From Anaerolineales bacterium (lineage in GTDB: Bacteria > Chloroflexota > Anaerolineae > Promineifilales > Promineifilaceae), in contig WTJY01000201.1 in assembly GCA_011524645.1 (NCBI GenBank), positions 1 to 49,051 of the forward strand: a DNA stretch of 49,051 nucleotides, read 5' to 3'. Below are positions 1-49,051 of this stretch, piece by piece (the stretch's first letter is position 1; the number at the start of each line of letters is the position of its first letter). Both the position numbers and the translations under genes were made by a program. The notes below the pieces were generated by a model. That model ran no database searches. It had not been told where the DNA came from and saw only the letters and a program-made list of their open reading frames with translations.

Positions 1-419
1 ATCCGAGTACCGATGATCGTAATCTCGATTTTCAGTTTTTTGGAACCGCGACAGTTGATGAAAATGGGTTTTATCTGTTCCGCACCAAGCTACCGGGCGA
101 GTATGAACCTCGGCCACGACATATTCATTTTAAGGTGAAGCAAAGCGGGGCGACGATGTTGACGAGCCAATTTTACTTTAGTGATGACATCGCCCAAGTC
201 GAAGATGAAGGGATTTTTAGCTCGGCCGGAGAAGATGGAAATCTGTTGTTGTTGCAGTTGGTTGAAAGTGAGGGGGGCTTGTTGGCCTATGGCGAGATTG
301 TGGTGGATACCGGAATCGGTGCGGGCGACAATACGCTGACCCCAAGCCAGACGGAAGGGCCGTTTTATCCGGTGCTACCGGTGGAGAATTATGACAATGA
401 TTTGTTGATTTTGCCTTAA
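1..419 (+). CDS. Intradiol ring-cleavage dioxygenase, C-terminal part (5' truncated by window)
   Basis: The reading frame is open from the window edge (codons in register with base 3) to TAA at 417-419, so the start lies upstream. The visible 138 residues contain GFYLFRT, PGEYEPRP and RHIHFKV, the signature around the iron-ligand histidines of Fe(III) intradiol dioxygenases (protocatechuate/catechol type), which open aromatic diols between the hydroxyls. After the domain comes an acidic stretch and then TPSQTEGPFYP followed by DNDLL. That motif normally sits at the N-terminus of the family, before the catalytic core, so the tail looks like the start of a second copy that stops at once. The gene converges with the next one. 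Family is clear; substrate is not. Confidence 0.85.
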   Translation, partial: PSTDDRNLDFQFFGTATVDENGFYLFRTKLPGEYEPRPRHIHFKVKQSGATMLTSQFYFSDDIAQVEDEGIFSSAGEDGNLLLLQLVESEGGLLAYGEIVVDTGIGAGDNTLTPSQTEGPFYPVLPVENYDNDLLILP

Positions 420-443
420 CTCTTCGGGTCTAGACCCGAAGAG
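420..443. terminator. 24-bp perfect palindrome between convergent genes
   Basis: The half-site CTCTTCGGGTCT is followed directly by its reverse complement, starting one base after the dioxygenase stop. It is the same sequence family as the AGACCC/AAGGGTTT repeats below and lies between two convergent genes, so it probably ends transcription from the left. It lacks a long T-run, so intrinsic termination is inferred only. Confidence 0.5.
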
Positions 444-460
444 GTGGGTTCTACGGTTCT

Positions 461-522
461 AGACCCGAAGGGTTTGGTTGGTACAAAGAGAATGTTGTGC
501 ACAACTGAAACCCTTGGGGTCT
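461..522 (-). terminator. 62-bp inverted-repeat hairpin 3' of the alpha-2-macroglobulin gene
   Basis: AGACCCGAAGGGTTT (461-475) is answered by AAACCCTTGGGGTCT (508-522), nearly perfect inverted arms, starting 8 bases past the stop of the minus-strand gene. The same arrangement with 63 bp occurs at 30944-31006 behind another minus-strand gene. Likely a shared terminator or REP-like element. Confidence 0.5.
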
Positions 523-529
523 GGGGGGG

Positions 530-3500
530 CTATTCGGCCGTGACTTCGAATGTCATGCCGGTGCCACGGCCGTAGACATCGGGGAAATAGAACTCTTGCG
601 CGGTGGGGGGGATAACATTGAATATACCGGGGGTGCTGGCCCGCGCTAGATAGGTGTATTCGTACGTCCCTGCGGGGAGCCACTGCGCTGAAATTTCTAC
701 TTTTTCATCCCGTAATTGAACATGATTGAAATACCACCAGCCCCAGCCACGCGAGTAAAAATCGCCGTTCTGCTCTTCATAGACACGGCCGCCTCCTTCG
801 AACTGGTTTGCGTCATCGGTTTGGGAATTGGTTTTAAGCGACGTGTTGATCGCTTCTAAACCGGCTGGTAGCCAGTCGTCGATGATGACGTAGTGGCGGC
901 TGTGAGGGACGACGATGGTGAGCTTGGCTAGAACGGTGTCTCCGACGGCGGCCGAATCGAGTGGCGTGGTCAGATCATCGGGGGAATAGTATTGGCGGGA
1001 GATGATGATACCGCTATCGACCGGCTGAATATCGGCGACCGGCAGATAGATGTTCATATGGGCGGTGTAGTAGAGATTTCCGTTGCCTGCGGTACGGCCG
1101 ACGACCAGACGATTGATGTCGTCGGTAAAGAGGGTGGTGATGTCTTGGCGCAGTTCGGTGACCGTCCGTAACGTTTCGCTGTTGGCGTCGCCACTACCGA
1201 TAATCTTGTCGTTTAGAGCCACTTCAAATTGGTAATTGGCGTCTAATTCACCGGAGGCGACCATCCAGTCGATGAGGGCCATGAGGGAGAAGGATGTTTC
1301 TTGGGTGCCCCGCCAGCGGCCGTTGGTGCGGTGAGCCATGAGCCAGCGTACCCCGTTGGCGACGAGCGGGTTGTCTGTGTCTTGTTTGGCGAGGAAGCGA
1401 AGAACAACGGCCGTGGTTCGTGTGTCTGTGTTCCAATTCCAATAGTCATGGACAGCTTGGTTTTCATTCCAGTGGGTCCCGCTGGCGGAGACAAGGGCAC
1501 TGCCGATTAAATCATCGACGATGGTTTGCAGACGGAGGTCGTTCGGGTTGACGAGAGCCATCGCTTCACCCAGCATGGCGCGGGCATAGAGATCGAGGGA
1601 CGGCCGGTTGTCAAATAGCTCATTAATCTGATTGGTGGGCTGTTCTCCTGCGCGGGCCAAGGCATAGACGAGAAATGCTTGTCGGTTGTAGCGGAAACGA
1701 GATTCTTGTAGCGACATGTCACCGCTGGGGAATTGCTTCAGAAACGCGACTCCTCGTTCGATGACATCTGAGCGGACATCGTAGCCGGCGTCACGCGCCT
1801 CGACCAAGCCGAGAACGACGTAAGCGGAGACGAGTTGATTGGCGCGGGTTCCATTCCACCACGGCCAGCCGCCGTTTGACAGTTGGCGCACATAAAGCTT
1901 TTGCAGGGCGATATCGACTTGGGCTTGCAGGTTTGCTTCCAGCTCTGGGTCAGAGATGCCCGCTTCGCGTAGGGCCTTGGTGGCGAGAACATTGGGCAAG
2001 AAGCGTGACACGACTTGTTCGGTGCATTCATATTGATAATGGGTGAGGTAGTCGAGCCCGTCGGTCATGGCGGCCGCGAGTGACGGGGCGACCGCGACCC
2101 GAACTTCCCCTTCGGTCGGCACATAGTCCGGGTTGTTGGGGAAAATCGGTAAACCGATCGATTCGACAACGACACCCCCTTCGAGTAACTGGCCCGAAGT
2201 GCCGACCGTTTCCGGTACTTCGTATTTGTAGACCGGAATCCCTTGGCCGTCGAGTGTGCCAAGGGTCGGCCGTGAGGCATCGTTATAGTCACCGCTAACG
2301 GCCGCAAAAACAAAGTCGGTGCGGCTAACATCTTGGACGACTATGTCCCAACTGATAAAGGCTTGTCCCTGTGGTTCGATAATGATTTCTTGGGCCGCGG
2401 GTGTTTGCAAGTCGACCCCTTCCGCTTCGATTGAGACTTCAGTTAAGAGGGCGTTGTCTGTGGTGTTGCGTACTGTTACCCCGATGCTGGCTTGGTCACC
2501 GACGATAAAGAAACGGGGCGTTTGAGGACTGACCAAAAGGGGTTTGGTTGTTTTGATTTGGTTGGTCGCTTGCCCCACTTTGGTATCGGCCGTGACCGCC
2601 CGTACATCAAGCTCCCATGTGGTTAAATTGTCCGGTAACTCGACCGCAATTTGAGCCATGCCGTTGGCATCGGTAGTGATTTGTCCGGTCCAGTGAGCGG
2701 TGTCTTTGAAATTGTCGCGCACCCCGATGACACCGAAGTCTGCGCCACCGCCGCCGCCGCCGCCACCTTTGATTTCTTCTTGTAACTCCTCGTTAAAGGA
2801 ATCCATCTCTTTGGTGAGCAAGAGCGCGGTGCGTACGCTAAGCCAGCGTTGGGAATAGAAGAAGTCGAGAATATTGGGGGAATTGGGATCGATCAGCGAA
2901 AGGAGCGCGAGATCGACTAAGGCCAAAGAGAGTTCCGCTTCGACCGGCGCGCCGCTGTGATCGGTGACCCGAATATCGTAGGTGACGGTATCCCGTGGCC
3001 CTAATGTTGTTTGGCTCGGAGTAATGTCGATATTGAGTTCTTGTTCAGTGCGGGATACGTTGAATTGGATCATGCCGACCTTGAAATCGGGCGAAGAACT
3101 AAATTGATCGACCCCTTTCATAACCATGACCGAAACAAAGATGTTGGGGGCCATTTCACCGGTAATGGGGAGTTGATAGATCGTGCTGTTTTCGGTGAGC
3201 CGAATCACATCGTATTGGGTGATATGACCCCGTTCGATGGTGATTAGGGCGGTCGCGTCTCCTTGGAAGGGGGAGGCGATGAGAAGTTCGGCCGTGTCTC
3301 CCGGTTCATAGTCGTCCGCATCGGCGATCAATTCAAAGCTGTGGTCGCTGACCCGTCGCCACGGGACGTAGTCGCTACCGGAGACCCAGAAGTAGTTGGA
3401 GGTGCGGTTTTCGTTCCCTTGGGCATCGGTAACAATGGCGTAGGCGCGATAAGTGCCTCCTTCGCTGGGGATAAAGCTGGTGCTAACCCGGCCGTTGGCA

Positions 3501-6500
3501 TCGGTCACCAGCCCGTCGATCTCGGTAATTAACTCTTCTTCGACTGAGGTTTTCCAGATAGTCCGGCCGTTTTCGTCTTCTTCTTGGACGCTATACCAGT
3601 TCCGTTTGACGATTTCGACAGAGAGTTCGGTGTCCGCCTGTAGCTCGCCTGACCAGTCGACTACGGCTAGGTCGATGCCCATCTCGTTGTCTACACGGCC
3701 GACACGGCTGGTCGGTTTAACCCCCGCATAGAGCTGGCTGGGGTGAAGGTAGATATTGTCACGGCCGCTGACTTGATTCCCCGCGAGGTCGGTGAGGGTC
3801 GCTTCGAGTAAGAAGCGGCGGGTTCCCCCTTCGGTGACATATTCTGCTGGAATTTCGACCACGAATTCGCCACGGCCGTTGGTGCTACCGGTGCCGTTGG
3901 CGATGGTGTCCCCATAACTATAGCCGCCATAGTAATAGTAATAGCCTAAGTCCCGCTCTGTGTTGCTAAAGCTATACGGTTTAAGCGAGCCACCTGGGCT
4001 AAATGTATGGTCATAGTCAACGAGCGTCCACGAGACATCACTGTTGGCGACCGAACCGCCGGAAAAGAATTCACCAGAGACCACGGCCCGAACCGTATCC
4101 CCTGCGAGCACATTTTCTTGCTGGGGGGAAACGGTGACTTGGAAGGTCGGTTTACGGAATTCGGCGACATTAAAGTTGCCCCCACCGAGCCAATCACCGC
4201 CCACGGTTTGTACATCGATATAGTAATTACCCAGAACCGCTTCTTGATCGAGTAAAACTTCCGCTTCAAACGTGCCAAAGTTGCTTACGGGGACGATTTC
4301 ATTGAAAAATTCCCCTTCGTATGAGCCAACAGTGACTCGGACTTCGGTTTCGGCCGGTATGCTGTACTGTAGATCATCATTGATACGGGCGATTCCCTTG
4401 ATGTAAACGGTTTGGTCAGGGCGGTAAAGTGGCCGGTCGGTATAAATATAGGTGTTAATCTCCCCCTGTTCTAACCAATAATCGGTGTTGATGCCGAAAT
4501 CGTAAGGGTTTACCCCTTCATCCCACTGGCTTAAGGCGAATCCGAAAATCTCAGGATGGTCGGTAAGCGCATAGTATTGTGCATTCCAGCCCGCATCTAG
4601 GGTGAGATTATCGGCGTAAAATACCCCGTTTTCGTCAGTGATCCCTTCGACAACGGTGAGACCCGTGTTGTCATAGAGAGCGACCGGTACTTGGGCCAAT
4701 GGCTCGGCCGTATCGAGGTCGGTTAGCCACATCATCGCTTCACTGCTGGTTGTTTTGAGGGTCAGATTGGCGTTGGCGATGATGATCGGCCGTGAATCGG
4801 CAAAGCGGCGTAAGCTACGATCGATCGGCACATCGGGACTATCTAGGCTGACAAAATAGAATCCGGGGGGAAGCGGATTTCCTTCTGGGGTGAGCAAATC
4901 GAAGCGATGATAGGCGCGGGAATTTAGCTCGGTGCTGACCGTTACATTTTCTTGGACCACGTAGTCGGCCGTTGCTTCAGATGGGGAGTGGGTCAGTTTG
5001 GGGCTCCCGCGCATGTATCCCATAAAGGTTAATGGGGTGGGAATTTTAGATACGGCGAAGTTTAGCTCGGTGAGGTTGCGATAGGGTGCCCAAACGGCCG
5101 TGGAACCCCCTTCGCGATAGATGGCGAACGGGCTATGCATTTCCATATAGGCAGACGGCGTGTAAGGGGCGGTACGGAAACGGATCACACGCTCTTCGGT
5201 GATTGTATTCCCGTAAGGGTCGCTCATGCCGGGGAGGATTGTTACGGTGTAATCGGTGGATGGGGCGAGTCCCCAAAACGAGAGGGACCACTCCCAACTG
5301 TTATAGCTTCCGTTGGGATCACCGGCCGCAGGTGGATCGATGATGACTTTGTCAGCTAAGCTTTCCACATCCATGCGTGAGGCGAATTCGATCTTAAAGC
5401 GGCTAGAGAAATTGACCGTATTTTCTACCCCATCGGCCGGTGTGGTGCGCACAATAGCGGGCGGGAGAGCGGTGGTGCCACGCCATGTCAGGCCGTTACG
5501 GACACGGCCGCCGTGGATCGATTGGGCGTTGTCTGAGACCGAGACGATATATTGGGTGCCAAGATCTAAAAGCTGTGTGGGGGTAAAAACGACCGACGTA
5601 TTTAATTCGTTCCAGTCAAATTCAAGTGGCACTTGTCCGAGTGACGATGAAACAGTGATCCCATTTTGCGTGGCCGCTTGATCCATCGGTTGATTAAAGA
5701 AAACTTGGAACCCTTGATCGAGTCGCATATGTTGATAATTGTCACGCGGGTAGTTGCTCGCCCCCGGTAATGACAAACGGTTAATGGTCGGTGGTACAAC
5801 TTCAAATGACCATGTCAAATCTTCTTGGAGCTGAATACCTGTGGCACTGATTTCATTAATCACATCGGACATCACCCGCACGGTGTAGGTTTGTCGTCCG
5901 ATCAGCGGTTCGCTCGGCCGCCAAACATAGACCGACGTGTTGACCCATTCGCCTGATCCGGCCGCTGCTGGTGTGATTTCGAGCGGGTTCGGGAATTGAT
6001 CTTGCTCTTGGTTAATGACCAAGGGGACGACCGGCCGGTTAAAGATGACGGTAATCGCACTGTCAGATTCCACACTAGAGCCGTTGTTGCTCGGGGAAAA
6101 GTGGGTGATTTCATAAAACCCGACCGTCTGTACCGGAATGGTAAGAGGGGCTTCGATTTGCAGGCCCGCTTCGCTAGCGGCCGATTTGGCTAACACCAGC
6201 TCATATTGAGCGGTTGGGGCTAGCTGAACATCTGGCTGAAAGCGCATGACGCGGGGTTGGGGCCAGACGATTTCCCCGGTGATCTCGCTGCCATCGTCGG
6301 CGACGACGCTTAGGGCGGCCGCTGTTTCCGCTTGATTCATCGGCTGATCAAAATAGAGTTCGATCGGCTGATCGAGATCTAACTCTCCCCCTGTTTGTAG
6401 CGAGGTGCCGATTAAGCGGGGGGCGGCCGTATCCAACTGATCCATGTTGGTCAGGATACTGGCGACGATTTGCGGCTCTTCGGTCGGGGGAATATCGGTA

Positions 6501-6667
6501 TTTGTCGGTTCCGGGGCGAGGGTTGGCGTTGCGACCGTTTCGGCCGTGGGGGCCTCTACTTGGGCCGCTTCTGTCGGAACCTGTTCCGGTTCAGGATCAC
6601 GGCCGTTGCAGGCCACAACAAATGTAAGCGCGATAAGCAACAAATAGATGGATGATTTTTTTAGCAT
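530..6667 (-). CDS. Alpha-2-macroglobulin family lipoprotein (thioester type)
   Basis: A 2045-aa secreted lipoprotein. The signal peptide begins MLKKSS and ends in the lipobox VVAC, followed by a Pro/Glu/Thr linker. Several Ig-like MG domains come next, then a run of eight Gly before ADFGVIGVRDNF in the bait-region neighbourhood. The thioester motif CTEQ has Cys about 1548 and Gln 1551, followed by the alpha-helical toroid and a receptor-binding-like end (WYFNHVQLRDE, LPAGTYEYTYLARA). Bacterial relatives trap proteases at the envelope; ECAM of E. coli is about 1650 aa, so this one is long. I chose ATG 6667 over ATG 6685 because AGGGA lies 9 bases upstream of 6667. No pbpC partner is adjacent. 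A -10 like TATAAT reads on the minus strand at 6736-6731. Confidence 0.93.
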   Translation of the reverse strand: MLKKSSIYLLLIALTFVVACNGRDPEPEQVPTEAAQVEAPTAETVATPTLAPEPTNTDIPPTEEPQIVASILTNMDQLDTAAPRLIGTSLQTGGELDLDQPIELYFDQPMNQAETAAALSVVADDGSEITGEIVWPQPRVMRFQPDVQLAPTAQYELVLAKSAASEAGLQIEAPLTIPVQTVGFYEITHFSPSNNGSSVESDSAITVIFNRPVVPLVINQEQDQFPNPLEITPAAAGSGEWVNTSVYVWRPSEPLIGRQTYTVRVMSDVINEISATGIQLQEDLTWSFEVVPPTINRLSLPGASNYPRDNYQHMRLDQGFQVFFNQPMDQAATQNGITVSSSLGQVPLEFDWNELNTSVVFTPTQLLDLGTQYIVSVSDNAQSIHGGRVRNGLTWRGTTALPPAIVRTTPADGVENTVNFSSRFKIEFASRMDVESLADKVIIDPPAAGDPNGSYNSWEWSLSFWGLAPSTDYTVTILPGMSDPYGNTITEERVIRFRTAPYTPSAYMEMHSPFAIYREGGSTAVWAPYRNLTELNFAVSKIPTPLTFMGYMRGSPKLTHSPSEATADYVVQENVTVSTELNSRAYHRFDLLTPEGNPLPPGFYFVSLDSPDVPIDRSLRRFADSRPIIIANANLTLKTTSSEAMMWLTDLDTAEPLAQVPVALYDNTGLTVVEGITDENGVFYADNLTLDAGWNAQYYALTDHPEIFGFALSQWDEGVNPYDFGINTDYWLEQGEINTYIYTDRPLYRPDQTVYIKGIARINDDLQYSIPAETEVRVTVGSYEGEFFNEIVPVSNFGTFEAEVLLDQEAVLGNYYIDVQTVGGDWLGGGNFNVAEFRKPTFQVTVSPQQENVLAGDTVRAVVSGEFFSGGSVANSDVSWTLVDYDHTFSPGGSLKPYSFSNTERDLGYYYYYGGYSYGDTIANGTGSTNGRGEFVVEIPAEYVTEGGTRRFLLEATLTDLAGNQVSGRDNIYLHPSQLYAGVKPTSRVGRVDNEMGIDLAVVDWSGELQADTELSVEIVKRNWYSVQEEDENGRTIWKTSVEEELITEIDGLVTDANGRVSTSFIPSEGGTYRAYAIVTDAQGNENRTSNYFWVSGSDYVPWRRVSDHSFELIADADDYEPGDTAELLIASPFQGDATALITIERGHITQYDVIRLTENSTIYQLPITGEMAPNIFVSVMVMKGVDQFSSSPDFKVGMIQFNVSRTEQELNIDITPSQTTLGPRDTVTYDIRVTDHSGAPVEAELSLALVDLALLSLIDPNSPNILDFFYSQRWLSVRTALLLTKEMDSFNEELQEEIKGGGGGGGGADFGVIGVRDNFKDTAHWTGQITTDANGMAQIAVELPDNLTTWELDVRAVTADTKVGQATNQIKTTKPLLVSPQTPRFFIVGDQASIGVTVRNTTDNALLTEVSIEAEGVDLQTPAAQEIIIEPQGQAFISWDIVVQDVSRTDFVFAAVSGDYNDASRPTLGTLDGQGIPVYKYEVPETVGTSGQLLEGGVVVESIGLPIFPNNPDYVPTEGEVRVAVAPSLAAAMTDGLDYLTHYQYECTEQVVSRFLPNVLATKALREAGISDPELEANLQAQVDIALQKLYVRQLSNGGWPWWNGTRANQLVSAYVVLGLVEARDAGYDVRSDVIERGVAFLKQFPSGDMSLQESRFRYNRQAFLVYALARAGEQPTNQINELFDNRPSLDLYARAMLGEAMALVNPNDLRLQTIVDDLIGSALVSASGTHWNENQAVHDYWNWNTDTRTTAVVLRFLAKQDTDNPLVANGVRWLMAHRTNGRWRGTQETSFSLMALIDWMVASGELDANYQFEVALNDKIIGSGDANSETLRTVTELRQDITTLFTDDINRLVVGRTAGNGNLYYTAHMNIYLPVADIQPVDSGIIISRQYYSPDDLTTPLDSAAVGDTVLAKLTIVVPHSRHYVIIDDWLPAGLEAINTSLKTNSQTDDANQFEGGGRVYEEQNGDFYSRGWGWWYFNHVQLRDEKVEISAQWLPAGTYEYTYLARASTPGIFNVIPPTAQEFYFPDVYGRGTGMTFEVTAE

Positions 6668-6730
6668 TTCAAATTCCCTAGGCATGTGTGAAAACGGTAA
6701 CAGCAGAAAAACAACGGAAAGCTGTTTTTC

Positions 6731-6736
6731 ATTATA
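6731..6736 (-). promoter_or_regulatory. Possible -10 box of the alpha-2-macroglobulin gene
   Basis: Minus-strand TATAAT lies about 64 bases upstream of the chosen start. No convincing -35 box is present at 17 bases, so this is weak support. Confidence 0.35.
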
Positions 6737-6821
6737 CTGTAAGCCGATTTTTGAGCATAGGCTATACGGCTAGGCTACGGTTGTGTGCGGTTTTCCCTAC
6801 GGAGATAAGGAACTATGAGGT

Positions 6822-6874
6822 ATGAGGTATGAAGTATGAAAACATCGCGCGGGTTTTCATACTTCATACTTCAT
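6822..6874 (-). terminator. 22-bp stem of TATGAAG heptamers
   Basis: Arms 6822-6843 and 6853-6874 pair over 22 positions with one wobble. The inner 15 bases (ATGAAGTATGAAAAC) are perfect. Each arm is itself a tandem of a 7-bp unit (TATGAGG/TATGAAG). It sits 17 bases past the stop of the DUF1232 gene and before the promoter of the next gene, a natural terminator position. Confidence 0.5.
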
Positions 6875-6891
6875 CTTTCATACTTGTTAAG

Positions 6892-7263
6892 CTAATCGTT
6901 ATCCGGCACCATTTCAATTACGTTCCCTTGGATTTCAGAACGGTGTTGGGCGACGAGGTGTTGGGGCGAAAGTTGGATAAAGAGCTGGCCGCCGACTAAG
7001 AGGACGCCGAGGTCATCGAGTTGGCCGAGGCCGAGGAATGCATCAGGGATGAAATCGACCGGTGACACGATGTAGATGGCGGCCATGATCGGAATCATTT
7101 TTAGATAGAGGGGGACGTTGCTGTCCCAAATGAGACGCCACATTAAGCGGAATTGGTCGATGGCACCTTGGCCTAGTCCGCGCTTTTCTTTGGTTTGTGC
7201 TTGGGCTTTTTCTTGTTCTTTGAGTTCTTCGGCATCAATGATAATCGGTTCTTTTTCTCTCAT
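6892..7263 (-). CDS. DUF1232 (YkvA-like) membrane protein
   Basis: A 123-aa protein. A charged N-terminus (MREKEPIIIDAEELKEQEKA) leads into the DUF1232 core: PLYLKMIPIMAAIYIVSP, then VDFIPDAF and GLGQLDDLGVL. This is the typical hairpin of two hydrophobic segments with a conserved SPVDFIPD turn. The family is common and its function is not established. AAGGA upstream of the ATG serves as ribosome binding site. It is read in the same direction as the large lipoprotein gene downstream, but a 22-bp hairpin separates them, so co-transcription is doubtful. Confidence 0.85.
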   Translation of the reverse strand: MREKEPIIIDAEELKEQEKAQAQTKEKRGLGQGAIDQFRLMWRLIWDSNVPLYLKMIPIMAAIYIVSPVDFIPDAFLGLGQLDDLGVLLVGGQLFIQLSPQHLVAQHRSEIQGNVIEMVPDND

Positions 7264-7360
7264 AGCTTTGCATCCTTCAGTGATATTGGGTTGGGTGATT
7301 AAGTTGCATGGGCTATACGTGCAGAACGGCCGTTCGGTTGTAAGTGGATTGCGCGGAGGA

Positions 7361-7452
7361 GAAGTTCAACTTTTGTCCGCGGAATAAGCGTAATTCGCCT
7401 CTTGCTTTATGGTCAAAATTATGGTGGATCGCCTGCAAAAAAGTTGAACTTC
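7361..7452. repeat. 92-bp element bounded by 14-bp inverted repeats
   Basis: GAAGTTCAACTTTT (7361-7374) and AAAAGTTGAACTTC (7439-7452) are perfect inverted arms separated by 64 bases, between the FemAB gene and the DUF1232 gene. A second palindrome, GAACGGCCGTTC, lies nearby at 7324-7335. It may be a miniature element or a structured 3' end of the FemAB transcript; no coding potential is seen. Confidence 0.5.
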
Positions 7453-7492
7453 GTGCGTTTCGGGGAGGTGCTTGCTGGTTGTCGCGAGATTT

Positions 7493-8572
7493 TTACTCAT
7501 CGTTATTGCGTCTGAGAAAGGCGACGTAGCGGGGGAGAAGTTCGGTATAGAGACGGTAGAGAAACGGCCGGACCGGATAGTCCCATGCCCCGATGTGGTG
7601 CGCGACACGCCCTTGATACCCTTTTTTGAAACGCCACACCCCCCACATGCGGTCGTCTTCATTGAATTTGTCGGGCGCACCCCACATGTCGTAAATGGTA
7701 CATCCTTGACTTTTGGCCCATTTCATCGCTTCCCATTGGAGTTGGTAGGTGGGCATGCGGTTGCGCTCTTTGCCGTTTGACGCACCGTACATGTAGAGGG
7801 CGAGATCGCCATAGGTGACGGTGATGACGGCCGCCAGTGGCTCCCCTTCATATTCGGCGATATGGGGGAGACACATGCCTGCATCGTAAAAGGCACGCCA
7901 AATGTCTAGATAATACGCTTCCGGCCGGATAAGGAAGTTGTCTCGTTCGGCCGTTTCCGCATAAAGCTGGTAAATCAAGGGGAAGTCATCGGCCGTGCCA
8001 GCGCGAACGGTGACCCCTTTTTTGACCGCTAAGCGGGTGTTGTAGCGGGTTTTTTGCTTCCACTTTTTCATGATCTCGCTTTCAGCCATGTCTAAATCGA
8101 TAAAGACGGTGTTGCGGAATTGGATTTGCTCATTCGACAGTTGCCAACCGGCCGTTTTTAGCTCTGAAATGAAATTGGTACCGAGTGGGAGTGGCTCGAT
8201 CTCGTCTGAGCCTTCCGCTTGCGCGACATCGGGATCGATTTTGAGGGCGATGGCGCCTGAGCGACGGGCGTAGCTTTGTAGGTCGGCGAGGATGGCCGTG
8301 CGCAAGGTGCTGTTTTCGTAATCGACCACAGGCCCTTTGGGTGTGTACCAGAGCGAAAAAGGGGTGTAGGGGATTTTTCGTTTCAGTATGAGGGCGGCTG
8401 CTACGGTCGGACCATGCGCATTTTCTTGATAAGCGACAGCTTCCATCGTCCAGCCCCAACGGGACTTAAATTGTCCCCAAACCCAGCTTTGTAGCGGATG
8501 GGCTAGCGGTAATGAGGCGAGGACAGTATGCCACTCGGTGGCGGTGGTGATTGTTTTACGGACTAAAGACAC
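7493..8572 (-). CDS. FemAB-family peptidyltransferase (GNAT fold), copy 1
   Basis: A 359-aa cytoplasmic protein of the FemXAB group, which adds amino acids from aminoacyl-tRNA to lipid II to build the peptidoglycan cross-bridge. Family marks are PLQSWVWGQFKSRWGW near the N-terminus, MKKWKQKTRYNTRLAVKKGV (about 162-181), YGDLALYMYGASNGKERN, then YQLQWEAMKWAKSQGC, YDMWGAP and VWRFKKGYQG near the end. The next gene upstream (8631-9695) is a paralogue of nearly equal length and the same order of motifs, so the pair may act in sequence on the same bridge. The intergenic gap is 58 bases and the two are probably co-transcribed. The amino acid added cannot be read from sequence. Confidence 0.9.
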   Translation of the reverse strand: MSLVRKTITTATEWHTVLASLPLAHPLQSWVWGQFKSRWGWTMEAVAYQENAHGPTVAAALILKRKIPYTPFSLWYTPKGPVVDYENSTLRTAILADLQSYARRSGAIALKIDPDVAQAEGSDEIEPLPLGTNFISELKTAGWQLSNEQIQFRNTVFIDLDMAESEIMKKWKQKTRYNTRLAVKKGVTVRAGTADDFPLIYQLYAETAERDNFLIRPEAYYLDIWRAFYDAGMCLPHIAEYEGEPLAAVITVTYGDLALYMYGASNGKERNRMPTYQLQWEAMKWAKSQGCTIYDMWGAPDKFNEDDRMWGVWRFKKGYQGRVAHHIGAWDYPVRPFLYRLYTELLPRYVAFLRRNNDE

Positions 8573-8574
8573 GG

Positions 8575-8613
8575 AATTTTAGATTTTCGGTTTTCGATTT
8601 TGGATTGGATTCT
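8575..8613. repeat. Heptamer STRR repeat (AAAATCG type)
   Basis: On the minus strand, variants of a 7-bp unit (AAAATCC, AAAATCG, AAAACCG, AAAATCT) follow each other in the gap between the two FemAB genes. This is the classic short tandem repeat style seen in cyanobacteria and other filamentous bacteria. Low-complexity, non-coding. Confidence 0.6.
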
Positions 8614-8630
8614 ACGATTGAGTTGAGGGT

Positions 8631-9695
8631 TTATCCGCCACGGCGGCGCTTGTAGAGACGATAGGTGAGTTGGTTGTAGACGCGATCGGCTGGGCCGACG
8701 GTGCGCATCACTTGACCACCCCAACCCCTTTTGAAGCGATAAACGCCCCAGAGTCCGTCGTTGCGTTCTTTGAATTGGGCTTCGAGGGTTTCTAGCTCTT
8801 CGTCGGGGACCCCCCACATGTCGTAGAAGTCACACCCTTGCTCTTTGGCCCATTTCATCGCTTCCCATTGGACGATATAGGCGGGCATTTTTTCCCGATG
8901 CTCATTGTTAGACGCTCCATAGAGATAAGAGCCTTGACGGCCGTAGGCGAACGCCATGACTCCGGCCAAGGGTTCTCCTTCATATTCGGCGATAAACAGG
9001 GCAACACTCCCCGGTAAGAGCTGGTTAAACAGGTCGAAGGCGACTTCATAATATTTGGGATCATGTACCCCGAATTGGTTGCGCTGGCCGGTGACCCGCA
9101 TCATTTTGGTGAAGGTGGGAATATCGTGGCGGGTCCCACGCCGGACGGTAACCCCTTTTTTCGGCCCTAAGCGGGTGTTGTAGCGGGTTTTTTGCTTCAT
9201 CCCTTTGAGCATGGCGTCTTCATCGGCCGTGAGGTCGATGCGGACGGTGCGCGGCGGTTGAATCGTATCGGTGGGGGTAATGCAGTTGTGCTTGGCACAT
9301 AACCGGCTCCATTGGTCCGGCTGAATATACTCATCCTGCCATAGCAAGGGTTCCATCTTTAAGATGCTGGCCCGATTGCGATGGGCGGCGATATCGAGAT
9401 GATTGAGGGTTAGCTCGACTAGTTCTGAATTGGCCCAGTTGATCAGGGGGCCGTGAGGGACATAGGCGATTTTGACCATGTTCCATACGGCACCACGAAA
9501 GAGGACTTGTGCCCCCCCTACGATTTGACCATCTTTTTTGACGTATACACGTTCAGAGGTCCAGCCGAAACGGCTTTTGAGGCGAGCCCAAACGGCCGTT
9601 TGTAATAAACTGCCATGCGGGTGTTCTTTGACAAATTGATCCCATTGGGCGTCTGCATCTGTGTACGGTTGTTCACCAAGTTCAAACATATCCAT
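8631..9695 (-). CDS. FemAB-family peptidyltransferase (GNAT fold), copy 2
   Basis: A 354-aa FemXAB-type protein. It shares the layout of copy 1: LLQTAVWARLKSRFGW at 30-45, MLKGMKQKTRYNTRLGPKKG in the middle, YGRQGSYLYGASNNEHREK, AYIVQWEAMKWAKEQGC, YDMWGVPDEE and a basic C-terminal YRLYKRRRGG. A minus-strand TATAAT at 9708-9703 lies only seven bases before ATG 9695, so the message may be leaderless or start at the second ATG (9689). It is first of the two-gene FemAB unit. The role in peptidoglycan bridge assembly is inferred from the family. Confidence 0.9.
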   Translation of the reverse strand: MDMFELGEQPYTDADAQWDQFVKEHPHGSLLQTAVWARLKSRFGWTSERVYVKKDGQIVGGAQVLFRGAVWNMVKIAYVPHGPLINWANSELVELTLNHLDIAAHRNRASILKMEPLLWQDEYIQPDQWSRLCAKHNCITPTDTIQPPRTVRIDLTADEDAMLKGMKQKTRYNTRLGPKKGVTVRRGTRHDIPTFTKMMRVTGQRNQFGVHDPKYYEVAFDLFNQLLPGSVALFIAEYEGEPLAGVMAFAYGRQGSYLYGASNNEHREKMPAYIVQWEAMKWAKEQGCDFYDMWGVPDEELETLEAQFKERNDGLWGVYRFKRGWGGQVMRTVGPADRVYNQLTYRLYKRRRGG

Positions 9696-9702
9696 AGGTG
9701 GG

Positions 9703-9708
9703 ATTATA
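9703..9708 (-). promoter_or_regulatory. -10 box, possible leaderless start
   Basis: TATAAT on the minus strand ends seven bases before the ATG of the second FemAB gene, which puts the predicted transcription start at or next to the start codon. No Shine-Dalgarno sequence fits between. The -35 region is weak. Confidence 0.45.
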
Positions 9709-10115
9709 CCCTAGTTTTTGTGTGGCTAGAGTAGGCATGTCTATGTTGAGAACGCCATCAAAATCGAGATATAGCACCAAATAATTGTTTTTCTTGGATA
9801 ATGACATGAAATTCACACATTTAAATATTTTTTCGTTAAAAAATTTTTTATTTTAATTTGGATTTCTTTTTGTTTCGCTTTTTAGACATAATTTGTGCGA
9901 AATTGTTTGTTTTTAACCGTGATAAAGAAATTAGAACCTGAAAAATTGTTATTTTTGCGCCGTTTTGTCGCGCCTGTCATCAGATTAATTGTGCGGATTA
10001 AATTCGCAAATGTTTCGCAATTTGTTTACTTTTGTCATAATCCGTTGTGCAGAATATGTTTTTTTGTGGGTTGAAAAGTAGCGTACACTCTTGGCCGCAG
10101 TAGATTTTAATAGCA
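9709..10115. other. AT-rich divergent intergenic region
   Basis: About 400 bases without a gene, markedly AT-rich (long A and T runs near 9820-9870) and with no CGGCCG hexamer. It separates the minus-strand FemAB unit from the plus-strand module. Repeated words such as TTTGTGCGAAATTG, AAATTCGC, AAATGTTTCGC and TTGTTT recur here. I see no RNA gene. It probably carries divergent promoters and protein sites. Confidence 0.4.
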
Positions 10116-10132
10116 AAGGAGTGTATTTTGCC

Positions 10133-10486
10133 ATGTCATATGAAATAAATGAAAGTAAAGAATTTGATGCAAGTGTAGAAGATGTTTATCAAGCGGCCGT
10201 TGGTGCTGTCGATGGACTCGGCGGTAAATTTGTCAAACGGAATGATGGGGATTTTCAATTTGAAGTGAAATTTGACAAGAAAATTCTGGGCAAGGTTTTA
10301 GGTGACCGTTCGTGGGTACAAGCCAAGGTTGGAGCCAATGCGGCCGGTAAAACCCAGCTTGATATTTTCGCTTATCCCCTTAATGCGGTCGGTCAAAAGC
10401 TGATGTTTGGGGCACGGAAAGGGGTGTTACGCACCGTTTTGACTTGGTTTTATGCTCATTTGGATCATCGTTTGCCTGATGCATAA
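10133..10486 (+). CDS. Small conserved-looking protein of unknown function
   Basis: A 117-aa soluble protein starting MSYEINESKEFDASVEDVYQ. I chose ATG 10133 because AAGGAG at 10116-10121 stands 11 bases upstream; the longer frame from 10091 has no such signal. The pattern of one helix (VYQAAVGAVDGLGG), alternating beta-strand segments (GDFQFEVKF, SWVQAKVGA, KTQLDIFAYPL) and a last long helix (RTVLTWFYAHLDHRL) resembles a START/SRPBCC-like alpha/beta fold, but no motif fixes a function. It stands alone between two AT-rich spacers, just upstream of the PTS regulator. Confidence 0.7.
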   Translation: MSYEINESKEFDASVEDVYQAAVGAVDGLGGKFVKRNDGDFQFEVKFDKKILGKVLGDRSWVQAKVGANAAGKTQLDIFAYPLNAVGQKLMFGARKGVLRTVLTWFYAHLDHRLPDA

Positions 10487-10497
10487 GCGGTGTTTTT

Positions 10498-10523
10498 TGC
10501 ACAAATTGTTATTTATTTGTGCA
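10498..10523. promoter_or_regulatory. Inverted repeat TGCACAAAT/ATTTGTGCA
   Basis: Two perfect 9-bp arms (10498-10506 and 10515-10523) separated by 8 bases. The same half-site recurs at 10646 and 10711. It could be an operator for the adjacent PTS regulator, or a terminator of the gene ending at 10486. Confidence 0.5.
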
Positions 10524-10645
10524 CTTTGCTCTATTGAGTAGATGTTACAAAAACAAACTTGTTGGAAGGGTGGAGACTACACTCCCCTAAAATTTTGTGA
10601 AAAAGCGATAAAACTTAAAGAAAAAAAGTGTCATTTTGTGGCAGG

Positions 10646-10719
10646 TTTTGTGCAAAGTGTAAAATGGTATAGACAGTCCACGTCAATTGGTTTATAATTG
10701 TATTAAATGTTGCACAAAA
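10646..10719 (+). promoter_or_regulatory. Promoter of the PTS regulator flanked by operator half-sites
   Basis: A consensus-like promoter has -35 TAGACA at 10670-10675 and -10 TATAAT at 10693-10698, with 17 bases between. It lies between TTTTGTGCA (10646-10654) and TGCACAAAA (10711-10719), a perfect inverted pair. This arrangement fits autoregulation by the MtlR-type protein encoded next, but the binding protein is inferred. Confidence 0.6.
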
Positions 10720-10837
10720 ACTAAAAGGATTCTTTCGTTTAAATTGTACAGATTGTTGGTAGAATCATTCCTGTCGAACGTTAACGAATTATTAACTTCT
10801 TGTTATCAACGTGTTAAGCAATTTACTAAACCCCACT

Positions 10838-12403
10838 ATGGTCGCATTAAATACCCGCCAACGAGATATGTTGTGCTACCTAATTAAAACTGAGGGATCC
10901 ATTACCATCAATGAATTGGCGGAACAAATGGGTTTAACTCCTCGTCAAGTCAATTATGGGTTGAAAGGGGTGCGATTGTGGCTTGAACAAAGAAACATTT
11001 ATTTGTTTATTTCACCGGGTGTGGGAATTGAATTGCAATGTACACCAGCAACGCGTCAAGAGTTGCTAACCGCATTGATTAGTAGCGAAGGGATCGATCT
11101 TGTCTTGACAAGTGGGCAACGTCGACAACTAATCGCATTTACATTACTGACCGAAATACAGCCGATTCATTTAGCTCGCCTTCAAAGCGAGAACAATGTC
11201 TCACGATCAACAATTCTTAAAGACATTGATGATGTAGAGGGATGGCTACAGCCGTTGAGTCTGACAATCGAACGACGTCCTAATTACGGTATTTGGGTGG
11301 ATGGTGCCGAAATGCAAAAACGGCAGGCACTGACCATATTGTTTTGGGGGGGCACACCATTTGAAGATCAACTCTGGTCGATCAGCCATCAAAACGGGCT
11401 TGAATTTGAATTATCGTCCGACACTCAATTGCTTCCAATCTTGCAAGAAGTGGTTAATTATCAAGAGCGCCTAAATCTGGCGAATGGCTTAAGCCAAGTC
11501 GCATTTGCCGAAGCGGATATGGGTGGCCGGTTTACGGATCGGGAAGTACTACACTTGGCATTGGCTTTAGCGGTCCAGTTTGAGAGATTGGATCGTGGGA
11601 TCGCTTTAGATCAACGGCCGCTCGATTTCCAAGCGATTACTCGTCTCTCTTCTGGGATGGTGTGGAAAGTTTCTGAACATCTCTTGCAAAATCGTATTCC
11701 TGATGCGGTTACTCAGGATAGTGATGTGATGCAATGGGAAACAGCATTAGTGGTGATGCGGTTGCTGGCAGGAACGAAAAATGATCGTTGGCCCGGCGAC
11801 TCGGAAACAGAAAAAGAATTTGAGCATTTAATCGCGATTCTATTAAAGCGAATTAGCGAAGCTTATGAGATGTCTGCATTGATGTATGACACAACTTTGC
11901 GGGATGGGTTGGTCACCAATTTAATTCCAGCTTGCTTGCGATCAATTTTCGGTCTGTGGGCGCCCCCTCTTAAATTGACCAATCTGTTAGATGAAGGGAA
12001 GTATTTATTTGAATATGAACTGGCGCGAGATGTTTCCTCAATGGTGGCGGATCGAACTGGTGTAGATTTGCCGGATGCTGAAGTCAGCCATTTGGCCATG
12101 ATTTTGCGGGCTGCGTATATTCGTGAACGGCCGCAGATGTTAAAAGATGTTTTAGTTGTTTGTCCTAGTGGCATGGCGACCGCCCAATTATTAGTGGCTC
12201 GCTTGCGTGTTCGTTTTAACCGCCTAGGAAATTTGAAAGTCATTTCTGTACGAGAATTACATAATCGGAAATATGCTCATGTTGATCTGATTATTTCTAC
12301 GGTGTCGATTGAAGCCGAGACGATTCCGGCCGATGTCATTCAGGTTCATCCACTATTGTTGCCCGAAGATATTGCAGCAATAACCCAGTGGCTGGCCCTG
12401 TAA
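10838..12403 (+). CDS. mtlR: MtlR/BglG-type PTS-controlled transcriptional regulator
   Basis: A 521-aa regulator (from ATG 10838; GTG 10811 would add nine residues; neither has a good Shine-Dalgarno). Order of parts: N-terminal HTH (TRQRDMLCYLIK, ITINELAEQMGLTPRQV), a second HTH-like segment (NNVSRSTILKDIDDV), two PRD regions (around FTDREVLHLALALAVQFERL and YELARDVSSMVADRTGVDL), and a C-terminal EIIB-like domain with the phospho-cysteine motif DVLVVCPSGMATAQLL. In this family PTS components phosphorylate the PRD histidines and EIIB cysteine to set activity. The mannitol-type EII genes follow directly, so it is their likely activator. There is no EIIA-like domain at the end, which shortens it relative to many MtlR proteins. 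Confidence 0.85.
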   Translation: MVALNTRQRDMLCYLIKTEGSITINELAEQMGLTPRQVNYGLKGVRLWLEQRNIYLFISPGVGIELQCTPATRQELLTALISSEGIDLVLTSGQRRQLIAFTLLTEIQPIHLARLQSENNVSRSTILKDIDDVEGWLQPLSLTIERRPNYGIWVDGAEMQKRQALTILFWGGTPFEDQLWSISHQNGLEFELSSDTQLLPILQEVVNYQERLNLANGLSQVAFAEADMGGRFTDREVLHLALALAVQFERLDRGIALDQRPLDFQAITRLSSGMVWKVSEHLLQNRIPDAVTQDSDVMQWETALVVMRLLAGTKNDRWPGDSETEKEFEHLIAILLKRISEAYEMSALMYDTTLRDGLVTNLIPACLRSIFGLWAPPLKLTNLLDEGKYLFEYELARDVSSMVADRTGVDLPDAEVSHLAMILRAAYIRERPQMLKDVLVVCPSGMATAQLLVARLRVRFNRLGNLKVISVRELHNRKYAHVDLIISTVSIEAETIPADVIQVHPLLLPEDIAAITQWLAL

Positions 12404-12439
12404 AAAGGCACTCCTAAATTAAGGCTAACGTCGTTTTAG

Positions 12440-12530
12440 CTCTCCTTTTCCCCAGAAGGGGAGAGGTTGATAAGTTGTGGCCCGTCCCTCCAGCCCAACT
12501 TTTTCAGCCTCTCCTCGTGGGGAATGAGAC
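12440..12530. repeat. GGGAGAGG-family inverted repeat
   Basis: A short hairpin (CCCC-AGAA-GGGG, 12450-12461, extended with wobble pairs) is nested in a longer imperfect repeat: GAGAGGTTGATAAGTT (12461-12476) against AACTTTTTCAGCCTCTC near 12498-12514. Related GGGAGAGG/CCTCTCC words occur in the tandem elements at 18695-19186. It lies between the regulator and EIIC, as a probable terminator of the former or a dispersed repeat. Confidence 0.45.
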
Positions 12531-12537
12531 TAAAATG

Positions 12538-12560
12538 AGTGACAATCTTTCATTGTCACT
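12538..12560 (+). promoter_or_regulatory. Operator-like inverted repeat upstream of EIIC
   Basis: AGTGACAAT and ATTGTCACT are perfect 9-bp arms with a 5-base spacer, about 57 bases before the EIIC start. TTGTCA in the right arm could serve as a -35 box. The half-site TTGTCACT is found again upstream of the dikinase gene (20674-20683). Candidate regulator site. Confidence 0.45.
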
Positions 12561-12616
12561 AAAGCAAAACACTTATCAATCTACCTCATTACTATTATGA
12601 AAAAAGGAGAAATGAA

Positions 12617-13687
12617 ATGAGAGAAAGATTACAACAAGTTGGCGGTTTCATGGCCGGTATGGTCATCCCTAATATCGGGGCATTTATTGCTTGGGGGTTA
12701 ATTACTGCGTTGTTCATTCCTACCGGATGGACACCTAACGAAACATTTGTTGAATTGGTCGGTCCGATGATCGTCAACCTTTTACCACTTTTGATCGGTT
12801 TCACCGGTGGTAAAATGGTTCACGGTCATCGTGGTGGTGTCTTGGGCGCCGTTATGACCATGGGTGTGATTGTCGGTTCAGACATTCCACAATTCTTGGG
12901 TGCAATGATCGTTGGTCCTTTGGCAGGTTGGGTCATGATGCAAGTTGACAACGCTCTCGAAGACAACATTCCAGTTGGTTTCGAAATGTTGGTTAACAAC
13001 TTCTCCCTCGGTATTTTGGGTACCTTGTTGGCCATGTTGGCCATGATTGCTATCGCTCCTGTTGTTACCGGTATCACCGAATTTTTCGGCACCGTTGTTG
13101 ACGGTATGGTTAGCGCTGGTTTGTTGCCATTGGCAGCCCTTATCATCGAACCTGCGAAAGTATTGTTCATGAACAACGCATTGAACCATGGTGTATTGGC
13201 TCCATTGGGTGTTGTCGCTGCTGAAGAAACCGGCTATGCGGTTCACTTCTTGTTGGAAACCAACCCAGGTCCTGGCTTGGGCTTGTTGATCGCTTACTAC
13301 GTCGCTGGTAGTGGTTTGATGAAAGAATCTGCTCCTGGTGCGATGATCATCCACTTCTTGGGCGGGATTCATGAAATCTATTTCCCATACGTATTGGCTC
13401 ATCCAATCATGATCGGTGCGGTCATCGCGGGTGGCTTCTGTGCTGACTTGTGGTTCGTGATCACCGGTGCTGGTTTGGTGGCGACCCCATCACCCGGTTC
13501 AATCTTCGCATACATCGCAGTAACCCCTCAAGGTCAATTCATCCCTGTTATGGGTGGTGTCTTGGTGGCTACGGTTGTATCTGCGGCTGTGGGCTTCTTC
13601 TTGTTGAAACTCCGTCCAATGGTCTCAATGGACTCAGAAGATGAAGATGTTGAAGAAGCGATTGGCTCAGTTCCTGGCTTGGGCTAA
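12617..13687 (+). CDS. mtlA: PTS mannitol-type transporter, EIIC subunit
   Basis: A 356-aa integral membrane permease of the mannitol EIIC family, forming the sugar channel in the inner membrane. It starts MRERLQQVGGFMAGMVIPNI after AAGGAG seven bases upstream. Family marks are GGKMVHGHRGGVLGAVMT, MNNALNHGVLAPLG, and the sugar-binding GGIHEIYFPYVL near 253-264. The protein ends in an acidic tail; EIIB is not fused but encoded next. Codon use differs from its neighbours: Leu is mostly TTG, Gly mostly GGT, and CGGCCG is absent, suggesting strong expression or a foreign origin. A mannitol or similar hexitol substrate is inferred from the family. Confidence 0.93.
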   Translation: MRERLQQVGGFMAGMVIPNIGAFIAWGLITALFIPTGWTPNETFVELVGPMIVNLLPLLIGFTGGKMVHGHRGGVLGAVMTMGVIVGSDIPQFLGAMIVGPLAGWVMMQVDNALEDNIPVGFEMLVNNFSLGILGTLLAMLAMIAIAPVVTGITEFFGTVVDGMVSAGLLPLAALIIEPAKVLFMNNALNHGVLAPLGVVAAEETGYAVHFLLETNPGPGLGLLIAYYVAGSGLMKESAPGAMIIHFLGGIHEIYFPYVLAHPIMIGAVIAGGFCADLWFVITGAGLVATPSPGSIFAYIAVTPQGQFIPVMGGVLVATVVSAAVGFFLLKLRPMVSMDSEDEDVEEAIGSVPGLG

Positions 13688-13709
13688 TTAATTTATAAAT
13701 GCTTGTAGG

Positions 13710-13748
13710 TTGGATTAGCTTTCGATTTATTAATAAAAGCTGGTCCAA
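13710..13748 (+). ncRNA. Intercistronic stem-loop between EIIC and EIIB
   Basis: TTGGATTAGCTTT (13710-13722) pairs with AAAGCTGGTCCAA (13736-13748), 13 pairs including two G-U wobbles, around a 13-base AT-rich loop. No T-run follows, so it more likely protects the EIIC message or tunes the EIIC to EIIB ratio than ends transcription. Confidence 0.45.
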
Positions 13749-13777
13749 TCTTTAGCACTATTTGGAAAAGGATTATT

Positions 13778-14107
13778 ATGACGAATTCAATTAAAGCGTC
13801 TGACGTCAGTCAAATTATTCTCGCTTGTGAAGCGGGCATGGGATCTAGTTTGATGGTTGTTAACGGTCTTAAAAAGAAACTTAAAAAGGCTGGGGTGACT
13901 TCTGTCTCACTTAAACATAAACCGGTTCGTACCTTGAAAGGGGATGCGCAATTGGTGATTGTCCATAAAGGGTTAGCCAACTTGGCACGCAAAAAAGCCC
14001 CCAATGCGGTCATTGTGAAATTTAATCATTTCCTCAATGATCCTGTTTTTGACAAAATTGTATCTGCATTTGTAAACAATACAGAGATTGAAAATACGGT
14101 AGAGTGA
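13778..14107 (+). CDS. mtlA: PTS mannitol-type EIIB subunit
   Basis: A 109-aa cytoplasmic phosphocarrier. The phospho-acceptor loop IILACEAGMGSS carries Cys17, in the mannitol-type EIIB pattern (AC-D/E-AGMGSS). A four-stranded alpha/beta fold follows, ending with KFNHFLNDPVFDKIVSAF, like the conserved NFL near the end of family members. It takes phosphate from EIIA and gives it to the incoming sugar at EIIC. The stand-alone form is unusual, as mannitol EIIB is most often fused to EIIC. AAAGGA precedes the ATG. The gene's stop abuts the EIIA start region. Confidence 0.9.
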   Translation: MTNSIKASDVSQIILACEAGMGSSLMVVNGLKKKLKKAGVTSVSLKHKPVRTLKGDAQLVIVHKGLANLARKKAPNAVIVKFNHFLNDPVFDKIVSAFVNNTEIENTVE

Positions 14108-14112
14108 CCTCT

Positions 14113-14553
14113 ATGACTATTTTAGAGCAAAATTGTATGACTCTTGGGGCCACCGCCGCTAGCCCGAGTGACGCGATTCGTTTGGCGGGAGAGCTACTTG
14201 TTAAAGCGGGGCGTGTTAATCCTGAATACGTTGACGGGATGTTGGCTCGCGAAGAAACGATGTCTACATATTTGGGTAATGGGGTTGCTATTCCTCATGG
14301 AACACACGATTCAATTATCCATATTAAAGAAACCGGAATTTCTGTGGTACAGATTCCCGGTGGTGTGGAATGGGAAGAAGACGAGATCGCCTATTTGGTT
14401 ATCGGAATCGCATCTAGCTCAGATGGCCATATGGAGATTCTTTCTAATTTGGCGGAAGTCTTAGAAGAAGAAGAAGCGGTCCAAGCCTTAGTCAATACAA
14501 ACGATCCACAAGTTATTATGGACGCGTTGCTGGCTGAGCCGACCGACGCATAG
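14113..14553 (+). CDS. mtlF: PTS mannitol/fructose-type EIIA subunit
   Basis: A 146-aa cytoplasmic phosphocarrier. It starts MTILEQNCMTLGA, aligning with the usual family start; a GTG at 14104 overlapping the EIIB stop (GTGA) would add three residues and suggests translational coupling. The motif STYLGNGVAIPHGTHDS holds the phospho-accepting His62. RLAGELLVKAGRVNPEYVDGM and the acidic C-terminal helix region fit the family length of about 145. It passes phosphate from HPr to EIIB. The separate A, B and C chains plus an HPr-EI fusion make a complete phosphorelay in four genes. Confidence 0.92.
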   Translation: MTILEQNCMTLGATAASPSDAIRLAGELLVKAGRVNPEYVDGMLAREETMSTYLGNGVAIPHGTHDSIIHIKETGISVVQIPGGVEWEEDEIAYLVIGIASSSDGHMEILSNLAEVLEEEEAVQALVNTNDPQVIMDALLAEPTDA

Positions 14554-14592
14554 CAAATTGAGATAGATTCTCACACGAAAAAGGATTTTCTA

Positions 14593-16626
14593 GTGAAAGA
14601 GTTAGCGTTAATCATCCATAACGAAACAGGATTACACGCACGGCCGGCGAAAGCACTGTCGAAGCTGGCCAAAAAATACAGCTCCAAGATATCGATTAAA
14701 TACGATGGAAAAGAAGGGAATGCGAAAAGCATGATCTCTATCTTGAAGCTTGGGGTAAAACAATCTGCCGAAATCCAGCTAGTTGTAGATGGAGACGACG
14801 AAGCCGATGCCGCTCAAAAATTAGCAGAGGCGATTCGTAGCGGGTTAGGTGAGACACTGCCTGCAACTGCACAAGCAACAAATGGGCACGAAGGCGGAGC
14901 TTCTACCTCGGTGCCAGAAGCTGTGAAATCAGAGCCTGTTCCACAGGAAGCCACTGCGGAAAACATGTTGCGCGGATTGCCTGCATCGACCGGTGTAGGG
15001 ATCGCTCCGATTTTCCATTTGAAAGCGGAAGAAGTTAAGCTTCTTGATCGCTTTCTAGGGATTGACCAAGAATTAGCTACGCTTGATGATGCGATCGCCT
15101 CGGCGATCAAAGAAGTCAATGCGTTACAGCAGAAAATGGTTGAGGCGGGTAAAGAAGAGGAAGGAGAAATCTTTGCCGCGCACCAAGAAATTATTGAAGA
15201 CCCCGCTCTCCGTGAGGGAGTAGAGTCTGATATCCGTGGTGGGCAAAATAGCTCCCGCTCTTGGTGGGGACGCATTGAGGAAGAAGCGGCTAAGCTCGCG
15301 GCCCTTGACGATGAACTACTTGCGGCACGGTCTGCTGATGTGCGTGATGTAGGGCAGCGGGTTTTGCGTTTGCTGACCGGACAAGCTGCGGTAGCAGAAC
15401 GGCCGACAACCCCTTATATCTTGGCTGCCGTTGATTTAACACCTTCTGATACGGCGTCTCTCGATCCCGAATTGGTGTTGGGTTTGGCAACTAGTGAAGG
15501 TGGGCCGACCGCCCATAGTGCGATTATCGCCCGTTCGTTGGGATTGCCGGCCGTTGTTGGCTTAGGTGAACCTTTAGAAAAGGTGGCAGATGGCACGACT
15601 GTTGTTGTTGATGGGGAAACGGGAACCGTATTGGTTGACCCGACACCGGAACAACTTTCTGCAGCAGAAGCCAAGCAAAAACGAAACCGTGCGGCCGAAG
15701 AACTGGCATTGCAAAAAGCACACTTGCCTGCTCAACTTGCTGAAGGGAAAGTGATCGAGATTGCAGCTAATGCGGGATCGATTGCCGATGCGGAAGCTGC
15801 TTACGAGGCCGGTGCGGACGGTATCGGGTTGTTGCGCACCGAGTTTCTCTTCTTGGGGCGTGAAACGGCACCGACCATTGACGACCAACAAGCGATTTAT
15901 AGTGGCATTTTGGGCGCAATGAAAGATCGGCCGGTTATTTTCCGTACCCTTGATATCGGTGGTGATAAACCGGTTCCTTATATCGAAGTAGCACCAGAAG
16001 AAAACCCGTTCTTGGGTGAACGTGGTATTCGTTTGCAACTGAATCGCCCCGAGCTATTACGGGATCAATTCCGTGCGCTATATAAAAGTGCGGGGAACTC
16101 CAAAGTACGTATCATGTTGCCGATGGTCGGCCGTGTGGCTGAATTCAAAGCGGCGCGCCAGATTGCGGACGAAATACGTGCTGAAGTGGGCGGGCCTGCG
16201 ATTGAATTGGGGATGATGATTGAAGTGCCTTCTGCCGCTGTGATGGCGGATCAGTTCGCGCCCTATATCGATTTCTTCTCCATTGGGACCAATGACTTGA
16301 CCCAATACACGTTGGCGGTTGACCGTCAGCATCCAACATTGACCGCTCATGCGGACGGGCTTGATCCGGCCGTGTTGCGTTTAATTAAGATGACGGTTGA
16401 TGGGGCGAAAACCCACGGCCGTTGGGTTGGGATTTGTGGTGAACTCGGTTCTGATGTGAAAGCGGTACCGATTTTGTTGGGGCTTGGCTTAGACGAATTG
16501 AGCGTTAACTTGAAAGCGATTGCTCGGGTTAAAGCGCAGGTTCGCGAGCTGTCATTATCAGAGTGTCAACGGTTGGCATATAAAGCCTTGGCTTGTGAGT
16601 CGGCCGCTGAGGTTCGTAGCCTGTAA
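14593..16626 (+). CDS. ptsI: HPr-Enzyme I fusion protein of the PTS
   Basis: A 677-aa fusion. Residues 1-88 are HPr with the phospho-histidine His15 in TGLHARPA and the regulatory Ser46 in AKSMISIL. An Ala/Glu/Pro linker follows (about 90-122). Enzyme I then begins LRGLPASTGVGIAP, with the active His308 in SEGGPTAHSAIIARSLG, the PEP-site RTEFLFLGR, DIGGDKPVPY, the TNDLTQY motif and the catalytic Cys in GICGELGSD. It takes phosphate from PEP and hands it to EIIA. The start is GTG 14593 with AAGGA nine bases upstream. Ser46 suggests HPr-kinase control, though no hprK gene is in the window. An EIIA domain, common in such multiphosphoryl proteins, is absent. Confidence 0.93.
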   Translation: MKELALIIHNETGLHARPAKALSKLAKKYSSKISIKYDGKEGNAKSMISILKLGVKQSAEIQLVVDGDDEADAAQKLAEAIRSGLGETLPATAQATNGHEGGASTSVPEAVKSEPVPQEATAENMLRGLPASTGVGIAPIFHLKAEEVKLLDRFLGIDQELATLDDAIASAIKEVNALQQKMVEAGKEEEGEIFAAHQEIIEDPALREGVESDIRGGQNSSRSWWGRIEEEAAKLAALDDELLAARSADVRDVGQRVLRLLTGQAAVAERPTTPYILAAVDLTPSDTASLDPELVLGLATSEGGPTAHSAIIARSLGLPAVVGLGEPLEKVADGTTVVVDGETGTVLVDPTPEQLSAAEAKQKRNRAAEELALQKAHLPAQLAEGKVIEIAANAGSIADAEAAYEAGADGIGLLRTEFLFLGRETAPTIDDQQAIYSGILGAMKDRPVIFRTLDIGGDKPVPYIEVAPEENPFLGERGIRLQLNRPELLRDQFRALYKSAGNSKVRIMLPMVGRVAEFKAARQIADEIRAEVGGPAIELGMMIEVPSAAVMADQFAPYIDFFSIGTNDLTQYTLAVDRQHPTLTAHADGLDPAVLRLIKMTVDGAKTHGRWVGICGELGSDVKAVPILLGLGLDELSVNLKAIARVKAQVRELSLSECQRLAYKALACESAAEVRSL

Positions 16627-16653
16627 AGTCTCGTCACTCCTTAATAAAAACGC

Positions 16654-16727
16654 AACTATACAGGTGCTAAACCTAATGTTCTGGCTCCCCTCTTATGAGG
16701 GGGGCTTGTCTCTGCACCCGTATAGTT
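16654..16727. repeat. Nested inverted repeat downstream of ptsI
   Basis: AACTATACAGGTGC (16654-16667) pairs with GCACCCGTATAGTT (16714-16727), one mismatch. It encloses a G/C hairpin, GCTCCCCTC...GAGGGGGGC at 16684-16705. It could form a cruciform or act as a transcript end. Confidence 0.45.
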
Positions 16728-16744
16728 ACATAAAGCAAGAATTC

Positions 16745-16789
16745 TCAAAGGGGGATTTTGGCGGTTTTGCTGTCAAAATCCCCCTTTGA
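16745..16789 (+). terminator. 16-bp perfect stem after ptsI
   Basis: TCAAAGGGGGATTTTG (16745-16760) and CAAAATCCCCCTTTGA (16774-16789) form a perfect 16-bp stem with a 13-base loop. No T-run follows. With the structure just upstream it separates the PTS genes from the dehydrogenase gene, so a partial terminator is likely. Confidence 0.5.
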
Positions 16790-16855
16790 GGTCATGGTAA
16801 TTCCCTACTTTCTTTCTGCAGTTGTTGACAACTTAGTTCATTTAGAGAGAGATAA

Positions 16856-18583
16856 ATGTCATATAAAGATCAAAACCGGCAGGTTGGTGCCCCCAACCTG
16901 CTGTGGAATATGTATGGGCAAGGATTAGAAAATATCGGTCAAGATGGTTCGCCAGAAACGAGCGAAATCCCATCACCGGCCGCTGACCAAATGTTGGTGC
17001 GGGTCGATAGTGTTGGCATGTGTTTTTCCGATGTGAAATTGATTCGCCAAGGCCGCAATCACCCGAAACTCTATAACCGCGATTTACGTGAAGAACCGAC
17101 TCGGTTGGGGCATGAAGTGGCTGTTACGATCGTTTCTGTCGGTTCTGAATTGCAGGATCGTTATCAAGCGGGGCAGCGACTCGCGATTCAACCTGATGTT
17201 TATCAAGAGGGGAAATCAACCGCTTATGGCTATACAGTACCTGGTGGCTTGATCCAATATCACCTTGTCGGGGCTGAGTTGTTGGTGACTGATGCGGGGG
17301 CATGTGTGTTGCCTTTAGAAGACGGCATGGGATATGCCGAAGCATCTTTGTTGGAGCCGTGGGGCTGTGTGATGGCGGCGTATACACAGCGGCGCCGTTT
17401 AGATCCTCTGGAAGGGGGAACAATGTGGATTATCGGGCAACCGGGTGATGAGCAAAATTATCAATTTTCGCGCTTTTTAGACCGGCCGTCTACGATTGTG
17501 ACGACTGATTTGCCAGCTAGCTTGAATGATGCTTTGGCGGCAACCGGTGCAACTGTTATTGCGCGGGATCAGTTGAGCCATGACCAATATGCGGCTTTGC
17601 GTGAAGAAGTGACGGACGGCCGTGGATTTGACGATATTGTCATGTTGGCGCCTCGTTCAGCGGTCGCTGTGAGCGAAGCGGCACGTCATATCGCTCGTCG
17701 TGGGACCTTGAACATGGTCGGGACCGAGCCACTAGATGGGTTGGTTGATGCGGACGTCGGCCGTTTGCACTACGACTATATCGCTTTTGTCGGGCAACAA
17801 GGGCCAGAAATCTCTGATTCATATGGGGAAGAGCGGAACCGCTGTGAGCTAAAAGGTGGTGGTACGGCTGTGTTTGTTGGTGCTGGTGGTCCAATGGGAC
17901 AAATGCATGTGCAACGTGCGCTTGAGCTACCCGATGGCCCGAAAGTATTGATTGCAACCGATGTGAACCAAATGCGTTTAGATGCGATTGTGACCCGTTT
18001 GGGGGGCTTGGCGGCCGAACAAGGGCGCGAACTGATCCTCTTTAACCCGATGGCTGAAGACAATGAAAAAACATTGCCTGAATTGGTTGCGGATGTAACT
18101 GACGGTAAAGGTGCGGATGATGTGGTAATTAGCGTCCCTGCGGCCGGTTTGATGGAAGAAGGGGGCACGATGTTGAACGATGAAGGGATGTTGGTCCTCT
18201 TTGCTGGTGTACCAAATGGTACCGAAGCCCCTCTTGAATTGAGCACTGTTTATTTGGGGAACGCACAATACACCGGTACGAGCGGTTTGACCCTGAATGA
18301 CCAACGCTTGGTCATGGAGCGGGCGGTTGCTGGAACCTTGTCTCCCGGTATGTCTGTGGCTGCGATTGGCGGTATGCGTTCGGCGATTGAAGGGATTCAG
18401 GCGATGATGGACGGGGCTTACCCCGGCAAGATTGTCATTTTCCCTCAAATTGAAGAGTTTCCACTGCTTGGTTTGCCTGAATTGAAGGAAGCGTATCCTG
18501 AGATCGGGTCGAAATTAGGTGATGGGGATAGCTGGACGATGGCTGCAGAAGAGGCGTTGTTGGCTCAGTTTGCGAGTAAATAG
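16856..18583 (+). CDS. Zinc-binding medium-chain dehydrogenase with duplicated Rossmann domain
   Basis: A 575-aa protein against about 350-410 for the family. Residues 1-180 are the GroES-like catalytic domain with predicted zinc ligands Cys56 (GMCFSD), His86/Glu87 (LGHEV) and Glu167 (LLEPW); the usual four-cysteine structural zinc loop is missing. Residues 187-313 look like a Rossmann unit that has lost its Gly motif (WIIGQPGDE). Residues 337-460 form a second Rossmann unit with an intact AVFVGAGGPMGQMH. The position in a hexitol PTS operon suggests a polyol-phosphate dehydrogenase, distantly like SorE of sorbose operons. Substrate and cofactor are inferred. The start follows an AGAGAGAT ribosome site. 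Confidence 0.8.
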   Translation: MSYKDQNRQVGAPNLLWNMYGQGLENIGQDGSPETSEIPSPAADQMLVRVDSVGMCFSDVKLIRQGRNHPKLYNRDLREEPTRLGHEVAVTIVSVGSELQDRYQAGQRLAIQPDVYQEGKSTAYGYTVPGGLIQYHLVGAELLVTDAGACVLPLEDGMGYAEASLLEPWGCVMAAYTQRRRLDPLEGGTMWIIGQPGDEQNYQFSRFLDRPSTIVTTDLPASLNDALAATGATVIARDQLSHDQYAALREEVTDGRGFDDIVMLAPRSAVAVSEAARHIARRGTLNMVGTEPLDGLVDADVGRLHYDYIAFVGQQGPEISDSYGEERNRCELKGGGTAVFVGAGGPMGQMHVQRALELPDGPKVLIATDVNQMRLDAIVTRLGGLAAEQGRELILFNPMAEDNEKTLPELVADVTDGKGADDVVISVPAAGLMEEGGTMLNDEGMLVLFAGVPNGTEAPLELSTVYLGNAQYTGTSGLTLNDQRLVMERAVAGTLSPGMSVAAIGGMRSAIEGIQAMMDGAYPGKIVIFPQIEEFPLLGLPELKEAYPEIGSKLGDGDSWTMAAEEALLAQFASK

Positions 18584-18595
18584 ACATTAGATAAA

Positions 18596-18668
18596 AGGGA
18601 TAGGGACAAATGATAGGGATAGAGAGGAATCTTTACTTTGAGGTCTTCCTTATCCTTATCTTCTATCA
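18596..18668 (+). repeat. GGGATAG heptamer repeat with hairpin potential
   Basis: Units of GGGATAG occur at 18597-18633 and are answered by CTTATCCTTATC at 18647-18660, giving a wobble-rich hairpin just after the dehydrogenase stop. The same unit appears after the dikinase gene at 23632-23682. Probable 3' end structure. Confidence 0.45.
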
Positions 18669-18694
18669 CAATTCAAAAAACTGAATTAGAACAA

Positions 18695-18933
18695 CAATAC
18701 CTGCGCCATTTTTAGATCGCTGTGACAAATAATTTGCCTTTAATGTAAATTTGTTCATTGAATTAAAAATATCTCGGGCTGATCTCTCAATTATTTTAAA
18801 TTCACGTCGGATCAAAAGTTTCTCTTTCCCGTTGGGAGAGGGGCTGGGGAAGAGGGAGAGAAACACCTCCCCCAACCTCTCCTGATAGGAGGGGCGCAAA
18901 TCCAATCAGACGTTCGTATTGGCGAAGATATTG
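18695..18933. mobile_element. MITE-like element, copy 1
   Basis: A non-coding unit of about 239 bp. Its ends are imperfect inverted repeats: CAATACCTGCGCC on the left and the complement of CAATATCTTCGCC on the right (11 of 13). It contains a GGGAGAGG...CCTCTCC inverted segment near 18832-18890. A second, about 97% identical copy follows directly at 18946-19186. The inverted ends may extend outward through GAATTAG (18683) and CTAATTC (18936). No transposase is present, so a non-autonomous element is inferred. Confidence 0.5.
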
Positions 18934-18945
18934 GACTAATTCCTG

Positions 18946-19186
18946 CAATATTTGCGCCATTTTTAGACCGCTGTGACAAATAATTTGCCTTTAATGTAAA
19001 TTTGTTCATTGAATTAAAAATATCTCGGGCTGATCTCTCAATTATTTTAAATTCACGTCGGATCAAAAGTTTCTCTTTCCCGTTGGGAGAGGGGCTGGGG
19101 AAGAGGGAGAGAAACACCTCCCCCAACCTCTCCTAATAGGAGGGACGCAAATCCAATTAGACGATTCGTATTGGCGAAGGTATTGT
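18946..19186. mobile_element. MITE-like element, copy 2 (direct tandem)
   Basis: Same orientation as copy 1, offset by 251-252 bases, with only a few substitutions and one inserted base (ACGATTCG for ACGTTCG). It ends 16 bases before the kinase start, so it must form the kinase gene's upstream region. Each copy carries GTGACAAAT near its start, similar to the candidate operator half-site upstream of EIIC. Confidence 0.5.
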
Positions 19187-19202
19187 ATAAATAGGTGAAT
19201 TT

Positions 19203-20111
19203 ATGATTTATACTGTGACATTGAATCCGGCGATTGACCGTGAGTATACGGTTCCCGAAGTGACATTAGATACCGTTTTGCGTGCGTCTCAGACGCGAAT
19301 GGACCCTGGTGGTAAAGGGTTTAATGTGGCCCGCATGTTAAATGTATTGGGTGAATCCTGTGTGGCGCTCGGTATTGTGGGGGGGAGTAGTGGTAAATGG
19401 CTAGAGCAGAAGCTAGAAGCACAGGGGATTGAAACGAGTTTTGTGTGGTTGGATGGGGAGACACGTACCAATACGACTGTGGTTCCGGCCGATCATGGAG
19501 AACATTTGAAAGTCAATGAAGCGGGTCCGGTCGTTTCCTCGATTGTACAAGACTTGCTGTTAGAGCGGGTTGTCGGTTTGGTTCAAGAAGGGGATTGGTG
19601 GGTTGTGGCTGGTAGCTTGCCCCCTGGTGTTCCCGCTGGTTACTATCGGACATTGATTGAACTGATTCGGGATAAAGGGGGACATGTGTTGCTGGATACG
19701 AGTCGCGCACCGTTAGAGCAGGGATGTTTGGCACGGCCGGATTGGATCAAACCGAATTTGCCAGAAGTACAGGCACTGACTGGCGAAGAAGATGTGGATA
19801 AAGCACTAAACGTGTTGGCGGATCGTGGGGTGCGCAATAGCTTGATTTCATTGGGGAAAGATGGAGCGATGCTGGTCAATGAGGGTAAGATCAATATGAT
19901 CCGTTCACCTGAAATTGTTGAGAAAAATCCTGTGGGTGCTGGCGATGCGATGGTGGGTGGTTTTGTCTGGGGCTTGCACCGAGGTGATTCCCCGCTTGAT
20001 GCGTGCCGGATGGGAATCGCTTGTGGTGCGATGGCCGCATCGCAACCGGGGACCGATTTTGGAACCAGTGAAGGGATTATGGCACTGTTGGAAAAAGTTG
20101 GGGTTGAATAA
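19203..20111 (+). CDS. fruK: 1-phosphofructokinase-type PfkB sugar kinase
   Basis: A 302-aa ribokinase-fold kinase. It starts MIYTVTLNPAIDREY, the FruK/LacC subgroup signature, then DPGGKGFNVARMLNVLG near 34-50 and TRTNTTVV. It ends with the anion-hole/catalytic motif NPVGAGDAMVGGF, where Asp248 is the expected base. The family phosphorylates fructose 1-phosphate, or tagatose 6-phosphate, with ATP to give a 1,6-bisphosphate. AGGTG precedes the ATG. In this operon it would act on the ketose phosphate made by the dehydrogenase. The exact substrate is not decidable by eye; FruK is the closest motif match. Confidence 0.87.
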   Translation: MIYTVTLNPAIDREYTVPEVTLDTVLRASQTRMDPGGKGFNVARMLNVLGESCVALGIVGGSSGKWLEQKLEAQGIETSFVWLDGETRTNTTVVPADHGEHLKVNEAGPVVSSIVQDLLLERVVGLVQEGDWWVVAGSLPPGVPAGYYRTLIELIRDKGGHVLLDTSRAPLEQGCLARPDWIKPNLPEVQALTGEEDVDKALNVLADRGVRNSLISLGKDGAMLVNEGKINMIRSPEIVEKNPVGAGDAMVGGFVWGLHRGDSPLDACRMGIACGAMAASQPGTDFGTSEGIMALLEKVGVE

Positions 20112-20116
20112 GAGTT

Positions 20117-20557
20117 ATGAGCAAGAAACCTAGAATCGAGTTTAGACCACAGCAGTCTAAAAAGTTGCAAGAGTTTAGTACACAGCGGTATATCGGGATG
20201 GGTGCTGTACTAGGTGTTTATTTAGGTTGGCAATTCCGGCCACAAAGAGAGCCTAGCTTGTATTTGGCTATTTTCATTAGTGTGCTAATTTCTTTACTGA
20301 TTCTTGTTTTGCCCACAATTCGAGATATTCTCGCTTTGGCATTTCCCCGTCTTAAGACAGACACAGGACCCTTCCTTGATCGACTCAAGCAGATGCCGAT
20401 TAATTTAGTACAATATTTTTTGATTATGCTATTTTTTGAGGGGCGACATCTGGTTTTAGACTGGGGGGGACGTGGCGCGGTCATTGCTGTGGGCGCAATT
20501 GCTGGGGCGATATTTGGCTATTGGTTTAAGGTTCGGCGAGAGCGATTTGGGTTTTAG
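20117..20557 (+). CDS. Small membrane protein of unknown function
   Basis: A 146-aa protein with a basic N-terminus (MSKKPRIEFRPQQSKKLQEF) and about four hydrophobic segments: GMGAVLGVYLGW, LYLAIFISVLISLLILVLP, INLVQYFLIMLFF and AVIAVGAIAGAIFGYWF, ending in basic VRRERFGF. It begins five bases after the kinase stop, so the two are very likely co-transcribed and perhaps translationally coupled. I recognise no family. A role tied to the PTS module is suggested by position only. Confidence 0.7.
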   Translation: MSKKPRIEFRPQQSKKLQEFSTQRYIGMGAVLGVYLGWQFRPQREPSLYLAIFISVLISLLILVLPTIRDILALAFPRLKTDTGPFLDRLKQMPINLVQYFLIMLFFEGRHLVLDWGGRGAVIAVGAIAGAIFGYWFKVRRERFGF

Positions 20558-20900
20558 AGAGAGATAGATGCGTCACCGTCTGTGATGGCTCGTGACGTAA
20601 AATAAGGTTTTAGAAGGGGCTTTATAGCCAGAGGATGAACTCCATGAGATTATCTTATGTGCGGTTGATGACAATTTGTCACTTGTTATTAAGCTGTTGT
20701 TTTTAGTCTGCTCGTGGCGTAAACATCTCACTGATCAAAATGTTTGTAAGTACTCTGTGACTGATGCATTGTTAATATGAGAGCCTATCCTGAGCCTATG
20801 CATATCTTCCAAATCAGGTGATGGTCGGTGTTGTGTTACGATGGCGCAATGGAGAAGCATAACCCGGCCTGAGCTAAGACATTGTTTAAGGAGAATGTAG
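20558..20900 (+). other. Intergenic region before the dikinase gene
   Basis: No gene seen in 343 bases. It holds an inverted pair CGTCAC/GTGACG near 20575-20598, a palindrome TGACAATTTGTCA at 20669-20681 that resembles the site upstream of EIIC, and AAACAT/ATGTTT arms near 20719-20746. These point to a separately regulated promoter for the dikinase. No clear -35/-10 pair was found. Confidence 0.4.
20669..20681 (+). promoter_or_regulatory. Palindrome TGACAATTTGTCA
   Basis: Six-base arms around one central base, with the right side continuing as TTGTCACT, the half-site found in the inverted repeat upstream of EIIC. A shared regulator of uptake and PEP regeneration is possible. Confidence 0.35.
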
Positions 20901-23591
20901 ATGTTGTACGAAAACCGGGATCATAAATGGGTCTACTTGTTTGCTGAAGGTAATACACGAATGAAAGCACTTTTGGGAGGGAAGGGGGCAAATGTCGCAG
21001 AAATGACCAACGCACACTTGCCGGTTCCTCCTGGATTTACGATTACGACGGAAGCTTGTAACGCTTACTATGAATATGATCGTCAATTTCCGGAAGGGAT
21101 GTGGAGCCAATCACAAGAAGCATTGGGTCATGTTGAGGGGCAGACGGAAAAGGGGTTTGGCAACCCTGAGAACCCGTTATTGGTATCGGTGCGTTCTGGC
21201 GCGGCGATTTCAATGCCGGGGATGATGGATACGATTTTGAACTTGGGTCTCAATGATGAAACGGTAGAGGGTCTGGCGACATTGACCGGTGATCGCCGTT
21301 TTGCACTCGATGCGTATCGCCGTTTTATTGCGATGTTTGGCCATATCGTTATGGGAGTGAGTAGCGAAAAATTTGATCGTGTTTTAAGTCGCTATAAGTC
21401 GGCCGGTCAAGCGCAGTCTGATGTGGTGTTAGAGGTGCCACAGCTCGAAAAAGTGATTTTGGGATATAAGCGAATTATTTTCTCAGATCGGCGGGGGGAA
21501 GAGTTTCCGCAAAATGTGTATGATCAATTGCGGATGGCGATTTCGGCCGTGTTTGAGTCATGGAACAGCCGTCGTGCCATTGATTATCGACGAATTCATA
21601 ATATCGCTGAGGGGTTGGGTACGGCCGTAAATGTGCAAGCGATGGTGTTCGGCAATCGGGGTTGGGATAGCGGAACGGGGGTCGCCTTTACCCGTAATCC
21701 GGCGACCGGCGAGCGAGATATTTATGGGGAATACCTGCTGAATGCTCAAGGGGAAGATATTGTGGCGGGGATTCGGACCCCGAATACGATCGATACGCTA
21801 GCCAAAGAGTTGCCGATGGTGTATGCGCAGCTACGGGAAATTACCGCTAAACTCGAGACCCATTATCAAGATATGCAAGATATTGAGTTTACGATTGAGC
21901 AAGGGAAACTATGGATTTTGCAGACGCGTACCGGGAAGCGGACCGGCGCGGCCGCCATTCATATCGCGGTTGATATGGTGAATGAAGGGGTGATCGATAA
22001 GGAAACGGCCGTTTTGCGGGTTGACCCGAGCTTGCTTGATCAGCTTTTGCATCCGATGATCGATCCGGCGGTCGATGTGACGATTTTGGCGCAGGGGTTA
22101 CCGGCGAGTCCGGGGGCTGCGACCGGCCGTGTGGTGTTTGATCCGGATGAAGCGGAAGAGCTGACCCAAAACGGAGAACGTGTCATTTTGGTACGTCATG
22201 AAACGAGTCCTGATGATTTTCATGGGCTGGCGGCCGCCAATGCGGTTTTGACGGCGCGTGGGGGAATGACCTCGCATGCGGCCGTGGTGGCGCGTGGCAT
22301 GGGGAAACCGTGTGTGGTTGGGGCTGAAAGCTTGGACATCAATTACGAAGAAGGGATTTTTCAAGTGGGAACCCATGAAATGCGGCGTGGGGATTGGATC
22401 ACATTAGATGGATCAACCGGCCGTGTGTTGCTCGGGCAAGTGGCGACCGTACAGCCAGAACTTGGCGGTCCATTTAACACCTTTATGACATGGGCTGATA
22501 ATATGCGCCGTTTGCAGGTGCGGGCCAATGCGGATAACGGGGTCGATGCCCAAGTCGCTCGTGACTTTGGTGCCGAAGGGATCGGTTTGTGCCGGACCGA
22601 GCATATGTTTATGGGAGAAGAGCGGCTGGCGATCATGCGGGAAATGATTTTGGCCGAAGATTTGGCCGCACGGGAGTTTGCGCTGGAAAAATTACTTCCG
22701 ATTCAGCGGCAAGATTTTCTGGAGCTGTTTATGGCGATGGATGGGCTGCCGGTTACGATTCGTTTGCTTGATCCGCCGTTGCATGAGTTTTTGCCCGATT
22801 ATGAATTGCTTCAAGGTGAAATTGCGGAGTTAAAATTGCAATTAAACCAAGCGAAAAGCTTTAATGAGATCGATCATTTACTGAAGCAGATTTGGAGCAA
22901 GGAACAACTGTTGCGCCAAGTTGAGCGGTTGCGTGAAGCGAACCCGATGTTGGGTCATCGCGGCTGTCGGTTGGGATTGATTCACCCGGAAGTGACGGAA
23001 ATGCAGACCCGTGCCATTGTCGAAGCTTCGTGCGAGGCGCGTATTGCAGGCGCGCGGGTCATGCCGGAGATTATGATCCCGCTGGTGGGCATGGCGGCCG
23101 AATTGGTTAATCAGCGCCAAATTGTTGAGCGTATCGCCGATGAGGTATTAAGTACTTATGGGATGCGGACCGAGATCAAGATCGGGACGATGATTGAGTT
23201 GCCACGTGCCGCTTTAACGGCCGATCAAATCGCCCAGCATGCTGACTTCTTTAGCTTTGGTACCAATGACCTGACCCAAACGACGATGGGGTTGAGCCGT
23301 GATGACAGCACGCGCTTTTTGCCCAGCTATATTAAAGCCGGTATTTTGCCTCATGATCCGTTCCAAACCCTTGATCAAGACGGGGTGGGGCAATTGGTTC
23401 AGACCGGTGTGACCAAAGGACGTGAAGCCAAGCCGAATCTAAAGATCGGGGTTTGTGGTGAGCATGGTGGTGATCCCGCTAGTGTCGCCTTTTTTGATCA
23501 GGTCGGGATGGAATATGTGAGTTGTTCTCCGTTTCGGGTGCCTATCGCCCGTTTAGCGGCCGCGCAAGCGAGTTTGAGAGCGCGTTTATAG
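20901..23591 (+). CDS. ppdK: Pyruvate, phosphate dikinase
   Basis: An 896-aa enzyme, normal length for the family, interconverting pyruvate, ATP and phosphate with PEP, AMP and pyrophosphate. The ATP-grasp part starts VYLFAEGNTRMKALLGGKGA and contains LVSVRSGAAISMPGMMDTILNLGLN. The swivelling domain has the catalytic His459 in TARGGMTSHAAVVARGMGKP. The PEP barrel carries EGIGLCRTEHMF, SFGTNDLTQTTMG and the terminal GVCGEHGGDP. The Thr before the His pair (TSH) is the residue used by PPDK regulatory proteins; none is encoded here. AAGGAG precedes ATG 20901. Next to PTS genes it would restore PEP for sugar uptake, or serve gluconeogenesis. Confidence 0.96.
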   Translation: MLYENRDHKWVYLFAEGNTRMKALLGGKGANVAEMTNAHLPVPPGFTITTEACNAYYEYDRQFPEGMWSQSQEALGHVEGQTEKGFGNPENPLLVSVRSGAAISMPGMMDTILNLGLNDETVEGLATLTGDRRFALDAYRRFIAMFGHIVMGVSSEKFDRVLSRYKSAGQAQSDVVLEVPQLEKVILGYKRIIFSDRRGEEFPQNVYDQLRMAISAVFESWNSRRAIDYRRIHNIAEGLGTAVNVQAMVFGNRGWDSGTGVAFTRNPATGERDIYGEYLLNAQGEDIVAGIRTPNTIDTLAKELPMVYAQLREITAKLETHYQDMQDIEFTIEQGKLWILQTRTGKRTGAAAIHIAVDMVNEGVIDKETAVLRVDPSLLDQLLHPMIDPAVDVTILAQGLPASPGAATGRVVFDPDEAEELTQNGERVILVRHETSPDDFHGLAAANAVLTARGGMTSHAAVVARGMGKPCVVGAESLDINYEEGIFQVGTHEMRRGDWITLDGSTGRVLLGQVATVQPELGGPFNTFMTWADNMRRLQVRANADNGVDAQVARDFGAEGIGLCRTEHMFMGEERLAIMREMILAEDLAAREFALEKLLPIQRQDFLELFMAMDGLPVTIRLLDPPLHEFLPDYELLQGEIAELKLQLNQAKSFNEIDHLLKQIWSKEQLLRQVERLREANPMLGHRGCRLGLIHPEVTEMQTRAIVEASCEARIAGARVMPEIMIPLVGMAAELVNQRQIVERIADEVLSTYGMRTEIKIGTMIELPRAALTADQIAQHADFFSFGTNDLTQTTMGLSRDDSTRFLPSYIKAGILPHDPFQTLDQDGVGQLVQTGVTKGREAKPNLKIGVCGEHGGDPASVAFFDQVGMEYVSCSPFRVPIARLAAAQASLRARL

Positions 23592-23601
23592 AAGGAATAA
23601 G

Positions 23602-23714
23602 CTTTATCGGAAATAAAGCGATAGAGACCAAAGATAGGGATAGGGAGGAGCCTTTGCCGAGGCGATTTCCCAATCCCTATCTAAATAATTGACATAAAAC
23701 TATTTCCGATAAAG
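23602..23714 (+). terminator. Three-tier nested inverted repeat after ppdK
   Basis: Outer arms CTTTATCGGAAATA (23602-23615) and TATTTCCGATAAAG (23701-23714) are perfect. Middle arms AGATAGGGAT (23632-23641) and ATCCCTATCT (23673-23682) are perfect. An inner GCCT/AGGC lies at 23650-23663. Together they fold 113 bases into one long rod right after the dikinase stop, as a terminator or a stable small RNA. Confidence 0.5.
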
Positions 23715-23727
23715 TCTAATGACCCGT

Positions 23728-23790
23728 AGGGGGCTGGTTCAGTCGGGAAATTTCGCCAAATCCCGTATCAACCGGCTACCTAGCTCCCCT
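23728..23790 (+). promoter_or_regulatory. Structured leader upstream of fbp
   Basis: Three stacked stems fit: AGGGG/CCCCT (23728-23732 with 23786-23790), GCTGGTT/AACCGGC (23733-23739 with 23770-23776, one G-U pair) and CGGGA/TCCCG (23744-23748 with 23761-23765), with a 12-base terminal loop AATTTCGCCAAA. It ends 34 bases before the bisphosphatase ATG, which lacks a clear Shine-Dalgarno. Riboswitch-like or attenuator role is inferred. Confidence 0.4.
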
Positions 23791-23824
23791 GCGATACTGT
23801 CCCTAAAAATGACAAATTTTTAAT

Positions 23825-25822
23825 ATGGAAAACATAACCGGATCACAAAAAGAAGTATCATTTCAGTCAGATTCATTACATTATTTGAAGCTGTTGGCCG
23901 AGAAATACCCTTCGATTCAAGCGGTATCAACAGAGATTATCAAGTTGACGGCACAGTTGCATTTGCCGAAAGGGACAGAGCATTTTGTGTCTGATATTCA
24001 TGGGGCGTATGAGGCATTTTTACATGTGCTAAAAAACGGCTCCGGTTCGATTCGGCGGCGCATCGATGAGATTTTCGCCAATGATTTATCGGAAAAGACG
24101 ATGCGAACCTTGGCGACGCTGATCTATTATCCGGAGCAAAAGATTCCGGCGATGGTGAAAGATGTGGATGATCCGCCCGAATGGTATCGATTAATGTTGT
24201 TTCGCTTGATTCGCTTGGCGCGGGTGATTTCGGCCAAGTATACGCGGGCTACGGTGCGGGAGGCGTTTCCGGCCGCATACGCGGACATTATGGAAGAGTT
24301 GCTTTATCCGCAGGATCAATTGGTGGCACGACAGAGTTACTATCAATCTTTGCTTGAATCGATTGTACAGACAGATCAGGCACGGCCGATTTTGACCGCA
24401 TTGGCTCACCTGATTCAACGATTGTCGATCGCTCATTTGCATATTATCGGGGATATTTATGATCGTGGTCCCGGGGCGCATATTATTATGGACGAGCTGG
24501 AAGCGTACCACTCGTTGGACATTCAGTGGGGGAACCATGATATTGTGTGGATGGGGGCGGCGGCCGGTGGGGAAGCGTGTATCGCGAATGTGATTCGGGT
24601 CGCTTTGCGCTATTCAAATACGGAAACGCTCGAAAATGGGTATGGGATTAGCTTGATTCCATTGGTTTCGTTGGCGATGGATGTATATGGGGACGATCCG
24701 TGTGATCAGTTTATGCCACAAGAGAGTGAGGAATCGGTCGATGGTAAGGTACGAGACGAAAATGAGTTGCGTTTGATCGGCCAGATGCAAAAAGCGATTA
24801 CGATTATTCAGTTTAAGTTAGAAGGGCAGATTATCCAGAGGCGGCCCCATTTTCAGATGGAGGATCGGTTGTTGTTGGATAAGATCGATTATGAGCGGGG
24901 TGTGGTGTGGATTGACGGTCGTGACTATGATTTGATTGATACCCGCTTTCCGACGATTGATCCGGCCGATCCTTATGCCTTAACCGACCAAGAACAGCGG
25001 GTGGTTGATCGGTTGAAATTTTCTTTTCAGCATAGTCAGAAATTACAATCCCATGTTCGCTTTCTCTATGCAAAAGGGAGCATTTATTTGGTACACAACC
25101 ATAATTTGCTCTATCACGGCTGTATTCCTTTTACAAATAAAGGGGAGTTCGCTGGCTTTTTAGCCAATGGACAGGCGTATAAAGGGCGAGAATTTCTTGA
25201 TCGGGTTGACTTACTCTCGCGCCAAGCATTTTTTGCGACCGATGAAGGTGTGCGCCAATATGGGCAAGATGCGATCTGGTATTTGTGGTGTGGGCCACAA
25301 TCGCCCCTGTTCGGTAAGAGCAAGATGGCGACATTTGAGCGCGCATTTATTGCGGATGAGGGGCTCCATAAAGAGGTGATGAATCCTTATTATGCGCTGC
25401 GGGATGATGTGGAAACGGCCGATTTGATTTTGGAAGCATTTGGGCTAGACCCCCAACGGTCACGCATTATTAATGGGCATGTGCCGGTGAAGGTGAAGAA
25501 AGGGGAGAGCCCGATTAAATCGGGCGGAAAACTATTGGTGATCGATGGGGGCTTTTCCAAAGCGTACCAGAAACATACAGGGATTGCCGGTTACACTTTA
25601 GTAGGGAACTCTTATGGCTTTTTGTTGGCCTCCCATGAACCATTTGAATCAACCGCCAAAGCGATTTATGCAGAGGAAGATATTCACTCGCGCACCGAGA
25701 TTTTGCAGAAGAACGAGATGCGGATTTTGACGAAAGATACCGATATTGGGGTGCAGATTCAGAAACGGATCGATGAGTTGCAGGCGTTGGTGCGGGCTTA
25801 TCAGTTGGGCTTGGTGAGCTAA
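23825..25822 (+). CDS. fbp: Fructose-1,6-bisphosphatase, class 3 (Firmicutes type)
   Basis: A 665-aa metallophosphatase close in length to Bacillus Fbp. Catalytic metal motifs are visible: SDIHG with Asp57 and His59, GDIYDRGPG, and WGNHDIVWMG. The family-specific EHFVSDIHGAYEAFLHVLKN, RIINGHVPVKVKKGESP and VIDGGFSKAYQKHTGIAGY are also present. It removes the 1-phosphate from fructose 1,6-bisphosphate to give fructose 6-phosphate. It follows ppdK, the second gluconeogenic enzyme, on the same strand, though hairpins lie between. No strong ribosome binding site precedes ATG 23825, in keeping with control through the structured leader. Confidence 0.95.
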   Translation: MENITGSQKEVSFQSDSLHYLKLLAEKYPSIQAVSTEIIKLTAQLHLPKGTEHFVSDIHGAYEAFLHVLKNGSGSIRRRIDEIFANDLSEKTMRTLATLIYYPEQKIPAMVKDVDDPPEWYRLMLFRLIRLARVISAKYTRATVREAFPAAYADIMEELLYPQDQLVARQSYYQSLLESIVQTDQARPILTALAHLIQRLSIAHLHIIGDIYDRGPGAHIIMDELEAYHSLDIQWGNHDIVWMGAAAGGEACIANVIRVALRYSNTETLENGYGISLIPLVSLAMDVYGDDPCDQFMPQESEESVDGKVRDENELRLIGQMQKAITIIQFKLEGQIIQRRPHFQMEDRLLLDKIDYERGVVWIDGRDYDLIDTRFPTIDPADPYALTDQEQRVVDRLKFSFQHSQKLQSHVRFLYAKGSIYLVHNHNLLYHGCIPFTNKGEFAGFLANGQAYKGREFLDRVDLLSRQAFFATDEGVRQYGQDAIWYLWCGPQSPLFGKSKMATFERAFIADEGLHKEVMNPYYALRDDVETADLILEAFGLDPQRSRIINGHVPVKVKKGESPIKSGGKLLVIDGGFSKAYQKHTGIAGYTLVGNSYGFLLASHEPFESTAKAIYAEEDIHSRTEILQKNEMRILTKDTDIGVQIQKRIDELQALVRAYQLGLVS

Positions 25823-26400
25823 AATTGGTTGTGACATCGTCATTCTATTCTGGTCTTGTTCAGGATCAATCTTGATGTGGAAAAGTTGAGTTTTTGATTG
25901 TCGCGTCATATAAAATCGACTTGATTGACCTAAGAGCCGTAGTTGAAGTTAGACAAGAAGGTGTGGACGGCTGCGTCTTTTTCCGCCAAACTGCCGCTGA
26001 AGATTTTCATCAATTCATCGGCCGGATAAGCACAGTCGATAGCGGTCGCATCGGCATAGCATTCGTCGCTATAAGCGGGCAATTCAACTTGAGCCAAATC
26101 GAATGTATCATGTATCATCTCAAAAAGTCGTGGTAACTTTAGGTTTCCCTATTTGCTTCAAAATTGGGGATGAAAAAACAGGTGTTTTGAGGAATGAATA
26201 GGATATCCGAGCGTTCTGTCGGTGTAACTTTTTTCAGAACTGGGACGATCTATGGCTTTTTATGATCAGAGCTTTAGGAGACGATGATCTCCCGCCTCAT
26301 CTTGAGGCTTTCATTTCAAATTGAGAATTGCTGCATTTACATCTAAAAATGGTGAAGGTATTGATATTTAAAGCTTATTTGAAAGAAAAGTTGGTGAACA
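25823..26400. other. Intergenic region with one possible small gene
   Basis: 578 bases between fbp and the kinase gene. The only supported content is a possible 62-codon minus-strand gene at 25930-26118 (listed separately). The rest, including 26119-26400, shows no RNA gene, no strong repeat and no clear promoter. Confidence 0.35.
25930..26118 (-). CDS. Possible small acidic protein
   Basis: A 62-aa frame starting MIHDTFDLAQVELPAYSDEC and ending FLSNFNYGS. Composition looks protein-like: acidic, two Cys, no rare-residue runs, and one CGGCCG inside as in real genes here. Upstream bases give only a weak GAG as ribosome site, and a second ATG follows at 26111. It does not match a family I know. 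The opposite strand also has an 80-codon frame with a poor start, so the call is tentative. Confidence 0.35.
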   Translation of the reverse strand: MIHDTFDLAQVELPAYSDECYADATAIDCAYPADELMKIFSGSLAEKDAAVHTFLSNFNYGS

Positions 26401-28242
26401 TTGAGTTCCATGGAAACTAAAGATCTCTCAAGCCCGATTCAGTCAATCCAACACCTTTTGCAAGAAGCTCAGCATCTAATCTACAAAGATTCGGCGCGTG
26501 GGCTTGAGTTAGCTCAGACCGCATTGAAGCACTGGGAGGTGCTTGCGACAAGTCAAGAACTCGCACTAAAAGCGGAAATTTATTTGGTGATCGGCGAACA
26601 TTTTTCGGCATTGACCAATTTTGCCGAATCTTACACCCACTTAAATCAAGCCCTCGCTATTTTTGAGCAGCTGGAAGATATTGAGGGGCGGATTCGTTGC
26701 TTGCATATTCTGCACAACTTGTATTTCCAGTATGGTGAAACAGATGATAGTCTGACCTTTACCTTGCGACTTCTGGAACTGCTACAACAATCACCTGATA
26801 AACGCATGGAGTCGAAAGTTCTGATCGGGTTAGGAACTGTATACAATAAGATTGGAGATTATGAACAAGAGCGCATTACGTACGAACGAGCTGAGGCCAT
26901 TCAACGAGAACTGAATGAGCCGCTCGCTTTAGCTGCGCTCAAGAATAACCAAGCGATGGTCTATATGGCTCTTGAAGAGAGTGACAGAGCGTTTGGTTAT
27001 GTACTGGAATCGCTTGATATTTTGCGTGCCGAAGAAGCAACGTATGGGGTGATTGTGGCGTTGTGCACGGCCGGTGAAATTTGTACCCAACAGCAAAAAT
27101 ATGAGATGGGTGAACAATATTTTCGTCAGGGGGAACAGCTAAGTGAACAGCACCAGTTCGAATCTGGTAAAACCCATGTTTATCATGGACTGTGTGAGCT
27201 TTACATGGCCCAACATGACTATAGACAAGCCAATCAATTGGCCGCCCAAACACTTGAACAAGCCCAAGCGACCAATATGTTGTCGATTGAGGTTTCCGCG
27301 CACAAACTCTTGTCCCAAAGCTATAAACAATTGGGTTCCTATGAAAAAGCGTTGACTCATTTTGAAACATATCATGAGCTCTATAAAAAAAATAATAGTG
27401 AACAGATGCAACGCCGTTTGACCAATTTGCGCGTGGTTTATGAAACAGATCAAGCGCGGAAAAATGCGGAAATTGTTGAGCTAAAGAATGGAGTACTGGA
27501 GCAAGAAATACAGAAACGAGAGGAGGTTGAGCTGTCCCTTCGTGAAATGAATGAAGAGTTGAAAGCATTTGCCCACATGGTGGCACATGACTTGCGGAGC
27601 CCGCTTAGTACGGTAACTGTTACGCTGGAACTCATTTTATTGATGCTGGAAACGTGGCCGGCCGATAAAATCCGTGACCGCTTGGTACGAACCCATGGGG
27701 TAGCGAAACAAACGGCCGGTGTCATCGATGATCTATTGATTTTGGCTATGCCCAATCAAGTCGATGTGCAATTGGAACGAATTGAAACGGCCGTGATTAT
27801 TTCAGATGTGCTTGTCCAGATTGAGCTACTGACCAATCAATATGAAGGTGAGATCATTATGCCTGATGAATGGCATGATGGGATCGGATATGAGCCTTGG
27901 TTGGTCCAGATTTGGAGTAACTTGATTAGTAACGGGATTAAGTATGGGGGGCAGCCGTATCGGATTGAATTAGGGAGCGAGTTGATGTCGAATGATCAGG
28001 TTCGTTATTGGGTAGATGATAATGGTGCAGGCATTCCTGCCGAAAAGCGGGACGAGATCTTTAAACCATTTACACGCTTAAAGCCGGATTGTGTGACAGG
28101 GACCGGATTAGGTTTGACGATTGTGGCTAAGATCGTTGAGCGATTAAACGGCCGGACCGGTATCGAGTCAAGTCCGCTGGGGGGATGTCGCTTTTATTTT
28201 GAGCTACCCAATTCACCAGAAACGGTCATTATGCTTCGTTAA
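26401..28242 (+). CDS. TPR-containing sensor histidine kinase
   Basis: A 613-aa soluble kinase without membrane segments. Residues 1-350 form about seven TPR-like helical repeats (for example YLVIGEHFSALTNFAESY, VLIGLGTVYNKIGDYEQE), then a coiled coil (about 351-383). The kinase core has the H-box AHMVAHDLRSPL with His396, N-box WSNLISNGIKYG, G1 DDNGAGIP, F-box IFKPFTRL and G2 GTGLGLTI. Such proteins sense through protein contacts and pass phosphate to a response regulator, but none is nearby, so it is an orphan. The frame starts at TTG 26401 with GGTG just upstream; ATG 26410 is an alternative. Confidence 0.9.
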   Translation: MSSMETKDLSSPIQSIQHLLQEAQHLIYKDSARGLELAQTALKHWEVLATSQELALKAEIYLVIGEHFSALTNFAESYTHLNQALAIFEQLEDIEGRIRCLHILHNLYFQYGETDDSLTFTLRLLELLQQSPDKRMESKVLIGLGTVYNKIGDYEQERITYERAEAIQRELNEPLALAALKNNQAMVYMALEESDRAFGYVLESLDILRAEEATYGVIVALCTAGEICTQQQKYEMGEQYFRQGEQLSEQHQFESGKTHVYHGLCELYMAQHDYRQANQLAAQTLEQAQATNMLSIEVSAHKLLSQSYKQLGSYEKALTHFETYHELYKKNNSEQMQRRLTNLRVVYETDQARKNAEIVELKNGVLEQEIQKREEVELSLREMNEELKAFAHMVAHDLRSPLSTVTVTLELILLMLETWPADKIRDRLVRTHGVAKQTAGVIDDLLILAMPNQVDVQLERIETAVIISDVLVQIELLTNQYEGEIIMPDEWHDGIGYEPWLVQIWSNLISNGIKYGGQPYRIELGSELMSNDQVRYWVDDNGAGIPAEKRDEIFKPFTRLKPDCVTGTGLGLTIVAKIVERLNGRTGIESSPLGGCRFYFELPNSPETVIMLR

Positions 28243-28302
28243 TAGGCTTTTTGACTGTTTCTGTACGGGGCGGTGCAAGGCAGAGCAAGGGCGGCAGAAT
28301 GC

Positions 28303-28680
28303 CTAGTTGTAAGAGAAGCGACTGCCAGATTGATAAACCTGATTAAACAAGGGGCGCAGTGCGAATGATGTGTCTTGCCAGCGTACAATTTGTCTTGGTA
28401 ATTCGGCCAGCGCTTCTTGGCATAAGGTGTGAAATTGCTCGACATCTGCGGCCGATAAAACGATATGGGCTTCTTCGCCAAGATAGAGGGCATAGAAGTC
28501 TGTGTAGAGTTCGTGGTGGTCTAGCCACTCGGTTAGCATGTGTGTGAGGGTGATGAGATCGGCCGTGCGTAGATCAAACATGTAATAGTCCCACGTCAGG
28601 CGAACATGGCTATTCGGGAGCCGTTCAACGACTTTATCCCAAGTGAGCTCTGCTAAAATTTCTGTTTGCAGTTTACGCAT
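28303..28680 (-). CDS. Unknown protein, possibly related to the 29441-29887 product
   Basis: A 125-aa soluble protein starting MRKLQTEILAELTWDKVVER. The core reads HVRLTWDYYMFDLRTADL, a variable segment, then HIVLSAADVEQFHTLCQEAL. This order (beta strand with WD, a DL helix, an IV strand, then D...F..L...AL) recurs in the 148-aa protein at 29441. It starts eight bases after the stop of the 51-aa Cys-rich gene, with AGAG as ribosome site, so the two form one unit. I recognise no named family with certainty. Confidence 0.7.
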   Translation of the reverse strand: MRKLQTEILAELTWDKVVERLPNSHVRLTWDYYMFDLRTADLITLTHMLTEWLDHHELYTDFYALYLGEEAHIVLSAADVEQFHTLCQEALAELPRQIVRWQDTSFALRPLFNQVYQSGSRFSYN

Positions 28681-28688
28681 CGTAATCT

Positions 28689-28844
28689 CTAGCCTCTCAT
28701 TTTTACGCCATCACACAGGTTCTTTTTGGCGTTGGCTACGCGGCCGCATTTTTTACACACAAAGTTCGGTGCATCGACCAATGAGACATAACTTTTCATG
28801 TTTTTCTTGAGGCTTTTTTTGAGTTTGCAGAGTTCTTTGCTCAT
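28689..28844 (-). CDS. Small Cys-rich protein (zinc-ribbon-like, 51 aa)
   Basis: A 51-aa gene read on the minus strand: it starts MSKELCKLKKSLKKNM and ends VCKKCGRVANAKKNLCDG plus five residues. GGAG stands seven bases before the ATG, an ideal ribosome site. The CxxC and the later Cys, with Lys-rich surroundings and the phrase CGRVAN, resemble short proteins I recall from several phyla with a C-terminal CKKCGRVANKKKNLC motif, likely metal-binding. It is directly upstream of the 28303-28680 gene. Function unknown; redox or metal sensing is a guess. Confidence 0.8.
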   Translation of the reverse strand: MSKELCKLKKSLKKNMKSYVSLVDAPNFVCKKCGRVANAKKNLCDGVKMRG

Positions 28845-28949
28845 TTTTTATCTCCAGATTTGCTTTCACCGATTTATATTGTGCAGGATAACGGCCGGAA
28901 TATCTAGAGAGGGGGTTAAACGTTGTTTTTCGTAGATGTAAATCGATCT

Positions 28950-28963
28950 TTAACCTAGATCAA
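28950..28963. promoter_or_regulatory. FNR/CRP-like site TTAACCTAGATCAA
   Basis: Eight of ten conserved positions of the TTGAT-N4-ATCAA pattern. It lies in the divergent space between the Cys-rich gene and the plus-strand small genes. A near copy, TTGACTTAGATCAA, occurs at 29400. The shared core TAGATCAA supports a common binding protein. Confidence 0.4.
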
Positions 28964-29141
28964 ATTTTTGTTAACGAGTTGTTAGACAACCGCTTGAACC
29001 TGTTTGCAAAATAGGGCTAGCTCTACGCAAATTTCGACTTAACCTCTGCCGTAGTATTTGCTCAAAAGCCATTTTATAGTTGTTTATAGCTCAGGCTCTC
29101 TCTTGGAATGAGCCAGCAAAATGAACAAGGTAGGCAGACTT

Positions 29142-29348
29142 ATGATTTCTATTGCACATAAATTACCAAGCTTCGATGAACAACAACCCTTGCAAATAAC
29201 ATCGACCGATGTCGATAAATTGGTGGGGCAGTATCAAGAAAAAGATGGGTACTCACATCACCGACTCTTAACCCTGCCCGAATCTTCACAGCAGGTTTTG
29301 TTGACCTTTTGGCATTCTAAAAAACATTACCGCCAAGCTCTGAAATAG
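29142..29348 (+). CDS. Small protein of unknown function
   Basis: A 68-aa frame starting MISIAHKLPSFDEQQPLQI, with AAGGTAGG seven bases upstream; an upstream ATG at 29121 would add seven residues. The sequence has mixed charged and aromatic residues and ends WHSKKHYRQALK. No motif is recognised. It lies in the same direction as, and 92 bases before, the 148-aa gene, with an FNR-like site between them. Confidence 0.5.
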   Translation: MISIAHKLPSFDEQQPLQITSTDVDKLVGQYQEKDGYSHHRLLTLPESSQQVLLTFWHSKKHYRQALK

Positions 29349-29399
29349 ACTGAAATGGGCACAAATGTACGCAGTGATCCTGTGATGGATGATGAACGT

Positions 29400-29413
29400 T
29401 TGACTTAGATCAA
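29400..29413 (+). promoter_or_regulatory. FNR/CRP-like site TTGACTTAGATCAA
   Basis: Nine of ten conserved positions of TTGAT-N4-ATCAA, ending 27 bases before ATG 29441. That is too close to the gene for ordinary class II activation, so if real it would act as a repressor site or belong to a leaderless start. Confidence 0.4.
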
Positions 29414-29440
29414 TGGATTAGAATTTAGAGGAGATCAACA

Positions 29441-29887
29441 ATGTGTAACGATATTCACTTTTTAGCGAGAGTGGACCAGATGAGATGGATCGGGATTTGT
29501 GAGCATGACTGCATTCATTTGTGTTGGGATCATTCTGTGCTGTTTATGCACCCCAATGAACTGTCGAAGCTGGGCTGGATTTTGGACCGCAATATGGTGA
29601 TGCAAAATGCGAGTGCCTATAATCAACGGCCGTGGCTTAGGGGGACCGGCCACACAAATCATCAACCAGACAGGCTATTAACTGTGTGGATCGCAAACAA
29701 ATATGCCATTGTTTTTCAACCGGTTGATTTTTTACTGTTCGGCTCTCTTGTGAGCCATGCGCTGGATGAGATCGATCCCTATTATTTGACACAATTAAGT
29801 TCGATTCCGATTGTAATCGAAGAAAAGAGCCACTCTTCATCTGTGCATTACCCATCATCATACTCGGTTCAGTTTTCTAAAAATTAA
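29441..29887 (+). CDS. Unknown Cys/His-rich protein
   Basis: A 148-aa protein starting MCNDIHFLARVDQMRWIGIC, followed by EHDCIHLCWDHSVLFMHPNE, then WIANKYAIVFQPVDFLLFGS, and a Ser/Tyr-rich tail. GGAG stands seven bases before the ATG. Three Cys and several His near the N-terminus could bind a metal. The arrangement of strands and helices is like that of the product at 28303-28680, suggesting a divergent relative. A terminator-like inverted repeat follows at 29929-29959. Confidence 0.7.
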   Translation: MCNDIHFLARVDQMRWIGICEHDCIHLCWDHSVLFMHPNELSKLGWILDRNMVMQNASAYNQRPWLRGTGHTNHQPDRLLTVWIANKYAIVFQPVDFLLFGSLVSHALDEIDPYYLTQLSSIPIVIEEKSHSSSVHYPSSYSVQFSKN

Positions 29888-29928
29888 TCGATCTGAGCCG
29901 ATTTTGTAAATATATGATTTCCTAAATT

Positions 29929-29959
29929 GCCAATCAAGGCAGATCATGATTTGATTGGC
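29929..29959 (+). terminator. Inverted repeat GCCAATCAA/TTGATTGGC
   Basis: Perfect 9-bp arms at 29929-29937 and 29951-29959 with a 13-base spacer, 42 bases after the preceding stop and 64 before the next gene. It may end the preceding transcript or be an operator for the gene that follows. Confidence 0.45.
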
Positions 29960-30022
29960 GTTGTCGTGCGTGATGCGATTACGGCAATTTTTTTAATTTA
30001 AATGACATTGAGAGGTAAAAAA

Positions 30023-30358
30023 ATGATTTCAGTCATGAATCGGATTCCGGTGAACCCTGAGTTTGCCCAAGATTTTGAAGAGCGTTTTAAGGACCGCGCT
30101 GCGTTGGTGGACGGGATGGATGGCTTTGTCGCTTTTCGTTTGCTACGGCCGACTAAACCGGAAGACCCGTATATCGTGATGACCTTTTGGGAATCACAAG
30201 CCCATTTTGAAGCGTGGACCCAATCAGACGAATTTAAAGAAGGACATGCGCGGGCCGGTCGGTTGCCACGTGAAGCCTTTCTGGGGCATCCCAAAATCGA
30301 AGTGATGGAAATTATCCAAGAAGCGGTGGCGGGACAAATCCTCGGGAGCGCATCATAA
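30023..30358 (+). CDS. Antibiotic-biosynthesis-monooxygenase / IsdG-HmoA-like protein
   Basis: A 111-aa ferredoxin-like ABM-fold protein starting MISVMNRIPVNPEFAQDFEE. The pattern FEERFKDR, DGFVAFRLLRP, DPYIVMTFWESQAHFEAW and SDEFKEGH matches the HmoA/IsdG heme-degrading monooxygenase branch; His in the EGH segment fits the expected heme ligand. I chose ATG 30023 because AGAGG lies seven bases upstream; the ORF could be read from 30002. Its stop overlaps the start of the next gene (TAATG), showing translational coupling to a membrane protein. Heme breakdown is inferred from family. Confidence 0.85.
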   Translation: MISVMNRIPVNPEFAQDFEERFKDRAALVDGMDGFVAFRLLRPTKPEDPYIVMTFWESQAHFEAWTQSDEFKEGHARAGRLPREAFLGHPKIEVMEIIQEAVAGQILGSAS

Positions 30359-30708
30359 TGAACCAAATCGGCCGTGTGACGATTGTCTGTGGTGTTTTGC
30401 TCACCCTCGTCGGTCTGGGCGGCCGATTTTTAACCGAAACGACCAGCGTGACCGCATTCATCCCACTCTTTTTCGGGGTGCCTATCGTTGTGTTTGGCGG
30501 GTTAGCCCAGCGTGGAGCGCGGGTGCGACTTTGGGTGATTTTAGCATTGTTCATCGCGGTGTTGGGGGGCTTCGGCTCCGCCAATGTGATTCCGGACTTG
30601 CGTGAGGGGGCCGCTTTTTCCGCATCTGTTTTGTCGCGTGGGGGGATGTTGTTGATCTGTGGCGTGTTGAGCGTGTGGCAGATTCGTTGGTTATGGGCCA
30701 ATCGATAG
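30358..30708 (+). CDS. Small membrane protein coupled to the HmoA-like gene
   Basis: A 116-aa protein with four hydrophobic segments: VTIVCGVLLTLVGLGG, FIPLFFGVPIVVFGGLA, LWVILALFIAVLGGFG and MLLICGVLSVWQIRW. Its ATG overlaps the previous stop by one base, so both are made from one message. It resembles generic small four-helix integral proteins; no family name is certain. A partner role with the heme monooxygenase-like protein is inferred from coupling. Confidence 0.75.
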   Translation: MNQIGRVTIVCGVLLTLVGLGGRFLTETTSVTAFIPLFFGVPIVVFGGLAQRGARVRLWVILALFIAVLGGFGSANVIPDLREGAAFSASVLSRGGMLLICGVLSVWQIRWLWANR

Positions 30709-31019
30709 ACTGATTTAGGGCGCGGGAGCTAAGACATAAGGGTCGATGATGTAGCCCCATACGGTATGATTAACGGGGAGCGGTTGATCACCAATAAGAA
30801 CAATCAGACACGATGAGCTAGGGAAAAACGAGATGAGAAGACAAAAAGAAAAGATTGCGGACGCTCTAACCACCAATGATTTATGAGAATTGATGCAACG
30901 TCGGGTGCCACCGATTGTGTTTTAGCATTGGCTCTGCGATTCCAGACCCCAAGGGTTTTGAATGCGGGTGGTGCTTCATTGATTTCAACTAAAACCCTTC
31001 GGGTCTTGGGCGCGTCCCC
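30709..31019. other. Intergenic space between convergent genes
   Basis: 311 bases. The right end holds the hairpin at 30944-31006. On the minus strand a frame without a good start ends in LIGDQPLPVNHTVWGYIIDP and a stop at 30715-30717; it may be a gene remnant or chance. Nothing else is seen. Confidence 0.35.
30944..31006 (-). terminator. 63-bp hairpin 3' of the ABC operon
   Basis: AGACCCCAAGGGTTT (30944-30958) and AAACCCTTCGGGTCT (30992-31006) are inverted arms with one mismatch. The element begins 14 bases past the permease stop and matches the layout found at 461-522. Confidence 0.55.
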
Positions 31020-32231
31020 CTATTCATACCGGAAACGCCAAACACCGATGGCGAAAAAGACGGCCGCAAATAGCAATAACACACCCGCTTCTGGCAAGAT
31101 GTCGATCAGCGTATCACCACGCACAACAAGATCGGTCATGCCGCGCAGCGCCCAACTAGTGGGGGTGAAATTAGCCACCATTTGGGCGGCCGGTGGGAAA
31201 AACTCTAGGGGGTACCAACAGCCACCCAGCAACGCCAACACCATGCCGAGCATGATACTGAGTCCGTTCGCTTGCCCGTCTGTTTTAACAAAGGTGCCGA
31301 GCATCGTTCCCAAAGCGACACCGGCTAGGCCGAACGAAACGAGTAAGATCGCCAACCCACCAGGGCTGTTGCCGAAGCCGATCCCGAATCCTATCGCCCC
31401 GAATAGCACCAAAATGAGCATTTGCACCAACCCTTTGCCGAGCTGGCCGAAGATAACGCCCCCCATATAGGTCGCTTTGTTGGTCGGCGTCGTCAGCATG
31501 CGGCGCAATGTGCCATATTGCCGTTCACTCACAAATAGGACAGACACGCCGATAAGTGGGATAAACACCCATGTAATCAACTGGCCGATCGCTTGCTGGC
31601 TGGCTAGATCGAAGCCGGATTCAGCCGCTTCTTCCGGTTTGGTCAGGTTGATCCGTTCTGGCTTTGCGTCGAGCTCTGCCGCCGCTTTGTCACGGACCGT
31701 TTGGAACCAAGCCAGTTCTTCCGCTTCGTTGGCGAACCGGCCGTTGGCCGCTTCTTGGGCGGTACTAAGCGCTGCGATTTGGAGCGGACCACTTAGCTCG
31801 CTCAGGGCGACTTGAATCGCTTGGTTGGCGATTTGCCCATTGGTGTCGCTCGGTTGAATCCGCAGATCGAGCTCGGTCGTTTCCCCTTTTAAGACGGACG
31901 CTTCGAATCCGGCCGGAATATGCAGCACCGCCAACTCCCCATCAAGAAACGCTTCATCGGCCGTGGCTCGCGGCACGATTTTCGGCGCGACACTTGATGA
32001 GGCATCGAGTATGGCGATGAGATCGGCCGTTAAATCGCTTTGATCTTCATCCACCACCATGATCCCTAGCCCTGGGTTGTCATCCCCCTCACCCCCACCG
32101 AGATTCCCAGCAAAGAGAAAGATAAAGACCAACGGCAAAATCAAAAAGGTTAGCCAAGCCATCGGTGACGAAAATTCTAAGCGAATATCGCGCAAGCCGA
32201 TTTGAATCATTTTTTGTATCGTATTTCGCAT
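31020..32231 (-). CDS. ABC-2 type transporter permease
   Basis: A 403-aa membrane subunit. An N-terminal helix (PMAWLTFLILPLVFIFLFAG) leads to a large external domain (about 45-210), then five C-terminal helices including LITWVFIPLIGVSVLFVS, the cytoplasmic ERQYGTLRRMLTTPTNKA, and PTSWALRGMTDLVVRG, typical for the YhhJ/DrrB-like ABC-2 family. It pairs with the similar permease encoded just upstream (six-base gap) and with the ATPase. Substrate unknown; export of drugs, lipids or sodium is usual. Ends at a hairpin. Confidence 0.9.
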   Translation of the reverse strand: MRNTIQKMIQIGLRDIRLEFSSPMAWLTFLILPLVFIFLFAGNLGGGEGDDNPGLGIMVVDEDQSDLTADLIAILDASSSVAPKIVPRATADEAFLDGELAVLHIPAGFEASVLKGETTELDLRIQPSDTNGQIANQAIQVALSELSGPLQIAALSTAQEAANGRFANEAEELAWFQTVRDKAAAELDAKPERINLTKPEEAAESGFDLASQQAIGQLITWVFIPLIGVSVLFVSERQYGTLRRMLTTPTNKATYMGGVIFGQLGKGLVQMLILVLFGAIGFGIGFGNSPGGLAILLVSFGLAGVALGTMLGTFVKTDGQANGLSIMLGMVLALLGGCWYPLEFFPPAAQMVANFTPTSWALRGMTDLVVRGDTLIDILPEAGVLLLFAAVFFAIGVWRFRYE

Positions 32232-32237
32232 CGTTTT

Positions 32238-33473
32238 CTAGACTCCTTTCCGGCGGAACGAAAAGACCGCAAGGGTGAAAATCACCATAGCCATCAGCCA
32301 TAGCGCACCGATATTGGGTAAAATGTCGACCATCGTTTGACCCAAACCGAGTTTGGTAAATCCTTGTAGCGCCCATTGATTGGGAGTGATCGCTCCGATC
32401 GCATTAAGCGCGGGGACATCGATATCGACAAATGTGTCGCTGATCGCGCCAAACGTGAGCATGACGGCCGTGCCGATGCCGGTTACTTGCTCTGGGGTAC
32501 GCGCCAAACCGGCGATGAGTAACCCCCATGATGTGGCGGCGAGCGCGGCCGAAATAATCAGCGCAATCACCCCCAGCCAGTCTCCCCACACAATGTTGTA
32601 CATGAACGAGCTGCCGATCACTAAGATTCCAACTTGGGCGACACCGGTTAAAAAGATACCAAATATTTTCCCCCCCAAGATTTGACCGCTACTTGTGGGG
32701 GTGGTTTGCATGCGGTCAAGTGTCCCTTCAGTACGCTCGCGCAAAATGCTGCTCCCTCCAAGGGTGACCGTGTACATCAAGAAGAAGAGGGCCATACCGG
32801 GGGCGAGGACAGCTAGCGCGTTAAATTCGTTTTCGCTCGATTCGGCCGTTCCACTATTGACGCTGAGTCCGATTAACGGATCGGCTGTGCTTTGAGAGGT
32901 GACAAGCTCTGTCGCTTGATCCTGAATCGTATTGAGGTCAAATTGCCCGCTTTCGACAAGCTGTTCAATCGAGACAGTGACCAGAGTGGTGCCTTGATCG
33001 ACTTGCCCCATAAATTGGGTGACAACCGCTTCGACGACGCTGGCTGAAATCGGCCGTGCGGGACTGCGATAAAGCTCTAGTGCCTCTCCTTCGGCCGTTT
33101 CGCCGGTGCTGGGGTCAGGGATCATGATGTCAGAGAAATTAGCGGGAATAATAATTAAGGCGGCTAATTCATCCTCATCGACTTGGGTGCGCCCGTCGGC
33201 GACCGAGGTGGCGGGGATCACATCGATTAAGTCAGCTAAATCATCTGACTGAAAAACTTCGATCAGTTGCCCCCCCAAATTATCTTGGTCTTGATTGATA
33301 ATCATCACCGGAATATCTTGAATCCCGCTGGACCCATCATCGCTAAAAGCCCCCGAAACAAAGCCGAGACCTAGCGTGATGAGGTACGGGGCCAACAACA
33401 TAAGGATAAGCGCGGCCGGATCTCGCAAAATTAAGCGAAGGTCTTTGAGGCCGATGGCGAATATTTTATTCAT
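32238..33473 (-). CDS. ABC-2 type transporter permease
   Basis: A 411-aa membrane subunit with the same plan as its downstream partner: first helix AALILMLLAPYLITLGLGFV, an external domain rich in Asp/Gln/Thr (45-220), then LAPGMALFFLMYTVTLGGSS, the coupling segment LRERTEGTLDRMQTTPTSSG and four more helices. Middle gene of a three-gene operon (eight bases after the ATPase stop). The two permeases probably form a heterodimer because both keep the ERT/ERQ-G-TL coupling loop. Confidence 0.9.
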   Translation of the reverse strand: MNKIFAIGLKDLRLILRDPAALILMLLAPYLITLGLGFVSGAFSDDGSSGIQDIPVMIINQDQDNLGGQLIEVFQSDDLADLIDVIPATSVADGRTQVDEDELAALIIIPANFSDIMIPDPSTGETAEGEALELYRSPARPISASVVEAVVTQFMGQVDQGTTLVTVSIEQLVESGQFDLNTIQDQATELVTSQSTADPLIGLSVNSGTAESSENEFNALAVLAPGMALFFLMYTVTLGGSSILRERTEGTLDRMQTTPTSSGQILGGKIFGIFLTGVAQVGILVIGSSFMYNIVWGDWLGVIALIISAALAATSWGLLIAGLARTPEQVTGIGTAVMLTFGAISDTFVDIDVPALNAIGAITPNQWALQGFTKLGLGQTMVDILPNIGALWLMAMVIFTLAVFSFRRKGV

Positions 33474-33481
33474 GGTGTGGT

Positions 33482-34429
33482 CTACTCCCGCAAGGCACGG
33501 CCGGTCAGGTGTAAAAAGACCGCTTCTAAATTGGGTTCTTCGATGTCGATAGAACGGACCCGTTGTCCCGCTTCGGTCGCGATAGCCAGTAGATCGGGTA
33601 GGACGGAAGCGGCATCCGGCACAGTCACGACCACTTCTTGTTCGTTCGCATTTGCGGTACTAACAAAAGGTAGTTGGGTGAATGATGTGGCTAAATCGGC
33701 CGTGGGGGCATCTTCAGTAAAGTGTAAGCGCAACGTGTCTTGTTCACCGACCAAGCGGCGCAACTCGTCTTGGGTTCCTTGGGCGATCATTTTGCCGTGA
33801 TCGATAATCCCGACTTCGTCTGAGAGCTCTTGAGCTTCCTCCATGTAGTGGGTCGTATAGAGAACGCTCATCCCTTCATCGCGTAGCTCTTTGACCATAT
33901 CGAGAATACGCCGACGGCTTTGAGGATCGATACCGACTGTCGGTTCGTCCATAAAGACGAGTTTTGGCCGGTGTAGCAAACCGACCGCGATATTCAGTCG
34001 CCGTTTCATGCCACCAGAGAAGGTTTCGACCCGATCATTGGCCCGATCCGCCAGTTCGACCCGCTCTAAAAGCTCATCGATCCGCTTGTTTAGCGTTGCG
34101 CCACCCATGCCGGACATCGTTCCCCAAAATTTTAGATTATGTTTGGCATTTAGCTTGTTGTAGAGGGCTAAATCTTGGGGGACATAGCCGATCACCGCTT
34201 TGACTTTGTTGGGGGCGTTGACGATAGAATGACCATCGATTGTGGCGTCCCCATCGCTGGGTGACAGCAAGCAAGATAACATGCTGATGGTGGTGCTTTT
34301 ACCCGCGCCGTTGGGGCCGAGCAGGCTGAACACTTGACCGCGTTGAATCGAAAAATTGACCTGATTCACGGCCGTCAAATCGCCGTATTGTTTTCTGAGA
34401 TCGGCCGTTTCTAAGATTAATCTACTCAT
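33482..34429 (-). CDS. ABC transporter ATP-binding protein (DrrA-like)
   Basis: A 315-aa ATPase that drives the two permeases. Walker A is LLGPNGAGKSTT (about 38-49), the Q-loop region IGYVPQDLALYNKL, signature FSGGMKRRLN, Walker B KLVFMDEPTVGIDP, and the switch His in YTTHYMEEA. The C-terminal 80 residues form the extra domain common in drug/lipid exporters of this group. First gene of the operon running to 31020. Start ATG 34429. No neighbouring regulator identifies the substrate. Confidence 0.95.
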   Translation of the reverse strand: MSRLILETADLRKQYGDLTAVNQVNFSIQRGQVFSLLGPNGAGKSTTISMLSCLLSPSDGDATIDGHSIVNAPNKVKAVIGYVPQDLALYNKLNAKHNLKFWGTMSGMGGATLNKRIDELLERVELADRANDRVETFSGGMKRRLNIAVGLLHRPKLVFMDEPTVGIDPQSRRRILDMVKELRDEGMSVLYTTHYMEEAQELSDEVGIIDHGKMIAQGTQDELRRLVGEQDTLRLHFTEDAPTADLATSFTQLPFVSTANANEQEVVVTVPDAASVLPDLLAIATEAGQRVRSIDIEEPNLEAVFLHLTGRALRE

Positions 34430-34495
34430 ACTTCCTCAAATCGTGATTGTGGCTAGATTCTATAGCCTTACGTGTGTGGGGATCAAGCGGTTGCA

Positions 34496-34623
34496 GGGCA
34501 TAAACAACCTGTCGCGCTATAACAGCGGCCGGCGACTTGACTGAGGCCGTAGGCCGTTGTTTTAGCCGTGGGATTTATCCCACCGGCTAAAATTCGCGAC
34601 ATTTTGACGACTTGTTTATGCCC
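34496..34623. repeat. 128-bp element with three nested inverted repeats
   Basis: Outer arms GGGCATAAACAA (34496-34507) and TTGTTTATGCCC (34612-34623), middle arms TGTCGCG (34510-34516) and CGCGACA (34595-34601), inner arms TTTTAGCC (34560-34567) and GGCTAAAA (34585-34592) enclosing TGGGAT/ATCCCA. All arms are perfect. Looks like a miniature element with terminal inverted repeats or a large cruciform. Confidence 0.5.
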
Positions 34624-34642
34624 GTTGAATGCTGTGATCATT

Positions 34643-34670
34643 TTGTACCAAATGTTGTATTTGGTACAAT
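34643..34670 (+). promoter_or_regulatory. recQ promoter inside an 11-bp inverted repeat
   Basis: TTGTACCAAAT (34643-34653) and ATTTGGTACAA (34659-34669) are perfect arms with five bases between. The -35 TTGTAC and -10 TACAAT (16-base spacer) fall within them, so a protein bound to the palindrome would block polymerase. A repressor-controlled recQ is likely. Confidence 0.55.
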
Positions 34671-34859
34671 GGAAACTGCTAGGAAGAAAGCGATGATCAT
34701 GAGACATGAAGCTGTTTTCCTTTGATTATTATCCTGCAATTCGAGCGAATGATTTATCGCTCAGGCAATCTAACCATGCTACACTTCGACAGTCAACGAG
34801 GATGTGACGAAACAAATCACACAAACAGTTTTAGAGCCAATCAGCAAGAGGAGAATTTG

Positions 34860-37817
34860 ATGAAAGTTGTGGTGGTCGCCCATAAAATGGTGGGCAAACA
34901 GTTGTATTTGGTTTTGATGGGGTTTGACGGCCGTGTTTATCGCACCGTTGCCCCACCCTACCCGCATATGATCGGGCAAACGATCACCATTGAAATGGAA
35001 CCGGCTGCGCACCCTCCTCACACGGAAACGATTACCGTGACGCATCAAATTCCCCAAGCACCGGTCGACGACACGGCCGTTTTTATCGCCCAAAACGGTG
35101 GGCTATGTACCGGTCCGTTGGGGCAACAATTTAACCGATTGACGCAAAAAAATGAGGTTCAAGCCCGTTTTGTCTCTGAGGCGAAAGGGATGCCGGAGCG
35201 GAGTACGATTTTTTGGCAGGTGGATCGGCCGTTAAAGCGGATCGTGCAAGGGAAAAGAACCCGATATCACTATCCCGATGGGACGCGACTGCCGTTTGTG
35301 GCGGCCGATGCGAAAACGGCCGTGGCGGAAATCCCCGCCAAAGCGATTCTTTGCCTAACACTGGCACCACGCTGGCAGCCGAAAAATCAACCGGAGATCG
35401 AACCACGCTGTTATGTGCAAATTGCGGGTTGGTTTGCGCCCCCAGTGATTCCCCAGCTTCCGAGCGAACCACCCAGTGCTGATATAGATGAGATGACGGC
35501 CGATTTTCCACCCGATTTATATGATGATCCGTTTTCGGCCGAGCCGTTTTTTGATGAACCCCCTGACTTTGCCGATCTGCCCCCCGCCTTTGATGATTTC
35601 GAGTTGCCTTCAGATAGCGCGGTGCTCATCGAAGCGGATTGGCGGCCGTTGGCGACCGGTACGCCCCAAGAAACATTGCAACAGGTCTTTGGGTATGACG
35701 CTTTTCGGACGATGCAGGCGGATGTCATCGATAATGTGTTGAATAAGCAAGATACCTTGGTCATTATGCCGACCGGGCAAGGGAAGTCGTTGTGTTATCA
35801 GCTGCCTGCGCTCCACTTTTCAGGGATCACAATTGTGGTTTCCCCGCTGATTTCGCTGATGATCGATCAGGTTCAGCAGCTTAAAGAGATTGGCGTTGCG
35901 GCCGCCACATTGAATAGCAGTATGCCCCGCGCGGAACAAAGCCGGATTATCGGGGAGTTGTTACACGGCCGTCTTAAGCTGTTATATATTTCGCCAGAAA
36001 CTTTGTTGCGGGCGCGTACGTTACAACTGCTATCACAGTGTCAGGTCGATTGCTTTACCGTTGATGAGGCCCACTGTATTTCTGCGTGGGGGCATGATTT
36101 CCGTAAAGAGTACCGTGAATTGATGCAGGTACGTAGCCGTTTCCCCTCGGCCGTATGTGTCGCCCTTACCGCTACCGCAACCCAGCGTGTGCGCCAAGAT
36201 ATTAGCCAAACCTTGGGGATTCCCCGCTCAAATCAATACGTGGCGAGCTTTGATCGCCCCAATTTGCATCTGTCTGTCCAGCTTTTACAAAATGCAGATC
36301 GCCAAGTGGCGCAGTTTCTCAAAGCTCATCAAGGGGAAGCGGGAATTGTCTATTGTCCCACACGGAAGCTGGTTGATACGTTGACCGATCAGTTGGAGCA
36401 ACAAGGGTACCCGGTCCTGCCTTACCATGCGGGTCTGCCGGATGGTGTACGCAAACAGAACCAAACTCGCTTTATTTATGAAGATGGCTTGATCATGGTG
36501 GCGACGGTGGCGTTTGGGATGGGGATTAATAAGCCGAATGTCCGTTGGGTGTTGCATTTCGGGTTGCCCAAAAATATAGAGAGCTATTATCAGCAAATCG
36601 GCCGTGCCGGTCGTGACGGGCTAGATGCTCATTGCCTGATGATCTTTAGTTATCAAGATATTCGCACCATTAAATACTTTATTAGTCAAGGGGCCGAGGA
36701 CCAGCAGCGGGGGGCGCAAATGCGTTTGGATGCCTTGATCGCCTATGCGGAAGCGGCCGTGTGCCGCCGTCGGCCGTTACTGGACTATTTTGGGGAGGGG
36801 TACAAAAAAGAAACGTGTACCGATATGTGTGACAACTGCCAAGACACCCGCCAATTGGTTGACATAACTGTTATGGCCCAAAAATTCTTGTCCTGTGTGC
36901 GACGCACCGGTGAGCGGTTTGGCATGAGTCATGTGATCGATGTTTTGCGCGGTTCTCGCTCTGAAAAGATTTTATCGCGCGGGCATGACACGCTGAGTAC
37001 CTACGGAATCGGTTTGGAATTTAGCAAGAAAGAGTGGCAGTTTTTCGGCCGTCAGTTCCAACAACTGGGATTATTGAGCCAAGATGCCCAGTTTGGGAGC
37101 CTGATGTTGACCGATTTGGGCCATAAAGTGATGCGTGGGGAGTCGCTAATGGGGCATATGCCGGAAAAACAAACGGCCGTGGAACCGATCGGCCGTACTC
37201 CGATGCCAACCGACTATGACAGCAAGCTGTATGAAATTGTGCATGCGAAACGGGGGGATTTGGCGCGTGAAGCTGGCTTGCCCCCTTATGTCGTTTTCTC
37301 TGATCGGACATTGGTTGATATGGCTTTGCGTTTTCCCCAATCGCGCGATTCGTTTGCCCAGTTGTATGGGGTGGGGCGGGCGAAGCTCGATAAGTATGCG
37401 GATATCTTTTTGCCACTGATCCAAGCCTATTGCCAAGAGCATGGTTTGAATGAAGTGGCGATCCCGAAACCGGCCGTGATGAGCCGAACCGGACATAAAT
37501 CCCGTAGTGAAGAGGTCTGGGAAGCGTATCAAGATGGTGAATCGGTTATCGATTTGGCGAAAAGATACGGGGTGAAAAACCATACGGTGCTCAATCACCT
37601 ATGGAAAGCGTTCCAAGCGGGCCACCCGCTTCGCTTTGATGCAGAGCTGGTGGAGATTACCCATTTATCGGCCGAACAACAGGACCAAGTCTTAGAGGTT
37701 TTTGCCGAGCATGGGACCGATATGTTGAAACCGGTTTTTTCGGCTTTGGGGGAATCTGTCTCCTATGCCGATCTGCATGTGATGCGTTTAATCGCGATTA
37801 GCCAACCATCAAACTGA
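34860..37817 (+). CDS. recQ: RecQ-family DNA helicase with novel N-terminal region
   Basis: A 985-aa 3'-5' DNA helicase. I chose ATG 34860 because GAGGAG lies just upstream, shortening the open frame by 46 residues. Residues 1-275 are not RecQ-like: a beta-rich part starting MKVVVVAHKMVGKQLYLVLM and then an acidic Pro-rich linker. The helicase has MPTGQGKS (303-310), DEAH (402-405), and QQIGRAGRDG. A four-Cys zinc site follows (from about 633, ending CDNC), then winged helix, HRDC (about 787-860) and a C-terminal HTH (SVIDLAKRYGVKNHTVLNHL). Role in recombination and fork repair. Confidence 0.94.
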   Translation: MKVVVVAHKMVGKQLYLVLMGFDGRVYRTVAPPYPHMIGQTITIEMEPAAHPPHTETITVTHQIPQAPVDDTAVFIAQNGGLCTGPLGQQFNRLTQKNEVQARFVSEAKGMPERSTIFWQVDRPLKRIVQGKRTRYHYPDGTRLPFVAADAKTAVAEIPAKAILCLTLAPRWQPKNQPEIEPRCYVQIAGWFAPPVIPQLPSEPPSADIDEMTADFPPDLYDDPFSAEPFFDEPPDFADLPPAFDDFELPSDSAVLIEADWRPLATGTPQETLQQVFGYDAFRTMQADVIDNVLNKQDTLVIMPTGQGKSLCYQLPALHFSGITIVVSPLISLMIDQVQQLKEIGVAAATLNSSMPRAEQSRIIGELLHGRLKLLYISPETLLRARTLQLLSQCQVDCFTVDEAHCISAWGHDFRKEYRELMQVRSRFPSAVCVALTATATQRVRQDISQTLGIPRSNQYVASFDRPNLHLSVQLLQNADRQVAQFLKAHQGEAGIVYCPTRKLVDTLTDQLEQQGYPVLPYHAGLPDGVRKQNQTRFIYEDGLIMVATVAFGMGINKPNVRWVLHFGLPKNIESYYQQIGRAGRDGLDAHCLMIFSYQDIRTIKYFISQGAEDQQRGAQMRLDALIAYAEAAVCRRRPLLDYFGEGYKKETCTDMCDNCQDTRQLVDITVMAQKFLSCVRRTGERFGMSHVIDVLRGSRSEKILSRGHDTLSTYGIGLEFSKKEWQFFGRQFQQLGLLSQDAQFGSLMLTDLGHKVMRGESLMGHMPEKQTAVEPIGRTPMPTDYDSKLYEIVHAKRGDLAREAGLPPYVVFSDRTLVDMALRFPQSRDSFAQLYGVGRAKLDKYADIFLPLIQAYCQEHGLNEVAIPKPAVMSRTGHKSRSEEVWEAYQDGESVIDLAKRYGVKNHTVLNHLWKAFQAGHPLRFDAELVEITHLSAEQQDQVLEVFAEHGTDMLKPVFSALGESVSYADLHVMRLIAISQPSN

Positions 37818-37909
37818 TTTTCAATCGGCGATCTTACCCAAAAAGTGCGTGATTTTCTGTCTAATCTGTAGAATTTTTGTCGAGTTCACCCATTTTTACG
37901 CTTATGACG

Positions 37910-37938
37910 TTGCAATTGGTGTATCGATTGCTTACAAT
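37910..37938 (+). promoter_or_regulatory. Promoter of the RelA/SpoT gene
   Basis: -35 TTGCAA at 37910-37915 and -10 TACAAT at 37933-37938 with a 17-base spacer, predicting a start near 37945 and a leader of about 140 bases. Confidence 0.55.
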
Positions 37939-38086
37939 GTCCGATACAGATGCGCATAAAATCAAATGAGCATCTTGTTTTTTTTCTTGTAAATTGATTC
38001 AGACATTCCTCATAATTGAATCAAATGCTATAGCGTGACTTTAACAGACGCATGTGCACCCAACATGACAACGGAGTAGGCTATTT

Positions 38087-40411
38087 ATGGTAGCAGAACA
38101 TGTAGACCCATCGGGGATCGAATTTTTTGCACAAGTGGATCGTTACCTTTCGGCGAAGGACCAAGCAAAGGTAAGGGATGCTTTTGAAGTCGCCAAAGTG
38201 CAGCATGGCGAGGAACGGCGCAAATCGGGAGAGCTATTTTTTACACACCCCCTAACTGTAGCAACTTATCTGTCGACTTATTATTTGGATGCATCCGCAT
38301 TGGTGGCCGCATTACTACATGACGTTGCTGAAGATACCAATATGTCGGTGGAAGCGATTTGTCAGCAATTTGGTGAAGAGGTCGGGCAGATTGTGGATGG
38401 TCTGACTAAATTTGATCGAGTCACGGCCAAGGCGAAGCTCGGCCGTGAGCTAACGCCGGAAGAGGTCAAAGAAGCGACCACATTTAAGCTCTTTGATATG
38501 ATGACTAGCGATATGAGGATTGGGATCGTTAAGATATTTGACCGCTTACACAACATGCGCACTATTCGAGCCACACCCCCTCACAAACAAAAGATTAAAG
38601 CCCGAGAAACCCTTTCGATCTATGCGCCACTCGCCAATCGTTTGGGGATGTGGAAAGTAAAAAATGAACTGCAAAGTATTTCTTTCGGCATCCTCAATCC
38701 TGAGCGATACGGTATGTTGTGTTATTTGTTGGCGGAGCGAGAACAGCGTTATAAAGAGATCTATCAAAATTTTTCAGATGAAGTGAATCGGCTGCTTCGT
38801 GGTGCTGGGCTGTCGGTGGTTGATGTATTTCCGGCTGAAGGTGATATTGAATCTCAATATAATATATTGGCACATGAAGAACATGGGGATGCCTATATTC
38901 GGGATGCTCAGCCTAATTTGGTGGTTTTGTTAAAGCGGACAGAAGAATGTTATAACGCACTGTACCATATTCACACCACTTGGCGACCGGTGCGCGACCA
39001 AATGAAGGATTATATCGGTGCGCCCCGTACCAATTTGTATCGATCTCTTCACACCGCTGTTGTCTACCGTGGGGTGCCTCTCAAAATCCAACTCCGTACT
39101 GAAAACATGCAAATCGAATCCCAATTGGGTGTTTTGTCCCGTTGGCAGAGCAAGAAACGGCCGGATGTGTGGTCTGTCGAGTCGCGCCAGCGTGTAGATG
39201 ATATGTTGAACAACATCAGTGTGAGTATCAAAGAGGAAGTAGAAGAGCTGGGTGAAGGGGTACGTCGGGTGATTGATGACTTCTTTACCAATCAGATCAT
39301 CGTCTATACGCCGGAAGGGGATAAAAAAGAGCTTCCGGCCGGTGCGACCCCTATCGATTTCGCCTATAAGGTCCATACAGCCGTTGGTCATAGCTGTCGT
39401 GGGGCAACCGTTGATAACAAACAGGTTCCTCTGACCTATAAATTAAAAGACGGGCAGATTGTCAATATTAAGAGGCATGGCAAAGAGCCACAGCGGTCAT
39501 GGTTAGACGATAGTTTAGAGTATGTACAGACCACCACCGCAAAAGCGGCCTTACGCCGTTGGTTTCGTAATCTCCCAGAACTGCGTGCGATTACTCAGGG
39601 GAAGCGTTTGCTTGTTAAAGAGCTTGGCATGCTAAACGAAAGTGATTACCCCCATCGCAAAGTGGGGAAGTGGTTTGGTTATGAATCGGAAGATGATCTC
39701 TATTTCGCTTTGGGGCGCGCCGAGATTTTGCCGACTGAAGTGGGGACAAAAATTTTAACTGAGAATTGGACACTGTTGCCACAAGTCCCTGATGAGCAGG
39801 TTGCTGATACCGTACGTACCCCGCAGGGGGAACTAATTATGGTTGAGGGAGGTGGCGGTCGTGAGCTACGCTTATGCCGCATTTGTGACCCACGCCCTGG
39901 GGATGAAGTGACCGGTTTTATTCGACGTGATGAAGTGGTTACGATGCATCGTATCGGTTGTCGTACGTTGAGCGCGGATGATATGCGTGACGGCCGTAGT
40001 TTGCGTCTTCGTTGGCGGGAGGACGGCCGCGAGGAGCAAACACAGGGGAGACCGGTGACAATTCAGGTGAGCGTACACGACCGCAGCGATTTACTACATG
40101 ACATTACCCATATGATGCACGAGGAGCAGGTTAATATTATGGCCGTTTGTGCTAGTTCCCGTGATCATCGCGCTTCAATTGTGCTCAGCGTAGCGGCCCA
40201 TAGCCCGCGCCAAGTGGTTAGTTTGCTGCATCGGATTCAAGCCTTGGTTAACGTGATTAAGGTCTGTTATTTAGGGGAATCTGTACCGACCAACGGTGTG
40301 TCTAGCGCCCAAATTTGTTGCCACCATGCGACTTTGCACGAGGCTGAACACCGGACCCCGATACCTTATCTAAATGGAAGCGGCAAGCCGAAACAGTTTG
40401 TCGCCAAGTAG
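38087..40411 (+). CDS. rel: RelA/SpoT homologue, hydrolase intact, synthetase probably inactive
   Basis: A 774-aa long RSH protein with the usual order: HD hydrolase, synthetase, TGS, helical, CC zinc-finger and ACT domains. The HD site is complete: His54 (FTHPL), His78-Asp79 and Glu82-Asp83 (HDVAEDT), Asp152 (FDRLHNMRT). The synthetase fold remains (CYNALYHIH, DYIGAPRTNLYRSLH), but the ATP-binding RxKxxxS loop is replaced by residues about 250-260, the Asp of the DL.R segment is missing (276-282), and EVQIRT is KIQLRT (333-338). The TGS domain has GATPIDFAYKVHTAVGH; CC has LCRICDPRPGDE. It should degrade (p)ppGpp and probably not make it. GGAG precedes ATG 38087. Confidence 0.93.
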   Translation: MVAEHVDPSGIEFFAQVDRYLSAKDQAKVRDAFEVAKVQHGEERRKSGELFFTHPLTVATYLSTYYLDASALVAALLHDVAEDTNMSVEAICQQFGEEVGQIVDGLTKFDRVTAKAKLGRELTPEEVKEATTFKLFDMMTSDMRIGIVKIFDRLHNMRTIRATPPHKQKIKARETLSIYAPLANRLGMWKVKNELQSISFGILNPERYGMLCYLLAEREQRYKEIYQNFSDEVNRLLRGAGLSVVDVFPAEGDIESQYNILAHEEHGDAYIRDAQPNLVVLLKRTEECYNALYHIHTTWRPVRDQMKDYIGAPRTNLYRSLHTAVVYRGVPLKIQLRTENMQIESQLGVLSRWQSKKRPDVWSVESRQRVDDMLNNISVSIKEEVEELGEGVRRVIDDFFTNQIIVYTPEGDKKELPAGATPIDFAYKVHTAVGHSCRGATVDNKQVPLTYKLKDGQIVNIKRHGKEPQRSWLDDSLEYVQTTTAKAALRRWFRNLPELRAITQGKRLLVKELGMLNESDYPHRKVGKWFGYESEDDLYFALGRAEILPTEVGTKILTENWTLLPQVPDEQVADTVRTPQGELIMVEGGGGRELRLCRICDPRPGDEVTGFIRRDEVVTMHRIGCRTLSADDMRDGRSLRLRWREDGREEQTQGRPVTIQVSVHDRSDLLHDITHMMHEEQVNIMAVCASSRDHRASIVLSVAAHSPRQVVSLLHRIQALVNVIKVCYLGESVPTNGVSSAQICCHHATLHEAEHRTPIPYLNGSGKPKQFVAK

Positions 40412-40422
40412 TTTTTTTGTTC

Positions 40423-40428
40423 TATAAT
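40423..40428 (+). promoter_or_regulatory. -10 box for a leaderless glycosylase mRNA
   Basis: TATAAT ends seven bases before ATG 40436, and TTGTCG lies about 19 bases further upstream at the end of rel. The predicted transcript starts at the ATG. Confidence 0.45.
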
Positions 40429-40435
40429 TGCCTGC

Positions 40436-41683
40436 ATGATACAAACAATTACCCCCCAAATCGGCCGACGCACGGCCGTGTTGGCTCAAAAATTGGCTGG
40501 CCCTCAACCGAAACCAACCAAAGATGCGATGCAAGATGTCTTGCGTGCGATTCGTTGCTTACAACTCGATCCGATTCGGGCGGTGGAGCGGACACAGTAC
40601 ACGGTGCTGTGGAGCCGTTTGGGGGAGTATGATCGGGATCATTTGCATCAGCTTGTTTATCAAGACCGCTGGTTGTTTGAATATTGGGCCCATGCGGCGT
40701 CTATCGTACTTACCGAAGATTATCCGTTGCACGAGTATAAAATGCGCCACTACGGCCGTGGCGGCAGCGGCTGGTCGAAGCGCTTGGCTCAATGGGTGGC
40801 TGATAATCCTGAATTCAAAGCGTATATTTTGGCCGAGATCGATCGAACAGGGCCACGTTTGACCGGCGATTTTGAAGATCAATCAAAAGTGCCTTGGTCA
40901 TCGAGTGGGTGGTCATCCGGCCGTAGTGTTGGCTATATGCTCGACTATTTGTGGACGAGCGGGGCGTTAATGGTCAGCCAGCGGGACGGGCTAAAGCGAT
41001 GGTGGGATTTGAGCGAACGGGTTTTGCCCGATTCGGCTCGCGTGGGGGGCTGGTCGGCCGAAGACGTGACCTACACGGCCGCGCAATATTCTCTAAAAGC
41101 GTTAGGGGTCGGCCGTGTGCGGGACATCAAGCGCCATTTCATTGAAAATCGCTATCCTCATTTGCCTCAAATCATTGATCAATTAGAGTCCGAAGGGAAA
41201 ATCAAGCGGGTTAAAATCAAAGGAGATGTATGGGGGGATGACCCTTGGTATATTCATGCTGATCAAGAAAGCTTGCTTGATACGGCCGTACACGATTGGC
41301 AACCGCGCACCACATTTCTTTCCCCATTTGATGGCTTGATTCGTGATCGAGATCGGACTGAATTGATGTGGGGCTTTTACTACCGGATCGAAATTTATGT
41401 GCCTAAGGCGAAGCGGCAGTATGGCTATTATGTGCTTCCGATTTTGCATGGGGACCAGTTAATTGGCCGAATCGATTCCCAAATGGACCGCAAAAAAGGG
41501 GTTTTTAATCTCAATCAACTCTTTTTAGAGCCGAGTACAAAACCCTATAAAAAGACCGGTAAAGCGGTACACAAAGCGCTGTTGAGCTTGGCCCGTTTTG
41601 TCGATGCGAAGCAAATTCGCTATGGCGAAAATATTCCAGATGCGTGGCGTGATCTATTACGGCCACAAGAACTCAAAAAATAA
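40436..41683 (+). CDS. YcaQ/AlkX-type winged-helix DNA glycosylase
   Basis: A 415-aa protein of the HTH_42 family, whose members (YcaQ, AlkZ) remove bases in interstrand crosslinks or bulky adducts. The catalytic QxD motif is present as Gln43 and Asp45 in RCLQLDPIRAVERTQY, followed by LWSRLGEYD, FEYWAHAASIVLTEDYPLHE, the winged-helix region (LKALGVGRVRDIKRHFIENR) and TTFLSPFDGLIRDRDRTELM with the C-terminal beta barrel. Twenty-four bases after the rel stop, and likely with its own promoter. A role in crosslink repair is inferred from family; it stands near recQ. Confidence 0.88.
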   Translation: MIQTITPQIGRRTAVLAQKLAGPQPKPTKDAMQDVLRAIRCLQLDPIRAVERTQYTVLWSRLGEYDRDHLHQLVYQDRWLFEYWAHAASIVLTEDYPLHEYKMRHYGRGGSGWSKRLAQWVADNPEFKAYILAEIDRTGPRLTGDFEDQSKVPWSSSGWSSGRSVGYMLDYLWTSGALMVSQRDGLKRWWDLSERVLPDSARVGGWSAEDVTYTAAQYSLKALGVGRVRDIKRHFIENRYPHLPQIIDQLESEGKIKRVKIKGDVWGDDPWYIHADQESLLDTAVHDWQPRTTFLSPFDGLIRDRDRTELMWGFYYRIEIYVPKAKRQYGYYVLPILHGDQLIGRIDSQMDRKKGVFNLNQLFLEPSTKPYKKTGKAVHKALLSLARFVDAKQIRYGENIPDAWRDLLRPQELKK

Positions 41684-41693
41684 GGTGGGAAAT

Positions 41694-41725
41694 GGGAAAT
41701 GAATCGCAATCAGCGATCATTTCCC
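41694..41725. terminator. Hairpin between convergent genes
   Basis: GGGAAATGAATCGC (41694-41707) pairs with GCGATCATTTCCC (41713-41725), one bulged base, in the 51-base gap between two convergent genes. Fits a bidirectional terminator, with a T-rich stretch on each side. Confidence 0.55.
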
Positions 41726-41734
41726 ATTTTCGCT

Positions 41735-43555
41735 TTACTCGCCTACATAGAGCCGATACATCCCACCATTATTTACAAATTCAGGGCGGACGGTGACCAA
41801 ATAGGTGCCTGTTTCTGGCAAGCTGATGTTATGGACCGTGTTTTCTGCAGAGGACCCCACCGGCAAACTTTGCCCTCCATCAAGAACTGACCGGCCGTCA
41901 GTCCCGATCAGATCTACGATGAGTCCTGTTGTTTGATTGCTGGAGGTGATTTCGATGGTGGTTCCGGCCGTGCCTTCAAATGCCCATACTTGATATTCCC
42001 CCCGTTGGATAAAGTTGTTCTCTGTTTCGCTCCCAAGTGTTAAACTGGCCGCATTTGCCTGCAATTCTTGCAACGCTTCTAATATATTCGGCCGGGTTTG
42101 CGTAAAGCTCACCTCAATTCGGTGTCTAATCGATGGATCATTGAACATATCGACCGGCCGGACAAACAATGTATATGTCCCATCCTCTGGGAATTGTAAG
42201 GCATTAATTGATTCAATCGTATAGCCACGATCAATTAGACCATCGGTAATTAAAGTTCCATTTTCATCACGGATTTCTAAAGCGATATCGACCGTTTCAG
42301 ATGTTGCAACTTCGATATCGGCTATGGTGTCGCCTGTGACACGTAGGGGAATGAGGAGCATTTTTGCACCACCATATTCATCTTTTAACAAGGGGAGATT
42401 CGCTTTTTCACCAAGGGCTAATGGTTGATCGGCGCGTTGGATTGTCCCTTTTGCGCTCCCGCCATCCAATAGGCGCAGATCGATGACACCTTCTTGCTGT
42501 TGTACATCAAACGCTTCGATTATATAGATTCCATCGGCTGGGAGTTCCAACTGATAAGCAACCTCACTGGTGCCATAACTAAGATTTTGCGCCCCTTTGG
42601 TAAAGATCGATAGGTTATCAGGCCCGATGACATCTAGCACAGGATCGACCCCATCGAAAGCGAGTAGCTCGATATCGACGACTTGACCGGCCGTGCCACT
42701 GAATGTCCATTGCAACGCTTCTCCTTCGTTCAAGGGGGAGGCCACATAGCTGTTGACATTGATGTCATCAATCATACGACGTGTAGTCGGCTCAATGAGA
42801 GGTTCGAGGTAAGGTTTATCTTCGTCCGATTTTGTTTCACGGCTAGCGGGGATTCCGAGTAACGGTGGGAGCACTAAGTTTTGCGGTTTAGAAAGCCGAA
42901 CCGAGCTAAATATTTGTTCGACCGTGGTGGCTTGTTCTTCTAATACGTCAGTGGTGGTCCCCACCGTTAACAATAGCATTTGATATTCTCCCCTGATCAC
43001 GATAAATGAGCTTTGTGAGGAGGTGTCTAATGCTTCATTGGTCACATTGGCGACCGTTTTTGTGGCCGGATAACCATTAAATGTGAATTCTTCTTGATCG
43101 GTAAGAATTTCAACTTGTGAGCCGATATTCGCAAATGTATCGAGAATCGTTGGTATCGTGTCCGCGAAGGCTTCGTAATCGGCCGTTGATATCTGACCAA
43201 TGACGCTAACAATGGTAAGGGTTGTTCCTGAAATCGTGCTAGGATCAGCGTTGAAATCAAACATCGCCTCATCGGAGCCGATCATGTCAAATTCTGTGAA
43301 GACTGCATCCCGCCAGCCGCTAGGGTAAATGAGTTCATAGCCATTAGGCGCATTGCGGTAATGGACAAAGCCTTCTGGCACGGCCGTGGGGGCCGGTGTT
43401 GGGATCGCTGTGGTTGTCGCAACGGCCTGGGTGTCGGCGGTTGATGCACCCCCGCGCGATAAAAGTGCTTGTGGGTTTAGGCCACAAGCGGTTAGAAGGG
43501 GAATCGATAAAGCGAAAATAGCTAGGTAAAAAAAGGGGGTTGCGAGATGTTTCAT
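41735..43555 (-). CDS. Lipoprotein with PsbP-like and PPC-like domains, paralogue 1
   Basis: A 606-aa envelope lipoprotein. The signal peptide ends in LLTAC (Cys24), followed by a Thr/Ala/Pro linker. Residues 60-215 form one PsbP/Mog1-like domain (FVHYRNAPNGYELIYPSGWR, then VIRGEYQMLLLTVGTT). Three PPC-like beta domains follow, recognised by GTAGQVVDIE, IVDLIGTDGRSVL and LPETGTYLVTV. Paralogous genes lie just upstream on the same strand (43678-46656 and 46912-49051). AGGAAG precedes ATG 43555. Such proteins probably bind at the cell surface; ligand unknown. Confidence 0.85.
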   Translation of the reverse strand: MKHLATPFFYLAIFALSIPLLTACGLNPQALLSRGGASTADTQAVATTTAIPTPAPTAVPEGFVHYRNAPNGYELIYPSGWRDAVFTEFDMIGSDEAMFDFNADPSTISGTTLTIVSVIGQISTADYEAFADTIPTILDTFANIGSQVEILTDQEEFTFNGYPATKTVANVTNEALDTSSQSSFIVIRGEYQMLLLTVGTTTDVLEEQATTVEQIFSSVRLSKPQNLVLPPLLGIPASRETKSDEDKPYLEPLIEPTTRRMIDDINVNSYVASPLNEGEALQWTFSGTAGQVVDIELLAFDGVDPVLDVIGPDNLSIFTKGAQNLSYGTSEVAYQLELPADGIYIIEAFDVQQQEGVIDLRLLDGGSAKGTIQRADQPLALGEKANLPLLKDEYGGAKMLLIPLRVTGDTIADIEVATSETVDIALEIRDENGTLITDGLIDRGYTIESINALQFPEDGTYTLFVRPVDMFNDPSIRHRIEVSFTQTRPNILEALQELQANAASLTLGSETENNFIQRGEYQVWAFEGTAGTTIEITSSNQTTGLIVDLIGTDGRSVLDGGQSLPVGSSAENTVHNISLPETGTYLVTVRPEFVNNGGMYRLYVGE

Positions 43556-43624
43556 AGTGCTTCCTATGTGTGTTTTGTGGTGTGGTAAGGTGTGTCTGGC
43601 GGGAAAAGAGCTCTAAGAGCGAAT

Positions 43625-43656
43625 ACAGGCTTGAATCGGTTGTGATTCAAGCCTGT
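43625..43656 (-). terminator. 13-bp perfect stem after lipoprotein 2
   Basis: ACAGGCTTGAATC (43625-43637) and GATTCAAGCCTGT (43644-43656) with a six-base loop, 22 bases past the stop of the 992-aa lipoprotein gene. Likely terminator. Confidence 0.6.
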
Positions 43657-43677
43657 CTGATCAATAAATCTAAACTG

Positions 43678-46656
43678 CTATGGGCTAACGGTGAGAGTGA
43701 ATGCCCCTGTTGCCCCACCAAAACCGCGCAAAACAACGGTATAAGTGCCATCGGCCGGAATTTCGACCGTCGTTTCTTCGGCATCGCCGTCAAAGCCGAG
43801 ATCAACTTCACCATCGGTGATCGATACCCCATCGGCATCAATGACATCTAAGACCAAGTCGAGATCAGCCAATGGCTGTGCGGAAATGGTGAGAGAGTCA
43901 CCAGCGGCCGCGTCGAAGGACCATTCACTTTGACCCTCTAGGCCGATCGTTCCGTCTACGCTGTTCCCGATCTCGATTGTTCCGCTGATTGTTTCGGTAT
44001 CTGTATCCCCATCAGCAATGCCAAATTCATCCTCGATGATTTTTGGCGTGCCGACATAGAGGGTGTAATCGCCACCAGACTCGTTGTAACCTGTAATTGT
44101 GACGATATAAATTCCATCGGCCGGTAAGCGAATTTCATCGATCTCTTCCCAGTCGACACCATAATCAACACCGCCTCCGGTTAGCGAAAACCCGCTAGGC
44201 CCGATTAAATCGATTACCGTATCGGTGTTTCCAATCGATGTGGCGATGACATCGATAGTTTCTCCGGCCGAGCCTGCGAAACTCCAGCTGTCGGTTTCTC
44301 CCTCGATCAATGTGCCACTGGTGTCGGTGTCGCGGGTGATTTCTGTTGATTCGGCCGTTAATTCAGCTATCGTAGCGAAGATATCGATGCTCGGTTCCGC
44401 AATGGTGATTTCGACAGCATTGGTAATTCCTTCCTCTTCGTACAGCGCGAACGGCCGAACAATAATGGTGTAAATCCCATTTTCGATGAAAGGCAGGCCC
44501 GCAATGACTTCTTCGGCGTATCCTTGATCGACCGCCGTATAGGTTAGCGATTGCCCAGCACCATCGATGACTTCTAGCGATACATCGGTGTCCCCGATTG
44601 TGGTGACTTGAATATCGGCCGCTGTGCCCCCTTCCATTTTCAGCGGGATCGCCAACGACTTCGCACCCCCATAAATATCCACTTCAAATTCAAAGGTGGC
44701 ACTTTCACCTAGTGACAACTGCTGTTCGACACGGGTGAGTGCGGCGGTGCTGCTACCGGTTTCAGTGACATAAAGGTCGATGCTACCCGCTTCGGCGAAA
44801 TAGTCAGACACTTCGATCGTATAGTCGCCATCTTCCGGTAAGAGGATGCCGTAAATCGCTTCCCCTTGTGGGCTGGCGCCGAAGTCGATCGGCCCGTTGA
44901 TGACCAATGACTGGCCGTCAGGCCCGATAATATCGAGCATCGGATCATTCCCTTCGGCCGCTAAAGCTTCGATATCGACGACTTGACCGGCCGTGCCACT
45001 CAAGGTCCATTGCAAGATTTCATTGGTACCGAGCGGTTCAACCATATTGCTGTTTAAATCTATTGGGCCGACTAAGCGAGGGGTGGCTGGTTCCGTTGTG
45101 AAATCTTCATCGAACCCTTCATCAAACCCACTTTCATCAAACCCACTTTCATCAAAAAATGCATCTTCATCGATCTCTGATGGCTCAAATAAGACCAGAG
45201 AGTCGATGATTTCATCAACAACCGGCCCTTCTTCGGCTAAAACCTCATCTGAGGTGCCGGTGGTGATCATCGCTAATTGATGTTCCCCTTCAACGATGAT
45301 AATAATCATTTGTCCCGATAAACCGGTCTCTTGTTCTGTTGCTGTGACAACCATTTTTGTGGCTGGGAAACCGGCCAACGTGATTTCTGTCGGTTCGTTC
45401 ACGATTTCAAAGTCGAGCCCTTCCGCTTCGAATTGATCTGTCATGAGTCCCATCGGGTCATCCATTTCAAGAATGTCGCCCGCTTCTTCAATGGGAACAC
45501 TAATGATGGTGACGATTGCACCTGTGTTGACAGAATCGGTTGTCGCAATGTCAAGTAACTCTTCATCTGACCCGATGATGCCGACCGTTAAGAAGCCGGT
45601 GGTACCCCAGTCATCAGGATGGAGAACGGCGAACCCACCAAGGTCATTTTGGTAGACCGCGTATCCTTCCGGCGCTTCGAGCATCATGGCCGGGCTATCT
45701 CCTTCGGCCATACTCTCTCCATCGCTTGTAGAATCTGCATTGTCTGATGGTGGACCTTCATCTGTGTCGTAAAGGATCATGCTCTGAGCCATCGCTTCAA
45801 AGGTTGGTAAGTAGTCTGCTGCTTCTTCTTTTTGCGTGGTTCCAAAAATAAAAACTGCGTAATTGTGAGATTCTGCTTTCGCAATCGCCATATAGTGCGT
45901 CAGTGTTACACCATCTTCTGAACTTTCAACTTCGATCGTGAGCGTTGCCGCTTCACGGCCGTTGATGATTAATTCCTCAGCTTCCGTTACAACGACAAAC
46001 TCGTCTCCACCATTAATAAGCGGATTTTCCGCCAATTCGAGCAAAACCTTAGGCAATGTTTCAGCCGGTAGAGCATCAATTGGCCCTCCCGCAATGGTTA
46101 CTGCGGCACCATCCCGCAGCTCACTGGGGCTGCCGATTTCAATATCACTGTCGCTAAATACCTTTGGTGATTGCGGGTCGCCGTCGACATGATAAATAAC
46201 CCAATCGGCCGGATGATCGATCAACGCGCCAACAAAATCCTCTTGGTGTGTGATCCAGTCGCTTGTATCCAACATCTCGTTGGCTGCCATGTCGTCCATG
46301 GACGTGTCTGTCTCTACAGGTTCTTCTGTTGGCTCTGGGGTCGGTTCTTCTGTTGGTTCAGGAGTCGGCTCTAAGGTCGGCTCTTCTGTCGGTTCTTCCG
46401 TTGGTGCCTCTGTTGGTTCTTCTGTCGGCTCTTCTGTCGGTTCTTCCGTTGGTGCCTCTGTTGGTTCTTCTGTTGGCTCTTCCGTCGGTTCTTCTGTTGG
46501 CACCTCTGTCGGTTCTTCCGTCGGCTCTTCTGTCGGTTCGGCCGTGGGTTCCTCGGCCGGTTCGGGGGCTGGAGCTGGATCTCCACCACAGGCCGCTAAC
46601 AGACTTAGCAAAATGGCTAAGGCTGCAAAGCGCAAAATAAATTGTATTCTCTTCAT
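43678..46656 (-). CDS. Large lipoprotein with EEPT linker, PsbP-like and PPC-like domains, paralogue 2
   Basis: A 992-aa lipoprotein. The signal peptide MKRIQFILRFAALAILLSLL ends in LLAAC (Cys23). A linker of about 90 residues made of EEPT, EAPT and EVPT units follows. Two PsbP/Mog1-like domains (about 130-300 and 330-500) come next, then an acidic DESGFDESGF stretch and four PPC-like domains, the last ending GFGGATGAFTLTVSP. A run of 32 identical bases (42669-42700 and 44969-45000) is shared with paralogue 1, a sign of recent duplication or gene conversion. AAAGGA precedes ATG 46656. Probable surface protein spanning the cell wall by its linker. Confidence 0.87.
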   Translation of the reverse strand: MKRIQFILRFAALAILLSLLAACGGDPAPAPEPAEEPTAEPTEEPTEEPTEVPTEEPTEEPTEEPTEAPTEEPTEEPTEEPTEAPTEEPTEEPTLEPTPEPTEEPTPEPTEEPVETDTSMDDMAANEMLDTSDWITHQEDFVGALIDHPADWVIYHVDGDPQSPKVFSDSDIEIGSPSELRDGAAVTIAGGPIDALPAETLPKVLLELAENPLINGGDEFVVVTEAEELIINGREAATLTIEVESSEDGVTLTHYMAIAKAESHNYAVFIFGTTQKEEAADYLPTFEAMAQSMILYDTDEGPPSDNADSTSDGESMAEGDSPAMMLEAPEGYAVYQNDLGGFAVLHPDDWGTTGFLTVGIIGSDEELLDIATTDSVNTGAIVTIISVPIEEAGDILEMDDPMGLMTDQFEAEGLDFEIVNEPTEITLAGFPATKMVVTATEQETGLSGQMIIIIVEGEHQLAMITTGTSDEVLAEEGPVVDEIIDSLVLFEPSEIDEDAFFDESGFDESGFDEGFDEDFTTEPATPRLVGPIDLNSNMVEPLGTNEILQWTLSGTAGQVVDIEALAAEGNDPMLDIIGPDGQSLVINGPIDFGASPQGEAIYGILLPEDGDYTIEVSDYFAEAGSIDLYVTETGSSTAALTRVEQQLSLGESATFEFEVDIYGGAKSLAIPLKMEGGTAADIQVTTIGDTDVSLEVIDGAGQSLTYTAVDQGYAEEVIAGLPFIENGIYTIIVRPFALYEEEGITNAVEITIAEPSIDIFATIAELTAESTEITRDTDTSGTLIEGETDSWSFAGSAGETIDVIATSIGNTDTVIDLIGPSGFSLTGGGVDYGVDWEEIDEIRLPADGIYIVTITGYNESGGDYTLYVGTPKIIEDEFGIADGDTDTETISGTIEIGNSVDGTIGLEGQSEWSFDAAAGDSLTISAQPLADLDLVLDVIDADGVSITDGEVDLGFDGDAEETTVEIPADGTYTVVLRGFGGATGAFTLTVSP
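45119..45148 (-). repeat. 15-bp tandem repeat in the acidic linker
   Basis: Two direct units of TCATCAAACCCACTT encode DESGF repeats between the PsbP-like and PPC-like parts of paralogue 2. Possible slippage site that varies linker length. Confidence 0.5.
46318..46555 (-). repeat. EEPT-encoding 12-bp tandem repeat
   Basis: Units of 12 bp encode EEPT with EAPT/EVPT variants in a higher-order pattern near the mature N-terminus. DNA copies are similar enough to recombine, so length variation between strains is expected. Confidence 0.7.
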
Positions 46657-46828
46657 ATTGTTTCCTTTACTGTGTACAAGACCTGTGCCCTATCTATGAG
46701 ACTGCATGTATGTACGTAGGGGCTTAGGCGAATTCTTTAACTATTGCGGTTATATCATATTTGAGAACGGACCACTAGAGGTAATTTCTGCAATTTGTGA
46801 TCAAACACGATTTCTTTTAAACAATATA

Positions 46829-46868
46829 GAAGGCGGGTTGCGCCGTAGATACGACACAACCCGCCTTC
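46829..46868 (-). terminator. 12-bp perfect stem after lipoprotein 3
   Basis: GAAGGCGGGTTG (46829-46840) and CAACCCGCCTTC (46857-46868) enclose a further CGTA/TACG pair. It follows the stop of the 46912 gene by about 43 bases on the minus strand, with an AT-rich stretch after it. Confidence 0.6.
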
Positions 46869-46911
46869 ACACCACTCTGTGGCACACACAAGACCCCCTC
46901 TGCGGTGCAAA

Positions 46912-49051
46912 TTACTTTGTGACGGTGAGCGTATAGTCACCGGCCGCGCCGATAAAACCGGCGATGACAATGGTGTATGTTCCATCTGCAGGGATGCTGA
47001 CGCTAGCTTCTTCTAGCTCGCCATCAAATCCATAATCGATCAGTCCATCAGTTACTGAAGCACCGGTACTGTCTACGATATTCAATGTCAGGTCGAGATC
47101 GCCCATCGGTTGTACGACGACATTAATCGTTTCCCCTGCGGTTGCGTCTACAGTCCAGAAACTTTCTTGATCGGCCAAGACACCACCTTGTAATTCGGTG
47201 CCGATCGTTACGACACCACCGGTCTGGCCGGTCACTTCAACCGTGTTGCTATCATTACTTAGGACATCGCTAAAATCGGTGGCTGGGACATTGTCACCGG
47301 CCGTGATCGTATATCCACCCGCAACCGTTTCATCATATCCCGTCACACTAACGAGATAGGCACCGGCAACCGGTAAGCGAATGTTGCGAATTTCTTCGAT
47401 GCTAAGAGAGCTGTCTTCATCCCAGCCGATGAGAGAAAAGCCGTTAGGGCCATAGAGATTTACGGTGAGATCGGCATCACCGGCCGATTCCACAACCACT
47501 TCGAGCAGTTGTCCCGCTTCCCCAAAGATCAGCCAATAATCAACGACACCGGCCGCAACTTCACCGCTGGCGGCCGTGTTCGCCGTTAATGCCTCTGCCG
47601 TGACCAGCCAATCTGAGACATTGTCAAGCGAATTTTCATTTGATGTTTCTACGCTTAGGGTAAAGCTGGTTTGCTCGCTTGCCGATGAGTAAGGACGGAC
47701 GATGATCGTATGGCTGTCTTCTTCTGTGATGAAGAGGCCAGAAATCGTTTCAGTGTCATAGTATAGATCCATGACGCCGTAGATGAGTGAGTCACCACGG
47801 CCGCTTAACACTTCGACCGAAATATCGAGATCTTCCCCTTCTGGGGTCGCGGTAATATCGACTGCGGAGCCGATCGGTAAGTTAACAGGAATCGCTATCG
47901 CCATTAACCCGCCATTGGCATTGGTGGGGAAGGTGTAACTCGCTTCATCTCCAATATCGATTGCAGCGACATCACGCATCAAGGCGACTGAACCACTTCC
48001 CCCTTCAGAGAGGTAAACATCGGCCGCCCCAGCGCTGTCGAAGAAGTCCGCTACGTGAATCGTATAGTCCCCATCAGCGGGCAACCGGATACCATAGAGC
48101 CCTTCTGCTTGTGGATTGGTACTATAGTCGATTGCGCCATTGATTAAAATCGACTGGCCGCTGGCATCGAGAATGTCTAGGGCCAAGTCGGTATCTGGCG
48201 TGGTTGGGACCGCTTCGACATCGATAAGTTGCCCTGCGCTGCCGCTAAAAGTAAACCCGACCGATTCAAATTCGAGCCAATCGGCGGAAGCACTGCTGCC
48301 CAAAGAAATTAAGCTGATTAGACGGATGCCGTCGGTGTTGACGTTGACCGGTGCTGGGAGGCCGGTTTCGGATGGTACCTCTTCGCTCGTTTCGTCCATG
48401 CCATCGTCCATGTTTTCTTCCATGTTTTCTTCCATGTTCTCTTCCATGTTCTCTTCTTCCATCGTTTCGACCGGCTCAAATAAGACTAGGCTTTGGCTCA
48501 TGGTTGCGAACGTCGGGAAGTAAATGGCTGATTCTTCTTGGGTGGTGGTGCCGACAAAGACAACCGCATGTGTTTCATCTTGAACGGCCGTGAAATACAT
48601 CGCATATGGCACTTGATTTACAGGATTAATCATTTCGATCGACATTGTTGCCGCATCTAGTCCGTTAATCGTTGTCTCTGTTGGTCCTTCTGTAATGGTG
48701 AACTCTTCCGCTTCATTGCCAGCTTCTTGAGCCATCATATCTAGGTTTTCACTGAGTGTGCCGTCTGGCATTTCATCTAATGGGCCGCCGATGACCATCG
48801 CGATGGCTCCTTCTTCTAGTTGGTCTATGCTCATCATGTCAACATCGCCGTTGGTGATGACGGTGAAACCGAAGGTGGTTTCTGCGGTCCAATCGGCTGG
48901 ATGACTCACAGAAAAGCCGGTTTCACTATTTTCGAAAGTCGCAAAATCGCTTGGAATTGCGGCCGTTGCTGGCTCTGGGGTCGGTTCTTCCGTTGGTTCG
49001 GGGGCGGGCTCTTCAGTGGGTTCTTCAATCACTTCTTCTACCGGCTCTTCT
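46912..49051 (-). CDS. Lipoprotein paralogue 3 (5' part beyond window)
   Basis: At least 712 residues; the frame runs off the right edge inside an EEPT/EPTPEP linker, so signal peptide and start are missing. One PsbP/Mog1-like domain (FENSETGFSVSHPADWTAET...) is followed by a METMEEENMEENMEE acidic repeat and PPC-like domains marked by SAGQLIDVE, IRLPADGDYTIHVADF, IRLPVAGAYLVSVTGYDET and IPADGTYTIVIAGFIGA. The order and wording match paralogue 2 most closely, with one PsbP-like unit visible instead of two. Function unknown, likely cell surface. Confidence 0.85.
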   Translation of the reverse strand, partial: EEPVEEVIEEPTEEPAPEPTEEPTPEPATAAIPSDFATFENSETGFSVSHPADWTAETTFGFTVITNGDVDMMSIDQLEEGAIAMVIGGPLDEMPDGTLSENLDMMAQEAGNEAEEFTITEGPTETTINGLDAATMSIEMINPVNQVPYAMYFTAVQDETHAVVFVGTTTQEESAIYFPTFATMSQSLVLFEPVETMEEENMEENMEENMEENMDDGMDETSEEVPSETGLPAPVNVNTDGIRLISLISLGSSASADWLEFESVGFTFSGSAGQLIDVEAVPTTPDTDLALDILDASGQSILINGAIDYSTNPQAEGLYGIRLPADGDYTIHVADFFDSAGAADVYLSEGGSGSVALMRDVAAIDIGDEASYTFPTNANGGLMAIAIPVNLPIGSAVDITATPEGEDLDISVEVLSGRGDSLIYGVMDLYYDTETISGLFITEEDSHTIIVRPYSSASEQTSFTLSVETSNENSLDNVSDWLVTAEALTANTAASGEVAAGVVDYWLIFGEAGQLLEVVVESAGDADLTVNLYGPNGFSLIGWDEDSSLSIEEIRNIRLPVAGAYLVSVTGYDETVAGGYTITAGDNVPATDFSDVLSNDSNTVEVTGQTGGVVTIGTELQGGVLADQESFWTVDATAGETINVVVQPMGDLDLTLNIVDSTGASVTDGLIDYGFDGELEEASVSIPADGTYTIVIAGFIGAAGDYTLTVTK
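48409..48456 (-). repeat. Four 12-bp units encoding EENM
   Basis: Four direct copies of CATGTTTTCTTC or CATGTTCTCTTC (plus-strand reading) encode the EENM repeats. Nearly identical units suggest length variation by slippage. Confidence 0.7.

Follow-up and report, generated by a model that had tools for sequence, protein, structure and literature searches.

A predicted hydrolase-only long RelA/SpoT protein and its synthetase-type partner in the Chloroflexota order Promineifilales

Can a full-length RelA/SpoT protein (long RSH) that has lost its synthetase site serve as a (p)ppGpp hydrolase only, and which protein of the cell would then make (p)ppGpp? This question is raised by a gene for a 774-aa protein in the window, i.e. 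the whole stretch of 49,051 nucleotides analysed here, from an Anaerolineales bacterium (GTDB order Promineifilales). The original prediction, made from the letters of the window, described a long RelA/SpoT protein with six domains and complete hydrolase residues in which the ATP loop, the conserved Asp and the Glu of the EVQIRT motif are gone, and offered two consequences: a need for a separate synthetase, or a cell lacking (p)ppGpp synthesis. Judged from its residues, the protein is very probably a SpoT[Hs]-type monofunctional (p)ppGpp 3'-pyrophosphohydrolase on a full long-RSH scaffold, paired with a RelA[hS]-like protein of the same genome (L001).

The reading frame is open, begins with ATG behind a GGAG-like ribosome-binding site and has a normal composition. 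TIGR00691 matched residues 32-726 with 501.3 bits (cut-off 499.2), and the Pfam cut-offs were passed by HD_4, TGS, RelA_SpoT and ACT_4. The helical AH/RIS model stayed below its cut-off (18.3 against 23.8 bits), and the corresponding helices are seen in the AlphaFold2 model. The domain order HD-SYNTH-TGS-helical-ZFD-ACT is that of a long RSH, as predicted (Table 1). Using Foldseek, the N-terminal half was matched to long-RSH folds (TMt of about 0.9 to 7oiw and 1vj7), while the arrangement of the whole chain matched no state (TM of about 0.4).

Table 1. Features of the long RSH gene in the window (positions are those of the window).
Feature	Position	Strand	Evidence
Predicted hydrolase-only long RSH gene (SpoT[Hs]-type)	38087..40411	+	774 aa; 39 aligned orthologues including the window's own
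HD (ppGpp hydrolase) domain	38180..38653	+	PF13328, 131 bits; 11/11 scored residues
HDxxED motif, residues 78-83, intact	38318..38335	+	Residue table
DRLHNMRT motif, residues 152-159, intact	38540..38563	+	Residue table
Pseudo-synthetase domain, residues 240-357	38804..39157	+	PF04607, 56 bits, model positions 31-110 only
Lost ATP/G-loop, residues 250-260 (canonical RPKHIYSIYRK)	38834..38866	+	Alignment
Retained guanine-side block NLYRSLH (N316, Y318, H322)	39032..39052	+	N, Y and H in 39/39 orthologues
K333 replacing catalytic Glu (B. subtilis E324)	39083..39085	+	K in 38/39, R in 1/39 orthologues
TGS domain	39296..39469	+	PF02824, 71.8 bits
Helical (AH/RIS) region	39524..39760	+	PF19296, 18.3 bits, below cut-off; helices in model
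Zn-finger/CC domain, CxxC...HxxxC	39875..39961	+	Alignment
ACT/RRM domain	40049..40264	+	PF13291, 41.5 bits

The Zn-finger of the hydrolase type has the form CxxC...HxxxC, whereas Rel/RelA and L001 carry adjacent cysteines (CC); this may have a bearing on ribosome binding. The gene lies between genes for a RecQ-like helicase (34722-37817) and an AlkZ-like DNA glycosylase (PF06224; 40436-41683). Neither neighbour was present beside the orthologues in the short flanks examined, and synteny thus gives no support.

All 11 scored hydrolase residues are present (R45, H54, H78, D79, E82, D83, D152, R153, H155, N156 and T159), as had been predicted. Replacements in the synthetase domain, given in B. 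subtilis Rel numbering followed by that of the 774-aa protein, affect the basic residues of the ATP/G-loop (R241 to A250, K243 to G252, R250 to N259, K251 to I260), the adenine-stacking arginine (R269 to V279), the D264 column (A274) and the catalytic glutamate (E324 to K333). With its synthetase site lost, the protein is not a bifunctional Rel[HS]. The Glu-to-Lys change sits in a gap-free alignment block and is unambiguous, and every one of the 39 orthologues carries Lys or Arg there, which excludes a chance change. The predicted loss of the ATP loop and of this Glu stands. The claim that the conserved Asp is gone has to be held with more caution, as D273 adjoins the expected column and the reading hinges on the local alignment. 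The orthologues show R, K, S, D or G at this neighbouring position, and from this variation D273 is judged to be no conserved catalytic Asp.

A weak synthetase activity like that of E. coli SpoT might still be kept by means of displaced residues, with D273, one residue from the D264 column, as the metal Asp, and Y318, Q335 and R337 are indeed retained. We regard this as highly improbable, because the G-loop and the adenine-stacking Arg have been lost and Lys stands in place of the catalytic Glu, whereas E. coli SpoT itself retains nearly all of these residues (R250 being Cys). E324V serves as a synthetase-inactive mutant in B. subtilis Rel (PMC7098656), and in RelSeq either D264G or E323Q alone abolishes synthesis (PMC13299517); the 774-aa protein should therefore not synthesise (p)ppGpp.

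Searching the genome with PF04607 gave exactly two RSH synthetase domains, that of the 774-aa protein and that of L001, a second full-length long RSH of 741 aa on contig C11. The synthetase set of L001 is complete (GRSKHIYSLHRKM, YDLHALR, EEFDDYIANPKPNGYSSLHT, EVQIRT, AAHWAYK) and its hydrolase is degraded, the ED being lost (HDTLML) and RLHNMRT reading SLNDLLV, such that the two proteins have mirror-image catalytic defects. The need for a separate synthetase is thus well supported, and the predicted synthetase is L001, not a RelP/RelQ-type gene: no small alarmone synthetase was found in the genome by the PF04607 search, both matches being long RSHs. A cell without (p)ppGpp synthesis, the other consequence considered, is contradicted by the complete synthetase residues of L001. 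Intact HD residues, a lost synthetase site and a RelA[hS]-type partner in the genome together make the 774-aa protein, by its sequence, a predicted member of the SpoT[Hs] type.

A third HD_4 match in the genome (L116:1429-2022) is a stand-alone HD protein of 197 aa, a candidate small alarmone hydrolase that may share the hydrolase role.

The pair was followed through 56 genomes of the order. Counted by score, the synthetase type was found in 53, the hydrolase type in 54 and both in 51; the five genomes without both types are drafts of 62-94% completeness. A contig scan using the single 774-aa protein as query gave no match, and one using the orthologue alignment as query worked. For the alignments, 39 hydrolase-type proteins (the window's included) and 41 synthetase-type proteins were used, and pairs were verified residue by residue in 36 genomes. 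All HD residues are intact in the 38 hydrolase-type orthologues that cover the HD region (38/38). Every synthetase-type protein (41/41) has R241, K243, K251, D264, R269, N306, Y308, H312, E324, Q326, R328 and W344; among their HD residues E81 is kept in 6, D82 in 2 and N148 in 2, and the Mn ligands mostly remain (H53 in 37, H77 in 30, D78 in 37 and D144 in 33 of the 41). Surveys of the class and the phylum gave one long RSH in most genomes, and 16 sequences from the class and 5 from elsewhere in the phylum, chosen as single-copy Rel, are bifunctional by residues, with the exception of one H147D.

The genome of the window is a draft of 534 contigs with 4% contamination, and an odd gene in such a genome could be due to assembly error, a pseudogene or binning contamination. 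The chance of this is negligible: the frame is open, the composition is normal, and the defect is common to 38 other orthologues, a set which refutes an artefact. Moreover, the divergence of the hydrolase type mirrors that of its partner across the 36 genomes. Pairwise distances of the two copies correlate with a Mantel r of 0.943, and none of 2000 permutations was as high; the two copies have thus evolved in concert.

Mean identity within the hydrolase type is 0.61 for HD and 0.45 for SYNTH; the synthetase type shows the inverse (0.43 and 0.60), and the single Rels have 0.55 and 0.57. As there has been free drift at some catalytic positions (241, 251 and 264, for example), the pseudo-SYNTH domain might be merely decaying and without a role, the HD alone being of importance. 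This is unlikely in view of the selection on the domain: for the four most closely related pairs that were informative, all of them congeneric, dN/dS is 0.05-0.18, i.e. clearly purifying; more distant pairs were saturated. Twelve of its residues are invariant (C278, Y279, H286, W289, N306, Y308, H312, T313, R328, M332, G339 and W344), the guanine-side N, Y, H, R and W among them in 39/39, and the change of E324 is to Lys or Arg in every orthologue. All of the twelve except M332 and G339 are assigned to the guanine side, in contrast to the lost ATP side. The His near the catalytic Glu is replaced by Arg or Lys in 38 of the 39, and the Gln by Arg in 37 of the 39, Gln being retained in the window's protein.

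This conservation suggests a nucleotide-sensing or structural regulatory domain, and we infer either a pocket that holds a guanine nucleotide without catalysis or a basic interface put to a new use. More specifically, and only tentatively, the domain may be a nucleotide sensor that sets the hydrolase rate through non-catalytic binding of GTP, GDP or (p)ppGpp. In the 774-aa protein the residues of the predicted pocket are kept (N316, Y318, H322, R337 and W353), and throughout the type the catalytic Glu has become Lys or Arg and the Gln usually Arg.

Phylogenetic trees were made with E. coli SpoT and RelA included and Moraxellaceae sequences left out. The hydrolase type forms a single clade in the careful tree (100/100), and the synthetase type sits among the Rels of the class. 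E. coli SpoT fell outside the hydrolase-type clade, which is accordingly not a set of gammaproteobacterial SpoT orthologues, and the split in the order is apparently independent, on these trees, of that in Proteobacteria. The arrangement of the order's two copies as each other's sisters obtained a p-AU of 0.07.

A bifunctional Rel (L071) and a hydrolase-only long RSH (L070) occur together in one Anaerolineae genome, G057. L070 joins the hydrolase-type clade with 99/97 support and carries the same Glu-to-Lys change; its branch is long, and the tree of the C-terminal half places it outside the clade. Searches centred on G057 gave no further genome of its family or order. G057 may represent an intermediate stage and suggests an order of events in which the synthetase was lost in a duplicate first and the hydrolase in the other copy later.

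In another Chloroflexota class, three families (f60, f52 and f78; L087-L091) carry a tandem pair of long RSHs. The HD of one member is dead; the other member has an intact HD, with damage of varying extent in its synthetase site (R241W in f60, Q or D for E324 in f78 and f52). The RSHs of these families form a clade of their own (100/100). One origin for the hydrolase copies of the order and the tandem hydrolase copies was rejected (p-AU 0.0008), and long RSHs have thus been split on at least two occasions within Chloroflexota, in addition to the split in Proteobacteria.

L108 (G005), L109 (G033), L110 (G104) and L111 (G049, of the same genus as the window) represent a third RSH-like type, about 1100-1200 aa long; the genome of the window itself has none. 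In these proteins a C-terminal AAA/STAND-like NTPase (nSTAND1/ATPase_2 matches in three examples; a P-loop such as GARRIGKTSLL) is fused to a long-RSH module that has lost its synthetase site and whose hydrolase site is likewise lost or else damaged. About a dozen of the order's genomes, and a few from the class, have frames of this fusion size. PADLOC gave weak matches only (E of about 0.003-0.009), and no description of an NTPase-fused RSH was found in a literature search.

The most plausible history of the pair, a SpoT[Hs]-type hydrolase with a RelA[hS]-like synthetase, would begin with duplication of an ancestral bifunctional Rel. One copy would have lost ATP binding in SYNTH and the catalytic Glu, the other (the L001 line) the catalytic ED and the substrate residues of HD, and both copies would have been kept. 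In the cell, L001 would make (p)ppGpp and the 774-aa protein would degrade it. The pseudo-SYNTH domain would tune the hydrolase, probably through contacts between domains like those of A. baumannii SpoT; a guanine nucleotide bound in the retained half-site may also contribute. The A. baumannii protein is itself a long RSH with a dead SYNTH that works as a Mn-dependent hydrolase, its pseudo-SYNTH being regulatory (PMC9974481).

Atkinson et al. (2011) gave only Rel[HS] and small hydrolases for Chloroflexi, and the complete split for Moraxellaceae only (PMC3153485). Our literature search, which covered few subscription papers, found no report of a Chloroflexota split and no biochemical data on an RSH from this phylum. 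A full separation of making and breaking (p)ppGpp into two long RSHs, described for Moraxellaceae, is here predicted from sequence to be fixed across a Chloroflexota order, and it recurs in the separate tandem version of the other class. Such recurrent splits are natural replicates for studying what causes a bifunctional regulator to divide and for which purpose a dead synthetase domain is retained.

Among the closest known systems is the SpoT[Hs] type of Moraxellaceae, with A. baumannii SpoT (PDB 7qpr) as its example. It is likewise full-length, its HD is intact, its pseudo-SYNTH is dead and a RelA[hS] protein accompanies it as the synthetase (PMC9974481, PMC3153485); it belongs to a different phylum. 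In A. baumannii SpoT the guanine-stacking Tyr is replaced (Y to N), GDP is not bound, and a nucleotide-sensor role is not known; the Chloroflexota hydrolase type keeps Y, N, H and R at 100% and has Lys or Arg for the catalytic Glu. The column count of the alignment showed neither the shortened alpha6-alpha7 loop reported for Moraxellaceae nor a shortened Core like that of A. baumannii SpoT. L001 resembles RelA[hS] of Beta- and Gammaproteobacteria, both being long RSHs in which the synthetase residues are complete and the HD is degraded. Most members of the order's synthetase type have lost ED, RLHN and T while keeping the Mn ligands H53, H77, D78 and D144, whereas in E. coli RelA the Mn ligands are also lost. 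The bifunctional Rel[HS] of other Chloroflexota, presumed to be the ancestral form, shares the same domain order and differs from the pair in having both active sites complete in one protein.
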